Shown here in pieces: positions 1 through 64,000 of a stretch of 64,000 nucleotides of DNA. A program made the position numbers and the translations under genes. The notes below the pieces were generated by a model. That model did no database searches, was not told where the DNA came from, and saw only the letters and a list, made by a program, of their open reading frames with translations. How positions within the stretch are numbered: position 1 is the stretch's first letter; each line of letters begins with the position of its first letter. Origin of the DNA: an uncultured Burkholderiales bacterium (lineage in GTDB: Bacteria > Pseudomonadota > Gammaproteobacteria > Burkholderiales > Burkholderiaceae_C); contig CAIKVH010000086.1 of NCBI GenBank assembly GCA_903830725.1, positions 1-64,000 of the forward strand. The letters are read 5' to 3'.

Positions 1-772
1 ATTCATTAAGCGTATCCGTGTGAATTGCGACTTGGGTATCGGTTTGCTCTGCTACGTTTAGGCAGTTATCTATCGCAGCCGGTGTAGTTCCCCAGTCCTC
101 ATGTAATTTAAGCCCAATAGCGCCTGCATCAATTTGCTCTGTAAGTGCTTCAGGTAACGATGCATTTCCCTTACCCAAGAAACCAAGGTTCATTGGAAAT
201 GCGTCCGCTGCTTGGAGCATTCGCTCTAGATTCCATGCACCAGGTGTACAAGTCGTTGCGAATGTTCCCGTTGCAGGCCCCGTACCGCCGCCAATCATTG
301 TCGTGACGCCGCTCGTAAGCGCCTCCTCAATTTGTTGGGGAGCAATGAAATGGATGTGAGTATCAATACCGCCTGCGGTGACGATCATCCCTTCGCAGCT
401 AATGATCTCCGTACCTGGCCCAATAATGATATCTACCCCCGGTTGCGTATCGGGGTTGCCAGCTTTGCCGATGGCTGCGATTCGACCACCCTTGAGTCCT
501 ATATCGGCTTTAACGATTCCCCAGTGGTCCAAGATTAACGCATTTGTTAGCACAGTATCCATTGCGCCTTGACTACTTGAACGTTGACTTTGAGCCATGC
601 CGTCTCGAATGGTCTTACCGCCCCCAAACTTAACCTCCTCGCCGTAGGCGCCCGCACGAAGCGTTAAATCATCCTCTACCTCCAGGATGAGGGCTGTGTC
701 TGCGAGTCGTACTCGGTCCCCAGTAGTTGGACCAAACATTTCCGCATAAGCGCGTCTGTCAATGGTGCTCAT
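1..772 (-). CDS. ureC: urease subunit alpha, N-terminal part (gene runs off the left edge)
   Basis: Catalytic subunit of the cytosolic nickel urease (urea to ammonia and carbamate). About 257 N-terminal residues are present; the family is about 570, so the gene continues beyond position 1. Visible active-site features: THIH nickel ligands at residues 138-141, the LKLHEDWG stretch with the carbamylated lysine at residue 222 and a nickel histidine at 224, and the AIHTDTLNE histidine at 251. The ATG at 772-770 overlaps the ureB stop by one base (TAATG), typical of translational coupling. The order on the minus strand is ureA, ureB, ureC; accessory genes ureE/F/G would lie off the left edge if present. 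Identity is certain. Confidence 0.97.
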
Positions 773-1113
773 TACTTACCCCCTTTGACGACAGAGGGGC
801 TACTTTGTCCAACTGGGCCCTGATGCATACCTCTAAATCCGTAAACAACTCGAGCGCCTGCGTAATCCACGAGCTCCACAGTGCGTTGCTGTCCAGGCTC
901 GAACCGAACGGCGGTACCAGAGGGGATGTTTAAACGCATACCAACCGCTTGTGCTCTATCAAACACCAAGGCGCCATTGGTTTCTGAAAAATGATAATGT
1001 GATCCGACCTGAATAGGCCTGTCGCTTGCGTTTTGAACAACAACGGTGATTGTTCTTCGTCCGGTATTGATCTCGTGCGAGCCAGGGCGAGTGAAGAGTT
1101 CTCCAGGAATCAT
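772..1113 (-). CDS. ureB: urease subunit beta
   Basis: Small structural subunit of urease, 113 residues, typical for the separate UreB of proteobacteria. It opens with MIPGEL and carries the family stretches [21 protein letters not shown] and HYHFSETN. It packs against UreA and UreC in the (ABC)3 trimer and makes no direct contribution to catalysis. It lies between ureA (77 bp upstream) and ureC (one-base overlap downstream), so the three are one transcription unit on the minus strand. Confidence 0.97.
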
Positions 1114-1190
1114 ATTCGTTTCTCTTTCTCTAAGTCTGTGGGCTGTAGTTTAAATGCTTGTGAAATCAGTCAAACGCTAAACATCAAACG

Positions 1191-1493
1191 TTAAACGATG
1201 GGCTGATGAACCGTGACAAGCTTTGTTCCATCTGGGAACGTCGCCTCGACTTGAATGTCTGGAATCATCTCTGCAATGCCTTCCATCACATCCGCACGCG
1301 TCAGTATGTTTCTCCCCTCACTCATTAACTGCGCTACGGTCTTGCCCTCACGGGCACCTTCCATGACAGTTGCAGAGATGAGAGCTACGGCCTCTGGATA
1401 ATTCAGTTTTAAGCCCTTTGCACGACGTCGTTCTGCGAGCAAGGAGGCCGTAAATATCAATAACTTATCTTTCTCTCTTGGGGTGAGTTCCAT
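1191..1493 (-). CDS. ureA: urease subunit gamma
   Basis: Smallest urease subunit, 100 residues, full family length. It starts [31 protein letters not shown]-type and ends with VTVHQPIV, both diagnostic for UreA. It is the first gene of the visible ureABC run on the minus strand and diverges from urtA across a 423-bp intergenic region. ureD, which usually sits immediately upstream of ureA, is instead more than 6 kb away beyond the urt operon, on the same strand as ureA. Confidence 0.97.
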
Positions 1494-1689
1494 ATCAAAT
1501 CTTTCAAATAGCTGAATTTAGTCCGCTGAAGGAACGGTATTCATAGATAGCAATGAACCTCGTATTTTCTTACGCTAGGGCTCTCTTAATTACTTATTAT
1601 CCGCCCCAGGCGCTGTTTTTTAAAAGTTGTTTTGTCTAAAGAATTTTGACTCAATACTCTTTTTAGTGCTTCAATAAACGCCCTTAATC

Positions 1690-1728
1690 GGTGCGACCCG
1701 CACCAGTTCGTGCGCACTAATTTGGGAT
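1690..1728. promoter_or_regulatory. putative NtrC-type enhancer sites for urtA
   Basis: Contains GGTGCG, CGCACC and then GCGCACTAATTTGGGATT. The last resembles the enteric NtrC site TGCACTA-N3-TGGTGCA: the left half GCACTA is intact and the right half keeps only TTGG. It lies 105-140 bp upstream of the sigma-54 element, a usual enhancer distance. The match was found by eye and the right half is degenerate. Confidence 0.4.
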
Positions 1729-1830
1729 TGGTTGAGTTTACGGTGGGCGGGTATTTCATGATTTTATCGATTTGGTAATTAAAAAGCATTATTTGAAGGT
1801 GACTTTTTCGGGGTTGGGCCATTCTATTGA

Positions 1831-1847
1831 TGGGCACGACGGTTGCG
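1831..1847 (+). promoter_or_regulatory. sigma-54 (RpoN) promoter of urtA
   Basis: The sequence GGGCACG-ACGG-TTGC matches the -24/-12 consensus TGGCACG-N4-TTGC at 10 of 11 defined bases with exact spacing (GG at 1833-1834, GC at 1845-1846). Transcription would start near 1858, leaving a leader of about 60 nt before the urtA ATG at 1917. It fits known nitrogen control of urea importers through NtrC and RpoN. Confidence 0.75.
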
Positions 1848-1916
1848 TTAAGGGATAGCATTTTAAAAAATTGCTTGAGCTTTATTTATATTTTTTCTTC
1901 AACCTTGGAGTTGTTT

Positions 1917-3191
1917 ATGTTGAATCGACGAGGTAATTTGAAAGCCCTTGCTGCTGCTGCGGCAATGGTATCTGGATCTTTGGTCTTTGCACCTGCGGCA
2001 TTGGCTGAGGACACCATTAAGGTTGGTGTTTTGCACTCCCTTTCTGGAACGATGGCTATTTCTGAGACTGTACTCAAGGATACGGTTCTGATGGCCATTG
2101 ATGAGATCAATGCAAAAGGCGGTGTGTTGGGCAAGAAGTTAGAGCCCGTTGTGGTTGATCCGGCTTCAAATTGGCCGTTATTTGCAGAAAAAGCCAAGCA
2201 ATTGCTCACTCAAGACAAGGTGGCGGTGACTTTTGGTTGCTGGACCTCAGTAAGTCGCAAGTCAGTACTACCCGTATATGAAGAGTTAAACGGTCTATTG
2301 TTCTACCCAGTTCAATATGAGGGCGAGGAGTTGTCCAAAAATGTGTTCTATACAGGAGCGGCTCCAAACCAACAAGCCATACCCGCAGTTGATTATTTGA
2401 TGAGCAAAGAGGGTGGCGGTGCTAAGCGCTGGGTTCTCCTCGGCACAGATTATGTATATCCCCGCACAACCAACAAAATCCTTCGCGCTTACCTGAAAAG
2501 CAAGGGTGTTAAGGATACGGACATTGATGAGAAATACACGCCTTTCGGGCACTCAGACTATCAGACAATCGTATCTGACATTAAAAAATTCTCTACGGGT
2601 GGCAAAACAGCCGTTGTCTCAACCATCAATGGTGACTCCAATGTACCTTTCTACAAAGAGCTTGGCAACGCAGGCTTAAAAGCCAAGGACGTCCCAGTTG
2701 TAGCTTTCTCAGTCGGTGAAGAAGAGTTACGCGGCGTGGACACTAAGCCTTTGGTTGGTCACTTGGCTGCTTGGAATTACTTCATGAGCATTAAGAATCC
2801 AACCAATGATGAGTTCATCAAGAAATGGTCTACATACGCAAAAGCGCACAAAATTCCCGGTCACATGGATAAACCACTGACAAATGATCCAATGGAAGCT
2901 ACTTATATTGGTATCAACATGTGGAAACAAGCTGTTGAAAAAGCAAAATCAACTGATGTTGATAAAGTGATTACCGCCATGGGAGGTCAAACCTTTAAAG
3001 CACCCAGTGGCATTACTTCTATGATGGATCCTAAGAACCACCACTTACACAAGTCAGTTTTCATTGGCGAGATTAAGGCGGATGGTCAATTTAACGTCGT
3101 ATGGAGTACCAAGGACCCTGTAAAAGCTAAGCCTTGGAGCCCTTATATTGAGGGCAATGATAAAAAGCCAGATGAGCCAGTTAAAAAATAA
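1917..3191 (+). CDS. urtA: urea ABC transporter, substrate-binding protein
   Basis: Periplasmic urea-binding protein of the UrtABCDE importer (Leu/Ile/Val-type binding fold). The ATG at 1917 is preceded by GGAG at 1907-1910 and gives a signal peptide (MLNRRGN..., Ala-rich core, cleavage near ALAEDT). In-frame TTG starts further upstream overlap the promoter and are rejected. Family stretches include IKVGVLHSLSGTMAISE, FGCWTSVSRKSVLPV, LLFYPVQYEGEE and EATYIGINMWKQAVEKA. About 424 residues, the usual UrtA size. It heads the urt operon and is separated from urtB by a hairpin that could keep the binding protein more abundant than the membrane parts. Confidence 0.95.
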   Translation: MLNRRGNLKALAAAAAMVSGSLVFAPAALAEDTIKVGVLHSLSGTMAISETVLKDTVLMAIDEINAKGGVLGKKLEPVVVDPASNWPLFAEKAKQLLTQDKVAVTFGCWTSVSRKSVLPVYEELNGLLFYPVQYEGEELSKNVFYTGAAPNQQAIPAVDYLMSKEGGGAKRWVLLGTDYVYPRTTNKILRAYLKSKGVKDTDIDEKYTPFGHSDYQTIVSDIKKFSTGGKTAVVSTINGDSNVPFYKELGNAGLKAKDVPVVAFSVGEEELRGVDTKPLVGHLAAWNYFMSIKNPTNDEFIKKWSTYAKAHKIPGHMDKPLTNDPMEATYIGINMWKQAVEKAKSTDVDKVITAMGGQTFKAPSGITSMMDPKNHHLHKSVFIGEIKADGQFNVVWSTKDPVKAKPWSPYIEGNDKKPDEPVKK

Positions 3192-3221
3192 CCTATTGAG
3201 TTGATGTGTACACAGGATGGG

Positions 3222-3255
3222 GGAGGAGCGCTTGGTGCGAATCCTCCATTTTTTT
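3222..3255 (+). terminator. hairpin with T-run between urtA and urtB (attenuating terminator)
   Basis: GGAGGA (3222-3227) pairs with TCCTCC (3242-3247), with an inner CGC/GCG pairing around TTGGT, followed by seven T residues (3249-3255). It has the form of an intrinsic terminator. Being inside the operon, it probably terminates partially and boosts urtA over urtBCDE. Confidence 0.7.
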
Positions 3256-3321
3256 ATACTGTAGATTTACCAGCGCCACTTTAAAATAAATTAGCACGAG
3301 GGTTAATCCCCTGCGCATAAA

Positions 3322-3366
3322 ATAAGTTGGATAAGTTGGATAAGCTGGATAAGTTGGATAAGTTAT
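3322..3366 (+). repeat. 9-bp tandem repeat upstream of urtB
   Basis: About 4.7 copies of ATAAGTTGG (one copy has ATAAGCTGG) in the urtA-urtB spacer. Because the unit is 9 bp it reads as repeated Asp-Lys-Leu in the urtB frame, but only TTG codons are available as starts there. I take it as non-coding, about 45 bp upstream of the urtB ATG. It could vary in copy number and alter the leader of urtB. Confidence 0.85.
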
Positions 3367-3410
3367 ATATTTATTTTTTCATATGCAAATCAAAGAAATC
3401 ATTTTTCGGC

Positions 3411-5012
3411 ATGATTAAATTAAATAAAATTGAAGCACTGCTAAAGAATTTTCTTCTTATCGCAATAATTTCTATTTCAGTGGACTCTTCCTTTGCTTTG
3501 TCGCTGGAGCAGGTTAAAAAATTATCTATTGGTGAGACTGACACAAGAATTCAAGTTTTAAACCAAGTTATTAAAGAGCCTGATGCGAGAACGCTTGTTT
3601 TTCTTCAAGCCCTATCGGACGACAGCGTAAAAATTTTAGATGGTCACGCTTTCATCATCAAAAACAATCTTGGGATTGATCCTTTAACAGGCGAACCAGT
3701 ACAAGTCCCCGTCGACGCGCAAGACGTAGTCAGTAACAACAGAATGCGAGGCGAATTAGACTCTGCATTATCTGCGCTGAGACTTTTCAGTACAGATCCC
3801 AAGCTAAGGCTTGCTGCCGTAAAGGATCTTCAAAAAGAGCCGGATGTAGATAAGTTGGAGGTGCTCGAGCGTGCCCTTAAACTAGAGCAAGTGCAAGACA
3901 TTCGCATTCAAATTAACATAGCAAAGTCCAGTGTTTTATTAAGCGATGCAGATCCTGGTGTAAGACTATTTGCAGCAAAGAAACTATCTGAAAGCCACAC
4001 GCCAGAAACGCAGTTATTGCTTAATCAGCGTGTTGATTTGGAGACTGATCCTAGGGTCAAGGCTGCTTTGCAAGAGTCCCTCAAAACAATCGCCGCCTCT
4101 TTGGTTTGGGGCGATCGACTTGGCGCTTTATTTACTGGAATTAGTTTGAGCTCAATACTCTTATTGGTAGCGCTTGGTTTGGCAATTACGTACGGCTTAA
4201 TGGGCGTCATTAATATGGCCCACGGTGAGCTCATGATGGTCGGGGCCTATGCGACCTACGTCATACAAACGTTCTTTAATCACCATTTAAATGCATATTT
4301 TGATTACTACCTTGTTATTGCTGTGCCCGCTTCATTTTTAGTTGCGGCTTTTGTAGGTGCTGTGCTAGAGAGGAGTGTGCTTCGTTTTCTATACGGTCGG
4401 CCTTTAGAAACATTATTAGCCACTTGGGGCATTAGTTTGATTTTGATGCAGTTTGTGAGGACCATTTTTGGAGCTCAAAATGTAGCGGTTGAAAATCCGT
4501 CGTGGATGAGTGGCGGCATACAAGCCTTACCGAATTTAACGCTGCCATGGAACCGGATTATCATCATTGTGTTTGCAGCATTTGTGTTGATCGGTATGGC
4601 GCTCCTAATCTCCAAAACACGTCTGGGGTTGTTTGTACGTGGAGTGACTCAAAACAGACCTATGGCCGCGTGTATGGGCGTTAATACCGCCAGAATTGAC
4701 ACTTACGCTTTCGCACTTGGATCCGGGATTGCTGGATTGGCGGGTTGTGCGCTCAGCCAAATTGGAAACGTTGGTCCCGATTTAGGTCAAGGATATATTG
4801 TTGATGCGTTTATGGTCGTCGTGCTCGGCGGAGTCGGGCAATTGGCCGGCACCGTATACGCGGCGCTTGGGTTAGGAGTTATTAACAAAATATTAGAGGG
4901 TTTAACAGGCGCCGTACTTGCGAAAATTGCAGTACTTGTCTTTATCGTGGTCTTCATTCAGAAAAGACCTCAAGGACTTTTTGCGGTCAAAGGCCGTAGC
5001 GCTGAAGCTTAA
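3411..5012 (+). CDS. urtB: urea ABC transporter permease, with periplasmic N-terminal domain
   Basis: Inner-membrane permease of the urea importer, LivH-type. From ATG 3411 (MIKLNKIEALLKN...) the protein has a signal peptide, a helical periplasmic domain of roughly 200 residues with HEAT-like repeats (DPKLRLAAVKDLQ, DPGVRLFAAKKLSE), and then the LivH core (GLAITYGLMGVINMAHGELMM, DAFMVVVLGGVGQLAGT). This extended N-terminus is characteristic of UrtB and not of amino-acid LivH. An upstream in-frame TTG at 3327 would add a repeated Asp-Lys-Leu leader from the tandem repeat and is unlikely. No strong ribosome binding site is visible before 3411, so the start is moderately sure; the identity is not in doubt. 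Confidence 0.93.
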   Translation: MIKLNKIEALLKNFLLIAIISISVDSSFALSLEQVKKLSIGETDTRIQVLNQVIKEPDARTLVFLQALSDDSVKILDGHAFIIKNNLGIDPLTGEPVQVPVDAQDVVSNNRMRGELDSALSALRLFSTDPKLRLAAVKDLQKEPDVDKLEVLERALKLEQVQDIRIQINIAKSSVLLSDADPGVRLFAAKKLSESHTPETQLLLNQRVDLETDPRVKAALQESLKTIAASLVWGDRLGALFTGISLSSILLLVALGLAITYGLMGVINMAHGELMMVGAYATYVIQTFFNHHLNAYFDYYLVIAVPASFLVAAFVGAVLERSVLRFLYGRPLETLLATWGISLILMQFVRTIFGAQNVAVENPSWMSGGIQALPNLTLPWNRIIIIVFAAFVLIGMALLISKTRLGLFVRGVTQNRPMAACMGVNTARIDTYAFALGSGIAGLAGCALSQIGNVGPDLGQGYIVDAFMVVVLGGVGQLAGTVYAALGLGVINKILEGLTGAVLAKIAVLVFIVVFIQKRPQGLFAVKGRSAEA

Positions 5013-5030
5013 AAATATTGCCTCATTTAT

Positions 5031-6155
5031 ATGCAAAATTCAATCGTCCTCCCTGAATCCTCTCCTCTTTTGACCAAGTTGGGGTGGACCGCTTTTCTAG
5101 TGATAACTACTTTGCTCACGGCACTTGTTCCAGTTCTGAATATTTGGGTAGAGCCTACGAGCGCCTTTCATATCAGTGACTTTATGGTTGCGCTGGTAGG
5201 CAAGATTATGTGCTACGCCATTTGTGCATTGGCCATGGATCTTATATGGGGATACACCGGTATCTTGTCGCTGGGGCATGGATTGTTCTTTGCGCTTGGT
5301 GGTTATGCCATGGGCATGTATTTGATGCGTCAAATCGGACTGGACGGGAATTACAAATCCGAGTTACCTGACTTTATGGTCTTTTTGGATTGGAAGACAT
5401 TGCCCTGGCACTGGATGCTTAGTGGTAGCTTTGTCGCAACACTGGTGTTGATAGTGTTAGTGCCTGCTTTGGTTGCTTTTGTATTCGGGTATTTTGCCTT
5501 TCGATCCAGGATCAAGGGTGTTTATTTCTCTATCATCACACAGGCTCTAACTTTCGCAACGATGTTACTGTTTTTTAGAAATGAAACTGGATTTGGTGGC
5601 AACAACGGATTCACTGACTTTAAAAGAATCCTTGATATTCCAATTGCGACCCAGACTACTCGGATGGTTCTCTTTATTTTGACTGCTCTGACTTTGTTGG
5701 GTTTTTATTTATTAGCAAAATTTTTGGTTCAAAGTAAATTTGGTCGTCTGCTCCAAGCCATTCGTGATGCAGAGAGTAGAGTGATGTTCTGCGGTTACTC
5801 GCCGGTACCATATAAACTTGCAATCTGGACTTTATCTGCTGTCATGTGCGCCGTAGCGGGGGCTTTGTATGTGCCTCAAATTGGTATTATCAATCCAAGC
5901 GAGATGAGTCCGGCTAATTCAATTGAGATTGCTATATGGGCTGCCGTCGGGGGGAGAGGAACATTATTGGGGCCGATAGTTGGAGCATTCATCGTAAACG
6001 GCGCTAAGAGTTGGCTCACTATGACGGCCCCCGAATTTTGGCTTTATTTCCTAGGTGCGTTATTTATTTCGGTGACCTTGTTTTTGCCAAATGGTGTTTT
6101 AGGACTTATCCGTAAGCTTACCAAAGCAGCCCTTGATAAGAGGGCTACTTTATGA
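5031..6155 (+). CDS. urtC: urea ABC transporter permease
   Basis: Second inner-membrane permease of the urea importer, LivM-type, 374 residues with about ten hydrophobic segments. Family stretches: ALAMDLIWGYTGILSLGHGLFFALGGYAMGMY, FGYFAFRSRIKGVYFSIITQALTFA split over helices, FGGNNGFTDF and WAAVGGRGTLLGPIVGA. It begins 18 bp after urtB and overlaps urtD by four bases (ATGA), so it is translationally coupled to urtD. Confidence 0.95.
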   Translation: MQNSIVLPESSPLLTKLGWTAFLVITTLLTALVPVLNIWVEPTSAFHISDFMVALVGKIMCYAICALAMDLIWGYTGILSLGHGLFFALGGYAMGMYLMRQIGLDGNYKSELPDFMVFLDWKTLPWHWMLSGSFVATLVLIVLVPALVAFVFGYFAFRSRIKGVYFSIITQALTFATMLLFFRNETGFGGNNGFTDFKRILDIPIATQTTRMVLFILTALTLLGFYLLAKFLVQSKFGRLLQAIRDAESRVMFCGYSPVPYKLAIWTLSAVMCAVAGALYVPQIGIINPSEMSPANSIEIAIWAAVGGRGTLLGPIVGAFIVNGAKSWLTMTAPEFWLYFLGALFISVTLFLPNGVLGLIRKLTKAALDKRATL

Positions 6156-6976
6156 ATGCTATTGCGAACTCAAACACATATCAAAGCTCCTCAGTTTCCC
6201 TAACGGGGTTAAAGCGCTCTACGGAGCCAAATCTTGCGCACGGAAGAATTCTCTATTTAGAGGACGTTAACGTGAGTTTTGATGGTTTTAGGGCCATCAA
6301 TCATTTGTCTCTTGATATAGCCCCCGGTGAACTTCGCTGCATCATTGGCCCTAATGGTGCGGGTAAAACGACCATGATGGATATCATCACCGGTAAAACC
6401 AAACCCGATTCGGGTCAAGTTTACTTTGGTAGCAACGTGAACTTACTTGAGTTTAATGAACCTGAAATTGCAAAGTTAGGGATAGGGCGTAAATTTCAAA
6501 AGCCAACTGTGTTTGAGCAACTCAGCGTGTTTGAGAATTTAGAGCTTGCATTGAAGTCAGACAAAAGCGTTTCTGCATCTATATTTTTTAAACTCAATGC
6601 GGAGCAAAAAATTAGATTGATTGAGGTGTTGGAAACAATCAAATTAGAGGACGCGCTTTATCATCAGGCAGGCAATTTAAGTCACGGACAAAAGCAGTGG
6701 CTAGAAATTGGAATGCTTTTAATGCAAGAGCCTAAACTCTTGTTGCTCGATGAACCTGTAGCGGGTATGACGGATCAAGAGACGCACCGGACTGCGGAAC
6801 TGTTTTTAACGCTCAAAGGAAAACATTCCCTCGTTGTTGTTGAGCATGACATGACGTTTATTAAAACCATCGCAGAAAAAATCACTGTTTTAAGCGAAGG
6901 ATCGGTTTTGGCGGAAGGCACGTTTGATCAAGTTCAGGCGAACGAAAAAGTGATTGAAGTTTATTTAGGTCGATGA
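6152..6976 (+). CDS. urtD: urea ABC transporter ATP-binding protein UrtD
   Basis: First of the two cytosolic ATPases of the urea importer (LivG-like), 274 residues. Walker A GPNGAGKTT, the family stretch IGRKFQKPTVFEQLSVFENLELAL, signature LSHGQKQWLEIGMLL, Walker B LLLLDEPVAGMT and H-loop VVEHDMTFI are all present. About 35 residues precede the ABC domain, common in UrtD. The ATG overlaps the urtC stop (ATGA) and the stop abuts the urtE ATG. Confidence 0.95.
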   Translation: MNAIANSNTYQSSSVSLTGLKRSTEPNLAHGRILYLEDVNVSFDGFRAINHLSLDIAPGELRCIIGPNGAGKTTMMDIITGKTKPDSGQVYFGSNVNLLEFNEPEIAKLGIGRKFQKPTVFEQLSVFENLELALKSDKSVSASIFFKLNAEQKIRLIEVLETIKLEDALYHQAGNLSHGQKQWLEIGMLLMQEPKLLLLDEPVAGMTDQETHRTAELFLTLKGKHSLVVVEHDMTFIKTIAEKITVLSEGSVLAEGTFDQVQANEKVIEVYLGR

Positions 6977-7675
6977 ATGAAATTGCTAGAACTCTCAAAT
7001 ATCAATCAGTATTACGGTGGCTCTCACATTCTTAGGGACGTGAGTATCAGTGCTGAGATCGGTAAAGTGACGGTGCTTTTAGGTAGAAACGGTGTGGGCA
7101 AGACGACGCTACTCAAATCCTTAATGGGTTTAGTGCCGATTCGCTCAGGCTCTATTTTCTTTAATGGTGTGCAAATTGCACATACGTCCTGTGATGAGCG
7201 AGCTCGAGCTGGCATTGGCTTTGTTCCCCAAGGGCGCGAGATTTTCAATCGTCTGTCGGTTCAAGATAACCTGCGAATGGGGTTGGCGGCAAAGCCAGCA
7301 TCTACGCCCATTTCGCGTGAGTTGTTTGAGTTGTTTCCGGTTCTTCAACAAATGTTGAACCGCAAAGGGGGGGACCTATCGGGTGGGCAACAACAACAAC
7401 TTGCAATAGCAAGAGCTCTCGCGAGTGGTCCTAAACTCTTGGTTTTAGATGAGCCAACAGAGGGTATCCAACCAAGCATTATTAAAGATATTGGGCGAGT
7501 GATCAAAATGCTAGCCTCCCGCGGCGACATGGGCATTTTGCTTTGCGAGCAGTATTATGATTTTGCAGAAGAGTTAGCGGATGCTTATATCGTTATGGAA
7601 CGTGGTGAGGTGGTAGCGAGTGGGCTGGGTTCTGAAATGCAATCCAAGGGTATTCGTCAAATGGTTGCGATCTAG
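6977..7675 (+). CDS. urtE: urea ABC transporter ATP-binding protein UrtE
   Basis: Second ATPase of the urea importer (LivF-like), 232 residues. Walker A GRNGVGKTT, Q-loop region IGFVPQGREIFNRLSVQDNL, signature LSGGQQQQLAIARAL, Walker B LLVLDEPTEGIQPS and the switch region LLCEQYYDFAEELAD typical of UrtE are all visible. It starts directly after the urtD stop. Its last codons overlap the end of ureD on the other strand by four bases, so the two transcripts converge with no room for a dedicated terminator. Confidence 0.95.
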   Translation: MKLLELSNINQYYGGSHILRDVSISAEIGKVTVLLGRNGVGKTTLLKSLMGLVPIRSGSIFFNGVQIAHTSCDERARAGIGFVPQGREIFNRLSVQDNLRMGLAAKPASTPISRELFELFPVLQQMLNRKGGDLSGGQQQQLAIARALASGPKLLVLDEPTEGIQPSIIKDIGRVIKMLASRGDMGILLCEQYYDFAEELADAYIVMERGEVVASGLGSEMQSKGIRQMVAI

Positions 7676-8511
7676 AGCGACCAAATTCTAGGCATCACAG
7701 ATTCAAGCCCCCACACGTTTGATCGCCAAGAAAGCCAAATACCTCGCATAAGTTGCATCGAAGGCTCCACCAAATCAGACAGCATTCGAACGACAACAAT
7801 GTTTGGATTCGGAGATGTGACACCCGCTTGAACTGTTTGCATACCCTCTTGCTCGCTCAATAGTACTCCGCGAGCCAGTTCTAAGAGTTGGTTTATTTGC
7901 TCCTGATTCTTTTGAGTTGCACTGGCAAATACAAGCGTAGACAAACACTTCTTGGCGTTTAATCCAAGAGGACTATTAAGTAAATTTAAGTCCTCTGCGC
8001 GAATCCGACCTTTATCTAGCCAGTGATCTTTAAGCTCAAAATGCTGCTCAATTAAGCCAGTCTGAAAGGGAAGGTTAGCGCTTGGCATACCCAGTGCTGT
8101 AATGTCCCATGCAATTAATTCTGATTTATCTTTTAAATCAAACTTACATGTGTTTCTCGCTCTACATCCGTTGTATGCAAGGGTTTCAAGGGGGAGCCAT
8201 TCGAGTTTAGAGGAGTCTCGCAACTGAACGTCAACTGTTTGGGTAGCCCACTCACTGGTGGACTTATAAAAACGAGTCGCACCAGGTGTCGTGATGAGTG
8301 CGTGCGCATTGTCCCTAGCATCTATGTTGATGTCTAGCGAGTCACCTGCTACTAGGCCACTAGGGGGATGAATTAAGACGTTATGGCATATCCCCGGCCC
8401 CTCGGGGTAGAGGCTACGCAAAATACGCAGTGGGCCAACATGCTCAAACTTAACTTGACTGGTTATATTTTCGCGGCTGTAATGCAGATCAAGACGAGCG
8501 TTCCAACTCAC
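7672..8511 (-). CDS. ureD: urease accessory protein UreD (UreH)
   Basis: Chaperone that binds apo-urease and, with UreF and UreG, helps insert nickel. 279 residues, family length, with the stretches LYPEGPGICHNVLIHPPSGLVAGDSLDI, ITTPGATRFYKS and LPLETLAYNGCRARN. It lies on the same strand as ureABC but is separated from them by the whole urt operon, which points the other way. Its start codon is only 3 bp from the end of the upstream channel gene, so it probably shares that transcript. Identity is strong; the placement is unusual. Confidence 0.93.
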   Translation of the reverse strand: MSWNARLDLHYSRENITSQVKFEHVGPLRILRSLYPEGPGICHNVLIHPPSGLVAGDSLDINIDARDNAHALITTPGATRFYKSTSEWATQTVDVQLRDSSKLEWLPLETLAYNGCRARNTCKFDLKDKSELIAWDITALGMPSANLPFQTGLIEQHFELKDHWLDKGRIRAEDLNLLNSPLGLNAKKCLSTLVFASATQKNQEQINQLLELARGVLLSEQEGMQTVQAGVTSPNPNIVVVRMLSDLVEPSMQLMRGIWLSWRSNVWGLESVMPRIWSL

Positions 8512-8514
8512 GAC

Positions 8515-10170
8515 TTAGGTTGCGCCCTTTTGGGGATCATTCGGGCTGTTTGGACTAAGAGGTAAATTATTCATGATCAATCGCCATAAAGCGAGATCTG
8601 ATGCGGTAATTCGGTCCCTTGTCTGGGCAACCTCCTCAAACCGATTTCTATCCGTTAAAACGCTGAGCTCTTTGATCTCTGCTATCAAGCTCTTGTAGTG
8701 CTCAACCGCGTGCTCAGGAATCGCGGCAATTTTATGCAGCGGTAAAGCGGATATGTCGTCCATCATCTCTCGGTCTTTTTTGGCCCTCTCATACAAGCGG
8801 TTCAACTCCTCCTCGGACATGTGAAGTCGCTTTGCCTCCCGGTTTATGATATCTGCATCCTCGATGGATAATTTTCCTGCAGAGAGCATTTCATAGAGAC
8901 GGTTTAAGAGTTTTTCTCTATCAATTCGCAATTGATCACTAAATGCGGCGGACAAAAGAGCGGCTGGAATTGCAAATATTCCAATACCCATCAAAGCCAA
9001 AATAATCGTCATCGCCCGCCCCATGGGCGTAACCGGCGTTAAGTCACCATAACCCACAGATGCCAATGTAATCACAGCCCAGTAAATGGCTTGAGGAATA
9101 TTTTCAAATTTGTCGGGTTGAGCCTCATGTTCAAACAAATAACCCAAACTAGCGGTTAAGACAACCAGCAAAAGCATGATAAAACCAGACGCTGCCATAA
9201 AAGGCCATTCACGCGCGATAACCTTACCTAGTGTTGCTGTGGCCTCTGTGTAGCGGGTCAGTTTTAAGAGCCGCATCAAACGGAATACTCTTAAAAAACG
9301 CAGATCAAACAAGTGATGTAAAAATACTTCTAAGAAAAATGGCAATATCGCTAAAAAGTCGATGATTGAAGACGTGGTCTTTGCCAGCTTGAGCCTACCC
9401 CATACGGCGTGTTGGAAGCCGGGTTCCTCAACACATGTGTAAAGACGAAGAAAGTACTCAACAGTAAACACGCCCACAGCAACGGCGTCAAGTATCACGA
9501 ATTCAATATTTAAGATGTAATGGATGCCTTGGACAGATTCTAAGATTACGGCAATCACAGACACCACAACCCATAAAACGATGAACGAATCAAAGAGTTC
9601 GTGAAGCTTCCCACCGTATTCCGATGGGTAGATGATGGCATGCATCTTTTGGCGGAAGGTTCGCTCTCGGTTGGCGACTCTAAAGTCTTGAATTGCAGGA
9701 ATGATCACTCTGAAGAGTTTCAAAATCCTCAAAAGTCTAAGCGCTCTTAAGATCCTCAAATCTACAGCAATAAACGATTGCAGGTAAAAGGGAATGATGG
9801 CCAAGAAGTCTATGATCGCAAAGGGACTGAAGATGTATCTCAGTGTTGGAAACCGTTTGTCCTTAAACTCATGGTCTACGGGGGATAAATACAAACGAGT
9901 TAGATACTCCGCAGTGAACACCACGACGGAGACAATATCAAAGAGATGAAACCATATTTTGTTGGGCTCAAAAATAGCTGGAACATGCTCAAACAGCAGC
10001 GCAAACATGTTCCCAACAATTAGGAGTCCAATCCACTTATCAACGGATTCAAGGTGATTTCCTTCTATTTCTGGATCCAATAGCCACTTGTAGAGCCATT
10101 CTTTAAATGGCAAGCCTGATGGAATTTCAACCTTGTAATCGGAGCCACGGAGTTTTGGTTCTTCAGTCAT
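8515..10170 (-). CDS. voltage-gated potassium-channel-like protein with two voltage-sensor modules and one pore
   Basis: 551 residues. A first S1-S4 voltage-sensor module spans about residues 44-157, with an S4 carrying R139, R142, R145, R148, K151 and R154 at every third position. It has no pore of its own. A second complete module follows: S1-S4 at about 190-306 (R291, R294, R297, R300, K303, R306), S5, the pore filter SVGYGD at 371-376, and S6 at about 385-412. A charged, mostly helical cytosolic tail of about 135 residues ends the protein. The second half closely resembles the single-sensor channel at 41581-42750, including the FEH-AQPDKFE-IP turret before the pore helix. The ordinary bacterial Kv plan has one sensor per pore. 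Gating and ion selectivity are inferred from motifs. It lies 26 bp downstream of a membrane-anchored unknown and 3 bp before ureD on one strand. Confidence 0.9.
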   Translation of the reverse strand: MTEEPKLRGSDYKVEIPSGLPFKEWLYKWLLDPEIEGNHLESVDKWIGLLIVGNMFALLFEHVPAIFEPNKIWFHLFDIVSVVVFTAEYLTRLYLSPVDHEFKDKRFPTLRYIFSPFAIIDFLAIIPFYLQSFIAVDLRILRALRLLRILKLFRVIIPAIQDFRVANRERTFRQKMHAIIYPSEYGGKLHELFDSFIVLWVVVSVIAVILESVQGIHYILNIEFVILDAVAVGVFTVEYFLRLYTCVEEPGFQHAVWGRLKLAKTTSSIIDFLAILPFFLEVFLHHLFDLRFLRVFRLMRLLKLTRYTEATATLGKVIAREWPFMAASGFIMLLLVVLTASLGYLFEHEAQPDKFENIPQAIYWAVITLASVGYGDLTPVTPMGRAMTIILALMGIGIFAIPAALLSAAFSDQLRIDREKLLNRLYEMLSAGKLSIEDADIINREAKRLHMSEEELNRLYERAKKDREMMDDISALPLHKIAAIPEHAVEHYKSLIAEIKELSVLTDRNRFEEVAQTRDRITASDLALWRLIMNNLPLSPNSPNDPQKGAT

Positions 10171-10196
10171 TTTGGGTAAATCTTTTAAATTTAAAT

Positions 10197-10853
10197 TCAG
10201 AAGTCAAATTCTGCGATTTTGGTTGGATAGGCGCCCTTATCGCAGATCGTTACCCGAACATTTATTTTGTCAACGATTGAATCATTGTCAGCCAAGGAGC
10301 TAGTCACCGTTGGAACCGCAGATCCAAGGGGCGTGTTAATATTTTTCTCGAGCACAAAGCCCCCTGCAGTGGAGAAGTCTCCTGGATCGCATTTGGCGAC
10401 AAGCGACAAAGGCTCAAGCGTGAAAGCATTTTTTAAATTAGACAGGGGCCCGCCTTTTTGCGTAAGTGCTTTGAAACACGCTCCCCACGAACCGCTTTGG
10501 ATATCCCCAATGGTGATGGGTTCGTTTTCTAAACCTTCTTTTTTAGCAAGTATCTTCGCGGCTCTGATAAGGTCTTTTCTTTCTTTCTCAACTGCGGCGG
10601 CAACGCTAGGGCCACCCGCACATGCAGCCGGTTGAAAGCCCTCTTTAAAACGATCAGCACTTGCGTCTGACATCCACTTTACCCAGGCTTCACCGTTTTC
10701 TTTTGAGCTCTCAGTTTTCATGCCCTCTTCAAAGGCAAGACGACCAAGCATCGTGACTGATATGAGCACTCCAACGAGAAAGATAAGAAATAAGATATCG
10801 GCCCACGTAGGACCTAATTTCTTAGGGACAGAGGTTTCTGCATGATTTTCCAT
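10197..10853 (-). CDS. membrane-anchored protein of unknown function upstream of the channel gene
   Basis: 218 residues; I do not recognise the family. There is a short cytosolic N-terminus, one hydrophobic segment at about residues 17-37 (DILFLIFLVGVLISVTML), and a soluble domain that should be periplasmic, with four cysteines (78, 126, 155, 204) that could form two disulphides. It ends 26 bp before the double-sensor channel and is probably cotranscribed with it, so a role as a channel partner is possible but purely positional. The ATG is followed by a coherent anchor, which supports this start. Confidence 0.7.
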   Translation of the reverse strand: MENHAETSVPKKLGPTWADILFLIFLVGVLISVTMLGRLAFEEGMKTESSKENGEAWVKWMSDASADRFKEGFQPAACAGGPSVAAAVEKERKDLIRAAKILAKKEGLENEPITIGDIQSGSWGACFKALTQKGGPLSNLKNAFTLEPLSLVAKCDPGDFSTAGGFVLEKNINTPLGSAVPTVTSSLADNDSIVDKINVRVTICDKGAYPTKIAEFDF

Positions 10854-11075
10854 GGAATGAACGCTTCAGAGTTTTATTGAAATTGGTTTTTGAGTGAACA
10901 CAGAACATGTCAGTCAACCCAAAGATTTGAAATGAAAGAGTGACTGAAAGTATATTTTCAGTCAGGTGAAAACATTTAAATTCAAGGGATTTGAATGCTT
11001 GCCTAACTACAAAATATTCACAAAGCGTATTCTCTTACATTCGGGGGTGAATTTTGAATCCCCGGCATCGTAAAA

Positions 11076-11843
11076 CTAGTTGTTTTGGGAACCCCTATGC
11101 GCCCAGGCCGTTGTATGCAGCTCAATGTAATTAAAAAGTTCATACATGACCATGGCCATAGCGCCAACGACGACTAATCCACCGAAGGCGAGACCCATTT
11201 GCATGGCAGAGCCCGCGGAGATCAGAAGGTAACCAATCCCCTCGTTGGCGGCGGTCATCTCAGAAACTGTTGTTCCAACAAAGGCAAGGGTGATCGCGAC
11301 TTTGAGTGAGGCAAAGAAATAGGGCATGGAGCGGGGTAAGCCGACTTTGATGAGCACGTCCCACCTTTTAGCCCCCAAAACACGCAAAACGTCCTCAAGT
11401 TCTGGCTCTAAGGTGGCAAGTCCAGTAGCAATGTTGACCATGATTGGAAAAAAACTAATCAAAAATGAGGTCAAAATTGCCGGTCCAATTCCAATGCCAA
11501 ACCAGACCACCAGAATCGGAACGAATGCCGCTTTGGGAAGTGCATTGAAGGCGGTCATGAGCGGGTAAACCGCTGCGTATGCCAATCGGGAACTCCCAAT
11601 CACAAAACCAAGCAGTACCCCTACGATAATGGCTAGGCCAAAACCAGTCATAGTGACCCAGTAGGTGCGCCAAGCGTGAGCGGCAATAGTTGCTCTAAAT
11701 TCAATCAATTGATTCCAAATACGCAGAGGACTGGGAAATATAAATTCAGATACATTGAAGACTGAGCAAATAACTTGCCAAATCACAACACTTGTGATCA
11801 GTAAGATCCAAGGCGACCAACGTTCAATAGATTTTTGATGCAT
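11076..11843 (-). CDS. ABC transporter permease (SsuC/TauC/NitT type)
   Basis: Inner-membrane permease, 255 residues, about six transmembrane segments, with the BPD signature region VLRVLGAKRWDVLIKVGLPRSMPY. It is the last gene of a three-gene importer with the ATPase (5 bp upstream) and a binding protein. The family moves sulphonates, taurine, nitrate, pyrimidine precursors and other small nitrogen or sulphur compounds, so the substrate cannot be read from the sequence. The neighbourhood of purine catabolic genes and the sigma-54-like promoter argue for a nitrogen compound. A weak CGGGG/CCCCG hairpin follows at about 11042-11064 on the exit side; 10854-11075 is otherwise empty. Confidence 0.88.
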   Translation of the reverse strand: MHQKSIERWSPWILLITSVVIWQVICSVFNVSEFIFPSPLRIWNQLIEFRATIAAHAWRTYWVTMTGFGLAIIVGVLLGFVIGSSRLAYAAVYPLMTAFNALPKAAFVPILVVWFGIGIGPAILTSFLISFFPIMVNIATGLATLEPELEDVLRVLGAKRWDVLIKVGLPRSMPYFFASLKVAITLAFVGTTVSEMTAANEGIGYLLISAGSAMQMGLAFGGLVVVGAMAMVMYELFNYIELHTTAWAHRGSQNN

Positions 11844-11848
11844 AGATG

Positions 11849-12691
11849 TTATTGTGCAATGCTTGCAACGGATTGAGTTGCTTTATTTTGTTGACGAATT
11901 GCGCCTATATGGCCTCTGAGGTCGTGGACAATCTCGGTAAATTCTGGTGTGTAAGTGACCTCTAAATCCCTGGGCCTGGGTAAATTGATTTCACGTTTGA
12001 CCACAAAACGTCCAGGACTCTTGCTCATGACGTATACGGTATCGGCAAGAAACACCGATTCACGCAGATCGTGAGTTACTAAAATAACATTGAATTTTTG
12101 GGCACTCCAAAGATCGCGCAAAATGCACCAAAGCTCCTCGCGAGTGAATGCGTCTAAGGCGCCGAAGGGCTCATCTAATAGCAGCATCTTGGGTTCATGA
12201 ATAAGAGCCCTGCAGATACTGGCTCTTTGCTGCATTCCGCCGGACAGTTGCCATGGATACTGATCAGCGTAACCCTCAAGACCCACAGACTTAAGAAGTC
12301 CTAGAGCGCGCTGCACATATTCATCGCGCCTAGATTTGAACTGAGAACGGTGAGGTTCAACAATTTCAAGCGGGAGGAGCACATTCTCTAAGGTGCTGCG
12401 CCATGGGAGTAAGGAGGGGGCTTGAAATGCCATGCCACTAATCTTCAATGGTCCGTTGACAGGCTGCGAGTCCACCTGAATACTACCTCGTGTGGGCTTT
12501 CTCAATCCTGTGGTTAACTTCATGAAAGTGGATTTGCCGCACCCTGAGGGACCAACGATGGCAATAAACTCGCCTTGTTTAACCTGCAGGTTGATGTCTT
12601 CTACGGCATATTGATTCTTAGCCAATAACTCGTCGTTATAAGCCAACCAAACATTCTTAAAGTCAACGAAGTCACTGTTTACATTGGACAT
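11849..12691 (-). CDS. ABC transporter ATP-binding protein (SsuB/TauB type)
   Basis: Cytosolic ATPase of the same importer, 280 residues. Walker A GPSGCGKST, Q-loop FQAPSLLPWRSTLENVLLPLE, signature LSGGMQQRASICRAL, Walker B MLLLDEPFGALDA and H-loop VTHDLRESVFLAD are intact. The QAPSLLPWR and LRESVFLAD stretches are typical of the nitrate/sulphonate/taurine subfamily. It is 13 bp downstream of the binding-protein gene. Confidence 0.92.
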   Translation of the reverse strand: MSNVNSDFVDFKNVWLAYNDELLAKNQYAVEDINLQVKQGEFIAIVGPSGCGKSTFMKLTTGLRKPTRGSIQVDSQPVNGPLKISGMAFQAPSLLPWRSTLENVLLPLEIVEPHRSQFKSRRDEYVQRALGLLKSVGLEGYADQYPWQLSGGMQQRASICRALIHEPKMLLLDEPFGALDAFTREELWCILRDLWSAQKFNVILVTHDLRESVFLADTVYVMSKSPGRFVVKREINLPRPRDLEVTYTPEFTEIVHDLRGHIGAIRQQNKATQSVASIAQ

Positions 12692-12704
12692 GGCATTAAA
12701 CGCT

Positions 12705-13736
12705 TTATTTTATTTTAGGAAGAATGTCTAATTCTTTTTCAGAAGGTAAAAATGAGCCGTTCCAAGATGAGTCAACGCTTACGCGGTTTTTGGTATTGAA
12801 GGCATCTGAAACTTGTGAGGCCATAAGAGCCAATCTTGGGGCATTGACCTGGCCAAAACCTTCCTTGTGTGCATCAGAACTATTGATAACTGTATCAATA
12901 GCGAGTTTTAGACGGCGCGTCTCTAACTCCGTGTTGATAATGCCGTCTTTAGCCTTAACTGATTCTATGGCTTTGGAAGGGTCTGCAATGACGTCTTTAA
13001 CACCTTTTGTAAAAGCTTTTAAAAATGCTTTGACGGCTGCAGGATTTTCTTTTAAAAATTTAGGCGATGCAATGATCGCATTACCGTAGAGTTTCACACC
13101 AAAATCTTGATATTGCATAACAACGACATCCGAGGCGGGAACGCCTCTGGCTTCAATGTTAAGCAGTGAGGTGAAGGTGAACCCTGTAATAGCGTCTATA
13201 TCTCCTCTGACCAACATCGTCTCGCGAAGAGTTGGGTCCATTGCAGTCCAATTGACATTAGAGATGTTGTTGGCTTTTGCAAAAATGGGGAATGCGCGAC
13301 GACCCGCATCAAATACCGGGGCACCAAATTTTTTACCACTCAAATCTGCAGGTTTTTTAATCCCTGATTTTTTCAGGACCATCACTGAGGCTGGAGTATT
13401 GTTGTAGACCATCATGATGGCAATCGGTTTGTTCGGTGCATCGGGGTTGTTTGCATTGAACTCCATCAGGGCCGCCAAATCAGCAAAACCAAGATCGTAG
13501 GAGCCTGAGGCCACCCGAGTTACTGCTCCTCCAGAACCGTTTCCAGCGTCTACCGTTACGTCCAAGTTGGCATCCTTGAAGTAGCCCTTTGATTGAGGCA
13601 CTAGAAATAAGGCCGACGGTCCTTCAAAGCGCCAGTCCAACTGAAATTTAATAGGTACTGACTGCGCACTTGCAACACCCCAAACGAGGGCAAGCGAAGC
13701 AATTACAAGTGATTTATTGAATAGACGTCTAGACAT
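12705..13736 (-). CDS. ABC transporter substrate-binding protein (SsuA/NMT1-THI5 type)
   Basis: Periplasmic binding protein, 343 residues, with a signal peptide (MSRRLFNKSLVIASLALVWG..., cleavage near ASAQS). The fold is shown by IKFQLDWRFEGPSALFLVPQSKGYF and DLGFADLAALMEF, typical of NMT1/THI5-like proteins that bind nitrogen heterocycles or sulphonates. The start has AGGAG at 13746-13750. It is first in the importer operon behind a sigma-54-like promoter. Candidate ligands, by context only, are purine-derived ureides or pyrimidine-like rings. Confidence 0.9.
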   Translation of the reverse strand: MSRRLFNKSLVIASLALVWGVASAQSVPIKFQLDWRFEGPSALFLVPQSKGYFKDANLDVTVDAGNGSGGAVTRVASGSYDLGFADLAALMEFNANNPDAPNKPIAIMMVYNNTPASVMVLKKSGIKKPADLSGKKFGAPVFDAGRRAFPIFAKANNISNVNWTAMDPTLRETMLVRGDIDAITGFTFTSLLNIEARGVPASDVVVMQYQDFGVKLYGNAIIASPKFLKENPAAVKAFLKAFTKGVKDVIADPSKAIESVKAKDGIINTELETRRLKLAIDTVINSSDAHKEGFGQVNAPRLALMASQVSDAFNTKNRVSVDSSWNGSFLPSEKELDILPKIK

Positions 13737-13768
13737 TTGAGAATTCTCCTAAATAGATCCATTAGTTT

Positions 13769-13784
13769 AGCAACAAGGATGCCC
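13769..13784 (-). promoter_or_regulatory. putative sigma-54 promoter of the ABC importer operon
   Basis: Read on the minus strand the sequence is GGGCATC-CTTG-TTGCT. It matches TGGCACG-N4-TTGCW at 8 of 11 defined bases plus the final W, and has exact GG/GC spacing. The start of transcription would fall near 13758, giving a leader of about 20 nt that contains the AGGAG ribosome binding site of the gene starting at 13736. Confidence 0.6.
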
Positions 13785-13810
13785 ATTTATAGGTGAGTTT
13801 ATCCCTCAAA

Positions 13811-13926
13811 TTGGTGCGTTTTATGGATTTTTAAGCTCGAAATGCACCAACAGCAATAAAAGAAGTTTTGAAAATGACACTTTACCGCTCGGTGCATCGA
13901 TGTATGTGAATTTGGACGCACCAATT
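13811..13926. promoter_or_regulatory. cluster of GGTGC/GCACC half-sites upstream of the ABC importer
   Basis: Four half-sites lie within 116 bp: TTGGTGCG (13811-13818), TGCACCAACA (13843-13852), CGGTGCATC (13890-13898) and CGCACCAATT (13917-13926). The first and last form a 10-bp inverted repeat. TGCACCAACA equals the left half and spacer of a classical NtrC site. They lie 30-140 bp upstream of the sigma-54 element. Individual right halves are degenerate. Confidence 0.45.
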
Positions 13927-14001
13927 AAGGCAAAGAAGATTTGCACCCTGTTTGTTCCTTAATTAATGATCGCCCCCCGGATTGCGGGCTCTATCAGGAG
14001 G

Positions 14002-15276
14002 TCACATTCTGGTGTTTTGGGGGCTTAGCAAATCTGCAAGTGTTCGTGCAACAATTTTCGTAGCGGCGCGCAAGTCGTCCAAATTTAATCTTTCATCTGC
14101 CCGCTTTGCATGAGACTCCAAAACGGTCCTGGGCCCTGCGCCGTAAATTACCCCTGGTATGCCGTGCTCTGCATATAACCGCACATCTGTATAAAGTGGG
14201 GTACCCAGCGCTGGAATGTCTTCATGAAGAATTGTTTTTGCGTGTTTTTGGATCGCGTTAACCAAGGGAGCATTTCCTGCAAGAGGGCGCATGCTGCGGG
14301 CTAGCAAAATACGTTTGATATCTACTCGAATATGTTTGTCGGCATTCAAGGGACGGTTGTATGCGTCAACAGTTTGCGTAATGAGCATTCTCAAAGATTC
14401 TTCAACTTCGCTTGGATCTTCCTCGGGGATCATTCTTCTATCAAGTTTAAAAACAACTTTTCCGGGTATAACATTTGTATTGGTCCCGGCATCGATTTTT
14501 CCAATGTTAAGGTAAGGATGCGTTATGCCTTCGACAGAGGATGTGATATTTTTATACAAAATATTTTGTTCATAGAGTTTTTGCAACACCGGAAGAGTGC
14601 CCTGCAATGCGTCAACCCCCGAGTCTGGAATGGCTGCATGTGCCATTTGACCGTGCACCGTAACCTCAAGTTGCAGGCAACCATTATGGGCCGTAATCAC
14701 TTGATAGCTAAACCCTGCTGCGATCATAAGATCTGGATGCGTTAGGTTGTTGGTTAGCAACCATCCTGGACCGAGTTCTCCTCCAAACTCTTCATCATAG
14801 GTAAAGTGGAGTTCAATATTCCCTTGTAGCTTGGTCTGCAAAGATTCTAGGGCTCTGACAGCAAACGTGAAAGTTGAAAAATCACATTTACTGACTGCCG
14901 TTGCACGTCCGTACATAAAACCATCAACAATTTCTGCCCCGTAGGGGTCGTGTGTCCAACCTTCACCTGGTGGAACCACATCACCGTGCGCGTTGAGCGC
15001 AATTGTGGGTCCCTCCCCGTACTCGCGTCTTACGATCAAATTGGTGATGGACTCCATACCCGCACTTTGAACAACGTCTTTGGGGATCGGTATTTGCTTG
15101 GCTTTCATTCCGAATTGTTCAAGTAATTGAGCTGTTCTTTGAGCGTGAGGTGCGTTATTTCCGGGCGGTGTGTCGGTGGGCGTTTTGACAAGCTCACTTA
15201 GGAACGAAATCTGTTCATCAAAGTGCGCGTCAATCCAGTGGTCTAGTTGTTCGTATTGTGCGGTTGAGAAAGTCAT
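14002..15276 (-). CDS. M20 family metallohydrolase (ArgE/DapE-like)
   Basis: Probable zinc-dependent amidohydrolase or deacylase, 424 residues. Metal and catalytic features include NAHGDVVPPGEGW (His/Asp), TYDEEFGGELG (catalytic Glu pair) and, near the C-terminus, GAGPRTVLESHAKRADE (His ligand); a dimerisation insert follows GQMAHAAIPDSGVDA. The aspartate normally in a GRGASDMKGG-like turn is here in GRATAVSKCDFS. It is third in a minus-strand run puuE, uraD-allC, M20, with 74 bp after the fusion gene. Role in purine or ureide breakdown is inferred only from position. Ureidoglycolate- or carbamoyl-type substrates are possible. Confidence 0.85.
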   Translation of the reverse strand: MTFSTAQYEQLDHWIDAHFDEQISFLSELVKTPTDTPPGNNAPHAQRTAQLLEQFGMKAKQIPIPKDVVQSAGMESITNLIVRREYGEGPTIALNAHGDVVPPGEGWTHDPYGAEIVDGFMYGRATAVSKCDFSTFTFAVRALESLQTKLQGNIELHFTYDEEFGGELGPGWLLTNNLTHPDLMIAAGFSYQVITAHNGCLQLEVTVHGQMAHAAIPDSGVDALQGTLPVLQKLYEQNILYKNITSSVEGITHPYLNIGKIDAGTNTNVIPGKVVFKLDRRMIPEEDPSEVEESLRMLITQTVDAYNRPLNADKHIRVDIKRILLARSMRPLAGNAPLVNAIQKHAKTILHEDIPALGTPLYTDVRLYAEHGIPGVIYGAGPRTVLESHAKRADERLNLDDLRAATKIVARTLADLLSPQNTRM

Positions 15277-15350
15277 ATGCGGATTGGGGTAAGTAAAAAA
15301 GGGGTATTGGTATTGTTAGCCGAAAGTAGGGAAGGCCACCTAACTTTGAA

Positions 15351-17123
15351 TCAAACGCAGGAACTTAAGATTAAGTTCATGAAAGCTTCAACGCATAACT
15401 GCATATCATCACTCGTTGTACTCTCAAGTGCGTTATGACTAATGCCGGAGTTCTCGCCTCGAACAAAGAGCATGGCTTGGGGCAAAATCTCATGAATTTT
15501 CATTGCATCGTGACCCGCCCCGCTAGGCATCGTGTGAACCTTCAGACCCAGAGCGGTAACTGCTGTTTCCCAGTATCCTTGCCAATCAGGATGACTTGGG
15601 GCAGCGCTCACCCGGAGCGTCTCTTGAATGGAGTAACGCACGCCACGTTTATTACATATATTTTCTAATTGCTCCAAAATATCTTGAACCAATCGATCTT
15701 TTTGGCCATTTAGTGGCGCCCTGATATCTAAAGAGAATTTAACTTTACCGGGTATGACATTTATGGATCCATTAGGCACTTGCATTTGTCCAATCGTAGC
15801 AACGCAGTGCTCCTCACTAGATGCACGTTTTTCCATAAAAAGCGCAAGCTCACTTGCCGAACATAAAGCGTCGTGTCTTCTGTCCATTGGAGTCGTGCCC
15901 GCGTGAGCAGGAGTCCCAGTTATCTCAACCAAGTAGCGGGAACTGCCGTTGATGGAGGAAACTACACCTAGGGGCATGCCCAGTTCGTTGAGCACTGGAC
16001 CTTGTTCGATGTGAACCTCTACAAAGCCGATGTATTGCTTGGGATCTCTTTTGATGGAGGCAATACCTGAGATATCAAGGTTGGCGCTTTTCATCGCATC
16101 TAACATCGTAATGCCGTCATTGTCCGACTGAGTTAACCAATCTGGGTTAAACCCACCTAGCAGTGCAGCAGATCCTAAGAATGTTGCGGGGTAGCGTTGT
16201 CCTTCTTCCTCTGCAAATGCGATAACCTCGATGCCGTGCTTTAGCCGCGTGCCCGAGCGAGAGAGTTCGCGCACACACATGATGGGGGTAAAGATTCCCA
16301 AACGCCCATCATATTTGCCCCCGTTACGAACTGTGTCGTAGTGGCTCCCCGTCATGAGAAACATCCCATTTGAATCTGAATTGCGACCTAAGTAGCGACC
16401 AACTACATTGCCGACTGCGTCGATGTGGACTGAATCAAAACCAGAGTTGTTCATCAACTGTTTGATGTCCCTTGCACAGGCTATGTGAGCCTGAGTCAAG
16501 TAAGTCACCGTGAGTTGGTCGTTTTCCTTAAACCCTGGGTCACTGTGCGCTGCTAATGCTTCGTGCCAATCCCATAGCTCATTGCCCAGGGTGGGCGTGT
16601 AGTTGAATTTATCATTGATGCGAATTTCTGCAATTCGGTTGACTTGGCGTAAACACTCCTCCAATTCAAATTGAGTAGTTCCGCGCACCCGTCTCTCAAA
16701 AGTCGCGATGATTTGTTTTCTCGTTAACCCTGTCCCCCTTGGGCCGCGAACTGCAAGTATGAAAGGCCATCCAAACCGCTCTTTGTATTCAGCATTAAGT
16801 TTGTGAATGAGCGCAAACTCCTCCTCAGAACAATGAGTCAGTCCGGATTGTGTTTGCTCATTTTTTGATTCTGAAGTTAATGCGTTGTTGATCATCGCTT
16901 TGCCAGCCAACTCGGGGTGCGCCCTTAGTAGAGTTAGCTTTTGTTCTTGACTCGATTTGGAGATCACCTCAGTCATTGCAAACTTTAACGCAACCAGCGA
17001 TATGAAAGGCCTTTGACTGAGAGCCTCTTTAGCAATCCAATCAGAGTGCTCATAGATGCCGCTGAGCATAGCTTGCGCGTCCGCTTCGCTAGCTTGATTC
17101 AAATCAGTTAGATGCAGAGTCAT
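15351..17123 (-). CDS. fused OHCU decarboxylase (UraD) and allantoate amidohydrolase (AllC)
   Basis: 590 residues with two enzymes. Residues about 1-165 are OHCU decarboxylase, making S-allantoin (LRAHPELAGKA, ERFGWPFILAVRG). Residues about 180-590 are an M20 allantoate amidohydrolase, with metal sites GSHYDTVRNGGKYDGR, EEEGQRYPATFLGS, VHIEQGP and SGAGHDAMKIHE, and dimerisation motif HAGTTPMDRRHDA. AllC releases ammonia and CO2 from allantoate to give ureidoglycine or ureidoglycolate. Allantoinase (PuuE), the step between, is encoded 16 bp upstream. There is no frameshift: one continuous frame joins the domains. Such fusions occur in Burkholderiales. Confidence 0.92.
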   Translation of the reverse strand: MTLHLTDLNQASEADAQAMLSGIYEHSDWIAKEALSQRPFISLVALKFAMTEVISKSSQEQKLTLLRAHPELAGKAMINNALTSESKNEQTQSGLTHCSEEEFALIHKLNAEYKERFGWPFILAVRGPRGTGLTRKQIIATFERRVRGTTQFELEECLRQVNRIAEIRINDKFNYTPTLGNELWDWHEALAAHSDPGFKENDQLTVTYLTQAHIACARDIKQLMNNSGFDSVHIDAVGNVVGRYLGRNSDSNGMFLMTGSHYDTVRNGGKYDGRLGIFTPIMCVRELSRSGTRLKHGIEVIAFAEEEGQRYPATFLGSAALLGGFNPDWLTQSDNDGITMLDAMKSANLDISGIASIKRDPKQYIGFVEVHIEQGPVLNELGMPLGVVSSINGSSRYLVEITGTPAHAGTTPMDRRHDALCSASELALFMEKRASSEEHCVATIGQMQVPNGSINVIPGKVKFSLDIRAPLNGQKDRLVQDILEQLENICNKRGVRYSIQETLRVSAAPSHPDWQGYWETAVTALGLKVHTMPSGAGHDAMKIHEILPQAMLFVRGENSGISHNALESTTSDDMQLCVEAFMNLILSSCV

Positions 17124-17139
17124 TTTTTAATTAACAAAT

Positions 17140-18087
17140 TTATTTATGTAAGGGTTCGACATAGGGGTGCGTTCGCCTCCAGTGCCTAGCAATATCTATT
17201 CTGCGGCATACCCAGACCCTATCCTTATTTGCAATGTGGTCAAGAAAACGTTGCAAGGCGATGATGCGCCCAGGTCGTCCAAGAAGTCTGCAGTGCATAC
17301 CCACACTCATCATTTTTGGCGTCTCCAGACCCTCTTCGTATAAAACATCAAAGGTATCGCGCAGGTAGGTATAAAAATCTTCACCCTGTGAGAATCCTTG
17401 GGGAAGAGCAAATCTCATATCGTTTACATCAAGCGTGTAGGGCACGATTAGGTGCGGAAGGACTTCACCGGAAGTTTTGCGCACTTTCATCCAAAACGGC
17501 AGGTCATCCCCGTAATAATCACTGTCGTACTCAAAGCCGCCATGATCAAGAACCAGTCGTCTCGTCCTTGGGCTATCCCTGCCGGTGTACCAACCCAGGG
17601 GGGCCTGCCCCGTTAATTTTTTAATGATTTCCGCGCCTTTTGAGATATGTTCTCGTTCTTGTTCCTCGGGCATATCCTGGTAGTGAACCCACTTCCAACT
17701 GTGACACGCTATTTCATGTCCAAGTTCCCCAAACGCTTGAGTCACATCGGGGCAACGCTCAAGGGCAGAGCTCACTCCAAATACGGTTAGAGGTAGATTC
17801 CTTTTTTCGAACTCTTTAAGTATTCGCCAAACTCCGACCCTAGAGCCATACTCGTAAATACCCTCCATACTTAGGTGTCTGTCCTCAAATGCAGGTGGAT
17901 TGAACATTTCGGATAAGAATTGCTCGCTGGCGCGGTCACCATGTAAAACACTGTTCTCCCCCCCTTCCTCGAAGTTGAGAACAAACTGCACAGCGACTCG
18001 GGCACCTCCTGGCCATTTTGGATCAGGCGGGTGCGCTCCGTATCCCTTAAGGTCTCTTGGGTAGGGTAGGGTAGTGTCGTATGTCAT
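17140..18087 (-). CDS. puuE: allantoinase, polysaccharide-deacetylase type
   Basis: Hydrolyses allantoin to allantoate; metal-independent PuuE family with a NodB-like fold, 315 residues, as in Pseudomonas PuuE. Family features: YPRDLKGYGAHPPDPKWPGGARVAVQF near the start, FVLNFEEGGE, GHEIACHSWKWVHYQDM and YTGRDSPRTRRLV. It is first in the minus-strand run and diverges from uraH over an 84-bp gap that holds a 16-bp palindrome. Confidence 0.94.
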   Translation of the reverse strand: MTYDTTLPYPRDLKGYGAHPPDPKWPGGARVAVQFVLNFEEGGENSVLHGDRASEQFLSEMFNPPAFEDRHLSMEGIYEYGSRVGVWRILKEFEKRNLPLTVFGVSSALERCPDVTQAFGELGHEIACHSWKWVHYQDMPEEQEREHISKGAEIIKKLTGQAPLGWYTGRDSPRTRRLVLDHGGFEYDSDYYGDDLPFWMKVRKTSGEVLPHLIVPYTLDVNDMRFALPQGFSQGEDFYTYLRDTFDVLYEEGLETPKMMSVGMHCRLLGRPGRIIALQRFLDHIANKDRVWVCRRIDIARHWRRTHPYVEPLHK

Positions 18088-18108
18088 TTGAGTCGAGATT
18101 TTGTTAGA

Positions 18109-18124
18109 AAATTGTATACAATTT
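18109..18124. promoter_or_regulatory. 16-bp palindromic operator between puuE and uraH
   Basis: AAATTGTATACAATTT is a perfect inverted repeat centred in the divergent puuE/uraH promoter region, about 22 bp from the puuE ATG and 48 bp from the uraH ATG. The core ATTGT-AT-ACAAT resembles operators of GntR-family (FCD subgroup) regulators. The same core with GC in the centre lies upstream of 22302. Confidence 0.6.
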
Positions 18125-18171
18125 CTGAGGGAATATGCTCTACTAACGCTATATTTGAAAGTTTAAATCCA

Positions 18172-18531
18172 ATGGGCTTGAGTACACACGTATTAGACAC
18201 TATGCACGGTTGTCCTGCCAAAGGCATGGAGGTGTCTTTGTTTAGCCAAGAAAGTGATTTGGGGGAGTTTAAGCTGATGAAGCGTTTTATTTTGAACGCT
18301 GACGGAAGAAACCCTGATGGTCTATTGGTAGAGCACGACAAGTTAGAGGCGAGACGCTACCGCTTGCAGTTTAATGTAGGCGAATATTTCGAGCTAAGGG
18401 GCGTGCAGCTAGAGAGCCCAACCTTCTTAGACATGGTGAATTTAGACTTTGGTGTTTCTCGTCCCCTGGAACATTATCATGTACCGTTGTTAGTGAGTCC
18501 TTGGAGTTACTCGACCTACAGGGGATCTTGA
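18172..18531 (+). CDS. uraH: 5-hydroxyisourate hydrolase
   Basis: Transthyretin-like enzyme that hydrolyses 5-hydroxyisourate to OHCU. From ATG 18172 the protein is about 119 residues, the family length, and starts MGLSTHVLDTMHGCPAKGM. It ends with the diagnostic YRGS C-terminal motif. In-frame starts at 18088 would run over the operator and are rejected. No signal peptide is seen, so it should be cytosolic. It diverges from puuE and converges with the gene at 18574. Confidence 0.95.
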   Translation: MGLSTHVLDTMHGCPAKGMEVSLFSQESDLGEFKLMKRFILNADGRNPDGLLVEHDKLEARRYRLQFNVGEYFELRGVQLESPTFLDMVNLDFGVSRPLEHYHVPLLVSPWSYSTYRGS

Positions 18532-18553
18532 TAAATAGCTAATACAACCACCG

Positions 18554-18586
18554 AGGACAGTTTCCTAACTAAATTAGTCCTGTCCT
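18554..18586. terminator. hairpin between convergent uraH and the TonB-like gene
   Basis: AGGACAG (18554-18560) pairs with CTGTCCT (18580-18586), with a second inner pairing ACTAA-A-TTAGT. It overlaps the last codons of the minus-strand gene at 18574. Lacking a strong T-run, it is a possible bidirectional terminator. Confidence 0.45.
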
Positions 18587-19062
18587 TCTGTAAGGCTAAG
18601 AAGCTGAAACCTCCCACTTTTATGCCATAACCAGGTTTCAGTAAAAACAACCGATTCCCCCTTTAGTCCGATGGGATAGGGCGCAGCTGAGCGAAGGGTA
18701 CGCTCGATCTCTTGCATTACATCGGGAGCATGCGACGGGGCTCGGTTCCATTTTATGTTTCTAATCTCGCCCGTGCCGTTCAACTGAATCTCAACAACAC
18801 CAACTGCTTTCAGTAGGGGAGGCATGCGGCCTGTGTAGACCTTTTCAGTGTTTAATTTATAGATATGCTGAGCAGCACGAACGCGGTATTGCTCGCGGTT
18901 GATAGGGCTTTGGAGCAAAGGGTTCAAAGATGAACGTGAGTCCTCAAGACTCGCAATTTTTAAATCCCCTTCAGCGGCTAAACATACGGGCGTGTATGCA
19001 AAGGCTCCAAGCGCTAGAGCGGTTGAAAGTGTGAATTTGGGGATAGAAAAGTAATTAAACAT
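18574..19062 (-). CDS. secreted protein with a TonB C-terminal-like domain
   Basis: 162 residues with a signal peptide (cleavage near CLAAEG), so probably periplasmic. Residues about 80-135 (GVVEIQLNGTGEIRNIKWNR..., then IERTLRSAAPYP) resemble the TonB C-terminal fold: a beta strand, a turn, and the IxRAxxxAAPFP-like helix end. It lacks the long proline-rich linker and membrane anchor of true TonB, so it is a TonB-domain protein of unknown role. It lies alone between uraH and puuD. Confidence 0.65.
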   Translation of the reverse strand: MFNYFSIPKFTLSTALALGAFAYTPVCLAAEGDLKIASLEDSRSSLNPLLQSPINREQYRVRAAQHIYKLNTEKVYTGRMPPLLKAVGVVEIQLNGTGEIRNIKWNRAPSHAPDVMQEIERTLRSAAPYPIGLKGESVVFTETWLWHKSGRFQLLSLTEGQD

Positions 19063-19440
19063 GTTGAATCCGATTGGTATTGAATAATCGGTACGTAAAC
19101 GATAGACTTTAATTAAGATGTTTTAATGAAATCCTAGGCTTTAAAGGAGGAGGGTTTGGCTAGCTTTTTCAACATGTTGATCTAATTGAAAAGTATTTAT
19201 AACTGAGGTCTTCCCTAGGGTCTATATCTGGGTAATACTTTGTGATCTGTATTGACCTTTTGAAGGCGACAAAGGGATACATAAATTTAGGTACACTTGT
19301 AGATAAATAGTCGTAGCGGGGTCGCAAAAGCGTGCAGCACGGCAGATTCAACCTTCACAGCCTCCGCAGTGGTGATGGGAAATTGCAGTCATAGACTCAT
19401 CATGGAGCAGATCACTTAGAGTGATTTGAAACACACATAT
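19063..19440. other. 378-bp gap upstream of puuD
   Basis: No convincing gene. It should hold the promoters of the TonB-like gene (minus) and of puuD (plus). An 11-bp palindrome CGTGC-A-GCACG lies at about 19331-19341. I found no good sigma-54 element and no ATTGT-N2-ACAAT site. The short minus-strand frame at 19169-19351 has no family features. Confidence 0.6.
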
Positions 19441-20685
19441 ATGGAAGCGTATCTACTGGATTGGGCCAACCTTTTACTGCGTTGGCTTCACGTCATCACC
19501 GTCATTGCCTGGATAGGGTCGTCTTTTTACTTTGTATTTTTAGACAATAATTTAATCAAACCAACAGCATCTGACTTGAAAGAAAAGGGTGTTGACGGTG
19601 CTTTGTGGGCCGTGCACGGTGGGGGTTTTTATAACCCCCAAAAATACATGGTTGCGCCCAAATCCATTGACTCACATTTGCATTGGTTTTATTGGGAGGC
19701 CTACTCCACTTGGTTAAGCGGTTTTGCCCTCTTCACAGTTCTGTATCTTTGGAATGCAGGTAGCTTCTTGGTTGATAAATCCTTGATGTCTTGGTCCCCG
19801 GTGCAGGCCGGGTTTGCAGCGATTGGATTTTTAGTCGGATTTTGGTTAATTTATGACTGCGTATGCAGGTGGTTTGGATTTAAAGAAAAATCAGAGCTCT
19901 ATATTGGCATTGCAATGCTTGTCGTTGTTGGTGCTTTTACAGTCGTGTCTACATCCCTCTTTCCAGGACGTGCTGCGTTTTTGATAGTCGGTGCATCAAT
20001 TGCTACCACTATGAGTGCAAATGTGTTTTTTTGGATCATTCCTGGTCAAAAGACTGTCGTGAAAGTGATGACCTCCGGCGAGTCCTATAACCCAGAAGAT
20101 TTAGCAATATTTGGCAAACGCGGCAAGCAAAGAAGTGTACATAACACCTACTTTACGCTACCTGTGCTCTTTGCGATGCTCTCTAATCACTATCATTTTT
20201 TATACGCAAATGCGCATCCAGCAGCGGTGCTCTTTGGCATGATGTTATGCGGCGCTTTGATTCGTCAGTATTTTGTTCAAATGCATGCCCACCACAATCA
20301 ACGCGCTAAGCATCCCTGGCCATTCGCAGTTTTGGGTGTTATTGGCATATTTGTCTTCATTTATGCATTGAGACCCGATATAAAAGAACCCTCTGCTGAG
20401 ACAGCTCAGACCTTGAACAATGCCGTGACGTACTCACAGGTTCAACCTATTCTTCAGCAACGCTGTTATACCTGTCACGGCTCTCAGATGCAGATGAAAA
20501 ATGTGAGGCTTGATGCGCCAGAGTTGGTCGAGAAGAATGCGCAAAATATCTATCAGCAAGCCGTACTTCTAAAGCAAATGCCTATGAATAATGCTACTGG
20601 CATTACAGAAGAAGAGCGAGCTACGATTGGGCGTTGGTTTAATTCGGGGGCAGATGTAAAACACCTCACAAGTCTAGGTAAGTGA
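19441..20685 (+). CDS. puuD: membrane-bound urate oxidase (urate hydroxylase) with cytochrome c domain
   Basis: Oxidises urate to 5-hydroxyisourate at the inner membrane. The first ~320 residues form the PuuD membrane domain (MEAYLLDWANLLLRWLHVITVIAWIGSSFYF in the first two helices, then HGGGFYNPQKY, SHLHWFYWEAYSTWLSG, MSANVFFWIIPGQK). The last ~85 residues are a class I cytochrome c with CYTCHG heme site and a distal Met in QMPMNN. Electrons should pass to the respiratory chain rather than produce peroxide. ATG 19441 matches the usual family start; an in-frame TTG lies 15 bp upstream. About 414 residues. Confidence 0.93.
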   Translation: MEAYLLDWANLLLRWLHVITVIAWIGSSFYFVFLDNNLIKPTASDLKEKGVDGALWAVHGGGFYNPQKYMVAPKSIDSHLHWFYWEAYSTWLSGFALFTVLYLWNAGSFLVDKSLMSWSPVQAGFAAIGFLVGFWLIYDCVCRWFGFKEKSELYIGIAMLVVVGAFTVVSTSLFPGRAAFLIVGASIATTMSANVFFWIIPGQKTVVKVMTSGESYNPEDLAIFGKRGKQRSVHNTYFTLPVLFAMLSNHYHFLYANAHPAAVLFGMMLCGALIRQYFVQMHAHHNQRAKHPWPFAVLGVIGIFVFIYALRPDIKEPSAETAQTLNNAVTYSQVQPILQQRCYTCHGSQMQMKNVRLDAPELVEKNAQNIYQQAVLLKQMPMNNATGITEEERATIGRWFNSGADVKHLTSLGK

Positions 20686-20716
20686 TACATCGTCGCTGAA
20701 TTTTTTAGTAGTTCAA

Positions 20717-22117
20717 TCAACGAGCAGTATTTGCTAGCATGCCTGCCAAAAGATTGTGGCGCTCAACCAGGGGCTCGACATCAAAGGGTGTAAAACGACC
20801 CTCTCGCACCAAGGCGCGCCCATTCACAATGGTGTAATCTGCAGGTGAACTCGAGCAAAGTAGCAAGGCGCCTATGGGGTCATGCACTGCTGCTCCAGCC
20901 ATAGACAGGGTGTCGGTTCTAAACATTGCAAAGTCCGCGCAGTACCCCACCTGGATTCGCCCAATATCATTTCTGCCGAGCACCTGTGCGCCTCCCCTGG
21001 TCGCAACTTTCAATGCGTCACGAGGCGTCATCTCTGATGGACCTATATCACAGCCCATAGGCTCTAAAGCTTTGGATACGCGTGCAAGTAGCATGGCTTG
21101 TCTTGCTTCATTCAAAATGTTTGCTGCGTCGTTACTCGCACTCCCGTCAACGCCTAGCCCAACTGGAACGCCTGCATTGATGAGTTTACGAAGAGGCAAA
21201 ATGCCACTAGAAAGACGCATATTGCTACAAGGGCAGTGTGCAACGCCTGTTCTGCTTTTGGCAAAAAGGTAAGTGCCTTCTGTGTCCAATTTAACGCAGT
21301 GAGCGTGCCATACATCCTCACCCACCCAGCCAAGTTCCTCAGCGTACTGGGCTGGAGTGCAGTTGAAATGCTCTTTTGTATAAAGCACGTCATGGTCATT
21401 TTCTGCGAGATGGGTATGCAACCTTACCCCGAAGTTTCTTGCTAGGAGCGCGGACTCTCGCATCAAATCTTTACTCACAGTAAAGGGGGAGCAAGGTGCA
21501 ACCGCAATTTGTAGCAAGGAGCCGTGCTTTGCGTTGTGCCAGGTTTCGATAAGCCTTTGTGTTTCCTTCAATATGAACCTTTCGTCTTCCACAACACTGT
21601 CGGGAGGTAGCCCGCCTTTGCTTTGTCCTACGCTCATACTTCCCCTGGTCGCTGTAAAACGAATCCCGGTTAACTGGGCTGCTTGTATGCTGTCCTCTAA
21701 GTTGACACCGTTAGGGTAGATGTACAGATGATCACTGGTGGTTGTACAACCGGACATAAGCAGTTCAATCATTGCGACTTGATTGGATACGCGCACCATC
21801 TCCGGTGTGAGGCCAGCCCATATGGGATAGAGCCCCTTCAGCCATGAAAATAGCTCTGAGCTTTGCACCTGGGGGATAGCGCGCGTTAGAGACTGGACCA
21901 TATGGTGATGGGTATTGACCATTCCAGGAATCACGACATGCTTGGTAGCATCAATGACCTCATCTACGCTACTTAGCAAATGTGAAATGTTCTCTGAGGC
22001 GGAGAAAATTTGCTTGATCACACCGTCCTCTATCAAAATTGAGGCACCCCGTAACTCAGTGTCTGAGTCATCTTGAGTGGCAATGCAATTGGCGCGGTGT
22101 ATGAGTAAAGTGGTCAT
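20717..22117 (-). CDS. 8-oxoguanine deaminase (amidohydrolase family)
   Basis: Predicted to deaminate 8-oxoguanine to urate, feeding PuuD. 466 residues, amidohydrolase fold: metal site NTHHHMVQSLTRAIPQ, then HTHLAENDHDV, WHAHCVKLD and GLGVDGSASND. The HHHM-QSLTRA and LYPIWAGLTPEMV stretches recall the Pseudomonas 8-oxoguanine deaminase PA0142. Other members of this group act on chlorotriazines or SAH, but the neighbouring urate pathway favours 8-oxoguanine. It converges with puuD (31 bp apart) and diverges from the tartrate-dehydrogenase-like gene. Confidence 0.85.
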   Translation of the reverse strand: MTTLLIHRANCIATQDDSDTELRGASILIEDGVIKQIFSASENISHLLSSVDEVIDATKHVVIPGMVNTHHHMVQSLTRAIPQVQSSELFSWLKGLYPIWAGLTPEMVRVSNQVAMIELLMSGCTTTSDHLYIYPNGVNLEDSIQAAQLTGIRFTATRGSMSVGQSKGGLPPDSVVEDERFILKETQRLIETWHNAKHGSLLQIAVAPCSPFTVSKDLMRESALLARNFGVRLHTHLAENDHDVLYTKEHFNCTPAQYAEELGWVGEDVWHAHCVKLDTEGTYLFAKSRTGVAHCPCSNMRLSSGILPLRKLINAGVPVGLGVDGSASNDAANILNEARQAMLLARVSKALEPMGCDIGPSEMTPRDALKVATRGGAQVLGRNDIGRIQVGYCADFAMFRTDTLSMAGAAVHDPIGALLLCSSSPADYTIVNGRALVREGRFTPFDVEPLVERHNLLAGMLANTAR

Positions 22118-22254
22118 TTCATTTCAATTTTTTAAATACCCTGTGAGTATAGTTAAGGCAAAGCGCCAATTGGACAAGGAGAGACCTAACCTGACAAATT
22201 CCTTAGGGTAATTCACCCTCATTTGTTTTGTCTAAACCGTTTCGGTCGTCCAAA

Positions 22255-22266
22255 ATTGTGCACAAT
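22255..22266. promoter_or_regulatory. 12-bp palindromic operator upstream of the tartrate-dehydrogenase-like gene
   Basis: ATTGTGCACAAT, a perfect inverted repeat whose half-sites equal those of the puuE/uraH operator (ATTGT and ACAAT, two central bases different). It lies 35 bp upstream of the ATG at 22302. A further inverted repeat AGGGT-AATTC-ACCCT is at 22205-22219. Confidence 0.55.
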
Positions 22267-22301
22267 GAAGAGGTTTGAAATCAGAAAAATAAAGGTGTTA
22301 T

Positions 22302-23372
22302 ATGAAAGTTTACAAAATCGCCTGTATCCCCGGGGACGGTATTGGTCAAGAGGTTGTCCCTGCTGGTGAGGAGGTTTTGAAAGTACTTGCAAATGAGCAG
22401 GGCAAATTTCAATTTGATTTTGAAACTTTCATGTGGGGCGGGGACTGGTACAGAAAACATGGTGAGATGATGCCTGCCAATGGATTGGAGGCGCTTAAAA
22501 ATAAAGATGCCATTCTTTTCGGATCAGCGGGTGACCCTCATATTCCAGACCACATTACGCTTTGGGGGTTAAGGCTTAAGATCTGTCAGGGCTTTGATCA
22601 ATACGCAAACGTCAGACCCACGAGAATTTTGCCCGGCATTGATGCCCCCCTGAAGCGCTGTCGCGTTGAAGATCTTGACTGGGTGATTGTTCGCGAGAAT
22701 TCAGAGGGCGAATACGCCGGAGTGGGCGGTCGCGTGCACCAAGGGCATCCAATCGAGATTGCCACCGACGTTTCTGTTCTAACCCGTGTTGGCGTAGAGC
22801 GTGTGATTCGTTATGCTTTCAAACTCGCGCAGTCAAGACCTAAAAAACATTTAACAGTTGTGACCAAATCTAACGCTCAGCGTCACGCAATGGTCATGTG
22901 GGATGAGATTGCTGTTCAGGTTTCAAAAGAGTTTCCTGACGTGAAATGGGATAAAGAGTTGGTAGACGCAATGACGGCTCGCATGGTGAATCGACCGTCA
23001 ACACTGGACACAGTTGTTGCAACTAACCTTCACGGCGATATTTTGACCGATCTTGCTGCTGCTTTAGCCGGTAGTTTGGGCATCGCTCCAACGGGCAATA
23101 TCGATCCAGAGAGACGTTATCCGAGTATGTTTGAGCCTATTCATGGATCTGCATTTGATATCATGGGAAAGGGGCTTGCCAACCCTATCGGCACTTTTTG
23201 GAGTTGCGTGATGTTGCTTGAACATTTAGGCGAAGCGCAAGCGGCCTCAGTACTTATGAAAGCCATCGAGCAAGTGACGGCTAATAAAACTTTGCACACG
23301 GGTGACTTGGGTGGCTCAGCGATGACCAAAGACGTGACTCGCGCAGTGTGCGAAATTTTAAAAACAAAGTAA
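22302..23372 (+). CDS. tartrate dehydrogenase/decarboxylase-like (isopropylmalate dehydrogenase family)
   Basis: NAD-dependent beta-decarboxylating dehydrogenase, 356 residues. Family features: IPGDGIGQEVVPAG at the start, IVRENSEGEYAGVGGR, TNLHGDILTDLAAALAGSLG (metal Asp) and EPIHGSAFDIMGKGLANPIG. The GGDWYRKHGEMMPANG and FGSAGDPHIPDHITLWGLRL segments are as in tartrate dehydrogenases (TtuC/YeaU). These act on tartrate, D-malate and related acids and can yield glycerate. It is followed by a Bug protein and glycerate 2-kinase, the tartrate-utilisation arrangement. Whether tartrate or a purine-derived C2/C4 acid is the true substrate is open. Confidence 0.88.
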   Translation: MKVYKIACIPGDGIGQEVVPAGEEVLKVLANEQGKFQFDFETFMWGGDWYRKHGEMMPANGLEALKNKDAILFGSAGDPHIPDHITLWGLRLKICQGFDQYANVRPTRILPGIDAPLKRCRVEDLDWVIVRENSEGEYAGVGGRVHQGHPIEIATDVSVLTRVGVERVIRYAFKLAQSRPKKHLTVVTKSNAQRHAMVMWDEIAVQVSKEFPDVKWDKELVDAMTARMVNRPSTLDTVVATNLHGDILTDLAAALAGSLGIAPTGNIDPERRYPSMFEPIHGSAFDIMGKGLANPIGTFWSCVMLLEHLGEAQAASVLMKAIEQVTANKTLHTGDLGGSAMTKDVTRAVCEILKTK

Positions 23373-23433
23373 GTCAAAATATTTTCTACTCATGCCCTAT
23401 TCTTTTGATGAGCCTCTAAATTGGAGTTTCTAA

Positions 23434-24444
23434 ATGAGATTTAATACGTGCATACTCAATAAAGTGTGGACCGCTGCGATTCACTTTGGAATGATTGTGG
23501 TTCCTGTGTTTTCATTAACATTCAGCACCCTCTCAAGCGCAGACAATTCGCAGTATTGTCCCGATAAAAATCTTCAATACTGGCAAGCCTTTCCACCGGG
23601 TGGTGAGTCAGATTTATCGGCCAGGCATCAACAAGTTTTGATCAAGAAGAAGTGTCCCAACATAGAGACCATCATTCAGTACAAAGCTGGAGCGGGCGGG
23701 GCACTCATGTGGTCACAGATGAACTCACTGGCGGGGGATGGGCTCAATGTTGTTGGAATCAATTTCCCCCATATCGTCTTTCAGCCTATTGAGGGTACGG
23801 TTCAATACAAGACAAGCGATATAACCCCAGTCTTTTGGTTTCACTACACGCCCGATATTTTGGTGGTGCCGGTGAATAGCCCTTACAAAACATTCGCAGA
23901 TTTTATTGCTGCCGCCAAAAAAGACCCCTCAAGTATCTCTGTAGGCGGATCTGGGCTCAACTCTGCAAATCATGCAGCGCATGAACGCTTAGATGTTTCA
24001 TTTGGTATTAAAACCACGTATATTCCATTCAAAGGAACCGGGGATATGACCACTTCTTTGCTGGGCAGTCAGGTCGACTCTGCGATGACCTATACACCTT
24101 TTGCAATTAATAACAAAGGACGTGTGAGAGCGCTTGCGGTGGGCATGGAAAAGCGTCACCCCTTAATGCCTGATGTTCCAACTTTTAAAGAGTTGGGTGT
24201 CGCAACCTGGGTTGACGGCGCTTACAGGGGCATTGGTGTTCCAAAATCGACTTCCCCAGAGCAAATCAAAAAACTATCTCAGCTTTGGATGCAGATCAAC
24301 ACTGATCCCGAGATGAAAGAACTTGCATCAAAAAATGGCTTTGAGCTCATCAACATAGGTAGCGAACAAATGGATGCCTTCATGAAAGAACGCATTCAGT
24401 TGTACACCCAAGGGGCGTCCCTTTTAGGTTTGGGTAAGAAGTGA
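23434..24444 (+). CDS. Bug-family (TctC-like) periplasmic binding protein
   Basis: 336 residues, signal peptide (cleavage near SSADNS), then the tripartite tricarboxylate transporter receptor fold: YWQAFPPGGESDLSARH, IQYKAGAGGALMW, PFKGTGDMTTSLLGSQVD and GVATWVDGAYRGIGVP. No TctA/TctB membrane partners lie nearby, as is common for Bug proteins of Burkholderiales. Position between a tartrate-dehydrogenase-like enzyme and glycerate kinase suggests it binds a small hydroxy-acid. It overlaps the next gene by one base (TGATG). Confidence 0.88.
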   Translation: MRFNTCILNKVWTAAIHFGMIVVPVFSLTFSTLSSADNSQYCPDKNLQYWQAFPPGGESDLSARHQQVLIKKKCPNIETIIQYKAGAGGALMWSQMNSLAGDGLNVVGINFPHIVFQPIEGTVQYKTSDITPVFWFHYTPDILVVPVNSPYKTFADFIAAAKKDPSSISVGGSGLNSANHAAHERLDVSFGIKTTYIPFKGTGDMTTSLLGSQVDSAMTYTPFAINNKGRVRALAVGMEKRHPLMPDVPTFKELGVATWVDGAYRGIGVPKSTSPEQIKKLSQLWMQINTDPEMKELASKNGFELINIGSEQMDAFMKERIQLYTQGASLLGLGKK

Positions 24445-25832
24445 TGGAAACTGAATCTACTGAAATAAAAATTCTGCGAAATCTTTTTGATTGCGCAGTC
24501 AATGCCGCGTTACCTGCTAAAGCGCTTGACGGGATACTCCCTCAGCCCCCGAGGGGACGTACCTTAGTGATTGGAGCTGGTAAGGCGGCGGCATCTATGG
24601 CTTTGGCCTTAGACGATTTGTGGCCTGCGGATAAGCCCATGAGTGGGTTAGTTGTAACTCGGTATGGGCATATACCACCACGTTTACACGGTGCTAAAAA
24701 TAAAACCTCCCGAATCGAAATGCTTGAGGCCGCTCACCCCGTACCGGACCAGGCCGGAGTGGCTGCATCCGAGAGGATTCTAGCTTTGACCAAAGGACTC
24801 ACCTCAAGTGATCTGGTGATATGTCTGATTTCGGGTGGCGGGTCCTCCTTGCTCACATTACCCGCAATAGGTCTAAGACTTGAGGATAAAAAAGCCCTCA
24901 ATCAATCACTTTTAAAAAGCGGAGCCAACATTCATGAGATGAACTGTGTGAGGAAACATCTATCTCAAATTAAAGGGGGGAGGTTAGCGCTTGCCTGTGC
25001 CCCTGCGCAGTTAGTCTGTTTTGCGATTAGTGATGTTCCAGGGGATGATCCGTCAGTGATAGCTAGTGGACCGACTGTGGCAGATCCAACGACTTGTGCG
25101 GACGCACTTGCAATCTTAAAAAAATACAAGGTTGAATTGCCTACGGCAATACTTGAGTCTCTTGAGCGCGGTGAGTTGGAGACACCAAAGCCTGGCGATG
25201 CGTTTAGTCATTGTGAACCCGTTAGACTAATCGCCACACCTAAGCAGTCCCTAAAAGCGGCGGCTGAGTTGGCAGTTTCACTTGGATTTAACGCGTATAT
25301 CTTGTCCGATGAAATGGAGGGGGAGTCCAGCCAGGTTGCTAAGGTCCACGCGGCACTGGCCAAAGAAGTAGCGAAACAAAATGTCAATCAAACCGGCAAA
25401 TCAACCCCCTCGCACGGTTTAGGTAGCGGTTCATTTTGTGCATTCAAGCCGCCGTGTGTGATTTTGAGTGGGGGGGAGACAACGGTCACGATACATAAAA
25501 TAGATAAAACCAACGCTAATCAAAAAGAGGCCAAAGAGGGGCGGGGAGGGCGTGCTGGCGAATTTTGTTTAAGCTTGGCTAAAGAGCTTGAAGGACACCC
25601 TCAAATTTGGGCCTTAGCAGCTGATACGGACGGGATAGACGGAGTTGAGAGCAATGCAGGTGCCTTAGTGACCCCTAAAACTTTGCAAAAAGCTGTTGAG
25701 CTCGGCCTTAATACCTCCGATTTCCTTGCTAGACATGACTCTTTTACTTATTTTGAGGCCCTGGGAGATTTGGTTATTACGGGGCCAACTTACACGAATG
25801 TGAATGATTTCAGGGCGATATTGATTCGCTGA
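24444..25832 (+). CDS. glycerate 2-kinase (MOFRL family, TtuD/GckA-like)
   Basis: Phosphorylates D-glycerate to 2-phosphoglycerate. About 462 residues with the N-terminal DUF4147 domain (VIGAGKAAASMALALDD, LISGGGSSLLTLPA, VRKHLSQIKGGRLA, SDVPGDDPSVIASGPT) and a C-terminal MOFRL domain (VILSGGETTVTI, AADTDGIDGVESNAGA). Older annotations call these hydroxypyruvate reductase. The ATG at 24444 overlaps the preceding stop as TGATG; a GTG three bases earlier is the alternative. With the two upstream genes it makes a glycerate-assimilation operon. Confidence 0.9.
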   Translation: METESTEIKILRNLFDCAVNAALPAKALDGILPQPPRGRTLVIGAGKAAASMALALDDLWPADKPMSGLVVTRYGHIPPRLHGAKNKTSRIEMLEAAHPVPDQAGVAASERILALTKGLTSSDLVICLISGGGSSLLTLPAIGLRLEDKKALNQSLLKSGANIHEMNCVRKHLSQIKGGRLALACAPAQLVCFAISDVPGDDPSVIASGPTVADPTTCADALAILKKYKVELPTAILESLERGELETPKPGDAFSHCEPVRLIATPKQSLKAAAELAVSLGFNAYILSDEMEGESSQVAKVHAALAKEVAKQNVNQTGKSTPSHGLGSGSFCAFKPPCVILSGGETTVTIHKIDKTNANQKEAKEGRGGRAGEFCLSLAKELEGHPQIWALAADTDGIDGVESNAGALVTPKTLQKAVELGLNTSDFLARHDSFTYFEALGDLVITGPTYTNVNDFRAILIR

Positions 25833-25885
25833 TCAAGCACTCTACCGCGCTGAGCGTTTGGTCAGTCCCCTTAAAGTGCTAGAGT

Positions 25886-25901
25886 TGGCTTGAAAGTAGC
25901 T
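25886..25901 (+). promoter_or_regulatory. possible sigma-54-like element upstream of the purine ABC operon
   Basis: TGGCTTG-AAAG-TAGC-T matches the -24/-12 consensus at 8 of 11 defined bases with correct spacing (GG 25887-25888, GC 25899-25900). It is about 100 bp upstream of the ATPase ATG. No clear NtrC sites accompany it, so this is weaker than the other two. Confidence 0.35.
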
Positions 25902-25997
25902 TTAGGTAATCACATTCTTTTTTAACTTTTCACTTATGCCGATTGGTTTAAACTCCCCACTTGATCCCTTTACTTCATCCGACTTTCGCTTGTTCAT

Positions 25998-27539
25998 ATG
26001 ACTACCTCCTTGTTGAGTATTCGCAGTGTTACCAAAAAATATCCACTGGTGACGGCAAATGACCAAGTTTCCCTAGAGGTAAAAAAGGGTGAAATTCACG
26101 CCGTTTTAGGCGAAAACGGGGCCGGTAAATCAACGCTCATGAAAATCATCTACGGGGCTGTTAAGCCAGATGCTGGTGAGGTTGTGTTCAAAGGAAAGCC
26201 TGTTCATATAAAAAATCCCCAAGAAGCCAGACGCCTTGGGATCAGTATGGTTTTCCAACATTTCAGTTTGTTTGAGACGCTTAGCGTTGCTGAGAATGTA
26301 TGGCTTGGTCTGGGCAAGGAGCTCAAATTACCCCAGGTTGAGGAGAAAATCAAACTTATAGCAAATGAATATGGTCTGGATGTTGATCCAAGAAGTCCGG
26401 TGCACGCCCTGAGCGTTGGCGAGCGTCAGCGAGTAGAGATCATCAGAGCTCTGCTAGGAGATCCTGATTTGTTGATTTTGGATGAGCCTACTTCCGTCTT
26501 AACGCCGCAAGCAGTAGATAAATTATTTGTCGTTCTCAAAAGACTAGCTACGCGTGGCTGTAGTATTTTGTATATCAGTCATAAACTTCACGAGATTCGA
26601 TCGTTGTGCGATGTTTGTACAGTGATGAGAGCTGGGCGAGTCACCGGGCAATGCATCCCAAATCTTGAAACAAATGAGTCTCTCAGTCGCATGATGATTG
26701 GTGCCGAGCCTTCTGACTTGGTGCATGAAGCGCATCAAACCGGTGCAACTGTTTTAAAAGTTAATGATCTGAGCTTGCAAAAAATAGATCAATTTGGCGT
26801 AAATTTAGAGAACATTCAAATAGATCTTAGAAAAGGTGAGGTTTTAGGAATAGCAGGGGTCTCTGGTAACGGGCAACGCGAGTTGCTTTACGCATTGTCC
26901 GGGGAGGATGTTCGCGCTAAACCTGAGTCGATCGTTTTGAAGGGGCAAAGTGTTGCGCAATTAGGTCCATCCCAGCGCAGAATGCTAGGGCTTCATTTTG
27001 TGCCTGAGGAGCGGCTTGGAAGAGGGGCTGTGCCCACCTTAAGCTTAATGCACAACCTGCTGTTGACTAGGACGGAGTCCTGTGGCTCTTGGGGCTGGAT
27101 AGACGAAAAAACCCTTTTACAGCAAACTCAAAAAATCATTTCCGATTTCAACGTCAAAGCAAGTAGCCCACAAGCGACCGCGAGTTCTTTATCCGGCGGT
27201 AATTTGCAAAAGTTCATTGTGGGTAGGGAGATCGATGCAAACCCTGATGTGCTGATTATTTGTCAGCCTACATGGGGCGTGGATGTGGGGGCAGCGGCGC
27301 AAATAAGATCCGAGATTTTGAGACTCAGAAATGCAGACTGCGCCATTTTGGTGGTGAGCGAGGAGCTTGAAGAGCTCTTTGAAATATCGGATCGCATACA
27401 GGTTATTTCTCAGGGGCGTCTGTCTCCTCCTATTAGCCGTTTGAATGCAACAAAGGAGCTTGTTGGTTCTTGGATGAGTGGACTATGGGAAACAACAGAA
27501 TCGTCCCAAAGCGAGGCGCAAACCGGGATTCGAACATAA
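25998..27539 (+). CDS. BMP-type nucleoside/purine ABC transporter, double ATPase
   Basis: Cytosolic energy unit with two ABC domains in one 513-residue chain, as in NupA- and XylG-like proteins. First domain: Walker A GENGAGKST, signature LSVGERQRVEIIRALL, Walker B LLILDEPTSVLTP. Second domain: degenerate Walker A GVSGNGQRELL, signature LSGGNLQKFIVGREI and Walker B VLIICQPTWGVDVG, where Gln replaces the catalytic acid, which is normal for this family. It heads the operon ATPase-permease-permease-lipoprotein that ends just before an adenine deaminase, so purine bases or nucleosides are the likely cargo. Confidence 0.92.
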   Translation: MTTSLLSIRSVTKKYPLVTANDQVSLEVKKGEIHAVLGENGAGKSTLMKIIYGAVKPDAGEVVFKGKPVHIKNPQEARRLGISMVFQHFSLFETLSVAENVWLGLGKELKLPQVEEKIKLIANEYGLDVDPRSPVHALSVGERQRVEIIRALLGDPDLLILDEPTSVLTPQAVDKLFVVLKRLATRGCSILYISHKLHEIRSLCDVCTVMRAGRVTGQCIPNLETNESLSRMMIGAEPSDLVHEAHQTGATVLKVNDLSLQKIDQFGVNLENIQIDLRKGEVLGIAGVSGNGQRELLYALSGEDVRAKPESIVLKGQSVAQLGPSQRRMLGLHFVPEERLGRGAVPTLSLMHNLLLTRTESCGSWGWIDEKTLLQQTQKIISDFNVKASSPQATASSLSGGNLQKFIVGREIDANPDVLIICQPTWGVDVGAAAQIRSEILRLRNADCAILVVSEELEELFEISDRIQVISQGRLSPPISRLNATKELVGSWMSGLWETTESSQSEAQTGIRT

Positions 27540-27612
27540 ATACAAGCTTTGCTTGAATTTAATAAGCGTATTATTCAAATTCCAACATCCAATTTTCAAT
27601 ACTCAATATCCA

Positions 27613-28704
27613 ATGTTTAAATTAGAGCAAAGACCTTATCCATCTAAGTTTTGGAGTATTGCTTCCCCTCTTTTATCACTTCTTATTACGGTGATCTTAG
27701 GAATGGTTTTATTTCTTTTGCTCGGTAAAGATCCGGTTAAAGGTTTATTGGTCTTCTTTTGGGAGCCAATTAAAACGGGTTATGCACTTGGAGAATTAAT
27801 GGTCAAGGCAATCCCACTGCTCATCATCGCAACGGGGTTAGCAGTTTGTTTTAGATCTAACGTATGGAATATTGGTGCAGAGGGACAATTCGTATTAGGA
27901 GCTATATTTGCATCCGGTGTTGCGCTCTTGGCCGAGAAAGACACGAGTGCGTGGATCGTTGTGCCGATTTTGCTTGCAGGCATATTGGGCGGCATGGTTT
28001 GGGCATCCATTACAGCTTTGCTTCGAGATCGTTTTAATACGAGCGAGATCCTCGTCAGCTTAATGCTGGTCTATGTTGCCATTATGTTGCTGAACTATTT
28101 GGTCTACGGCCCTTGGAAAGATCCACTTGGGTACAACTTTCCGCAAACCAAAACGTTTGAGGTTGTTACACAAATACCTCGACTTTTTAAGGGTTCGAGA
28201 ATTAACATAGGTCTTTTTATTGCCTTCTTTGGGTCACTGTGTTTGTGGGTATTTTTATTCAAAACTCGTGCAGGGTTTGCTTTGAGAGTCGGGGGTCTTG
28301 CCCCTCAGGCCGCAGGGTACGCTGGCTTTTCCTCTAGCAAAGCATTGTGGGCTGCGCTTTTATGCTCGGGCGCTGCTTCTGGGCTCGCCGGTGCGCTAGA
28401 GGTTGCCGGGCCTGTTGGACAACTAACCCCTTTTATTCCAGTTGGCTACGGTTTTGCTGCAATCATTGTGGCCTTCGTTGGAAGGGTGCATCCCCTGGGT
28501 ATGATTTTTTCTTCTTTGCTGATGAGCATGTTCTATATTGGGGGTGAGTTGGCGCAGTCTCGCCTTGGTCTTCCCAAGTCCTTAACTGGCGTGTTTCAAG
28601 GATTACTTTTATTTACTCTTTTAGCTTGTGATGTGCTGATTGCATACCGAATTCGTATGTCCACTCGAACTCTCCTGAAGCTACCCCAGTCTAACCAAAC
28701 ATAA
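27613..28704 (+). CDS. BMP-type ABC transporter permease 1
   Basis: Inner-membrane permease, about 363 residues from ATG 27613 (MFKLEQRPYPSKFW). The frame is open further upstream and overlaps the ATPase end, but that part is hydrophilic, unlike the family, and reads through degenerate CCAAT-rich repeats. Family features: LLGKDPVKGLLVFFWEP, CFRSNVWNIGAEGQFVLGAI and VGYGFAAIIVAFVGRVHPLG. It is paired with the second permease 13 bp downstream. Confidence 0.9.
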   Translation: MFKLEQRPYPSKFWSIASPLLSLLITVILGMVLFLLLGKDPVKGLLVFFWEPIKTGYALGELMVKAIPLLIIATGLAVCFRSNVWNIGAEGQFVLGAIFASGVALLAEKDTSAWIVVPILLAGILGGMVWASITALLRDRFNTSEILVSLMLVYVAIMLLNYLVYGPWKDPLGYNFPQTKTFEVVTQIPRLFKGSRINIGLFIAFFGSLCLWVFLFKTRAGFALRVGGLAPQAAGYAGFSSSKALWAALLCSGAASGLAGALEVAGPVGQLTPFIPVGYGFAAIIVAFVGRVHPLGMIFSSLLMSMFYIGGELAQSRLGLPKSLTGVFQGLLLFTLLACDVLIAYRIRMSTRTLLKLPQSNQT

Positions 28705-28717
28705 GGTATATGCCCCT

Positions 28718-29638
28718 ATGGAAACCTACGCATTACTGATTGCTGCAACGCTCAATGCAGGAACTGTTCTTGCAATCGCCTCACTGGGATTGTTGATCAA
28801 CGAGCGTTCGGGGGTCGTCAATTTAGGGGCTGAGGGCGTGATGCTTTGTGCAGCCATTGCCGCTTTTGCTACGGGTGTGCACTCGGGCAGTGATGTGCTT
28901 GGGTTTGCATCTGGGGCTCTAGTTGGCGGTTTTATGGCTTTTGTGTTCGGGGTATTGGTTATCTTTTTAAATACCAACCAATACGCAACGGGTCTGGCAC
29001 TTAGCCTATTTGGAGCCGGTTTCTCTGCGTTCGTAGGTGTTGGGTATGTCCAAGCTAAATTAGTTGACCGTATCCATTTCTCAATCCCGGTGCTAGAGGA
29101 CATCCCCTTCCTTGGAACTGCATTTTTTCAACACCACCCGATGGTCTACCTTACCGTTATTTTTGCCGTTGGTTTGATATGGTTTTTAAACAAAACACGC
29201 CCCGGTTTGGTGCTTAGAAGTATTGGTGAATCTCCGGAGTCTGCCCATGCGCTTGGATATAACGTCAGAATGATCAGACTTGGTGCCGTAGTGATGGGGG
29301 GGGCTTTGTGCGGTTTATCAGGCGCTTATATTTCTCTAATCTATACTCCACTGTGGGTTGAAGGTATGATTGCGGGTAAGGGTTGGATTGCTTTAGCGTT
29401 GACTACATTTGCAACCTGGAAGCCCATGAGAGTTTTGTGGGGTGCTTACTTGTTTGGAGGTGTGACGATGTTGCAGTTCCATCTCCAAACGATTGGGGTT
29501 GATGTGCCCAGTCAGTTGCTAAGTATGCTCCCCTACGTTGCGACTATTGTTGTGTTAGCGCTTATTTCGCGCAATCCTCTTTGGATTAAAGTGAATATGC
29601 CGGCGTCAATTGGGAAACCTTTTTATCCCGGGGCTTAA
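28718..29638 (+). CDS. BMP-type ABC transporter permease 2
   Basis: Second permease, 306 residues, mostly hydrophobic. Features: LIAATLNAGTVLAIASLGLLINE, SGVVNLGAEGVMLCAA, TNQYATGLALSLFGAG, LRSIGESPESAHALGYNV and AGKGWIALALTTFATWKP, all typical of the nucleoside/purine branch of this family. It is 13 bp after permease 1, with the lipoprotein gene 48 bp downstream behind an AAAGGAA ribosome binding site. Confidence 0.92.
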   Translation: METYALLIAATLNAGTVLAIASLGLLINERSGVVNLGAEGVMLCAAIAAFATGVHSGSDVLGFASGALVGGFMAFVFGVLVIFLNTNQYATGLALSLFGAGFSAFVGVGYVQAKLVDRIHFSIPVLEDIPFLGTAFFQHHPMVYLTVIFAVGLIWFLNKTRPGLVLRSIGESPESAHALGYNVRMIRLGAVVMGGALCGLSGAYISLIYTPLWVEGMIAGKGWIALALTTFATWKPMRVLWGAYLFGGVTMLQFHLQTIGVDVPSQLLSMLPYVATIVVLALISRNPLWIKVNMPASIGKPFYPGA

Positions 29639-29686
29639 GTTTTTGTGATTGAGTAATCTTGGCTATTTTTTAAAAAGGAAATGTAA

Positions 29687-30835
29687 ATGACAGATTTGTA
29701 TAAACGTAAATGGATTCAAAAAGCAGCTATTGCTACAGTTGTTGCCGCAGCTTTAGTAGCTTGCGGTAAAAAAGAAGAAGCAAAAACTGAAGCCCCTGCA
29801 GCTGAAGCTAAAACAACTGAGCCATTAAAAATTGCATTCGCCTACATTGGCCCAGTGGGTGACGGTGGCTGGACTTTTGCACACGACAATGGACGTAAAG
29901 CCTTAGAGAAAGAATTTGGATCAAAGATCACAACATCTTTCGTAGAGAATGTTCCTGAGTCTGCAGATGCAGAGCGTGTGATTCGCGACATGGCTTCCCA
30001 AGGCAATAAATTGATCTTTGGTACAACCTTTGGCTACATGGAGCCAATGCTCAAAGTTGCTGGCGATTTCAAGGACGTTAAGTTTGAACACGCCACGGGT
30101 TACAAACAAGCAGATAATTTAAAAACGTATGACAGCCGTACCTATGAAGGTGCTTACATGGCTGGTGTCATTGCAGGCAAGATGACTAAGAGCAACGTTC
30201 TAGGTGTCGTTGCTTCCGTGCCAATCCCTGAGGTGATTCGCAACATCAACAGTTTCACTTTAGGCGCTCAGTCAAGTAACCCCAAAATTAAAACCAAGGT
30301 CGTTTGGGTGAACGAGTGGTTCAACCCACCAAAGGAAACTGAGGCAGCTACATCGCTGATCAACGGGGGTGCTGATATTTTGTTCCAAAATACAGACTCA
30401 CCAGCCGTCCTAAAGACAGCTGAGTCCAAGGGCAAGCGTGCCTTTGGCTGGGACTCCGATATGACCGCCTATGGACCTAAAGCCCATCTGGCTTCTGCAG
30501 TGATTAACTGGGGACCCTATTACATCAAAGCAACCAAAGACGCTTTAGAAGGTAAATGGACTGGTGGCACGCATTCATGGTGGGGCGTTAAAGATGGCGC
30601 AATTGATATTGTCTCCATTGCGGACGATGTGCCCGCTGATACCAAAGCAAAAATTGATGAAGTCAAAAAAGGCTTGACCGATGGTTCCTTTGCGATATGG
30701 AAAGGACCAATCACTGACAATACAGGTAAGGCTGTATTAAAAGACGGCGAAATTGCTGATGACGGTTTCTTGAGTGGCATTAAATTCTACGTAAAAGGCG
30801 TAGAGGGTAAAGTGCCTGGAGGTGACAAGAAGTAA
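29687..30835 (+). CDS. BMP-family binding lipoprotein (purine/nucleoside)
   Basis: Membrane-anchored binding component, 382 residues. The lipobox LVAC puts the acylated cysteine at residue 26, followed by a Lys/Glu/Ala-rich tether. Domain features: IAFAYIGPVGDGGWTFAHDNG, NVPESADAERVIRDMASQG, DSRTYEGAYMAGVIAGKM and AFGWDSDMTAYGPKAHLAS. Related proteins bind nucleosides or purines; adenine deaminase directly downstream supports that. It is the last gene of the importer and is followed by a stem-loop and a strong terminator. Confidence 0.92.
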   Translation: MTDLYKRKWIQKAAIATVVAAALVACGKKEEAKTEAPAAEAKTTEPLKIAFAYIGPVGDGGWTFAHDNGRKALEKEFGSKITTSFVENVPESADAERVIRDMASQGNKLIFGTTFGYMEPMLKVAGDFKDVKFEHATGYKQADNLKTYDSRTYEGAYMAGVIAGKMTKSNVLGVVASVPIPEVIRNINSFTLGAQSSNPKIKTKVVWVNEWFNPPKETEAATSLINGGADILFQNTDSPAVLKTAESKGKRAFGWDSDMTAYGPKAHLASAVINWGPYYIKATKDALEGKWTGGTHSWWGVKDGAIDIVSIADDVPADTKAKIDEVKKGLTDGSFAIWKGPITDNTGKAVLKDGEIADDGFLSGIKFYVKGVEGKVPGGDKK

Positions 30836-30842
30836 TGCTACA

Positions 30843-30878
30843 AGCAAGCAAGTTGCCTTAACAAGTAACTTGATTGCT
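30843..30878 (+). other. 3' stem-loop after the BMP lipoprotein gene
   Basis: AGCAAGCAAGTT (30843-30854) pairs with AACTTGATTGCT (30867-30878) with one mismatch and a 12-nt loop. It begins 8 bp after the stop codon and lies before the terminator. It could protect the binding-protein mRNA end. Confidence 0.55.
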
Positions 30879-30924
30879 AGAGTCGATTCTTGCTTATCTA
30901 ATCCTTATCAAGTTAAATCTACTC

Positions 30925-30961
30925 ATGCCCTTGGACTCTTTCGAGTTCAAGGGCATTTTTA
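30925..30961 (+). terminator. intrinsic terminator of the BMP transporter operon
   Basis: ATGCCCTTG-GACTC-TTTC-GAGTT-CAAGGGCAT forms a near-perfect stem of about 14 bp with a TTTC loop, followed directly by TTTTT. Confidence 0.9.
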
Positions 30962-31031
30962 ATGGTGATTCAGTTGTAAACTGTGTCTTAAAGTTAAATA
31001 TTTTTAATATATGAGATTAGGTTAATTGTTT

Positions 31032-32084
31032 ATGTACAACGTTCATCCCGTCCCTCTCAAACGCATCCCCGAACTCATAAAGCGAATGCCCAAAGCAGAG
31101 CTTCACATTCATATCGAGGGCTCCTTGGAGCCAGAGTTGATTTTCAAACTAGCAAAGAAAAATAATATAGCCATACCCTATGATAGTGTTCAGGCACTTC
31201 GCGCAGCCTATGCATTCACTAACTTGCAAAGTTTCTTAGATATTTACTATGCAGGAGCCAGTGTTCTTATCAATGAGGAAGACTTTTATGAAATGGCTTA
31301 TGCCTATTTTTTAAAAGCCGCACAGGACCACGTTGTCCATGCGGAACTCTTCTTTGACCCCCAGACGCACACTATTCGCGGTGTACCCATGCAGGCCATT
31401 ATTGAGGGCTTAAGTCGGGCCTGCCAGCAAGCGCAGCAAGAGTTAGGTATTACCTCTTGTTTGATACTTTGTTTTCTTAGGCATTTGGACGAGGACGATG
31501 CTTTTAAAACCCTAGAGGAAGCTCTCCCATTTAGGCAGCACTGGGTAGGTGTAGGATTGGATTCGAGTGAGGTGGGGCATCCTCCGGAGAAATTTGCCAA
31601 AGTGTTTGCCAAATGCAAGGAACTTGGTTTTAAGTTGGTCGCACACGCAGGGGAGGAGGGGCCGCCCGAATATATTTGGTCTGCGCTTGATGTTCTCGGC
31701 GTTCAGCGAATCGATCACGGCGTTCAGTCAATCAACGATCCAGAGCTCATAAAGCGTCTTAGGGCCCAGAGGATCCCGTTAACCGTGTGTCCACTGTCTA
31801 ACTTAAAACTCAAAGTATTTGAGGAGTTGTCTCAGCACAATGCTGCAAAGCTTTTAAGTTACGGATTGTGTGTGACCCTTAATTCTGATGACCCCGCATA
31901 TTTTGGTGGGTATATTAATGAAAATTTTTTGCAGACCTTTGAGGCTTTGGGATTAGGCGCTAAAGAGGCGTACGCATTTGCGCACAATAGCTTTGAGGCC
32001 AGCTTTATGTCAGTTGCCCAAAAAGAGAAGTGTTTTCATGACTTGAAAGTCTGCTTTGAGAGTTTTGTGGAAAATGATGCTTAG
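31032..32084 (+). CDS. adenine deaminase (adenosine-deaminase-like family)
   Basis: Converts adenine to hypoxanthine and ammonia in the cytosol. About 350 residues; zinc and catalytic motifs AELHIHIEGSLEPE, LVAHAGEEGPPEYIW, RIDHGVQ and LNSDDPAYFGGYINEN. The stretch GVGLDSSEVGHPPEKF replaces the GLAGDE region of adenosine deaminases and is as in PA0148-type adenine deaminases, so adenine is preferred over adenosine. The ATG at 31032 is used; a TTG lies 6 bp earlier. It has its own short upstream region after the importer terminator. Confidence 0.9.
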   Translation: MYNVHPVPLKRIPELIKRMPKAELHIHIEGSLEPELIFKLAKKNNIAIPYDSVQALRAAYAFTNLQSFLDIYYAGASVLINEEDFYEMAYAYFLKAAQDHVVHAELFFDPQTHTIRGVPMQAIIEGLSRACQQAQQELGITSCLILCFLRHLDEDDAFKTLEEALPFRQHWVGVGLDSSEVGHPPEKFAKVFAKCKELGFKLVAHAGEEGPPEYIWSALDVLGVQRIDHGVQSINDPELIKRLRAQRIPLTVCPLSNLKLKVFEELSQHNAAKLLSYGLCVTLNSDDPAYFGGYINENFLQTFEALGLGAKEAYAFAHNSFEASFMSVAQKEKCFHDLKVCFESFVENDA

Positions 32085-32123
32085 TAGTAATTCCAGCTGA
32101 GAAACGATGTTTGATTAAGAGCG

Positions 32124-33419
32124 ATGAGCAATAAAATTTTAATTGTTGGGGCCGGCATAGGTGGTCTAAGTGCAACGATCGCTTTAGGGCTTGCCAACAA
32201 ATCAGTTTCTATCATCGAACAGTCTTCGCAATTAGGAGAGGTGGGTGCGGGGGTGCAGCTTGGCCCCAATGTCACCAAAATTTTAAAACGATGGGGTGTT
32301 GACCAAGCTCTAGAGGCTTATGCCTTTGAGCCCAACTGCCTTGAGGTTTACGGCGCTAAGAGCGGTAAGCTGTTGGCTAATTTACCGTTGGGACAGTCCT
32401 TTAGAACCCGCTACGGATCACCTTACTTAACAGTTCATCGTGCCGATCTCCATGCCTTGTTGCTCTCAAGCGTTAAAAAGCATGGCTATGCAGATATCCA
32501 TCTAAATCAAAGGGTGCATGACGTTCAAAACGGTCCCGATGCTGTTCAAGTTAAAGTACAGTCGCAAGGGCAAGGGCAAGGGGTAGATCCTGTGCCATCC
32601 CCAATCATTGAAGATTACGAAGCTTTGATCGGCGCAGACGGTGTTTGGAGTAGAGTCAGGGATGTGCTTTTCACATCAAACCCGGCTCAATTTGGCTCCA
32701 ATGCAGTCTCATTCTCTGGTGACTTGGCTTACCGTTCGCTTGTATTGCAAAAGTTATTGCCCCCTCATTTGAGGACTTTTGCTGTTAAGGTCTGGCTTGG
32801 TCCTGACATGCATTTGGTTCAGTATCCTATTAGGAGGGGAGAGTGGCTTAACTCGGTATTGATTTTAAGCCCCAGCCAACACTTGAGAGCTAGAGACGCC
32901 GTGCCCAAGGACGTATTGTCAGCGCTTGACTGGACCATTAACATGAGTCAAGATCAAAAAGCACTTAATATTCAATCCATTCTTCACCAAACTTGTCCAA
33001 TCGTTCAAGATACTTTAAGAGCTATTGAGACTTGGAATGTTTGGCCCTTAATGAAATCCGAACCCCTGTCTAGCAGCTCTCAAATGGCCAAAGGAAGGGT
33101 AGGACTGTTGGGGGATGCCGCGCACCCGATGCTCCCCTATTTGGCTCAGGGTGCTGGAATGGCTATTGAGGACGCATTTGAGTTGGGCGAGCAATTTAAC
33201 GGCAAAACAAATAGTGCTCGCCCATATTGCGTTCAGAACATTCTCGCAGGCTACGCTGCAAAGCGTTGGGCGAGAAGTGCAGAGGTTCAAAAGAGGGCGT
33301 TACTAAATGCTGATATTTTTCACGCCAATCATGCGCTCGCATGGGCTAGAGACCGCTCTCTTCAACTATTTGGACCGAAGTTACTTGATATGCCCTGGTT
33401 ATACGGGTATCAGTCCTGA
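32124..33419 (+). CDS. FAD-dependent aromatic monooxygenase (salicylate/3-hydroxybenzoate hydroxylase-like)
   Basis: Group A flavoprotein hydroxylase, 431 residues. The Rossmann motif VGAGIGGLSATIALG is at the N-terminus, the DG motif at IGADGVWSRVRD, and the GD motif LLGDAAHPMLPYLAQGAGMAIEDA near residue 330. It hydroxylates an aromatic acid with NAD(P)H and oxygen. The ring substrate is not readable. The MLPYLAQGAGMAIEDA form is common in salicylate- and 3-hydroxybenzoate-6-hydroxylase-like proteins, and a gentisate-type dioxygenase occurs at 45754. An internal three-copy CAAGGG repeat (32565-32582) encodes Gln-Gly repeats in a surface loop. It is 39 bp after the adenine deaminase. Confidence 0.85.
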   Translation: MSNKILIVGAGIGGLSATIALGLANKSVSIIEQSSQLGEVGAGVQLGPNVTKILKRWGVDQALEAYAFEPNCLEVYGAKSGKLLANLPLGQSFRTRYGSPYLTVHRADLHALLLSSVKKHGYADIHLNQRVHDVQNGPDAVQVKVQSQGQGQGVDPVPSPIIEDYEALIGADGVWSRVRDVLFTSNPAQFGSNAVSFSGDLAYRSLVLQKLLPPHLRTFAVKVWLGPDMHLVQYPIRRGEWLNSVLILSPSQHLRARDAVPKDVLSALDWTINMSQDQKALNIQSILHQTCPIVQDTLRAIETWNVWPLMKSEPLSSSSQMAKGRVGLLGDAAHPMLPYLAQGAGMAIEDAFELGEQFNGKTNSARPYCVQNILAGYAAKRWARSAEVQKRALLNADIFHANHALAWARDRSLQLFGPKLLDMPWLYGYQS

Positions 33420-33444
33420 TTCTCTTACTCTTAATTAAGAATTT

Positions 33445-33468
33445 AAGGATCCAAGGATCCAAGGATCC
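33445..33468. repeat. 8-bp tandem repeat, three copies
   Basis: AAGGATCC repeated three times without mismatch in the spacer between the monooxygenase and the efflux operon. Confidence 0.9.
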
Positions 33469-33584
33469 ATTGCATTGGTAAATGTCCGTAGCGTGACTAA
33501 TTACAAAAGTTTGGAAAATATTTTTTTTGTAAAACCAATTGATTAGAATCGTGTGCGGGATCTGTATTTAATAATTGAGCTTAC

Positions 33585-33599
33585 AAATACATCCTTAGT
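33585..33599 (+). repeat. 15-bp direct repeat, copy 1
   Basis: AAATACATCCTTAGT, found again at 35036-35050. This copy is about 165 bp upstream of the adaptor gene. Two exact 15-mers in non-coding DNA of one operon are unlikely by chance; a regulatory site or a remnant of duplication are both possible. Confidence 0.6.
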
Positions 33600-33763
33600 C
33601 AGACGGGGGTTTTAAGGACAACTTCTGTACATTAATTAAATAGTCTTTCTTTTTAAGCATTTATTAAGCTTAGCTTGCCTAAAATATTCCAATTTCTAAA
33701 CTTGACCTGCGCCTAGGTAGTTTTTTCTTTTTAAGATTTGAACGTTAATCTCTATTATTCAAA

Positions 33764-35002
33764 ATGAATTTATCAAAGTTTCAGCACGTATTAATTCGCC
33801 CAATTATGAAAATAGTTTTAAAAATAAAAGGTAATAAAAAATACCTTTTAACCGGTGGACTTTTAATCCTAGCTGCTACTGTAGGACTTGTATCCTGCAA
33901 AAAGGATGAAGGTAAAACTGCAGTGGAGTCGCCCTTAGCAAAAGCTGTAGCCAACTATAACTTTGTGGATTTAAACGAAAAGCAAGCTTCTGGGTTAAGA
34001 GTTAAGTCCGTTGAGAGGTCAAGCTTCGCCTCCCAATTGGCGGCCTACGGAAGTATCGACTTTAACGAAAACTCTGCTGTACAGGTATTCACTCCCTATC
34101 AGGGCAAGATTATTCAAACCTTCGCTGATGTTGGGGACTTTGTGAGCAAGGGACAGCCCCTTTATACGGTGGATAGTTCTGACCTAGCCCAAGCAGAGGC
34201 ATCGCTTTTGTCCGCTAAAGGGGTGTTTGATCAGTCAAGCGCAACCCTGAATAGAGCAAAAGATTTGTACCAAATGCGCTCTATTTCTTTGAAAGAGTTG
34301 GAGCAAAATACTGCGGACCAAAATGCAGCCGAAGCCTCTTTGAAAGCCGCTAGAGAGGGGGTGCGTTTATTTGGTAAAACAACTGTAGAAATTCAAAAAA
34401 TTGAAAATGACCGTAAATTGGATGCTGTTCTAGTTGTGCCCAGTCCAATCAATGGGCAAGTAGTCACTCGTAGCGCTCAGCCAGGGTTGCTGGTCCAACC
34501 CGGTAACTCCCCCGCCCCTTATGTTGTTGCTGATGTCGTAAACAAATGGCTGATCATCAACGCCTCCGAAGAGGACAGTACCAAGTTGCATACTGGGCAG
34601 GAGTTGGATGTCAAGGTCCCGGTACTCCCTGACGAGTCATTCAAGGGGCGTATAAAAATTGTGAGCTCCATTGTTGATCCCACTACTAGGACGGTTCTTG
34701 TTAGAGCTGATATCAGTGATCCTAAGAGGATACTGAGATCAGGTATGTACGCCACCTACTTGGTGAAAGGCGACAAAGTGGTGAAGGGACTCGGCGTACC
34801 TGAGGACGCAGTTGTTAGGGAGGGCGACGGCACGATGACGGTTTGGGTGACTGAGGACGGGCGACACTGGGTCAGTCGTGCAGTCACTTTAGGCCTCAAA
34901 ACAAATGGACTGGTTCAAATAACCAGTGGCTTGGAGGAGGGCGAGAAGATCGCAACTACGGGTGCAATTTTTCTGAGTAACATGCTATTCAAGAATAAGT
35001 AA
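33764..35002 (+). CDS. RND efflux periplasmic adaptor (membrane fusion lipoprotein)
   Basis: Adaptor linking an inner-membrane RND pump to an outer-membrane channel. 412 residues from ATG 33764; an internal ATG at 33806 would give a more ordinary lipoprotein signal. The lipobox VSC has its cysteine at residue 45 of the longer form. Features: SIDFNENSAVQVFTPYQGKIIQTFADVGDFVSKGQPLYTVD (barrel-sandwich part), a coiled-coil hairpin around 150-200, and PSPINGQVVTRSAQPGLLVQPG. It resembles CzcB/CusB-type adaptors. It is first in the efflux operon. Confidence 0.88.
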   Translation: MNLSKFQHVLIRPIMKIVLKIKGNKKYLLTGGLLILAATVGLVSCKKDEGKTAVESPLAKAVANYNFVDLNEKQASGLRVKSVERSSFASQLAAYGSIDFNENSAVQVFTPYQGKIIQTFADVGDFVSKGQPLYTVDSSDLAQAEASLLSAKGVFDQSSATLNRAKDLYQMRSISLKELEQNTADQNAAEASLKAAREGVRLFGKTTVEIQKIENDRKLDAVLVVPSPINGQVVTRSAQPGLLVQPGNSPAPYVVADVVNKWLIINASEEDSTKLHTGQELDVKVPVLPDESFKGRIKIVSSIVDPTTRTVLVRADISDPKRILRSGMYATYLVKGDKVVKGLGVPEDAVVREGDGTMTVWVTEDGRHWVSRAVTLGLKTNGLVQITSGLEEGEKIATTGAIFLSNMLFKNK

Positions 35003-35035
35003 AGAGCCAAGCGTGAAGCAAACTCTCAGATTTCA

Positions 35036-35050
35036 AAATACATCCTTAGT
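35036..35050 (+). repeat. 15-bp direct repeat, copy 2
   Basis: AAATACATCCTTAGT, identical to 33585-33599, here in the 69-bp spacer between adaptor and pump genes, 21 bp before the pump start codon. Confidence 0.6.
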
Positions 35051-35071
35051 GAATTTATTAGAGATACCAAC

Positions 35072-38000
35072 GTGATCAAGTCCCTTATTGTTTTCTCACT
35101 CTCGAGACGTCCAATTATCTTATTGGCACTTCTGGTTTTTTTGTGTGCTGGATTGCTTGCGTTTACTAAGCTGAACATTGAAGCCTACCCAAATCCAGCA
35201 CCTGTCATTTTGGAGATTACTGCACAGGCACCCGGCTTATCCGCAGAGGAGATGGAGAAATACTACACCATTCCGATGGAGATTGGTCTGTATTCAACCC
35301 CCGGTATTGATAACATCCGGTCGACCTCTTTTTACGGACTCTCATTTGTTCGTGTAACGTTCAAATACGGGGTAGACTTTTATTTTGCCTATGCGCAGGC
35401 TGGATTAAGCATTCAACAGAATATAACCTTGCCAGGGAATTTGGTTCCTACTATTCAGCAATCAAGCTTGGTGGGTGAAATTTATAGATATGAAGTTGTT
35501 GGACCGAAAGATTTCGGATTAACAAATTTAAGAACGGTTCAAGATTGGATTATTTCCAGACGCTTAACAACCATTCCGGGCATTGTGCAAGTTAACACTT
35601 GGGGTGGGACAACGAAAGAATTTCAAGTTCAAGTTGATCTGGCTAAATTACAAGCCTACAACATTACCATCCCACAAATTATCAGTGCCCTTGGTAACTC
35701 TAATATAAACGTGGGGGGACGAGAAATTTCCTTTGGCCAACAGTCTGTGAACATTAGAGGTATTGGCCTGATTAATACCGGTGGTGATGACGATATTACC
35801 CAGGGTTTTCATACCAAGGATATTGAAAATGTAGTGCTCAACCAGACCAACGGTGTACCAGTTAGGGTCAAGGATGTTGGACGGGTTGAAGTTGGTTTTG
35901 TGCCTCGTCTGGGAGTGGCTGGGCGAGACCTCGACGATGACGTGGTTGCAGCTATCGTTGTGATGGCTAGGAATCAGCATACAAACAATATGATCCCTAA
36001 GGTGAGGGAGATGATTAATGCGATGAATTCTGACGGTACATTGCCTGCCGGGGTGAAAATCATCTCTTATTACGACAGGTCGGGTCTAGTTGGTGTTACC
36101 ACGCATACTGTGTTGGAGAATTTAATCGTTGGGTGCTTGCTAGTCTTTCTTGTTCAGTGGATATTTTTAGGGGACATAAGAAGTGCGATTATTGTTGGAG
36201 TTAATATTCCTTTTGCGCTCTTGTTTAGCATCATTATTTTGGTGCTCAGGGACGAGGATGCCAACTTGCTTTCAATAGGTGCCGTTGACTTTGGAATTAT
36301 TGTCGATTCGGCGGTCATTTTGGTCGAAAATATATTTAGAAATTTTCAGGGTAATCAAAAACAACTGCTTCAGGAACTAGCCGCGGGTAAATTAAACGTT
36401 GATCCTTCAACCGGCGATGGTGACGGGCACTCAATTCCGCCGTGGCCTGATCGACTAAAAATGATTCTGATCAGTGCTTGTCAAGTCGACAAAGCTGTTA
36501 TGTTCTCAGTCGCCATCACAGTGGCTGCATTCATCCCATTATTTACCATGCAAGGGGTTGAGGGCCAAATTTTTAGTCCAATGGCTAAAACCTATGCTTA
36601 CGCTTTGTCTGGTGCTTTGATCGCCACATTTACCGTTACCCCAGTATTGGCGTCTTATATGCTGCCTGCGCATATTGAGGATGTAGAAACGTTTCTCGTT
36701 GCATGGCTGAGAAAGATTTATGAACCAGTACTGCATTGGTCACTTCAAAACCGAAAGGAAATGATGGCCATTGGGGGAGTTTTCATGCTGCTCGTTGTTG
36801 TCTTGGGGGCAAGACTGGGCTCCGAATTTCTCCCTGCGTTGGAGGAGGGGAATTTGTGGATTCGAGCTTCTATGCCAATGACCATGTCTTTAGAAGCAGG
36901 GTCGGATCCTGCATCAAAAATGCGAGAAATTTTGCTTCGGCATAAGGACGAAGTACTAACCGTTGTGTCACAACACGGTCGGCCTGATAACGGAAGTGAT
37001 GCCTCACCTTTTTCAAATGTGGAACTCTTCGTTCCCTTAAAGCCCTTTGACGAGTGGCCAAACGGGGAAACTAAAGAGCAGTTGGTTAAAGTAGTTCAGA
37101 AAGAATTTGAGAACGAATTACCCGGCATTGTATTTAACTTTTCTCAGTACATTCAAGACAACGTAGAGGAATCCCTCTCGGGAGTCAAAGGCGCAAACTC
37201 AGTAAAAATTATCGGACCCAATTTAGAACATCTAGAGCAATATGCCACCCAAGTTCGCGACCTGATGGCCACGGTAAAGGGTGTCGAGGATTTAGATATT
37301 TTCAATGTGATGGGGCAACCCAATTTGAATATCAAAATCGATCGCGAGAAGGCCGCTCGGTATGGTTTGAATACCGGGGATATAAACGCTGTCATTCAAG
37401 CTGGATTGGCTGGAGCGAGTGCGACTACAGTGCTAGAGGGTCCGCGCCAATTTAACCTCTCCGTGAGAATGGCAGAGCCCTTTAGAAACGATATTGATAA
37501 AGTAAAGCTTTTAAAAGTAGGGTATCAAACCCCAAGCGGGACAATCGCTTATATACCTCTTGGACAACTCGCAAAAATCACACTCGAAACAGGTGTGGCC
37601 TACGTCTATCACGAGTCAACTGCTCGGTTCATACCCATTAAATTTAGTGTTCGCGGTAGAGATTTAGGCGGCACAGTCGCAGAGGCGCAAGAGCTCATTG
37701 AGAAGAAAATAAATTTAGAACGCGGTTACCAAATTGTCTGGGCCGGTGAGTTTGAGGACTTGCAAAAGGCAAAAGCTCGACTTATCTTAATCGTGCCCCT
37801 CAGCATGGCTTTGATTATTATTTTGTTGTATTGCTTGTTTAATTCCTGGCGGGACAGCTTCCTTGTCCTTGCTGGTTTGCCGTTTGCAATAGGCGGGGGA
37901 ATACTGGGTCTGGCGATTTCTGGTTTGGATTTTAGTATTTCCGCTGCAATTGGTTTTATTTCGTTGTTTGGAATTACCATCATGAACGGGATTTTGATGA

Positions 38001-38290
38001 CCACTTATTTCAATCACACTTTTGAATCTACTGATCAAAACGTTATTGACTCAATGTTTCACGCTGCCAGCCAGCGTATGCGTCCCATGCTAATGACGGC
38101 TTGGTCTGCTTGTATCGGGCTCTTCCCTGCTGCCATCTCTCATGGAATAGGGAGCCAGGTTCAAAAGCCATTAGCCACTGTAGTAGTTGGCGGACTCTTG
38201 ATAGGCCCCATCATGTTGTTGGTCGTAGTTCCCGCATTGTGTACTTTATTTATTGACGAAAAGACTGAGAGTAACTCTTCATCAATTTGA
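35072..38290 (+). CDS. RND efflux pump, inner-membrane transporter (heavy-metal-efflux-like)
   Basis: Proton-driven trimeric pump, 1072 residues, start GTG. About twelve membrane helices with two large periplasmic loops. The segment VDFGIIVDSAVILVENIFR (about residues 404-422) matches the HME-class signature DFGxxxDGAVxxxEN, with Ser in place of Gly. Other features: NIEAYPNPAPVILEITAQAPGLSAEEME, IPGIVQVNTWGGTTKEFQVQVD and ATVVVGGLLIGPIMLLVVVPALC near the end. The HME class exports metal ions, but the altered signature leaves the substrate open. Flanked by adaptor and outer-membrane factor genes. Confidence 0.9.
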   Translation: MIKSLIVFSLSRRPIILLALLVFLCAGLLAFTKLNIEAYPNPAPVILEITAQAPGLSAEEMEKYYTIPMEIGLYSTPGIDNIRSTSFYGLSFVRVTFKYGVDFYFAYAQAGLSIQQNITLPGNLVPTIQQSSLVGEIYRYEVVGPKDFGLTNLRTVQDWIISRRLTTIPGIVQVNTWGGTTKEFQVQVDLAKLQAYNITIPQIISALGNSNINVGGREISFGQQSVNIRGIGLINTGGDDDITQGFHTKDIENVVLNQTNGVPVRVKDVGRVEVGFVPRLGVAGRDLDDDVVAAIVVMARNQHTNNMIPKVREMINAMNSDGTLPAGVKIISYYDRSGLVGVTTHTVLENLIVGCLLVFLVQWIFLGDIRSAIIVGVNIPFALLFSIIILVLRDEDANLLSIGAVDFGIIVDSAVILVENIFRNFQGNQKQLLQELAAGKLNVDPSTGDGDGHSIPPWPDRLKMILISACQVDKAVMFSVAITVAAFIPLFTMQGVEGQIFSPMAKTYAYALSGALIATFTVTPVLASYMLPAHIEDVETFLVAWLRKIYEPVLHWSLQNRKEMMAIGGVFMLLVVVLGARLGSEFLPALEEGNLWIRASMPMTMSLEAGSDPASKMREILLRHKDEVLTVVSQHGRPDNGSDASPFSNVELFVPLKPFDEWPNGETKEQLVKVVQKEFENELPGIVFNFSQYIQDNVEESLSGVKGANSVKIIGPNLEHLEQYATQVRDLMATVKGVEDLDIFNVMGQPNLNIKIDREKAARYGLNTGDINAVIQAGLAGASATTVLEGPRQFNLSVRMAEPFRNDIDKVKLLKVGYQTPSGTIAYIPLGQLAKITLETGVAYVYHESTARFIPIKFSVRGRDLGGTVAEAQELIEKKINLERGYQIVWAGEFEDLQKAKARLILIVPLSMALIIILLYCLFNSWRDSFLVLAGLPFAIGGGILGLAISGLDFSISAAIGFISLFGITIMNGILMTTYFNHTFESTDQNVIDSMFHAASQRMRPMLMTAWSACIGLFPAAISHGIGSQVQKPLATVVVGGLLIGPIMLLVVVPALCTLFIDEKTESNSSSI

Positions 38291-38307
38291 ATTACAAGAT
38301 CCAAATC

Positions 38308-38625
38308 ATGATTGAATATAAACGCGTATTTCTAATTTTTGGTTGTTATGCAGTATTGCTGATAGGGCCCTGTGTATGGGCTGGTATTCCATCGCGGCCC
38401 AACATGCCTTTGACCGGCGCGAGTAAACAAAAATCAGCCTTGCCCACTGCCGCATCTAATTTAAAGGGACAAGTCGGCGGAGCTACGAATCCAAATCAAA
38501 AATCTATCGGTAGTCTAGGCGGACCAAGCACTGCGTCCAGTTTACCGACACCCTCTGTTAAAAGTAATGTGTCTCCTGAAGGGGGATCCCAAGTGGGATC
38601 AAAAACTGCGGCGACTCAAAAATAA
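38308..38625 (+). CDS. small secreted low-complexity protein in the efflux operon
   Basis: About 105 residues from ATG 38308; the frame is open to a TTG overlapping the pump stop. A hydrophobic signal segment (VFLIFGCYAVLLIGPCVWAG) is followed by a disordered Ser/Gly/Pro/Thr/Lys-rich tail with no cysteine or histidine cluster. I do not recognise it. Its position between the pump and the outer-membrane factor suggests an export-linked role, perhaps a periplasmic filler or metal-poor chaperone. That is inference from order only. Confidence 0.6.
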   Translation: MIEYKRVFLIFGCYAVLLIGPCVWAGIPSRPNMPLTGASKQKSALPTAASNLKGQVGGATNPNQKSIGSLGGPSTASSLPTPSVKSNVSPEGGSQVGSKTAATQK

Positions 38626-38628
38626 AAA

Positions 38629-39411
38629 ATGCCTAATTTCATTAAGCTTAACAATCTTAGGGGCGCCCATGTTTTGCAGGGCTTTCAAAATATTATGACC
38701 TTGTTCAAAATAACGAAACTAGATTGCTTTGCTCGCGTTATTTATTTCGCTCGATTTAATAAACATATGAACAGAGGTATAGGTTGGTTGATATTGCTTG
38801 CTGCATCAGTCCAAGTGTTGGCTGAGTTTTTACCTTTTGTGTCTTGGATCATCTGGCCTTTTTTGGTCTATTTATGCGCGCAGTCCGCAAAAGACCAGGG
38901 CGGCCAAAATTTGGAAAGAATGCAATATCTCCTACACGCTTTAAAGTCTCTCAAGTCAAAAGGCGAAGTACTCATTGCTTTAGTTCTATACGGCATCTTA
39001 AGCCTAATTCTATTTCGAGGCCTCATGGAGGCATTGTCTTGGATGCATTTTGAATGGGATGAGTTACCTAACTCTGTGAATACTTTGCTCCCCTTTACCC
39101 TTGCTGAAGCATTCTCTGTTTTATTCATTGCGACTTGTGCTTACAGGTTAAATTTAGATGATCGCGATCCTTTTAAAATATTAAGTCTTTCCATCATGGA
39201 TCTGGGGTTATCGCCTGTTTCTACGTTATTGATTTTGTTATTTCAATGTACTGTGTGGACATACCTTGCAATGAGCATGAGTTTGTATTTTCATTCGCCC
39301 CTCCTATCTACCTTTCTTGGTCATGCGCCTTTAATTTTATTTGTTTTGGTTTGGATATGTGGGCAGCCCATTGAGCTGGCAAATCAATCTTTGGCAGAAA
39401 GTCATAAATGA
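38629..39411 (+). CDS. multi-pass inner-membrane protein of unknown function in the efflux operon
   Basis: 260 residues with about five hydrophobic segments (GIGWLILLAASVQVLAEFLPFVSWIIWPFLVYL, VLIALVLYGILSLILF, FTLAEAFSVLFIATCAY, PVSTLLILLFQCTVWTYLA, LLSTFLGHAPLILFVLVWICG). The first ~45 residues are hydrophilic, and a later ATG at 38767 is a possible start. It overlaps the outer-membrane factor gene (ATGA). I cannot place it in a family; charged cytosolic stretches resemble DUF-type membrane proteins. Confidence 0.65.
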   Translation: MPNFIKLNNLRGAHVLQGFQNIMTLFKITKLDCFARVIYFARFNKHMNRGIGWLILLAASVQVLAEFLPFVSWIIWPFLVYLCAQSAKDQGGQNLERMQYLLHALKSLKSKGEVLIALVLYGILSLILFRGLMEALSWMHFEWDELPNSVNTLLPFTLAEAFSVLFIATCAYRLNLDDRDPFKILSLSIMDLGLSPVSTLLILLFQCTVWTYLAMSMSLYFHSPLLSTFLGHAPLILFVLVWICGQPIELANQSLAESHK

Positions 39412-40892
39412 TTATCAATAGTTTTAGAAAACCCACCCTAATTGCCACCGTCGCATCCACTGCATCCACATCCGCAGTCGTAGCAGTCGTCCTTGCTTTG
39501 AGTGCATGCGCGGTAGGTCCAGATTTTAAAAAACCTGAGCTCCCCAAAGCAATTTCATTTACGCGTGAGTCCTCTGGATTAGAGCTAAAGGGGGGAGCTG
39601 ACATAAAGGCCGATTGGTGGAAGAGTTACAACAGTAGTGAGTTGAATAAACTCATTGAACTGGCTCTTAAGCACAACCCAAGCGTGGAGACTGCTACCGC
39701 GAATTTAAAAGTTGCGAAACAAAATACGATTGCACAGCAGGGCTTTTATTTCCCCACAATTACCGCGGGAACTAGCAGAACCATTTTGAACAACGGCGTA
39801 TCTGGTGGCTCCTCGCTGAATGGTGTCGGCGGTGCAGGACCTGGAAATGGAGCCCCAACCTACACGGTCAATAGTGCTGGACTCTCCGTTGGATTTGTGC
39901 CTGATCTTTTCGGTGGCAATAGAAGAGCGGTTGAGTCACTAAGGGGGCTAGAGAATAGTGCAAAGTATCAATTGGCAGCACTTCAAATAACGATTGTCAC
40001 CAATGTTATCCAAACGGTATCGCAGGAAACAACGCTTAGAGAGCAGTTACGAATGGCCGAAGCGGCCGAGCGGGCCGCTTTTAAACAGCGAGAGCATCTA
40101 AGAAGAATGGCCGCTGTTGGCTACATTAGCGGTATCGAGTTGGCGGCACAGGAGTCTTCCTATGCTTTTACAGCAGCGCAGGTGCCTAGTCTGCGCAAAC
40201 TACACGAACAAACCTTAGACTTGTTGAGCGTCTTGTGCGGAGAATTGCCGAGTACTAAGCTTGAGATACCAACCATCGAATCATTGAAAATTCCTAGTGA
40301 TTTGCCTGTTGCTGTGCCCAGTGGCTGGATAGAGAAGCGGCCAGATGTCAAAGCCGCTGAGGAGATGGTTAAATCCAGCAACGCACAGATTGGAGTGGCC
40401 ATTGCTAATATGATTCCTCAGATCTCTATCAGTGGATTTACCGGGGCAACTGCTGGAGCTTTTTCTGCTTTAAGAGATTCTTTAAACAAAAGCTGGTCCG
40501 AAACGCTTAATGTAAATCAGACCTTATTTGCAGGTGGAACTTTACTCGCCCGTAAACGCTCAGCGGAGGCGAACCTAGAGTCCTCACTGGGTCAGTATAA
40601 GTTTGCAGTGCTTACGGCTTTTCAAAACGTGGCTGACACTCTCTATGCTTTAGAGCAAGATAAGAGGAGTTGGGAGATCGCCCGGGACAACGCACAGGCT
40701 AATAAAAAGATTTACGAATACACGCAATTGCAGTTTGAAAAAGGATATGTTTCTGAGCCCATTTTATTGGGGGTTGAACAGACCTACCTGGTTGCGGAGA
40801 TCAACAAAATGCAAGCCTACGCCTTGTACTTAGGTGATACCGCCGCCCTTTATCAGTCCTTGGGCGGGGGGTGGCCTGGAGTTGGTAAATAA
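39408..40892 (+). CDS. outer-membrane efflux lipoprotein (NodT/OprM family)
   Basis: TolC-like channel of the RND system, 494 residues. Lipobox LSAC followed by AVGPDFKKPELP, the classical NodT-family start. Repeats: WWKSYNSSELNKLIELALKHNPSVETATANL, then NQTLFAGGTLLARKRSAEANLE in the second half. It would trimerise into an outer-membrane beta barrel with a periplasmic helical tunnel. It is the last gene of the operon and converges with the SRAP gene 28 bp away, with a possible TCGCT/AGCGA pairing between them. Confidence 0.93.
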   Translation: MIINSFRKPTLIATVASTASTSAVVAVVLALSACAVGPDFKKPELPKAISFTRESSGLELKGGADIKADWWKSYNSSELNKLIELALKHNPSVETATANLKVAKQNTIAQQGFYFPTITAGTSRTILNNGVSGGSSLNGVGGAGPGNGAPTYTVNSAGLSVGFVPDLFGGNRRAVESLRGLENSAKYQLAALQITIVTNVIQTVSQETTLREQLRMAEAAERAAFKQREHLRRMAAVGYISGIELAAQESSYAFTAAQVPSLRKLHEQTLDLLSVLCGELPSTKLEIPTIESLKIPSDLPVAVPSGWIEKRPDVKAAEEMVKSSNAQIGVAIANMIPQISISGFTGATAGAFSALRDSLNKSWSETLNVNQTLFAGGTLLARKRSAEANLESSLGQYKFAVLTAFQNVADTLYALEQDKRSWEIARDNAQANKKIYEYTQLQFEKGYVSEPILLGVEQTYLVAEINKMQAYALYLGDTAALYQSLGGGWPGVGK

Positions 40893-40920
40893 GGCTAGAT
40901 CGCTCAGAACTACTAACTGC

Positions 40921-41571
40921 TCATAGCGAGGAGTGATTGATTTTTAACTTCTCTGCGGGGAAGGGACGAATGTAATTAAGGCATCCGTCGTCCCTAGACT
41001 CAAGCCAGTCCCTGTAGTTGCTTTCATCGAGAATAGCGACCATACGCTTTTCTTCATCTGGTTTGTGAAAGTTTCTCATCAAAGGATGCTCGTCTGCGTT
41101 GATCGTTAGCATACTAAAACTTCTTGTGATTTCACCTGTTGGCGATTTCCAGCCCGTCCAAATACCTGCTATGCCAAGGGGTTCGTGGTCAATACGTTGA
41201 ATTTTTGTGCTCACTGCCTTTCCTGAACGCCAGTCGGGTTCATAGATCGCCTCCGCTGGAATGATGCAAAGTCTTTTTAGGCGCCAGGCATCCCTAAAGG
41301 CAGGTTTTTCTGCGACTGACTCAATTCTCGCGTTATAGGTGTGTCTGGCGATCTTGGTGTCTTTAGACCAATGCGGGATCAATCCAAAACTGCCTATAAG
41401 TGCCTCGGACTCTGGGAGCATGGTTGGGTTAAGATGAGCCTGCTGTGTAAGTCTTAGAAACGTACTAGCGTAGGTAGGCCAAACATCAACATTTGATTTG
41501 GCGGGTAGGGCAACATTAAATCTTGATTTAAACCGATCAGGGTCCTTAACCGACTCAAAATGGGCACACAT
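40921..41571 (-). CDS. SRAP (YedK/HMCES-type) abasic-site-binding protein
   Basis: SOS-response-associated protein of the SRAP family, 216 residues, which covalently traps abasic sites in single-stranded DNA through the Cys2 amine. The catalytic Cys2 is present (MCAH; most members have MCGR). Other conserved spots: NARIESVAEKPAFRDAW, RLCIIPAEAIYEPDW (the catalytic Glu region), and HPLMRNFHKPDEEKRM (His). It starts 9 bp downstream of the channel gene on the same strand, so the two may share a transcript. Confidence 0.92.
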   Translation of the reverse strand: MCAHFESVKDPDRFKSRFNVALPAKSNVDVWPTYASTFLRLTQQAHLNPTMLPESEALIGSFGLIPHWSKDTKIARHTYNARIESVAEKPAFRDAWRLKRLCIIPAEAIYEPDWRSGKAVSTKIQRIDHEPLGIAGIWTGWKSPTGEITRSFSMLTINADEHPLMRNFHKPDEEKRMVAILDESNYRDWLESRDDGCLNYIRPFPAEKLKINHSSL

Positions 41572-41580
41572 AGTGAAGTG

Positions 41581-42750
41581 CTACGCCGACAATGATTTCC
41601 AAATTTCACGCTCCAGTTGAGTGGTTTTGGATTCGTTATTGATTAAGTCACTCAAAGCATTAGCGTGTTCGCTCAAGGCTAGGCTGCGAAGAGTGCTGAT
41701 TTGTTGTCTGTAATCTTCAAGTGTGAGTTCAGTAGAGACTTTGCCTAGAACTGGAGAAGCCTCAGGGTTCAATTTCCTCTCTAAATCAACACGTTGAATA
41801 ATTTCTTCAAAGACGGCTTGAGATAAATGCAGACGTTCAGCCTCTAGCGCTAAATCTGCCTTGTCCTCTTCAGAGAAATTGTTGCTAGTGATGCGCTTTC
41901 TAACCTCATCCTCGAAGGTGTTCCTGTCCAAACGCAGTTGGTCGGTGAAAGAAGAGGCCATTAAACCAGCGGGGATTGCGAAAATACCAATTCCTACAAA
42001 GCTGACCACTACGGTCATTAAGCGTCCAAGTGGGGTGATGGGGGTGATGTCGCCGTAACCCACACTGGCAAGCGTGACGACTGCCCAGTACATGGAGGTT
42101 GGGATGCTCTCAAACTTGTCGGGCTGCGCGTCGTGTTCGAACATAAACCCCAGACTAGCGGTCAAAATGATCATGAGGAACATCATGAACGCGGCAGCCA
42201 AAAGAACATATTTCTCACGCTGAACGGCCTTCATTAATGTATTCAGGGTGCCCGTGTAGCGGGTTAACTTTAAAAGTCGTGTAAGTCTAAATATCCGCAG
42301 GAACCGCAGGTCGATCGATTTCGCCAAAAAAATATCGAGGTAGAAAGGACAGATTGCAATCAAATCGACTAGCGCACTGGCGGAGAAAATATATTTAATT
42401 CGTCCCTTAAACGGGTGCTCATATTGTTTTGATTCGCAGCAGCTGTAGACCCTGAGCACATATTCAAGCGAGAAAATAACAACTGTAATAAGGTCAAGGG
42501 TGTGAAACTCTTTGGACCAAACGCTCTCAATATCTTGAACAGTTTCAAGAACAATACAAATGACAGATACCAAAACGGCGAATATAACAACATAGTCAAT
42601 ATATTTGTTAAGACTATGTGAATGCGGTGTTGCATTAAATAGAGAAAAAATTTGCGCTCTGATCGGCTTGGTTTTATTATCTCGGCGGAATTTTAAAAAA
42701 TTATGAAAGATTGATAATACAGTTTCAATGAATTTTCTGAAAATTATCAT
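41581..42750 (-). CDS. voltage-gated potassium channel (single voltage sensor)
   Basis: 389 residues. One S1-S4 sensor with S4 charges R149, R152, R155, R158, K161 and R164; S5; the filter SVGYGD at 229-234; S6 (VGIGIFAIPAGLMASSF); and a cytosolic helical tail. The N-terminal ~45 residues are basic and cytosolic. It aligns over its whole length with the second half of the double-sensor channel at 8515-10170, sharing the FEHDAQPDKFESIP turret, the ITPLGR linker and the DQLRLDR start of the tail, so the two are paralogues. Selectivity for potassium is inferred from the filter. It lies between a coiled-coil small protein and the SRAP gene. Confidence 0.92.
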   Translation of the reverse strand: MIIFRKFIETVLSIFHNFLKFRRDNKTKPIRAQIFSLFNATPHSHSLNKYIDYVVIFAVLVSVICIVLETVQDIESVWSKEFHTLDLITVVIFSLEYVLRVYSCCESKQYEHPFKGRIKYIFSASALVDLIAICPFYLDIFLAKSIDLRFLRIFRLTRLLKLTRYTGTLNTLMKAVQREKYVLLAAAFMMFLMIILTASLGFMFEHDAQPDKFESIPTSMYWAVVTLASVGYGDITPITPLGRLMTVVVSFVGIGIFAIPAGLMASSFTDQLRLDRNTFEDEVRKRITSNNFSEEDKADLALEAERLHLSQAVFEEIIQRVDLERKLNPEASPVLGKVSTELTLEDYRQQISTLRSLALSEHANALSDLINNESKTTQLEREIWKSLSA

Positions 42751-42826
42751 AATTTTGAACTTGTGTAAGTTGTTGGCTTTTTATATTGGCAATTACTGAT
42801 TTGATACAGATTTTGAGCGGTCGGCA

Positions 42827-43192
42827 TTATTTGGAATGAATCCCGTGGAATTCATCTTTTGGAAGTTCATCCTCAGATAGCTTTAAGGAGTCAACGACTG
42901 CATTTATTTCAAGATGTTCATCAAATTTTCCTGTAGGGGTAGGGGTCGCAGGGCTCAATGCATTTATTTCATTTGCTGCAATTGTGGCGGTCTTGTCTCC
43001 TGAGCCAGCTAAGGGGAGGGAACCTTGAGTATCTTGTTGAGCGGTTTGTTGAGCAGTTTGTTGAGCCTTTTCTTTTCTCTCTCTCGCAGCTTTTGCAGTA
43101 GCTTCAAGCTTTAGATGAACACTTTTAAGATGGTCAATTGAGTTTTTTAGAAGTTCAACTTCCCTTTCTTTTTCAGCATCAAAATCGCTCAT
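42827..43192 (-). CDS. small coiled-coil / low-complexity protein upstream of the channel
   Basis: 121 residues, unknown. Residues 1-45 are charged and helical (EKEREVELLKNSIDHLKSVHLKLEATAKAARERKEKA), probably a coiled coil. Then comes a QQTA-type repeat made by a 12-bp tandem unit at about 43031-43060, and an acidic disordered tail. No signal peptide or membrane segment. It ends 76 bp before the channel gene on the same strand, so it might be a cytosolic partner; this is positional only. Confidence 0.6.
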   Translation of the reverse strand: MSDFDAEKEREVELLKNSIDHLKSVHLKLEATAKAARERKEKAQQTAQQTAQQDTQGSLPLAGSGDKTATIAANEINALSPATPTPTGKFDEHLEINAVVDSLKLSEDELPKDEFHGIHSK

Positions 43193-43365
43193 TCTTTCTC
43201 CTGGTCCAACGGAATATTAATATGCTTACGATTTTACAGGGTAATTGGCTAGCCGTCCTTAATGGGAAATTGGGCTGGATAAAAGTCTACAAAAATGGGT
43301 TTTAGTAAATATTGTTGTCCCGATAAAAATGCGGGATGGGTCACGGCGCAATTAAAAAACAGTGC

Positions 43366-44775
43366 TCAGAGTTGATCAATGGCGCCAAGAGGCTCATTCA
43401 TTTTTTTGAAAATAAAGATATTTTTCTTGCTTATTTTTCTTAAAAATGCCCGAATGATTTTGTAAGTATCTAAATCAAATTCGGGTAATGAGTTCTCTAA
43501 TAGATCGTGGATAGAATCTTGGTCACTGGCCATGCCAAGGTAACTCCATTTATAAAACAAATGATGGCTTTCGCCCTCCCTTATGCCGATTGCTCCTTGG
43601 TAGGGCCATATCGCCAATTCGAGTTGTTTCAAAGCTGAGGTAAGTTTTAAATTGTGTAATTCTTTTTTTTCTAGTCCTATGCATGCGCCGGAGCAAGTTT
43701 TTAATTGATATCCAAAGCACGGTTTTCCGGGCTGTACTTTCTCTATTCCTAGGGTAGCCTCGCAGATCCCGTTGGTTTGTGCTAATTTCTTTAAAATCTC
43801 TAAGGCCTCTCGCTTGCTCCTAAATGGCCCGTAAATATGCTTCTGAGTTCCGGGCGCAAGGTCATGCTTTGAAATCAAAGTTGGAACCAAATACCCACTC
43901 CGATTTTCGACAAGCCGCCAGGCGCAAAGCTCAGTAGTTCTTCGAAGTCGAATATTCATAGTGGGCAAATATTCTTTGATTAATTTGGATTCAAGTAGTA
44001 AAGCACCTAGCTCACCACTCGTCTCAATCCATTCGATGTCCTTAATCCTGAGAGACATCTTTGCTTCTTTTCGTTGCGTGAGTGCACTTTGAAAATGACT
44101 AAGCACTCTTGTTCTAAGGGTTTTACTTTTGCCGATATATAGATATTCTTTGTTGTCTGCGTAAAAAATATACACACCAGGTGTGTCCGGTATCGATGAG
44201 ACCAAAGATTCGTCAATGTGGGCAGGGAGAGACTTTTGCTTTAAGAGCTTCTCAAGAACTTCTTGTATTCTGTCTTCGCCAAATTTTTGAACGCATAATT
44301 GCCAAAATTGCAAAAGGATGTCGGCGTCCCCCATTGCCCTGTGACGCGCCAGACATTTGAGGCCATGTGTTGAAATGATGGTGTCAAGATTGTGTCGACT
44401 TTGCTCTGGGAACAGGAGTCTGGATAACTTAACCGTGCATAAGACCTTGGGCTTAAAGTCAATACCGACTCTTTTGAATGCGGCTTTTAAAAATCCGTAG
44501 TCAAAATGTGCGTTATGAGCAATAAAAACCTTTTTCTCTAGCTCCTTGTATAGTCTTGGCGCGATCTCCTCAAAACTGGGTTGTCCTTCAACCATTTGTT
44601 GGCTAATTCCGGTGAGGGCTGTGATGCCTGTTGGGATAAAAGTATGGGGATCAAGTAGGGTTTCGAAATTTTCAGTCACCCCGTTTTGTAATGTAATTAC
44701 AGCGACTTCGGTTATACGGTCTAGATCAAAATTCGATCCTGTGGTCTCGATATCAATAAAGGCAAGTGGGTTCAA
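43366..44775 (-). CDS. DnaQ-type 3'-5' exonuclease fused to a GIY-YIG (UvrC N-terminal-like) nuclease
   Basis: 469 residues. Residues about 1-170 are a DEDDh exonuclease like the Pol III epsilon subunit (FIDIETTGSNF, IAHNAHFDYGFLK, HRAMGDADILL). Residues about 195-280 are a GIY-YIG domain (GVYIFYADNKEYLYIGKSKTLRTRV), followed by a UvrC-like tail with a Cys-rich patch (CFGYQLKTCSGACIG). The same architecture is known from Rv2191-type proteins and related Cho/UvrC relatives. A role in DNA repair is likely; substrates are unknown. A weak TCCCG/CGGGA hairpin lies downstream at about 43318-43336. Confidence 0.88.
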   Translation of the reverse strand: MNPLAFIDIETTGSNFDLDRITEVAVITLQNGVTENFETLLDPHTFIPTGITALTGISQQMVEGQPSFEEIAPRLYKELEKKVFIAHNAHFDYGFLKAAFKRVGIDFKPKVLCTVKLSRLLFPEQSRHNLDTIISTHGLKCLARHRAMGDADILLQFWQLCVQKFGEDRIQEVLEKLLKQKSLPAHIDESLVSSIPDTPGVYIFYADNKEYLYIGKSKTLRTRVLSHFQSALTQRKEAKMSLRIKDIEWIETSGELGALLLESKLIKEYLPTMNIRLRRTTELCAWRLVENRSGYLVPTLISKHDLAPGTQKHIYGPFRSKREALEILKKLAQTNGICEATLGIEKVQPGKPCFGYQLKTCSGACIGLEKKELHNLKLTSALKQLELAIWPYQGAIGIREGESHHLFYKWSYLGMASDQDSIHDLLENSLPEFDLDTYKIIRAFLRKISKKNIFIFKKMNEPLGAIDQL

Positions 44776-44860
44776 GATATAAGAAGATGTACAGGAGTTA
44801 AGTTAATGCCTAGCAAAAGGTTGGCAGGACAAAGCTAAGGGGATACTATCAGTAGGGGGG

Positions 44861-45376
44861 CTATACCTTATCATTTATCATCGCCCAGCGCTCGTGATCT
44901 CTCCAATCACCATTTATTTTTAAAAACTTTGGGCTATATCCCTCATACAAAAGGCCAACTGATTTGGCTAGGCCGATAGAAGATTTGTTGTTAGGTTGAA
45001 TATTTGCTTCCAGGCGATGAAGTTTGAATTTTTTGAAAGCCCTTTCAATGATGATTGACAGTGCTTCCTTCATATAGCCCTCGCCCCTGAAGCCATTAAA
45101 AGCATAGTAAATCAGGTACCCGCATTTAAAATGCCCCATGAAAATGTCTCTAATTTCAATAACACCCACAAGGGCGCCGTCGCCCATGCGTCGGATGAGG
45201 TAGGCCTTGTCCTCAGGAGCTGAAATAGCCTTGATCAGCTGTGTAAAGGCTTTGCGGGTTTTGATCACTTCAATCCAAGGTTTTAGGGTTTTGATACTGC
45301 CTCTAACGGCTCGCAGATACTCATCCTCATGTTTGGATTGAATTTTCTCAATATAGATGCGACTAGAAGGCGTCAT
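44861..45376 (-). CDS. GNAT N-acetyltransferase (RimJ/RimL-like)
   Basis: 171 residues covering one GNAT domain. Typical elements: LVGVIEIRDIFMGHFKCGYLIYY, the acetyl-CoA loop GFRGEGYMKEALSIII (Q/RxxGxG/A-like) and EANIQPNNKSSIGLAKSVGLLYEGY, diagnostic for RimJ/RimL relatives, which acetylate protein or small-molecule amines. 85 bp upstream of the exonuclease fusion on the same strand. Confidence 0.88.
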   Translation of the reverse strand: MTPSSRIYIEKIQSKHEDEYLRAVRGSIKTLKPWIEVIKTRKAFTQLIKAISAPEDKAYLIRRMGDGALVGVIEIRDIFMGHFKCGYLIYYAFNGFRGEGYMKEALSIIIERAFKKFKLHRLEANIQPNNKSSIGLAKSVGLLYEGYSPKFLKINGDWRDHERWAMINDKV

Positions 45377-45753
45377 TTTTGGGTAACCGCTTAAAAGCGT
45401 TCTTGGGTTACAAATTCAGGATCAGAAGGGTATATTTTGAATGAGTATACTGATTTAAATATTACATAATACAACTGAATGGCTTTTACATCTAGCAGCT
45501 TCAGGTGGACGCAGTGCTCTCTAATCTTTGCATCGTTGACCCTACTAGGTCCTGGGTGTAAGGTCCTTGGTCGGAGTTACCCTAGGTTAGTCTTTATAAC
45601 TCTAGTGGGGGCAATAAAAACGATATAGTTAATCAAGTGGATACAAGTTTTAACTTTGCGCTGCGACGAGATTTTGAGCTCTATCTTTTGACTCTAATTC
45701 TTAGCGTTTAGTATTTGATGCTTCGTAAATGACATTCAATGTAGGAATCAGCA
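45377..45753. other. 377-bp gap upstream of the gentisate-type dioxygenase
   Basis: No supported gene. AGGTCCTGG (45547-45555) and AGGTCCTTGG (45561-45570) form an imperfect direct repeat one and a half helix turns apart. The region must carry promoters for the acetyltransferase (minus) and dioxygenase (plus) genes. Confidence 0.6.
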
Positions 45754-46797
45754 ATGACAGATTTAGCACGATTAGAGGATTTACCCGTTGATTACCGCCA
45801 AGCGCTTACGGATCAAAATTTAGTTCCCCTATGGCCAAGTTTAAGGGGTGTGTTACCCCCTGAGAAGCCCAGGGCGCAAACGGCTCCAGCTTTTTGGTCC
45901 TATCAGGCCATAAAGCCACTGCTTTTGAGGGCAGGGGAGCTGACACCCATAGAAAAGGCTGAGCGTCGTGTCCTAGTTCTGGCCAATCCAGGGCATGGAT
46001 TGGAGAAGATGCAGGCAAGTCCTGCGATTTATTTAGGCATGCAACTTTTACTCCCTGGTGAGTGGGCGCCAGCCCACAGACATACCCCTAATGCTGTCAG
46101 GATGATTGTTGAAGGTGAGGGCGCTTACACAACCGTGAACGGAGAAAAATGCCCTATGAGCCGCGGTGATTTAATTTTGACCCCAACCGGACAGTGGCAT
46201 GAGCACGGTCACGACGGGAGCGAGCCAGTAGTCTGGCTAGATGTTCTTGATTTACCACTCGTTTATTACACCGAGACTTCGTATCATATTAATGGAAATA
46301 GACAAGCAACTGATGCAGTTAGGGGTGACAAAATCTATAAGTACGGGGGCGTTGTTCCAACACGTGACTTTGACCGTAGTACTCGCAGTTATCCCATGAT
46401 TCGCTATCCATGGGTTGAAGTCAAAGAGTCTTTGCTTGTGCTTGGGGCTGAGGAGCCTGAGCTCACCTCAGTTATGGTGACCTATGTTAATCCGGAGACG
46501 GGTGCGGACGTAGAAAATATTCTGGGGTTTTACGCGCTCATGCTTCGTCCAGGTCAGACCCTAAAGATGCCGGTCCGTTCGCCCTCGTGCGTTTATCACG
46601 TCATTGAAGGCGCTACACAGGTTAGAGTAATGCAAGAGGAATTTGAATTATGCGAAGCGGATACATGTTGCGCTCCTGGGTATACGCAGGTCACTTTAGT
46701 TAACCTTCACACCGATAAGCCTACTTTCATTTTCATGACAGATGAATCTCCACTTCACCGAAAGCTCGGAGTTTATGAGGTGAGGAGTGCAAATTAA
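45754..46797 (+). CDS. gentisate 1,2-dioxygenase-like cupin enzyme
   Basis: Ring-cleaving dioxygenase with two cupin domains, 347 residues. Iron-binding histidines are in PAHRHTPNAVRMIVEGEGAYT and GQWHEHGHDG; the C-terminal cupin has SPSCVYHVIEGATQVRV. The family includes gentisate, salicylate and 1-hydroxy-2-naphthoate dioxygenases; gentisate is the most common substrate, giving maleylpyruvate. The usual next genes (fumarylpyruvate hydrolase, maleylpyruvate isomerase) are not adjacent; a Bug protein follows 46 bp downstream. The flavin hydroxylase at 32124 could supply gentisate, but it is 12 kb away. Confidence 0.87.
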   Translation: MTDLARLEDLPVDYRQALTDQNLVPLWPSLRGVLPPEKPRAQTAPAFWSYQAIKPLLLRAGELTPIEKAERRVLVLANPGHGLEKMQASPAIYLGMQLLLPGEWAPAHRHTPNAVRMIVEGEGAYTTVNGEKCPMSRGDLILTPTGQWHEHGHDGSEPVVWLDVLDLPLVYYTETSYHINGNRQATDAVRGDKIYKYGGVVPTRDFDRSTRSYPMIRYPWVEVKESLLVLGAEEPELTSVMVTYVNPETGADVENILGFYALMLRPGQTLKMPVRSPSCVYHVIEGATQVRVMQEEFELCEADTCCAPGYTQVTLVNLHTDKPTFIFMTDESPLHRKLGVYEVRSAN

Positions 46798-46843
46798 TTT
46801 CTGATGGTGTAATTTTTAACCCCACTCTTTATTTGGAGACATT

Positions 46844-47848
46844 ATGAGTAAAACCCTTTTGGATCAGATTTTTGGTATCTTGAGGTTTGGCGCATGCGGC
46901 TTGATCGGGCTATTTAGTTGCTTTGGATACGCACAGCAAACCGTAACCTATCCAACCAAACCCGTAACGATTGTGACGGCCTTTGCCTCCGGGAGCGGGC
47001 CAGATGCTGTGTTGCGGCAAGTTACTGAAAAACTCTCCAAGTTGTGGGGCCAACCTGTCTATATCCAAAATAAACCGGGGGGAGGTGGTTTTATAGCGAT
47101 TGAATCAGTGATTAGGTTAGCGCCTGATGGATATACCTTGATTCAACTCGATAGTGAGCATTTAGCCGCATTACCGCACCTTTATAAGTCTAAGGGATTC
47201 GTCACTTTAAATGCGTTAGATCCGGTTGCTCCCATGTTTCGGACCCCCTTTCTTATTGCTGTTGCAACAGACTCTAAATGGCAAAACATGAAAGATTTAA
47301 TCGCAACAGCTAAATTGGAGCCGGGAAAGGTGAGTTACGGCTCTTGGGGCATTGGAAGTCCTGGTCACTTAGGGGGGGAGGAGCTTGGACTTTTGACAAG
47401 CACTGAGATGACGCATGTGGCATATCGCGAGGTTTCGCAACTCTTTACTTCGGTCGGGTCGGGTGATGTGCAGTGGAGTTTGGCAAGTATTCCCTCGAGT
47501 CAGGGTATCTTCAAGGCTGGGAAGATTCGCTATATTGCTGTAGCTACATCTAAGAGGCTTTCCATCATGCCCGACGTTCCTACGGTCTCCGAGGCCGGCG
47601 GGCCGCAGGGCTTTGCGGTCAACTCCTTTGTCAGTTTGTTATCCCCTAAAGGAATTTCTCCTGAGCTTAAATCTAAAATCAATTCAGATGTGATCAAAGT
47701 TTTATCCGATCCAGAGGTTAAGGCTAGATTTGATACCTTTGCCTTTGAGGGGCTTTCATGGTCGCCAGAGGAAATTAGGAAAAATGCTGAATTGAAAGAG
47801 AAGGTGTATCAAAAATTAATTGAGCGAAAAAACATTAGCTTGGATTGA
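46844..47848 (+). CDS. Bug-family (TctC-like) periplasmic binding protein
   Basis: 334 residues, signal peptide (cleavage near GYAQQ), then YPTKPVTIVTAFASGSGPDAVLRQVTEKLSK, PVYIQNKPGGGGFIAIE and VSYGSWGIGSPGHLGGEELG, typical of Bug receptors. No transporter membrane subunits are adjacent. Downstream of a gentisate-type dioxygenase it probably binds an aromatic acid or ring-cleavage product, either for uptake or sensing. Identity of the family is sure; ligand unknown. Confidence 0.88.
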   Translation: MSKTLLDQIFGILRFGACGLIGLFSCFGYAQQTVTYPTKPVTIVTAFASGSGPDAVLRQVTEKLSKLWGQPVYIQNKPGGGGFIAIESVIRLAPDGYTLIQLDSEHLAALPHLYKSKGFVTLNALDPVAPMFRTPFLIAVATDSKWQNMKDLIATAKLEPGKVSYGSWGIGSPGHLGGEELGLLTSTEMTHVAYREVSQLFTSVGSGDVQWSLASIPSSQGIFKAGKIRYIAVATSKRLSIMPDVPTVSEAGGPQGFAVNSFVSLLSPKGISPELKSKINSDVIKVLSDPEVKARFDTFAFEGLSWSPEEIRKNAELKEKVYQKLIERKNISLD

Positions 47849-48445
47849 GGCGCAGACCACAGGCCCTAAGGAAATCCCTAGTCTTTTATCGACTTTAAGC
47901 ACTAAATCTATGAACACTTTTATCTCGAGTATTAGATTGAACTGATGCGTAGTGAATAAGCCGCTGAAAGTTGTTCCTGATGGTGTTCTTAGAAGTGAAT
48001 GGATGTAGTGCATTTAAATAATTGATTTCTTTGAATTTTTTTAAAAATAATTTATTTGAATAGTTGATCTCGACAGTGATTAAAGCAAATGAAATGGCTA
48101 GTCTGGGTTCAGCTCATGAATTCAATTCGCTTGAATTAATGAGCTAGCATTTTGATAATCATTGCGTTTGGTTAAAGTTTCTATGAGACTCAAAAAAATG
48201 ATTAAACATCGATGTGTTGTTTTTCTTAAAAAAAATGGTTCACTTTTTTTGAATTTCAATGAATTATTTGTTACACTCCAAAAATCGGATGAGCAATATT
48301 GGACAAAATATATTTAAGTTGTCTAAGAAGTTTGTTGAACGTTTGAGGGTAGTTAAGCAAAATGGCGGCTACTTTTAAACTTCAAATATGCGAATCTAGT
48401 TTTAAAGGCAGAAAACATTGATCTTTCCAGCTATTAGGGTGATGC
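47849..48445. other. 597-bp AT-rich gap with a long stem-loop
   Basis: The longest gene-free stretch of the window. It is very A+T-rich after about 48000. The only strong structure is the stem-loop at 48111-48145. Homopolymeric A and T runs lie at 48215-48260. It must contain the promoter of the cysteine-cluster gene at 48446. A small RNA here cannot be confirmed or excluded from sequence. Confidence 0.6.
48111..48145. other. 15-position stem-loop in the 47849-48445 gap
   Basis: AGCTCATGAATTCAA (48111-48125) pairs with TTGAATTAATGAGCT (48131-48145) over a TTCGC loop with one mismatch. No T-run follows. It could be a terminator for the Bug gene 260 bp upstream, a dyad operator or part of a small RNA. 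Confidence 0.6.
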
Positions 48446-48889
48446 GTGCTTTTTGATCACTGCGCAGAATGCCGACGTTGTTGCAATACTGAGCAGGGAC
48501 AAGCTCCCCTTGAAATTACATTGACTGCAACAGAAGCCGACCAAATCGGGGAATTCTGCCTCGACGGTAATTGCCAATATCTAGGCGATAAAGGCTGTAC
48601 ATTAGGCTCCAAAAAGCCTTTTAGTTGCACTTTGTACCCCCTCTCTTACAACCCCAAATCACGCAGTTTCTCATTTGATACTGAGTGTCCCCTAATGCCC
48701 GAGTACTTTGAGCAGTTAAGCAACCCAGCCAGTGAGGCATCTCAGCATCTGGATTTGGTTGCAAAGCAAATCCAAAAACTTGAAAAAATTGATCCTGAGT
48801 TCCTTCAGACCAATTATGAAATCGATATTGATTATTTCGATTTGAAAAAGCTCCCCACAAAACCTTTAACTAGGAGTGCATCCAAATGA
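48446..48889 (+). CDS. YkgJ-family cysteine-cluster protein
   Basis: 147 residues from GTG 48446, preceded by AGGGTGA. Nine cysteines fall within the first 81 residues (6, 9, 12, 13, 38, 43, 51, 61, 81), including CAECRRCC and CQYLGDKGCTLGSKKPFSC, the pattern of YkgJ/UPF0153 proteins, which probably bind zinc or an iron-sulphur cluster. The last ~60 residues are acidic and lack cysteines. It overlaps the next gene by four bases (ATGA), so the two products are made together. Confidence 0.83.
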   Translation: MLFDHCAECRRCCNTEQGQAPLEITLTATEADQIGEFCLDGNCQYLGDKGCTLGSKKPFSCTLYPLSYNPKSRSFSFDTECPLMPEYFEQLSNPASEASQHLDLVAKQIQKLEKIDPEFLQTNYEIDIDYFDLKKLPTKPLTRSASK

Positions 48890-49842
48890 GTGAAGTTTTA
48901 ACCTCAGTGAATATACCGTTACAAACCAATAATTCAACTGCAGATGCAAATGTCGCTCCTGTTAAGGAGGCCTCAACCAAGGTTAAGCGCATTAAGCCTG
49001 CCCTGCGGGTTAAGGAGGTTGGGAACCAGAGCTGGACTTCTAAGAATTTGGTTGTGAAAAGTGACCACAACAACATTCGCTACTACACCACACGTTGGGA
49101 TGCGCTTTGTCCGTATATTGAGGTAACGGAGGAAATGCTGGATATGGCTCCTAAGCCTTTTGTGGTCTACGCCATTCCTCCGGATAGCCCATTTGGCGTT
49201 CCAATCAATGATAAATACGGGTTGGTTAATGTCGGAGATGAGAATTTCTGGGCCGATGAGCGCAGAATTCGTAAATTTAAGGAATTGGACAAGCAGTACC
49301 GCAATTTTGAGTACTCCGAGGAGGTCATTCCAGGGTATGAGCTATCTGTATCCGATATTTTTGAAATGGGCGGTGAACACTTTGCAAACTATTGCATTGA
49401 CGACCGAGAGGTTGAGGGCTTTATCGACTATGTGCGTAAGTTGGATGTGCTCGTTTTGCGAGTGCATGACAGCGAAGGTGAGTTGGTGCTAACGGATGTC
49501 TCAATCCTACTGCCTGAATACAACCAGGTTTATGGAAGTTTTTGCCAGTGGAATAGGGATTTTAAGAACAGATCTCCCGGCATCTACGCATGTTTGTTAG
49601 CAAGTCGTTGGGCTGCTAAAAATGGATACAAATTCTACAATTTAGGCCCAGTAGATGACTACGGCTACAAGTCACTATTCGTCACCGAGTTTGAGCCAAT
49701 TTATGCGCTAGCCATCACGGATATGGATCATCCACTTGTCTTAGATCCAACTTCTCCTATCAATATTGACTTCAAGCCGCATGAGCTCAATCAAATTTAC
49801 CGCAACTTACCAGAACAGCAAATTGTGAATGCTGTAGGTTAA
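48886..49842 (+). CDS. acyltransferase-like protein (GNAT/arginyltransferase-type fold), coupled to the cysteine-cluster gene
   Basis: 318 residues, no signal peptide. The first ~50 are low complexity. The C-terminal part, about 195-271, has the strand-helix-strand look of the GNAT/FemX/Ate superfamily: LVLTDVSILL, then PGIYACLLASRWAAKNGYKFYNLG and GYKSLFVTEFEPIYALAI, reminiscent of arginyl-tRNA-protein transferases. I cannot name a specific activity. The ATGA overlap with the YkgJ-type gene argues for a joint function, possibly protein modification. A bidirectional terminator follows. Confidence 0.65.
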   Translation: MSEVLTSVNIPLQTNNSTADANVAPVKEASTKVKRIKPALRVKEVGNQSWTSKNLVVKSDHNNIRYYTTRWDALCPYIEVTEEMLDMAPKPFVVYAIPPDSPFGVPINDKYGLVNVGDENFWADERRIRKFKELDKQYRNFEYSEEVIPGYELSVSDIFEMGGEHFANYCIDDREVEGFIDYVRKLDVLVLRVHDSEGELVLTDVSILLPEYNQVYGSFCQWNRDFKNRSPGIYACLLASRWAAKNGYKFYNLGPVDDYGYKSLFVTEFEPIYALAITDMDHPLVLDPTSPINIDFKPHELNQIYRNLPEQQIVNAVG

Positions 49843-49868
49843 TTTTTCCTGCGGTATTTAGATCAGTC

Positions 49869-49892
49869 ATTTGCCCCTGCATAGGGGCAAAT
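49869..49892. terminator. bidirectional terminator between the acyltransferase-like and SET genes
   Basis: ATTTGCCCC (49869-49877) pairs perfectly with GGGGCAAAT (49884-49892) over a TGCATA loop, with A/T-rich flanks on both sides, between two convergent genes. Confidence 0.85.
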
Positions 49893-49893
49893 T

Positions 49894-50316
49894 TCATTTG
49901 AAAGTGTGCTTTTCACCAAAGGTGAGGTCGTAATCCATCATCAACTCCTCGCCAACTTTGATGGACTTGAGGGTGACAAGCTTGTCGTTCTTTTTGAACT
50001 GAACATTAGGATTTTTTGAGTGGTTCAGATAAACAGCTAAGTCCATTGAGTTCAGGCCCAAAGATGGAACAAGAAATTTATCCTTGTCAAAGTAACAAAA
50101 TATTTTCATCTGCTTTTTAACGGATGCAGGGACGCCCTTAAGCTCTTTATGCGTAAAAGGAACGTCTTTGTATTTCATTTTACTTTTAAGGGGATTAACG
50201 CCCTTAGGTATCGGCTTGATGGCGAAGACGCCGATGCCGTGAACCTTGGATACCCCTAAGCGACAATACACCTCTTCGTTTAGGTGTTGTAAGAGTTTCT
50301 TTTTTAGTTCTGACAT
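49894..50316 (-). CDS. small SET-domain protein (putative lysine methyltransferase)
   Basis: 140 residues made almost only of a SET domain: GVSKVHGIGVFAIKPIPKG at the start, LNHSKNPNVQF (NHS at 98-100) and GEELMMDYD at 122-130, the SAM-binding and catalytic tyrosine pieces. No post-SET cysteines. Bacterial single-domain SET proteins methylate unknown protein targets. It converges with the acyltransferase-like gene across a shared terminator. Confidence 0.88.
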   Translation of the reverse strand: MSELKKKLLQHLNEEVYCRLGVSKVHGIGVFAIKPIPKGVNPLKSKMKYKDVPFTHKELKGVPASVKKQMKIFCYFDKDKFLVPSLGLNSMDLAVYLNHSKNPNVQFKKNDKLVTLKSIKVGEELMMDYDLTFGEKHTFK

Positions 50317-50521
50317 AAGTGAATTCCGTTGTAAGTTGGGTTCCTAATCCTTGCCAATAGCAGGAAAGACGGTTATTGTAGTCAAGCCGTGGGCAAAATG
50401 GGGGAAAATCGTATGTCTCTTGTAAATTCGCGTCAAGTGGGAGGGGGGAAGGTAGGCTGTGGCGCTCTAATCTAACCCCCTTTTAATGTTTAAATTCGAA
50501 GGCTTAAAGGGAGAGGATTAG

Positions 50522-51340
50522 ATGAGTAACAAAGATTTCAGCCAGTGGCTTATTAGTCATAAAGCCGCAATGAACCTCAAGTCATTTGATACTCGCCCCC
50601 CCTCAGATGAGCCTTGGGAGGAGCAGTTCAAGGCGGATAATATGCAAAAGTTGGGTGAAAAATTAGGACAACTCCAGTCTCTTATGCATGCGAGTAAAAC
50701 TAGGGGTTTGTTACTTGTTTTACAGGGCATGGACACCGCTGGCAAGGACGGAGCGATTAGGCGGGTATTTAGCCATGTTAGCCCGCTAGGCGTAAGGGCA
50801 GAGGCCTTTGGGGCCCCAACAGAGCACGAGCTAGAACATGATTTTCTTTGGCGCATTCACCAAAAGACCCCTGCCCTAGGGGAGATTGTTGTTTTTAACC
50901 GTAGCCACTATGAAGATGTTTTGGTCACCCGGGTTAAGGGTTGGATTTCCAAGGAGGTCTGCGAGAGGAGATTCGAGCACATTCGAGCTTTTGAGCAATT
51001 GCTGGACGATCAAGGGATTAAAGTCATTAAATGCTTTCTCAACATATCGCGCGATGAGCAAAGGAGGAGATTGAAAGAACGAATGGAGGACCCACACAAG
51101 CAGTGGAAGTTACAGCCCTCGGACTTTGAAGATCGCAAGCTCTGGGATCAGTTTGGGCATGCGTATCAAGATGCTATTAAGGAGACCTCAACTATCGAGG
51201 CCCCTTGGTACATCATCCCCGCGGACTCTAAGCACTATAGGGATCTCCTTTTGACGCAAATACTGATACATACTTTAGAGCAAATGCAACTCAAGGTTCC
51301 CAAGCCAAAATTCGATTTGTCAGCTTACTCACTCGATTAA
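50522..51340 (+). CDS. polyphosphate kinase 2 family protein (nucleotide phosphotransferase)
   Basis: 272 residues. Walker A LQGMDTAGKDGAIRR at about 67-80, then FNRSHYEDVLVTRVKGW and the lid region LNISRDEQRRRLKERMEDPHKQWK, typical of PPK2 (class III-like) enzymes that phosphorylate AMP/ADP or other nucleotides from polyphosphate. One-domain form. No signal peptide. It stands alone on the plus strand. Confidence 0.93.
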   Translation: MSNKDFSQWLISHKAAMNLKSFDTRPPSDEPWEEQFKADNMQKLGEKLGQLQSLMHASKTRGLLLVLQGMDTAGKDGAIRRVFSHVSPLGVRAEAFGAPTEHELEHDFLWRIHQKTPALGEIVVFNRSHYEDVLVTRVKGWISKEVCERRFEHIRAFEQLLDDQGIKVIKCFLNISRDEQRRRLKERMEDPHKQWKLQPSDFEDRKLWDQFGHAYQDAIKETSTIEAPWYIIPADSKHYRDLLLTQILIHTLEQMQLKVPKPKFDLSAYSLD

Positions 51341-51355
51341 CCCAGGCCAGAGGAG

Positions 51356-51751
51356 CTAACCAACATCCTCCCAACTGTAGTCGGGGGCAGCTGTTGGGCT
51401 ATCCGGGTCCAACGCAAAATACACCTCTCTGAGCTCCACATCAAAGTAGGGGGGCGCGTGTGGGTCGGTTGTCCCGGGAATTTGTATTTTTAGACTGTTG
51501 AAGACGAAGAAGTTTAAAGCTCTTAAGAAAGAGTCAAAATTTTTAATGTCCGGATGATCCTGAACAGAGAGGATAGACCATTCACTTTCATGGGTGCCAG
51601 TTATATTGAACCTTGCGACACGCACTTCAAAAAACTGGTTGGGGTATAACTGCCCATATTGCTCGATGTCAAAAAGCACCTTGCCGGTGTAGGCATTGGG
51701 CTCAACGCGAAGTAAGTTGAGGCTTTTAGGATAAATTTTTATGTATGACAT
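51356..51751 (-). CDS. hypothetical protein, 131 residues
   Basis: Not recognised. Soluble, without signal peptide or membrane segment. It is rich in aromatic residues and prolines (PKSLNLLRVEPNAYTGKVLF, GTTDPHAPPYFDVELREVYF) and ends with acidic residues and a tryptophan. The strand-rich look suggests a beta fold. It converges with the PPK2 gene, 15 bp away. It is considered real because it is compact, has an ATG and its frame is unbroken. Confidence 0.6.
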   Translation of the reverse strand: MSYIKIYPKSLNLLRVEPNAYTGKVLFDIEQYGQLYPNQFFEVRVARFNITGTHESEWSILSVQDHPDIKNFDSFLRALNFFVFNSLKIQIPGTTDPHAPPYFDVELREVYFALDPDSPTAAPDYSWEDVG

Positions 51752-52097
51752 GAATAATCTATCGGGTCAAAAGAGTTAGGAAAACCGCTATTGAGTTGGT
51801 TTATCTAATGAGTAAACATTGTAGCGAATCAACAATTTGCAAGCGCAGATGTTGCCTATGTACCTAGGAATATAGTGCCATTGTCCCTTTGTCCCTTTGT
51901 CCCTTTATTAAACCCTCAGCAGTGAGACCCTTTAAATTTATAATTGATTTCAATTGACTTGACGCGCAAGTAAATTATCTCAAAGTCACAAGCCGAACTT
52001 AATAGACGCCGTATGTCGGATCTTGCAAGGATAATTATGAATTGCTCACAGCGGCTATGGTCGTTCACTTAAAAAAACATCAAAGGGTTACGCAGCG
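51752..52097. other. 346-bp gap with tandem repeat
   Basis: No gene supported. It holds three perfect copies of GTCCCTTT (51883-51906). It must contain the divergent promoters for the genes at 51356 (minus) and 52098 (plus). Confidence 0.65.
51883..51906. repeat. 8-bp tandem repeat, three copies
   Basis: GTCCCTTT three times in a row in the gap upstream of 52098, similar in form to the AAGGATCC and ATAAGTTGG arrays elsewhere in the window. Confidence 0.9.
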
Positions 52098-52892
52098 ATG
52101 AATCATCAATTACAAAAATGCGGTTTAGATAGTGTTGCAGATTTACTTACTTTTTATAAAAAATATCTTGGCGATGAGATTTACGATTTCCTATTTCAAA
52201 AACTAAAATTTAACTGTCTGGATGAGCCTACCCTCACTTTATTGCGTGAAGTTGTACTGGAGTTCAGCAAGCAAATTCCTCAGTTTGATCACGTCATCAG
52301 AAAGGATGTGGGAGAATCAGACAAAACCCCCTCTTATATAGACGGGAAATTATTGCTATATTTTGGTGTGCAGATGCCACTCTCTGGTATCAGAACTCAA
52401 TTCATTGGTCTCGCTTATAAATTCTTAGGCCAGAATAAGTTAAAACTAACTCTTTATATTGCCGGCGCCGTAGAAGGTCCAAATTTAATTAGTAATGTCA
52501 ACCTTACTTCAAATACAAAGACCATTGAGTGTAAAGAATTTGAGGATCTTGAGAGCTTTCAACAACTAACACCGATTATCAAAGGTCTAGCCAAAGATTT
52601 TCGGAGTGCATTGACTCAGCTGAAAGGGGGGTCTATTGGATTTACGCCCATGCAGTGCTGGGAAAATCATAAAAAAACCAAGGAGAAAAAAAATACAGCT
52701 GCCTGGCTAGTTCAGTCAAGAGAGCTCGCTACGAAGTATTGGTCAAGCCATAAACAGACACTAACTCAGGATGAAGTATCCGCTTTGAGCGCGCGCTTCA
52801 AAGCAAATCAAAACGAGCGGTGGGAATATTTTATGCATCTCATATTTTCCGGATTTCCTGAAGAGCAAGCTTTTAAGGAGTCTTTGGAATAG
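52098..52892 (+). CDS. hypothetical protein, 264 residues
   Basis: Not recognised. Soluble, helical at both ends. The N-terminus (LLTFYKKYLGDEIYDFLFQKLK) and the C-terminal ~60 residues (SALSARFKANQNERWEYFMHLIFSGFPEEQAFKESLE) look helical, and the middle (LLLYFGVQMPLSGIRTQFIGLAYKF) strand-like. Its base composition is more A+T-rich than its neighbours by eye, which may mean horizontal origin. It has its own upstream region and no operon partners. Confidence 0.55.
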   Translation: MNHQLQKCGLDSVADLLTFYKKYLGDEIYDFLFQKLKFNCLDEPTLTLLREVVLEFSKQIPQFDHVIRKDVGESDKTPSYIDGKLLLYFGVQMPLSGIRTQFIGLAYKFLGQNKLKLTLYIAGAVEGPNLISNVNLTSNTKTIECKEFEDLESFQQLTPIIKGLAKDFRSALTQLKGGSIGFTPMQCWENHKKTKEKKNTAAWLVQSRELATKYWSSHKQTLTQDEVSALSARFKANQNERWEYFMHLIFSGFPEEQAFKESLE

Positions 52893-52907
52893 CCTTCAAA
52901 TACCCAT

Positions 52908-52929
52908 GAAATATGATTGAAATATGATT
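52908..52929. repeat. 11-bp tandem duplication
   Basis: GAAATATGATT occurs twice in direct succession between the unknown gene and dgoK. Confidence 0.8.
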
Positions 52930-52948
52930 GAATAGCTCACATGATGGG

Positions 52949-53959
52949 TTAATCCATTGAGTGAGCAATCACCTGAAAACCACGCCAAGTAGCTTCAGAT
53001 CCAAGAGTGACGGGGCGAGTGCCTAGGCGTTTTAGTGCGTGTGCGTAGTAAAGTTGCAGTGCATGAGAGCCGACGACAATAATCTCTTCATTTTTTTTGA
53101 ATTGCTGAGTTTGCAATTCATAACCAATAACTATTCCAGACAACATATCTACCAAGTATTCAGGCGAGTGTCGATCAAATAATGCAAGGGTTCGAATACC
53201 AAAAATATCATGCAGCAAATTGGGTCTGTAATTCGCCTTTTTAGTGCTCGGGGATTTCTCAGATGTATCCCCTGAGAGACTTTGCTTGCGCGGACTCTTA
53301 GGGCGCACGCTAAGGCTTAAACCTTTTTCAAAAGCTTCATCATTAAATTCAAGTGAGTCCAATGAGTTGGGTAATGTCTTACTGAGTATGGAGTGCTCTT
53401 TCAAAAGGGAGAAGAACTCGCCAGTCATGAAAGTGGAAAAGTCCTTAAAAACTCCCTGCTCGACATCAACCCATTTGCTGTGGGTTCCCGGTAAAACCAG
53501 TCTTGCGCTTTCTCTGCCTAGCATTGAGAGGGCGCCCAGTACCTGAACTTCCTCTCCCCGTATGACATCAGGTGCTTGTTCATGTTCAATGCTCAAACCT
53601 GGAACGATAGCGATCTTATGCGGATTGATCCAGTGAAGGTGGTTGGCCAAGTAGTGGATTGAGGCCGGACAGGGGCAATAAGGGGCTAATTGCCAACCCT
53701 GTGCACTGCCAGCCATCCCACTAATAAGGATCAGCACATCCTCTAAGTCTAGCCACTGGTTGCAAATTTGACTCAGCACATTGGGAAAGTCCCCAGGCGC
53801 TACATTCATGATGCCTTGCTCGCTAGAGCGCTCCTCTTGCACCTGCCCATTTTGGATCAGTGCAGCGCGCAGCGCAGTGGTGCCCCAATCAACTGCTATT
53901 AATGGTCGAGTTAGTGGGATACTTTTTGGGGGGTTAGAGATGATTTTTTTGGATACCAT
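52949..53959 (-). CDS. dgoK: 2-dehydro-3-deoxygalactonokinase
   Basis: Phosphorylates KDGal in D-galactonate breakdown. 336 residues; ASKHA-type phosphate motif VDWGTTALRAALIQNG near the N-terminus, GIMNVAPGDFPNVL, ISGMAGSAQGWQLAPYCPCPA and LVLPGTHSKWVDVEQGVFKDFSTFMTGE, as in DgoK. A Ser/Lys-rich linker near residues 215-240 (RPKSPRKQSLSGDTSEKSPST) is an extra loop. The partner KDPGal aldolase is not seen. It diverges from the dehydrogenase gene at 54110; 54020-54080 is a degenerate GGGTGTAGC/TTAG-type repeat area. Confidence 0.9.
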   Translation of the reverse strand: MVSKKIISNPPKSIPLTRPLIAVDWGTTALRAALIQNGQVQEERSSEQGIMNVAPGDFPNVLSQICNQWLDLEDVLILISGMAGSAQGWQLAPYCPCPASIHYLANHLHWINPHKIAIVPGLSIEHEQAPDVIRGEEVQVLGALSMLGRESARLVLPGTHSKWVDVEQGVFKDFSTFMTGEFFSLLKEHSILSKTLPNSLDSLEFNDEAFEKGLSLSVRPKSPRKQSLSGDTSEKSPSTKKANYRPNLLHDIFGIRTLALFDRHSPEYLVDMLSGIVIGYELQTQQFKKNEEIIVVGSHALQLYYAHALKRLGTRPVTLGSEATWRGFQVIAHSMD

Positions 53960-54109
53960 AGACAGATTATGCGATATTTTTAAGCGTGTATCTTGGCGTA
54001 ATCCTCAGGGTTGTGGGTGACGGGTTGGGTGTAGCATTAGGCGTAGCCTTAGTATTAGCGCTGGGTGTAAAAGTTAAAGATAAGTAACAAAACGTTTGAG
54101 GACTTTTGA

Positions 54110-55081
54110 ATGAAATTATTGATTACGGGTGGAGCAGGCTTTGTAGGATCTAGATTAGCTAGAAGCCTCTTAAAAAACGGATCCCTAAATGGGCAGAAGA
54201 TTGATAAATTGGTTATAGCTGATCAATACGCACCGCCTGAGTTTTTGCGAAACGATGCTCGAGTTGAAAGCAGGACGGCCCCGTTGCTAGAGCAATGTGC
54301 AAATTTGCATGAGGACCGATTTGATGGCGTATTTCACCTCGCATCAGCCGTGTCGGGGGAGTGCGAGGATGATTTTGATCTAGGGATGCGCTCCAATCTA
54401 GATACCACACGCGCTTTACTTGACGCTTTAAGAAAAGCCGGGAATTCTCCACGTTTCGTTTTCTCAAGCTCCATTGCAGTATTTGGTCCGGACCCTGCGC
54501 ATCCCATTCCAGATATTGTTACTGATGAGACCTTGCCCACGCCACAAACGTCCTACGGCACTCATAAATTGATGTGTGAACATTTAATTTCAGACTACAC
54601 GAGGAAGGGCTACATTGACGGTAGAAGTGCAAGGCTAATGACCGTTACAGTCAGACCAGGGCGGCCGAACGGCGCTGCCTCATCTTTTTTTAGTGGCATT
54701 ATCCGAGAGCCCTTGGCAGGCGAAGTGGCGATCTGTCCGGTCCTCGATTCTGTTTCACATCCAGTCTCAAGCCCCTCACTGACTGTTCAAGGGCTCACTG
54801 CCGTGTTTGAGGCAACTCGGGAAGAATTTTTAGGGCGAAGTGGGATCAATCTTCCAGCACTCAATGTGACTGTGAAAGAGATGCTCGATGCATTAGAGGC
54901 CGTTGCAGGCTCAAAAGTTCGTTCGTTGGTTAAATTTGAATTTAATGAGCGAATTGCCAATATCGTTTCCAATTGGCCCAAAGGTGCAGCCTCAATGCGG
55001 GCGCACCGCCTTGGACTTCAGCCTGCGAAGAACTTTGAAAGTATCATTCGGGAGTACATCGAAGATTCTAAACCTGCGTGA
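54110..55081 (+). CDS. NAD-dependent sugar-acid dehydrogenase of the DenD (D-erythronate dehydrogenase) family
   Basis: Extended short-chain dehydrogenase/epimerase fold, 323 residues. NAD motif TGGAGFVGSR at 6-15, catalytic Tyr/Lys in SYGTHKLMCEH, and VTVRPGRPNGAASSFFSGIIREPLAGE, a stretch characteristic of DenD-like proteins. DenD oxidises D-erythronate to 2-oxo-tetronate. The substrate here is likely a C4-C6 sugar acid. It has a converging neighbour, the dehydratase, across a hairpin. Confidence 0.83.
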   Translation: MKLLITGGAGFVGSRLARSLLKNGSLNGQKIDKLVIADQYAPPEFLRNDARVESRTAPLLEQCANLHEDRFDGVFHLASAVSGECEDDFDLGMRSNLDTTRALLDALRKAGNSPRFVFSSSIAVFGPDPAHPIPDIVTDETLPTPQTSYGTHKLMCEHLISDYTRKGYIDGRSARLMTVTVRPGRPNGAASSFFSGIIREPLAGEVAICPVLDSVSHPVSSPSLTVQGLTAVFEATREEFLGRSGINLPALNVTVKEMLDALEAVAGSKVRSLVKFEFNERIANIVSNWPKGAASMRAHRLGLQPAKNFESIIREYIEDSKPA

Positions 55082-55129
55082 TCGACACTTTGATTTCCAA
55101 TGTTCTAAGCAAGTCTAGTGTTTGAGCTC

Positions 55130-55164
55130 CAGTTTGGGGCGCTAGTAACTAGGCCCCCAAACTG
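55130..55164. terminator. hairpin between convergent denD-like and dehydratase genes
   Basis: CAGTTTGGGG (55130-55139) pairs with CCCCAAACTG (55155-55164), with an inner CTAG/CTAG pairing. A second short hairpin AGCGCT-TG-AGCGCT follows at about 55177-55190. No strong T-run, but the position fits a shared terminator. Confidence 0.65.
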
Positions 55165-55194
55165 AACTTAGTTAGTAGCGCTTGAGCGCTAAGT

Positions 55195-56931
55195 TTAGTG
55201 GTTGTCTCTGGGTACAAAGGCGCCGCGTTTGCCTTTGAGGAAGTCTAGGTCGGCACCCTCGTCAGCTTGGAGTACGTGGTCAATATAGAGCTTCCAGTAG
55301 CCAGACTCTAATTTAGGCGTAGGTGGCTTCCAAAGGGCTTTGCGACGTGCTAATTCTTCTTCGCTAACATGCAGGTGCAAGCTACGCTTGGGAACATCTA
55401 ATTCAATTAAGTCCCCGTTTTGAACCAAAGCTAGAGGACCCCCTGCAGCGGCCTCGGGGGCTGTATGCAGGATAACTGTGCCGTATGCAGTGCCACTCAT
55501 ACGAGCATCACTAATACGAACCATATCCGTGATGCCTTTTCTCAGCACCTTTGGGGGAAGTGGCATATTTCCGACTTCAGCCATACCAGGATAGCCTTTG
55601 GGACCACAATTTTTAAGTACCAAAACGCAGTTTTCATCAACATCGAGGTTCTCGTCATCAATACGCGCGTGAAAGTCCTCAATATCTTCAAAAACGACTG
55701 CGCGGCCTTTGTGAATCATTAAAGATTCTGTAGCAGCACTAGGTTTGATAACCGCGCCACGAGGAGACAGGTTCCCTTTGAGAACAGCGATACCAGCTTT
55801 TTCTTTAAAGGGCGCCTTAAAGGTTTTAATCACTCGGGCATCATAGTTAACAGCGTTTGCTATATTTTCTGCAACCGTTTTACCGCTTACAGTAATGATG
55901 TCTTTGTGCAATAAGTGTTCGATTTCTTTCATGACGACAGGAAGTCCGCCGGCATAACAAAAATCCTCCATCAAATGCTCGCCTGAGGGCTGCAGATTAA
56001 CCAAGCACGGCAACTCGCTTGCAAGTTTGTCAAAGTCCTCAAGTTTCAACGGTACCCCAATACGACCAGCAATTGCAGTGAGATGGATGACAGCGTTAGT
56101 TGAGCCTCCGATAGCCGCAAGTGTTCGAATCGCATTCTCAAAAGCCTCGCGTGTTAGCACCTGAGAGAGCACTTGGTCTTGGTGAACCATCTCAACGATA
56201 CGCCGCCCAGACATACGAGCTAAAACGTTTCTTCGTCCATCAACTGCGGGGTATGTGGCATTACCGGGCAGGCCAACGCCAAGTGCTTCAACCATGCTCG
56301 CCATAGTGGAGGCGGTACCCATGGTCATACAACTGCCGTGGCTTCTGTGCATGCAACTCTCGGCTTCAAAGAACTCCTCTAACTTAAGTGTGCCGGCGCG
56401 CACTTGTTCGCTCATACTCCATAAACCGGTTCCAGATCCAAGTTCTTGACCTCTCCATTTGCCGTTAAGCATAGGGCCTCCACTGACCCCGATGGTTGGA
56501 AGATCGCAACTAGCAGCGCCCATCATGAGAGAGGGCGTTGTCTTATCACAGCCCATGAGAAGCACAACGCCATCAATAGGATTTCCTCTGATGCTCTCTT
56601 CAACATCCATGCTAGCAAGGTTTCTGTAAAGCATCGCTGTCGGCCTTAGCAGGACCTCGCCCAAAGACATGACGGGAAACTCTAGTGGAAATCCACCGGC
56701 TTCATAGACGCCAATTTTGACTTGTTCAGCGATGGTCCTGAAATGTGAATTACACGGATTTAGCTCGCTAAAGGTGTTGCAAATTCCAATAACTGGACGA
56801 CCATCAAATTGATCGTGAGGAATTCCTTTTCCTTTTAACCAACTGCGATATGCAAAACCGTCTCTGTCTTGTCTACCAAACCATTGTTGGCTACGTAGGT
56901 CTTTGGGATTTTTTTTAAAAGATTGACTCAT
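55195..56931 (-). CDS. IlvD/Edd-family sugar-acid dehydratase (L-arabinonate dehydratase-like)
   Basis: Iron-sulphur dehydratase, 578 residues. Cluster cysteines are in CNTFSELNPCNSHF, GCDKTTPSLMMGAASCDLPT and SCMTMGTASTMASMVEALG; NLQPSGEHLMEDFCYAGGLP and ISDARMSGTAYGTVILH follow. The start SQQWFGRQDRDGFAYRSWLK is typical of the pentonate (L-arabinonate/D-fuconate) branch rather than of IlvD of valine synthesis. It gives a 2-keto-3-deoxy acid. With DgoK, a galactonate or arabinonate route is likely. Confidence 0.88.
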   Translation of the reverse strand: MSQSFKKNPKDLRSQQWFGRQDRDGFAYRSWLKGKGIPHDQFDGRPVIGICNTFSELNPCNSHFRTIAEQVKIGVYEAGGFPLEFPVMSLGEVLLRPTAMLYRNLASMDVEESIRGNPIDGVVLLMGCDKTTPSLMMGAASCDLPTIGVSGGPMLNGKWRGQELGSGTGLWSMSEQVRAGTLKLEEFFEAESCMHRSHGSCMTMGTASTMASMVEALGVGLPGNATYPAVDGRRNVLARMSGRRIVEMVHQDQVLSQVLTREAFENAIRTLAAIGGSTNAVIHLTAIAGRIGVPLKLEDFDKLASELPCLVNLQPSGEHLMEDFCYAGGLPVVMKEIEHLLHKDIITVSGKTVAENIANAVNYDARVIKTFKAPFKEKAGIAVLKGNLSPRGAVIKPSAATESLMIHKGRAVVFEDIEDFHARIDDENLDVDENCVLVLKNCGPKGYPGMAEVGNMPLPPKVLRKGITDMVRISDARMSGTAYGTVILHTAPEAAAGGPLALVQNGDLIELDVPKRSLHLHVSEEELARRKALWKPPTPKLESGYWKLYIDHVLQADEGADLDFLKGKRGAFVPRDNH

Positions 56932-57074
56932 AAGAAATTAATGACAGGTTGAAAAAAACAAAGCTTAATGACTAACAGTCAATTTATTCAAATAATGGCG
57001 AAGATAGATCGGTTGTTTGAGTTTTTATTGTCAAATAACAAATTTATAGGGGTTTACTAGGGAATTACTGGGTA

Positions 57075-57089
57075 CTTTTAGTCTAAAAG
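57075..57089. promoter_or_regulatory. 15-bp palindrome in the divergent sugar-acid promoter region
   Basis: CTTTTAG-T-CTAAAAG, a perfect odd-centred inverted repeat between the dehydratase (minus) and dehydrogenase (plus) genes; likely operator. A TATATATACTAAT run next to it resembles a -10 region. Confidence 0.5.
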
Positions 57090-57111
57090 CGTATATATAC
57101 TAATCCAATTA

Positions 57112-57127
57112 GATACAAATATGTATC
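57112..57127. promoter_or_regulatory. GATACA-N4-TGTATC inverted repeat upstream of 57146
   Basis: Perfect 6-bp arms with an AATA spacer, 18 bp before the ATG of the 2-hydroxyacid dehydrogenase. The position suits a repressor operator of GntR or LacI type. No regulator gene is nearby. Confidence 0.55.
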
Positions 57128-57145
57128 GGGTAAAACCAGAGAGAG

Positions 57146-58102
57146 ATGAAAATGGAACCAATCGAGATTTTGCGGGTCTCAAATCTTCATACATTTTTGA
57201 TTGATGATTTGAATAAAGCATACATCATGCATGACCACAACCATATCAACGACCCAGAAGCTTTAAAGCGGGTGGTGGCTGTGGTTGGAGGTGGTGAGAC
57301 TAAGGTCGATCGTAAACTGCTGGCGCTCTTACCCAATGTCAAGATAATCTCCGTATTCGGGGTGGGCTACGACGGTGTTGATGTCCAAGCAGCAATTGAG
57401 CGAGGGATTGTTGTGACGCATACGCCTGGAGTTCTTAATGACGATGTAGCAGATTTAGCCATGGGACTGCTTTTAAGCGTTTCTCGGCAAATCCCTGCTG
57501 CGGATCAATTTGTTAAGGCTGGAGACTGGGTGGATGGTCCCTTTAACCTGACCAAAAAATTAACTGGGGCCAAACTCGGTATTGTTGGGTTAGGTCGAAT
57601 TGGGCAAGCTATTGCGAAACGAGCGAGTGCCTTCGATATGAAAATCTCCTATACCGCGCGCACCCCGAAACCAGAATTGCCTTACCCCTACTTCCCCACT
57701 GCGAAGGCCTTGGCCGCTGAGGTAGATTTTCTTTTAGCAATCACACCGGGTGGGGCTGCGACGAAGGGGATGATTAATATGGAGGTTTTTGAGGCCCTTG
57801 GGCCTAATGGTTATTTCATCAACGTAGCCAGGGGCTCAGTTGTGGACCAACCAGCAATGATAAAAGCTTTACAAGACAAGGTGATTGCTGGGGCGGGTTT
57901 AGACGTCTATTACGACGAGCCTCGTATTTCTCCTGAAATCCGCCATCTACCCAATGTTGTCTTGACGCCTCACATGGCCAGCGGCACCTTTGAGACTAGA
58001 AGAGCGATGGCCGATCTTGTGCTAGCTAATTTGGAGGCTCACTTTAAAGGCTCCAAATTGCCGGCGCCAGTTCCTGAGTGTAAGGCTTTATTGGCTGACT
58101 AA
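57146..58102 (+). CDS. D-2-hydroxyacid dehydrogenase (glyoxylate/hydroxypyruvate reductase-like)
   Basis: 318 residues; a second ATG 6 bp downstream is possible. NAD(P) motif GIVGLGRIGQAIAKRA, substrate-binding Arg in NVARGSVVDQ, catalytic Glu in YDEPRISPE and His in LTPHMASGTFETR. The family reduces hydroxypyruvate, glyoxylate or 2-keto sugar acids. It heads an operon with a sugar importer and gluconokinase, so reduction of 2-ketogluconate-like acids is plausible. Confidence 0.9.
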   Translation: MKMEPIEILRVSNLHTFLIDDLNKAYIMHDHNHINDPEALKRVVAVVGGGETKVDRKLLALLPNVKIISVFGVGYDGVDVQAAIERGIVVTHTPGVLNDDVADLAMGLLLSVSRQIPAADQFVKAGDWVDGPFNLTKKLTGAKLGIVGLGRIGQAIAKRASAFDMKISYTARTPKPELPYPYFPTAKALAAEVDFLLAITPGGAATKGMINMEVFEALGPNGYFINVARGSVVDQPAMIKALQDKVIAGAGLDVYYDEPRISPEIRHLPNVVLTPHMASGTFETRRAMADLVLANLEAHFKGSKLPAPVPECKALLAD

Positions 58103-58143
58103 TTTTATTTGTGATACGTTTGTTTGAATTCAAGGAGTATTAG

Positions 58144-59520
58144 ATGAAATTGAAAAGCAAAATTACGATGGCCCTTATTCTTTCTGGCCTCATTTGTAAT
58201 GGGTATGCTGCAGAGCAAGAAAAATTAAATGTCTGGTGGGTCAAGGGTTTTTATAAATCCGAGGACGATGCATTATTTGCAGCTATCAAGAAGTTTGAAG
58301 ATAAACATAAAAACATCAAAATTGAGCTCTCCCAATATCCTATTCAGGACATGCTTCCTAAAACGATTGCCGCACTTGACTCTGGCAATCCACCTGACGT
58401 GGCTTACGCGGACCCCTATGATTTTCAGGTTACAGGTTACTGGGCCTATGAGGGTAAATTAGAGGACATTAGTAGTGTTATCAATCCCATCCGCTCTCAC
58501 TTTGCGCCCAATACGGTTGAGACCACATTTTTGTTAAACGCCAAAGAGAACAAGCGCGCCTATTACGCTTTTCCCCTTAAGCAACAAACTATGCATATCG
58601 AGTATTGGGTAGATATGCTGAACGAAGCAGGTTTCAAAGAATCCGATATCCCTACAAATTGGAAAGACTATTGGAGTTTTTGGTGTGACAAAGTTCAACC
58701 CGCTTACAGACAAAAAGTGGGTACTCGCGTATTTGGGATCGGTCAGCCTATGGGGGTTGATGCGACCGACTCCTTCTTCTCGTTCTTAACTTACATGGAT
58801 GCATACGGCGTCAAGTTGGTGAGTGAGTCTGGCAAGTTATTGGTCGATGATCCTGATGTTAAAAAAGGTCTGATTAATGCGTTAACTGATTACACCGCGA
58901 TCTATTCAAAAGGGTGCACGCCGCCGTCCTCAACAAGTTGGAAAGATCCGGACAACAACGTGGCCTTTCACAACCGGACAACGGTTATGACGCATAACGC
59001 AACTATCTCCATCGCTGCTAAATGGATGGATGATATGAACAATCCAGCCCTGACAGATGCTCAGCGCGCTACTGCGAAGAAAAACTATACCGAGAACATT
59101 CGCACAGCCGGCTGGCCGAACAGACCAGATGGATCCAAGATGCAGTACCGCAGTGCAATTAAGACGGGCGTTATTTTTAAAGACGCAAAGCACAAAGCGG
59201 CAGCAAAAGAGTTTGTAAGTTTCTTACTTCAAGAGGAGAACCTAACTCCCTATGTAGAGGGCTCGCTTGGACGTTGGTTCCCTGTAACGACTGAAGGACA
59301 AAAACGCAAGTTTTGGCAAGAAGACGCGCACCGTCGCTCTGTCTATAACCAGTACGCAGCGGGTACAAATACTTTTGAATTCACGAAGAACTTCCACTTT
59401 ACTCAAATCAATAACGAAAACGTTTGGGCTAAAGCAATGAACCGAGTGATTAATGAGAAAGTGCCTGTTGATAAAGCCGTTGACGAGATGATTGAGCGTA
59501 TCAAAACGGTCGCTAAATAA
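58144..59520 (+). CDS. sugar ABC transporter substrate-binding protein
   Basis: Family 1 extracellular binding protein, 458 residues, signal peptide (cleavage near GYAAEQ). Features: LNVWWVKGFYKSEDDAL, DSGNPPDVAYADPYDFQVTGYWAYEGKLEDI, GRWFPVTTEGQ and FVSFLLQEENL. The ligand is probably a carbohydrate or sugar acid. It belongs to an operon with two permeases, an ATPase and gluconokinase. A strong hairpin follows the stop codon. Confidence 0.9.
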   Translation: MKLKSKITMALILSGLICNGYAAEQEKLNVWWVKGFYKSEDDALFAAIKKFEDKHKNIKIELSQYPIQDMLPKTIAALDSGNPPDVAYADPYDFQVTGYWAYEGKLEDISSVINPIRSHFAPNTVETTFLLNAKENKRAYYAFPLKQQTMHIEYWVDMLNEAGFKESDIPTNWKDYWSFWCDKVQPAYRQKVGTRVFGIGQPMGVDATDSFFSFLTYMDAYGVKLVSESGKLLVDDPDVKKGLINALTDYTAIYSKGCTPPSSTSWKDPDNNVAFHNRTTVMTHNATISIAAKWMDDMNNPALTDAQRATAKKNYTENIRTAGWPNRPDGSKMQYRSAIKTGVIFKDAKHKAAAKEFVSFLLQEENLTPYVEGSLGRWFPVTTEGQKRKFWQEDAHRRSVYNQYAAGTNTFEFTKNFHFTQINNENVWAKAMNRVINEKVPVDKAVDEMIERIKTVAK

Positions 59521-59535
59521 TAGTTTTAACCCCTT

Positions 59536-59564
59536 TGCACGCAACTTATATTTAGTTGCGTGCA
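59536..59564 (+). other. 11-bp perfect stem-loop after the sugar-binding protein gene
   Basis: TGCACGCAACT (59536-59546) pairs perfectly with AGTTGCGTGCA (59554-59564) over a 7-nt loop. There is no T-run after it, so it is more likely an mRNA-stabilising or partial-attenuation element that raises binding-protein levels over the permeases. Confidence 0.75.
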
Positions 59565-59645
59565 CTGTTCGGATCCTCTTGATCCTGGATGGGGAAATTC
59601 TTTGTTCGATCAATCTCAAAACTACCCAATACAGTACAAAATCCC

Positions 59646-60506
59646 ATGAGTGCCACAACTCTACCGTCCCCTCTCCCCCGTCAAAGCACCACATCACAGT
59701 GGGAGTTTTGGGGGCGCTTGCTGGTCGTGCCGTATTTGCTCATTTTCTTGATATTTGTTCTGTACCCTGTAGGCTATGGGCTTTGGTTGGCACGCCACCC
59801 CGATAGTTATGTTCGTCTCGTTGAGGATCCGATCTTTTATAGAACGGTCGTTAATACACTCGTCTTTTTGATTGTGGGTATTAATATCAAAATGGTTGTT
59901 GCACTTTTTCTATCTGGTTTTTTTGTGCAAAAACGATGGTGGATTAATGTTTTATCGCTGATCTTTATATTGCCGTGGGCGTTGCCTTCGATTCCTACTA
60001 TTTTGTCTGTGCGCTTTATGCTCAATCCTGAGTGGGGCGTCATAAATACACAGATTTTTCAGTTAACGGGCTTGGACGGACCTAATTGGTTGAATGATCC
60101 TTCGTTGGCTCTTTGTTTTGCGATGCTGATGCATATTTGGAAATCGCTGCCATTTTGGACTTTAATTTTAGTTGCTGCGCGGTTATCCATTCCGGGTGAG
60201 CAATATGAAGCCGCTTCCGTAGACGGTGCAACGGAGTGGCAGAAATTTAGATTCATAACATGGCCCTCCATGAAAACTATCTATCTCACCTCAACCATTT
60301 TGTCCATGATTTGGACATTAGGTGATTTTAATAGCGTGTACTTGCTAACGGGGGGTGGCCCAGCTGACATGACTCATGTATTGGCGACTCTTGGAATTCG
60401 GTACTTGCGCCTTGATCAAATTGACTTAGCGATGGCCTCCATTGTCATTGCGATGCCTTTTGTTCTGCCTCTTGTCTTCTTTATGATGAAGCGACTTTCT
60501 AAATGA
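59646..60506 (+). CDS. sugar ABC transporter permease 1 (MalF-like)
   Basis: Inner-membrane permease, about 286 residues from ATG 59646 (MSATTLPSPLPRQ); an in-frame ATG at 59589 would add 19 residues and start right after the hairpin. Six membrane segments; the EAA-loop is SIPGEQYEAASVDGATEWQKFRFITWPSM. It overlaps the next permease gene by four bases. Confidence 0.9.
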   Translation: MSATTLPSPLPRQSTTSQWEFWGRLLVVPYLLIFLIFVLYPVGYGLWLARHPDSYVRLVEDPIFYRTVVNTLVFLIVGINIKMVVALFLSGFFVQKRWWINVLSLIFILPWALPSIPTILSVRFMLNPEWGVINTQIFQLTGLDGPNWLNDPSLALCFAMLMHIWKSLPFWTLILVAARLSIPGEQYEAASVDGATEWQKFRFITWPSMKTIYLTSTILSMIWTLGDFNSVYLLTGGGPADMTHVLATLGIRYLRLDQIDLAMASIVIAMPFVLPLVFFMMKRLSK

Positions 60507-61354
60507 AAAAAATGACGTTAAAAGGCGTTACAGCGGAAGCGAAACTGCTTTTGATAGGTATCCCGTTGTTGATTTGGACGCTTATCCCCGTTTATCATTT
60601 ATTTTTGTTCTCTATTTCAACCAAAGACTCTGCCACGTCGGGACATCTTTGGCCTGTTCATCCGACTCTACAAAATTTTGAATTTGTATTAATGCAAAAA
60701 CATTTTTATCTAAATTATTTTTGGATACAAATGTGGAATTCTGTGTTCATTGCCGTAAGCGTTGGATTTCTAACTTTGCTGATCTCCACATTTGCTGCTT
60801 TTGCGATCTCACGCTTAAAAGTTCGAGGGGGTAGAACGGTCCTTAATTTGGCTTTGTTTACTTACTTTATACCGGCTGCTTTTTTGGCTGTCCCGATGTA
60901 CAAGACAATGAGTCAGTATGGACTATTAGACAATCAGTGGGCACTTATTTTGGCTATGATAACGATTGCATCACCCTATTCGATTTGGGTTTTAAAACAG
61001 GCCTCTGATAAGTTGCCCCTTGAACTCGATGAGGCGGCTCGAATGGACGGGGCAACACCCATGCAATTGTTTTGGATGGTGTATTTGCCCCTAATGGTGC
61101 CGTCTTTGGTTGCAGTCGGCACGTATTCACTGTTATTAGCATGGAACGAGTATTTGTACGCCTTTTTATTGCTCTCCAAAGAAAATACATTCACGGTGGG
61201 TGTTGCGCTAGGGAATTTCTTATCAGCTGATGACTCCCCTTGGGAATTGTTGATGACGACTGGACTTATTTATGCACTTCCTCCTGCTGCAATTTATTAC
61301 ACGTTCAAGCGTTACATGGTTTCAGGTTTAACGGCAGGCGCTGTTAAATCTTAG
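60503..61354 (+). CDS. sugar ABC transporter permease 2 (MalG-like)
   Basis: Second permease, 283 residues, with the EAA motif LPLELDEAARMDGATPMQLFWMVYLPLMVPSL and a MalG-type C-terminus (LTAGAVKS). The ATGA overlap with permease 1 gives coupled translation. Confidence 0.92.
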   Translation: MKKMTLKGVTAEAKLLLIGIPLLIWTLIPVYHLFLFSISTKDSATSGHLWPVHPTLQNFEFVLMQKHFYLNYFWIQMWNSVFIAVSVGFLTLLISTFAAFAISRLKVRGGRTVLNLALFTYFIPAAFLAVPMYKTMSQYGLLDNQWALILAMITIASPYSIWVLKQASDKLPLELDEAARMDGATPMQLFWMVYLPLMVPSLVAVGTYSLLLAWNEYLYAFLLLSKENTFTVGVALGNFLSADDSPWELLMTTGLIYALPPAAIYYTFKRYMVSGLTAGAVKS

Positions 61355-61403
61355 GGACCGATTAATCCACCTCAATTTAAGAATTCACCCTGTAGGTAAT
61401 CCA

Positions 61404-62474
61404 ATGGCTGAAGTTGCATTTAGAAATATTCAAAAATCTTACGCTAAGACAAAAATTATTCACGGCATTACTTTTGACATTGCTGAAGGTGAGTTTGTTG
61501 TTTTAGTAGGTCCCTCAGGTTGTGGCAAATCGACCCTGCTCAGAATGATTGCGGGATTAGAGGAGATAACTGAGGGAGAAATTCTGATTGATGGGCGAGT
61601 GGTTAATGATTTAGATGCCAAAGACAGAGATATCGCAATGGTGTTTCAAAGCTACGCGTTGTATCCCCATATGACGGTTCGTGAGAACATGGCCTTTAGC
61701 CTTCGTTTAAGAAACGCTGATCCTTCTCTTACCGAGGAGCGAGTTAATCGCTCCGCTAAGATTTTAAATTTGGATCAGTTACTAGACCGATTTCCAAGGG
61801 AGCTATCGGGGGGACAACGACAAAGGGTTGCGATGGGGCGTGCAATCGTTAGGGATCCTAAGGTATTTCTATTTGACGAGCCGCTCTCTAATTTAGATGC
61901 AAAACTAAGGGTTGCGATGCGTGCGGAGATCAAGTCTTTGCATCATCGATTGAAGACAACGACTGTTTATGTAACCCATGATCAAATCGAGGCGATGACC
62001 ATGGCTGACAAGATTGTGGTCATGCATGACGGCGTGATTGAGCAAATTGGAACCCCCTTAGACCTCTTTGACGCGCCTGCTAATCTTTTTGTCGCTCAGT
62101 TTATTGGTTCACCGTCGATGAACGTCGTTAAGGGGCAGGTCTCAGTCGCTGAAGGAGGGCAGACGGTTGTGAGCGTTGGCAATGCGCAGTGGCCCGTACC
62201 CATTGGTTCAAAAGTCAGCTCAGGCAGTGAGGTTTTCTACGGCGTTAGGCCAACAGATATTTACCTGACTGAGGCAGAACAAGGAATACCTGCCACAGTG
62301 GTTGTGGTCGAGCCCACAGGAGCGGAGACTGAGCTTTTGGTGAAGGTAGGAGAGGATTCATTGACAATTGTTATTCACGGTAGAACGCAAGTCAAGCCTG
62401 AGCAGATTGTCTATTTAGGTGTGCGAACTGAGAAGGTACATTTGTTTGATGCGAGCTCTCAACAGCGTATCTAA
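61404..62474 (+). CDS. sugar ABC transporter ATP-binding protein (MalK/UgpC-like)
   Basis: 356 residues. Walker A GPSGCGKSTLLRMIAGLEE, signature LSGGQRQRVAMGRAIVRDP, Walker B VFLFDEPLSNLDAKLR, H-loop VTHDQIEAMTMADKI, then a C-terminal TOBE-type domain (FYGVRPTDIYLTE) as in MalK/UgpC, which interact with regulators. It is 49 bp after permease 2 and 21 bp before gluconokinase. Confidence 0.93.
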   Translation: MAEVAFRNIQKSYAKTKIIHGITFDIAEGEFVVLVGPSGCGKSTLLRMIAGLEEITEGEILIDGRVVNDLDAKDRDIAMVFQSYALYPHMTVRENMAFSLRLRNADPSLTEERVNRSAKILNLDQLLDRFPRELSGGQRQRVAMGRAIVRDPKVFLFDEPLSNLDAKLRVAMRAEIKSLHHRLKTTTVYVTHDQIEAMTMADKIVVMHDGVIEQIGTPLDLFDAPANLFVAQFIGSPSMNVVKGQVSVAEGGQTVVSVGNAQWPVPIGSKVSSGSEVFYGVRPTDIYLTEAEQGIPATVVVVEPTGAETELLVKVGEDSLTIVIHGRTQVKPEQIVYLGVRTEKVHLFDASSQQRI

Positions 62475-62495
62475 TGAGCTCTAATTAAGTTCCCT

Positions 62496-63035
62496 ATGAG
62501 CAACCGAAGCGCAGAGCCATTCGCCGTAATTATTATGGGCGTGAGTGGTTGCGGAAAAAGTACGGTCGGCCAATTGTTAGCAAAGCGAATGGGCGTTGAG
62601 TTCATTGAAGGCGACCAATTTCACCCCAAAGAGAATGTAGCCAAAATGGCGTCCGGTCAGCCCCTTAATGACCAGGACCGATTGGGTTGGTTACAGAGTT
62701 TGGCCAATCAGCTAAGGCAAGCCCAGACAAGTAATAGGTCGGTGGTTCTTAGTTGCTCTGCGCTTAAAGAAAGTTATAGAGATATCCTAAGGACGGGTGC
62801 CCCTGATGCCTGGTTTGTGCACCTATTCGCAAGCTTTGAGGTGCTCAGTGAAAGGGTTACTTCACGCAGTCATCAGTACATGCCTGCTTCCCTGCTGGCA
62901 AGTCAGCTCGCAACTCTGGAGCCACCAAATGCGGGGCCTCGAGTTTTAAGTTATGACGTTGCTATTCCTGCTGGAGAAATCGCTGAGAAAATAGAAAAAG
63001 TCATATGGGCCGTTAGCTCAACGTTGCCAAATTAA
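62496..63035 (+). CDS. gntK: gluconokinase
   Basis: Phosphorylates D-gluconate to 6-phosphogluconate. 179 residues; P-loop MGVSGCGKSTVGQLLAKRMG, then FIEGDQFHPKENVAKMASGQPLNDQDRLGWL and LSCSALKESYRDILR, all diagnostic for GntK. Last gene of the importer operon; it suggests gluconate or a convertible sugar acid is taken up. Confidence 0.94.
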   Translation: MSNRSAEPFAVIIMGVSGCGKSTVGQLLAKRMGVEFIEGDQFHPKENVAKMASGQPLNDQDRLGWLQSLANQLRQAQTSNRSVVLSCSALKESYRDILRTGAPDAWFVHLFASFEVLSERVTSRSHQYMPASLLASQLATLEPPNAGPRVLSYDVAIPAGEIAEKIEKVIWAVSSTLPN

Positions 63036-63054
63036 TACTTTGGGATGGCAAGTT

Positions 63055-64000
63055 TTATCTGGAAAATCCGCTTGGACTGCGCTTAGGTCCACCATTGCCA
63101 GATGGGCGGGAGCCACCTCCACCTCTCCTGCCACCAGTGCCCCCTGAGGGTCCACCTTGGCCCCTTTGGCCTGAGTTTGCGTTGGAGGAACCACGGTTAT
63201 TGTTTCTTCCCCCCCTATTGCCCTGGGACATTAGGTCAACTGTCGTCATGGTTGGGTCAGGAACACGCTGAGCAGAGTTGCTTGATTTGTGTCCAAACGC
63301 GTTTACGCCGCTTTGAGTGCCCAAATGTGCATTGGCTCTGGGTTGGAAATCATCTTCACCGCGAGCAGCTCTGGGTTCGGAGTTATAAGGATCTCTTGGC
63401 TCACGCGCCTCTCTTGCCTCACGCTGTTGGGGAGGACGATTTCTGTTGTTTGAGGTGCCAGCATTCCCGGAATTGGAGGCGCTGCGGCCTTTGTATCCTG
63501 AGGGCGACCTGGTTGCTTGTGAGTTTCTTGCTGGGCGATTTGCAAAATCTCCCTCAGTGCGTGGACTATTTTGATTGTTGAGCTCACCATTGGCTGCCAA
63601 ATTCTCAGCTTGAGCTGAGTCATTTTGTGGATGGTGCGGGCGGGGAGAATTTGTGCGTCTCTCAGATCTTTGTCCACCGTTTGAGCCAGAGCCCGAAGGT
63701 TTCTTTTTCTCGCGAATTCGCTCCATCATTTCTTGACGGGCGGCACGTGCAGCTTGTGCCATAACGTCACGGCTTGGAGGTCTACCCACTCCACCCCAAA
63801 GAGTCTGACGTCCCATTGCGATGGGTTCAGCCTTTTCGTTTGCGTCGGGACCAAAGCCCTCGACTGGCTCGTTTGGAATAGTTTGGTGTGTAAATTTTTC
63901 GATTTCTTGCATAAATCCCTGCTCATCTAAAGAAACAAGACTAATGGCTTCTCCACTTGCACCGGCGCGCCCTGTGCGTCCGATTCTGTGAACGTAATCC
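63055..64000 (-). CDS. DEAD-box RNA helicase, C-terminal part (gene runs off the right edge)
   Basis: The window edge shows motif VI, HRIGRTGRAG, and the following helicase end SGEAISLVSLDEQGFMQEIEKF, so this is the tail of a DEAD-box (RhlE-like) helicase whose body lies to the right. About 270 residues follow motif VI, mostly disordered and rich in Arg, Gly, Asn and Ser, with RGG-like ends (GGRRGGGGSRP). Such tails bind RNA and can help the proteins condense. The first codon in this window is at 63999; an internal ATG at 63912 is not the start. Confidence 0.93.
   Translation of the reverse strand, partial: DYVHRIGRTGRAGASGEAISLVSLDEQGFMQEIEKFTHQTIPNEPVEGFGPDANEKAEPIAMGRQTLWGGVGRPPSRDVMAQAARAARQEMMERIREKKKPSGSGSNGGQRSERRTNSPRPHHPQNDSAQAENLAANGELNNQNSPRTEGDFANRPARNSQATRSPSGYKGRSASNSGNAGTSNNRNRPPQQREAREAREPRDPYNSEPRAARGEDDFQPRANAHLGTQSGVNAFGHKSSNSAQRVPDPTMTTVDLMSQGNRGGRNNNRGSSNANSGQRGQGGPSGGTGGRRGGGGSRPSGNGGPKRSPSGFSR

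Follow-up and report, generated by a model that had tools for sequence, protein, structure and literature searches.

Introduction

Subunits of voltage-gated potassium (Kv) channels carry one voltage-sensor domain (VSD) per pore, and it is with one VSD per pore domain that the coupling of sensor to pore has so far been studied. A VSD without a pore occurs as an independent module in the voltage-sensing phosphatases and in Hv1, where it is able to conduct protons. Two sensors within one chain are found in the two-pore channels, in which the whole six-transmembrane (6-TM) unit is doubled and two pores are present. The tandem Kv channels of oomycetes, dinoflagellates and chlorarachniophytes likewise repeat the whole 6-TM unit and have two pores (PMC7576140).

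The channel gene described here lies in a stretch of 64,000 nucleotides from a Burkholderiales contig, analysed as a whole and referred to as the window. As in the protist tandem Kv channels, its product has two sensors per chain, but where these have two pores its first sensor, VSD1, is pore-less; the two-pore channels differ in the same way, as only one pore is present here. Compared with Kv channels of the PF00520 family, amongst which Kv4 and KCNQ rank highest among solved structures and which have one VSD, a complete second VSD precedes the usual unit. The pore-less VSD is shared with Hv1 and the voltage-sensing phosphatases, but in the present protein it precedes, and is fused to, a full Kv subunit, and its S4 is of the Kv type. 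A single-VSD sister channel in the same window (41581-42750) resembles the VSD2 and pore part of the protein and has no VSD1.

In the open-access literature we found no description of a bacterial subunit with two VSDs and one pore, in agreement with the initial annotation, which knew of none in bacteria. New beyond that annotation are the upstream gene U218, a second tandem channel in the same genome and companion genes in relatives. A natural and conserved 2:1 ratio of sensor to pore amounts to a ready-made experiment on separate sensor layers, and the tandem design could reveal how two layers of voltage sensor act on a single pore. In U218 there is, in addition, a candidate for the auxiliary subunit of a bacterial Kv channel; the 3 Mb genome of the host has nine channel genes of the voltage-gated type.

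Domain layout and predicted structure

The channel ORF starts with ATG and runs through 551 codons in a single frame without internal stop; the coordinates given in the initial annotation are correct, and the strand, which it did not state, is minus (Table 1). Pfam assigns Ion_trans (PF00520) to residues 191-413 and Ion_trans_2 to residues 332-410, and a genome search with PF00520 finds a second match in the N-terminal half, confined to S1-S4 (54.4 bits, E 1.4e-14), so that one frame holds an S1-S4 match followed by a full-length match. The S4 of VSD1 carries R139, R142, R145, R148, K151 and R154, that of VSD2 carries R291, R294, R297, R300, K303 and R306, and SVGYGD, within the pore sequence TLASVGYGD, is the sole filter in the chain. 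The initial description of a pore-less S1-S4 module with six S4 charges from R139 to R154, followed in the same chain by a full S1-S6 channel with its own six-charge S4 and an SVGYGD filter, is thus borne out in an unbroken frame, with the fifth charge of the first S4 being a lysine.

Table 1. Coordinates of the tandem channel, its domains and the upstream gene within the window
Feature	Position	Strand	Remarks
Tandem-VSD K+ channel gene	8515..10170	minus	551 aa: pre-S1, VSD1, linker, pre-S1, VSD2, pore, helical C-terminus
Helix before VSD1, residues 22-30	10081..10107	minus	AF2 model of residues 1-188, block pLDDT 91
VSD1, residues 39-157	9700..10056	minus	PF00520, AF2 helices, Foldseek to Kv VSDs, invariant residues
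VSD1 helices			S1 ~40-61; S2 ~71-98 (F85, E88, R92); S3 ~116-133 (D121); S4 ~138-157 (R139-R154)
Linker, residues 158-190	9601..9699	minus	joins VSD1 S4 to VSD2 S1
VSD2, residues 191-308	9247..9600	minus	S4 R291-R306; charge-transfer centre F235/E238/D271
S4-S5 linker, S5, pore helix, S6, residues 309-415	8926..9246	minus	
K+ selectivity filter SVGYGD, residues 371-376	9043..9060	minus	
Helical C-terminus, residues 416-551	8518..8925	minus	least conserved part; presumably cytoplasmic
U218, candidate auxiliary subunit	10197..10853	minus	218 aa; 26 nt upstream of channel start

The protein has the S1-S6 with charged S4 and the TxGYG-type K+ filter of a Kv channel, but departs from the rule of one VSD per pore domain by the extra VSD at residues 39-157, and we therefore regard it as a variant of the Kv kind. 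With one filter, one S5-S6 and no pore between VSD1 and VSD2 it is not a two-pore or two-repeat tandem channel, nor is it a chain devoid of any pore domain like Hv1, as VSD1 is fused to a Kv pore. The NCBIfam model K_channel_Meth (NF040645, hyperpolarisation-activated K+ channel) scores 60.5 bits against a cut-off of 300.

The full-length AlphaFold2 (AF2) model is of moderate quality (mean pLDDT 73.9, pTM 0.59, with the filter residues 373-377 below 50). Since a structural search with it was filled by matches to VSD2 and the pore and barely covered VSD1, a separate model of residues 1-188 was made, which has a Kv-type sensor fold at a pLDDT of 84.3; a failure of the first module to fold as a voltage sensor, raised initially as an objection, was hence not seen. 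The top PDB matches of this model are chains of Kv4, KCNQ and other Kv channels, with TMq of 0.45-0.60 among the 50 matches listed, two of which have E < 0.001, and a VSD1 profile search reaches Kv4.3 at 5.5e-9.

Conservation of both voltage sensors

Named genomes were scanned with a profile of VSD1 and linker, and the best 80 of 516 relatives were taken. In 76 of these 80 loci the tandem gene is near-full-length, and contig ends truncate the remaining four; the orthologue alignment built from this set consists of 75 distinct sequences and the window protein (76 rows). The distance from the S4 of VSD1 to the S4 of VSD2 (R145 to R297) is 152 residues and that from R297 to G373 is 76 residues in every row. 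Invariant in all 76 rows are F85, E88, R92, D121, R145, R148, K151 and R154 in VSD1, and F235, E238, R242, D271 and R291-K303 in VSD2. The remaining S4 positions vary little: R139 and R142 are each kept in 72 rows (with four His and four Lys, respectively, in the others), and R306 in 75, with one Lys. Throughout the alignment each sensor thus has no fewer than five S4 charges and a complete charge-transfer centre (F/E/D). The linker residues P158, A159, N167, R170 and R173 and the filter S371-D376 are also invariant in this alignment.

Mean pairwise identity in the same set (best 80 of 516) is 0.58 for the N-terminus, 0.68 for VSD1, 0.67 for the linker, 0.71 for VSD2, 0.82 for the pore and 0.48 for the C-terminus, and 28 of the 119 VSD1 columns are invariant. 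Against the four nearest relatives VSD1 has pN of 0.015-0.093 at pS of 0.75-0.87, and VSD2 has pN of 0.026-0.053; in two of the four pairs the VSD1 values (0.090 and 0.093) are about twice those of VSD2 (0.044 and 0.053). As synonymous sites are mostly saturated, dN/dS is not given for VSD1. Judged by these sequence comparisons, VSD1 is conserved nearly as well as VSD2, and its identity, invariant residues and low pN therefore indicate strong purifying selection that preserves the sensor residues.

Descent of VSD1 and VSD2

A tree was built from 97 VSDs, taken from 32 tandem proteins, 3 single-VSD sisters, 5 short-filter companions (see below) and 25 other Kv-type channels; it rests on 127 columns with an unsettled bootstrap, and its tandem proteins were picked by hand (the window protein and 25 plus 6 relatives; L045, L047, L051, L055 and others were left out). 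Every VSD1 falls in one clade (32 rows, support 100/99) and every VSD2 in a second (32 rows, 99/93), and the VSD2 clade groups with single-VSD channels (35 rows, 100/98). The sister channel of the window, 40% identical over the region 158-532, belongs here, its VSD grouping with all VSD2s. Main and diverged tandem channels separate alike among the VSD1s and among the VSD2s, as expected if both modules have travelled together since one origin. The separate clades, with VSD2 amongst single-VSD channels, rule out a recent internal duplication. The AU test does not reject an ancient one (p 0.325 and 0.441), and VSD1 and VSD2 can be aligned as an internal repeat with 39 of 140 positions identical at an offset of 150; the tandem design would have arisen either by fusion or by old duplication.

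Occurrence of the tandem channel

Amongst the 37 genomes of the genus, the own genome included, 33 carry a tandem channel, either full or cut by a contig end, with 54-94% identity for the best copies. Two of the others (G011 and G030) have a single-VSD relative only, G028 has weak matches only and G022 none; G022 and G030 are incomplete, at 79% and 62%, respectively. A stop interrupts one tandem copy each in G017 (contig C20) and G006 (contig C9), the latter having a second, intact copy, and the copy of G602 looks frameshifted. The own genome encodes a second tandem channel with 54% identity (contig C48, 25999-27534). In the titles of the best 80 of 516 relatives we find Burkholderiales, Comamonadaceae, Limnohabitans, Rhodoferax and other beta- and proteobacteria, including two isolates with an intact tandem frame, Limnohabitans sp. 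Rim11 (547 aa, L069) and JirII-31 (551 aa, L124); the hosts are freshwater bacteria related to Limnohabitans.

Across the family the tandem channel occurs in 10 of 399 genomes and 5 of 141 genera (E 1e-38). A VSD1 profile search of 369 Gammaproteobacteria genomes gave matches in 44, and the own genome is the only one with a tandem channel as judged by frame length, a measure that a frame-broken tandem gene could escape; two long frames of 683 and 671 aa from this survey are one-VSD channels in over-extended frames. Amongst 198 genomes of one family of the same phylum, 19 have a match and none a tandem channel (by inspection of the two long frames and by frame length for the others). Ten phage records matched, none of which covers 80% (five of the ten among the matches listed). 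Of 72,556 plasmid records 91 matched, and the best 15 of these 91 include one tandem channel, WP_159082572.1 of Gemmobacter aquarius, annotated as 'ion transporter', which is 37% identical over 373 residues with three gap positions and in which the VSD1 S4 has lost charges. Used as a query, the Gemmobacter protein is itself the only one of 82 records covered to at least 80%. Upstream of its gene (L193, 3809-5284), on the other strand, lies an apparent IS3-type transposase gene by our reading of the sequence; mobile transfer is possible. Given the 10 of 399 family genomes together with the Gemmobacter homologue, the tandem design is rare, yet found in more than one order.

The upstream gene U218

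U218 has one predicted transmembrane helix (residues 18-36) and four cysteines (78, 126, 155 and 204), which are invariant in 30 aligned rows (29 of 74 homologues and the window protein) and probably form part of a periplasmic domain. It belongs to no known family: 30 members gave no Pfam match, there is no NCBIfam match, and the best PDB hit has an E of 0.19. A homologue lies directly upstream in 74 of the 80 channel loci (best 80 of 516). Of the six remaining loci, five have no more than 214 nt of contig upstream, and L101 alone gives no match despite having sequence there. In the family survey, channel (E 1e-38) and U218 (E 1e-4) are found in the same 10 of 399 genomes (Fisher 4e-20 by genome and 2e-9 by genus, with kinship ignored and five genera involved). 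In G602 both genes look broken, and in G733 U218 is cut by a contig end. There is no U218 upstream of the second tandem channel on contig C48 or of the diverged tandem channels, and where a genome has two tandem channels, U218 occurs once. By genomic position and co-occurrence the two genes are linked, and U218 is likely an auxiliary subunit of the main tandem channel.

Neighbouring genes and Kv-like companions

The gene ureD (7672-8511) lies 3 nt downstream of the channel, urease alpha is found at 401-766 on the minus strand, and the other strand carries genes for a periplasmic binding protein and an ABC ATPase, which we take to be of urtA and urtE type. The channel operon thus borders on genes for urea uptake and urease, namely urease alpha, the Urt-type ABC genes and ureD, over 401-8511 of the window. 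As ureD homologues are present in 33 of 80 channel loci (best 80 of 516, some loci being short), the link to urea use is frequent rather than strict.

Among the best 80 of 516 relatives, companions were counted in the 64 loci that extend 2.3 kb or more downstream of the channel. By similarity, a Kv-like gene lies downstream in 27 of the 64 and in none of the other 37; in 26 of the 64 a gene of the '[SA]G[YF]GN' type occurs together with one of the '[SA]GWGN' type, L137 being assigned by similarity only. The companions are single-VSD Kv-like proteins with pores reading TIT[SA]G[YF]GN and TI[IV][SA]GWGN (for example the pair L079:7501+ and L079:8490+, with others in L040 and L051). From the pore-helix Trp to the filter Gly they are one residue shorter than the tandem channel, and Asn replaces Asp; from their sequence, they are possibly non-K-selective or regulatory subunits. 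Some SGYGN-type companions (L021:3117+, L051:5172-) have a CxxC...CxxC zinc-ribbon-like motif before the first transmembrane helix.

Proposed mechanism and alternatives

Architecture and conservation can be read from the sequences themselves, and the filter points to K+ conduction. The reading we prefer, with a probability of roughly 0.55, is a tetrameric voltage-gated K+ channel in which VSD1 would be a second working sensor tuning VSD2, with U218 as auxiliary subunit. Each subunit would have ten transmembrane helices, and VSD2 and the pore would form a normal tetrameric Kv channel. VSD1 would sit outside VSD2, giving an outer set of four sensors and an inner ring of four ordinary ones; by analogy with Kv tetramers it is fair to infer eight sensors round one pore, with up to 48 S4 charges. 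Upon depolarisation the S4 of VSD1 would move as in other Kv sensors. Because this S4 is joined by the conserved 33-residue linker to the pre-S1/S1 of VSD2 rather than to an S4-S5 linker, VSD1 would not pull on the gate directly but bias VSD2 allosterically, resulting in a shifted threshold or a steeper or two-step opening; U218 would bind to this assembly. We more tentatively envisage a fuller version, with two working sensors in series per subunit, the outer setting the inner, U218 as a dedicated beta-like partner of the eight-sensor K+ channel, and two short-filter Kv-like subunits co-assembling with it in a subclade.

Three roles had been put forward initially for the extra module: a second gate controller, a proton pathway and a docking part. 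The first appears to fit best because VSD1 keeps the determinants of a voltage sensor. It is unlikely that VSD1 is instead an assembly or docking module that has a VSD fold but senses no voltage and recruits U218, downstream Kv-like subunits or neighbouring channels. The tie of U218 to the main orthologue group, the companions in 27 of 64 loci (best 80 of 516) and the degraded S4 in Gemmobacter would suit such a role, but tandem channels without U218 exist, 37 of the 64 loci are without companions, and what voltage sensing needs (R145/R148/K151/R154 with F85/E88/D121) is invariant in 76 of 76 rows. A pure docking part seems to fit worse, since docking requires neither invariant S4 charges nor a charge-transfer centre.

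We consider it improbable that VSD1 provides its own ion pathway, as an Hv1-like proton channel fused to the K+ channel and moving H+ and K+ together. Hv1 sets a precedent for proton conduction by a pore-less VSD, and the neighbouring genes serve urea uptake and urease, a setting in which pH and NH4+ change; against this, the best matches of VSD1 are Kv sensors, and its S4, including K151 and R154, is a simple R/K ladder in which no Hv1-type signature is recognised by eye. Hv1 is absent among the PDB matches listed, which by itself is no evidence. It is still less probable that VSD1 persists for historical reasons as a silent remnant of a fusion or of a duplication within the gene: the internal repeat and the AU values would accommodate it, but a leftover would decay, and VSD1 stays close to VSD2 in identity, with its 28 of 119 columns invariant (best 80 of 516). 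The joining of two separate genes by a frame or assembly error, an objection raised initially, is refuted by the same intact frame in many independent assemblies across the genus and in the isolates Rim11 and JirII-31 (76 of 80 loci, best 80 of 516, the rest contig-cut); single broken copies occur elsewhere (G017, G006, G602), and none concerns the window.

Other voltage-gated-type channels

The own 3.05 Mb genome holds nine PF00520 channel genes, on contigs C70, C12, C86, C60, C48 and C133. Eight of the nine were classed: three Nav-like (TLESW/TLEGW), two tandem-VSD, one single-VSD sister and two with TTGYGD. Amongst the relatives, a Nav-like (TLESW) channel gene immediately precedes each of the diverged tandem channels L040:8176- and L055:5504-, possibly forming a Na+/K+ channel pair with it in one operon.
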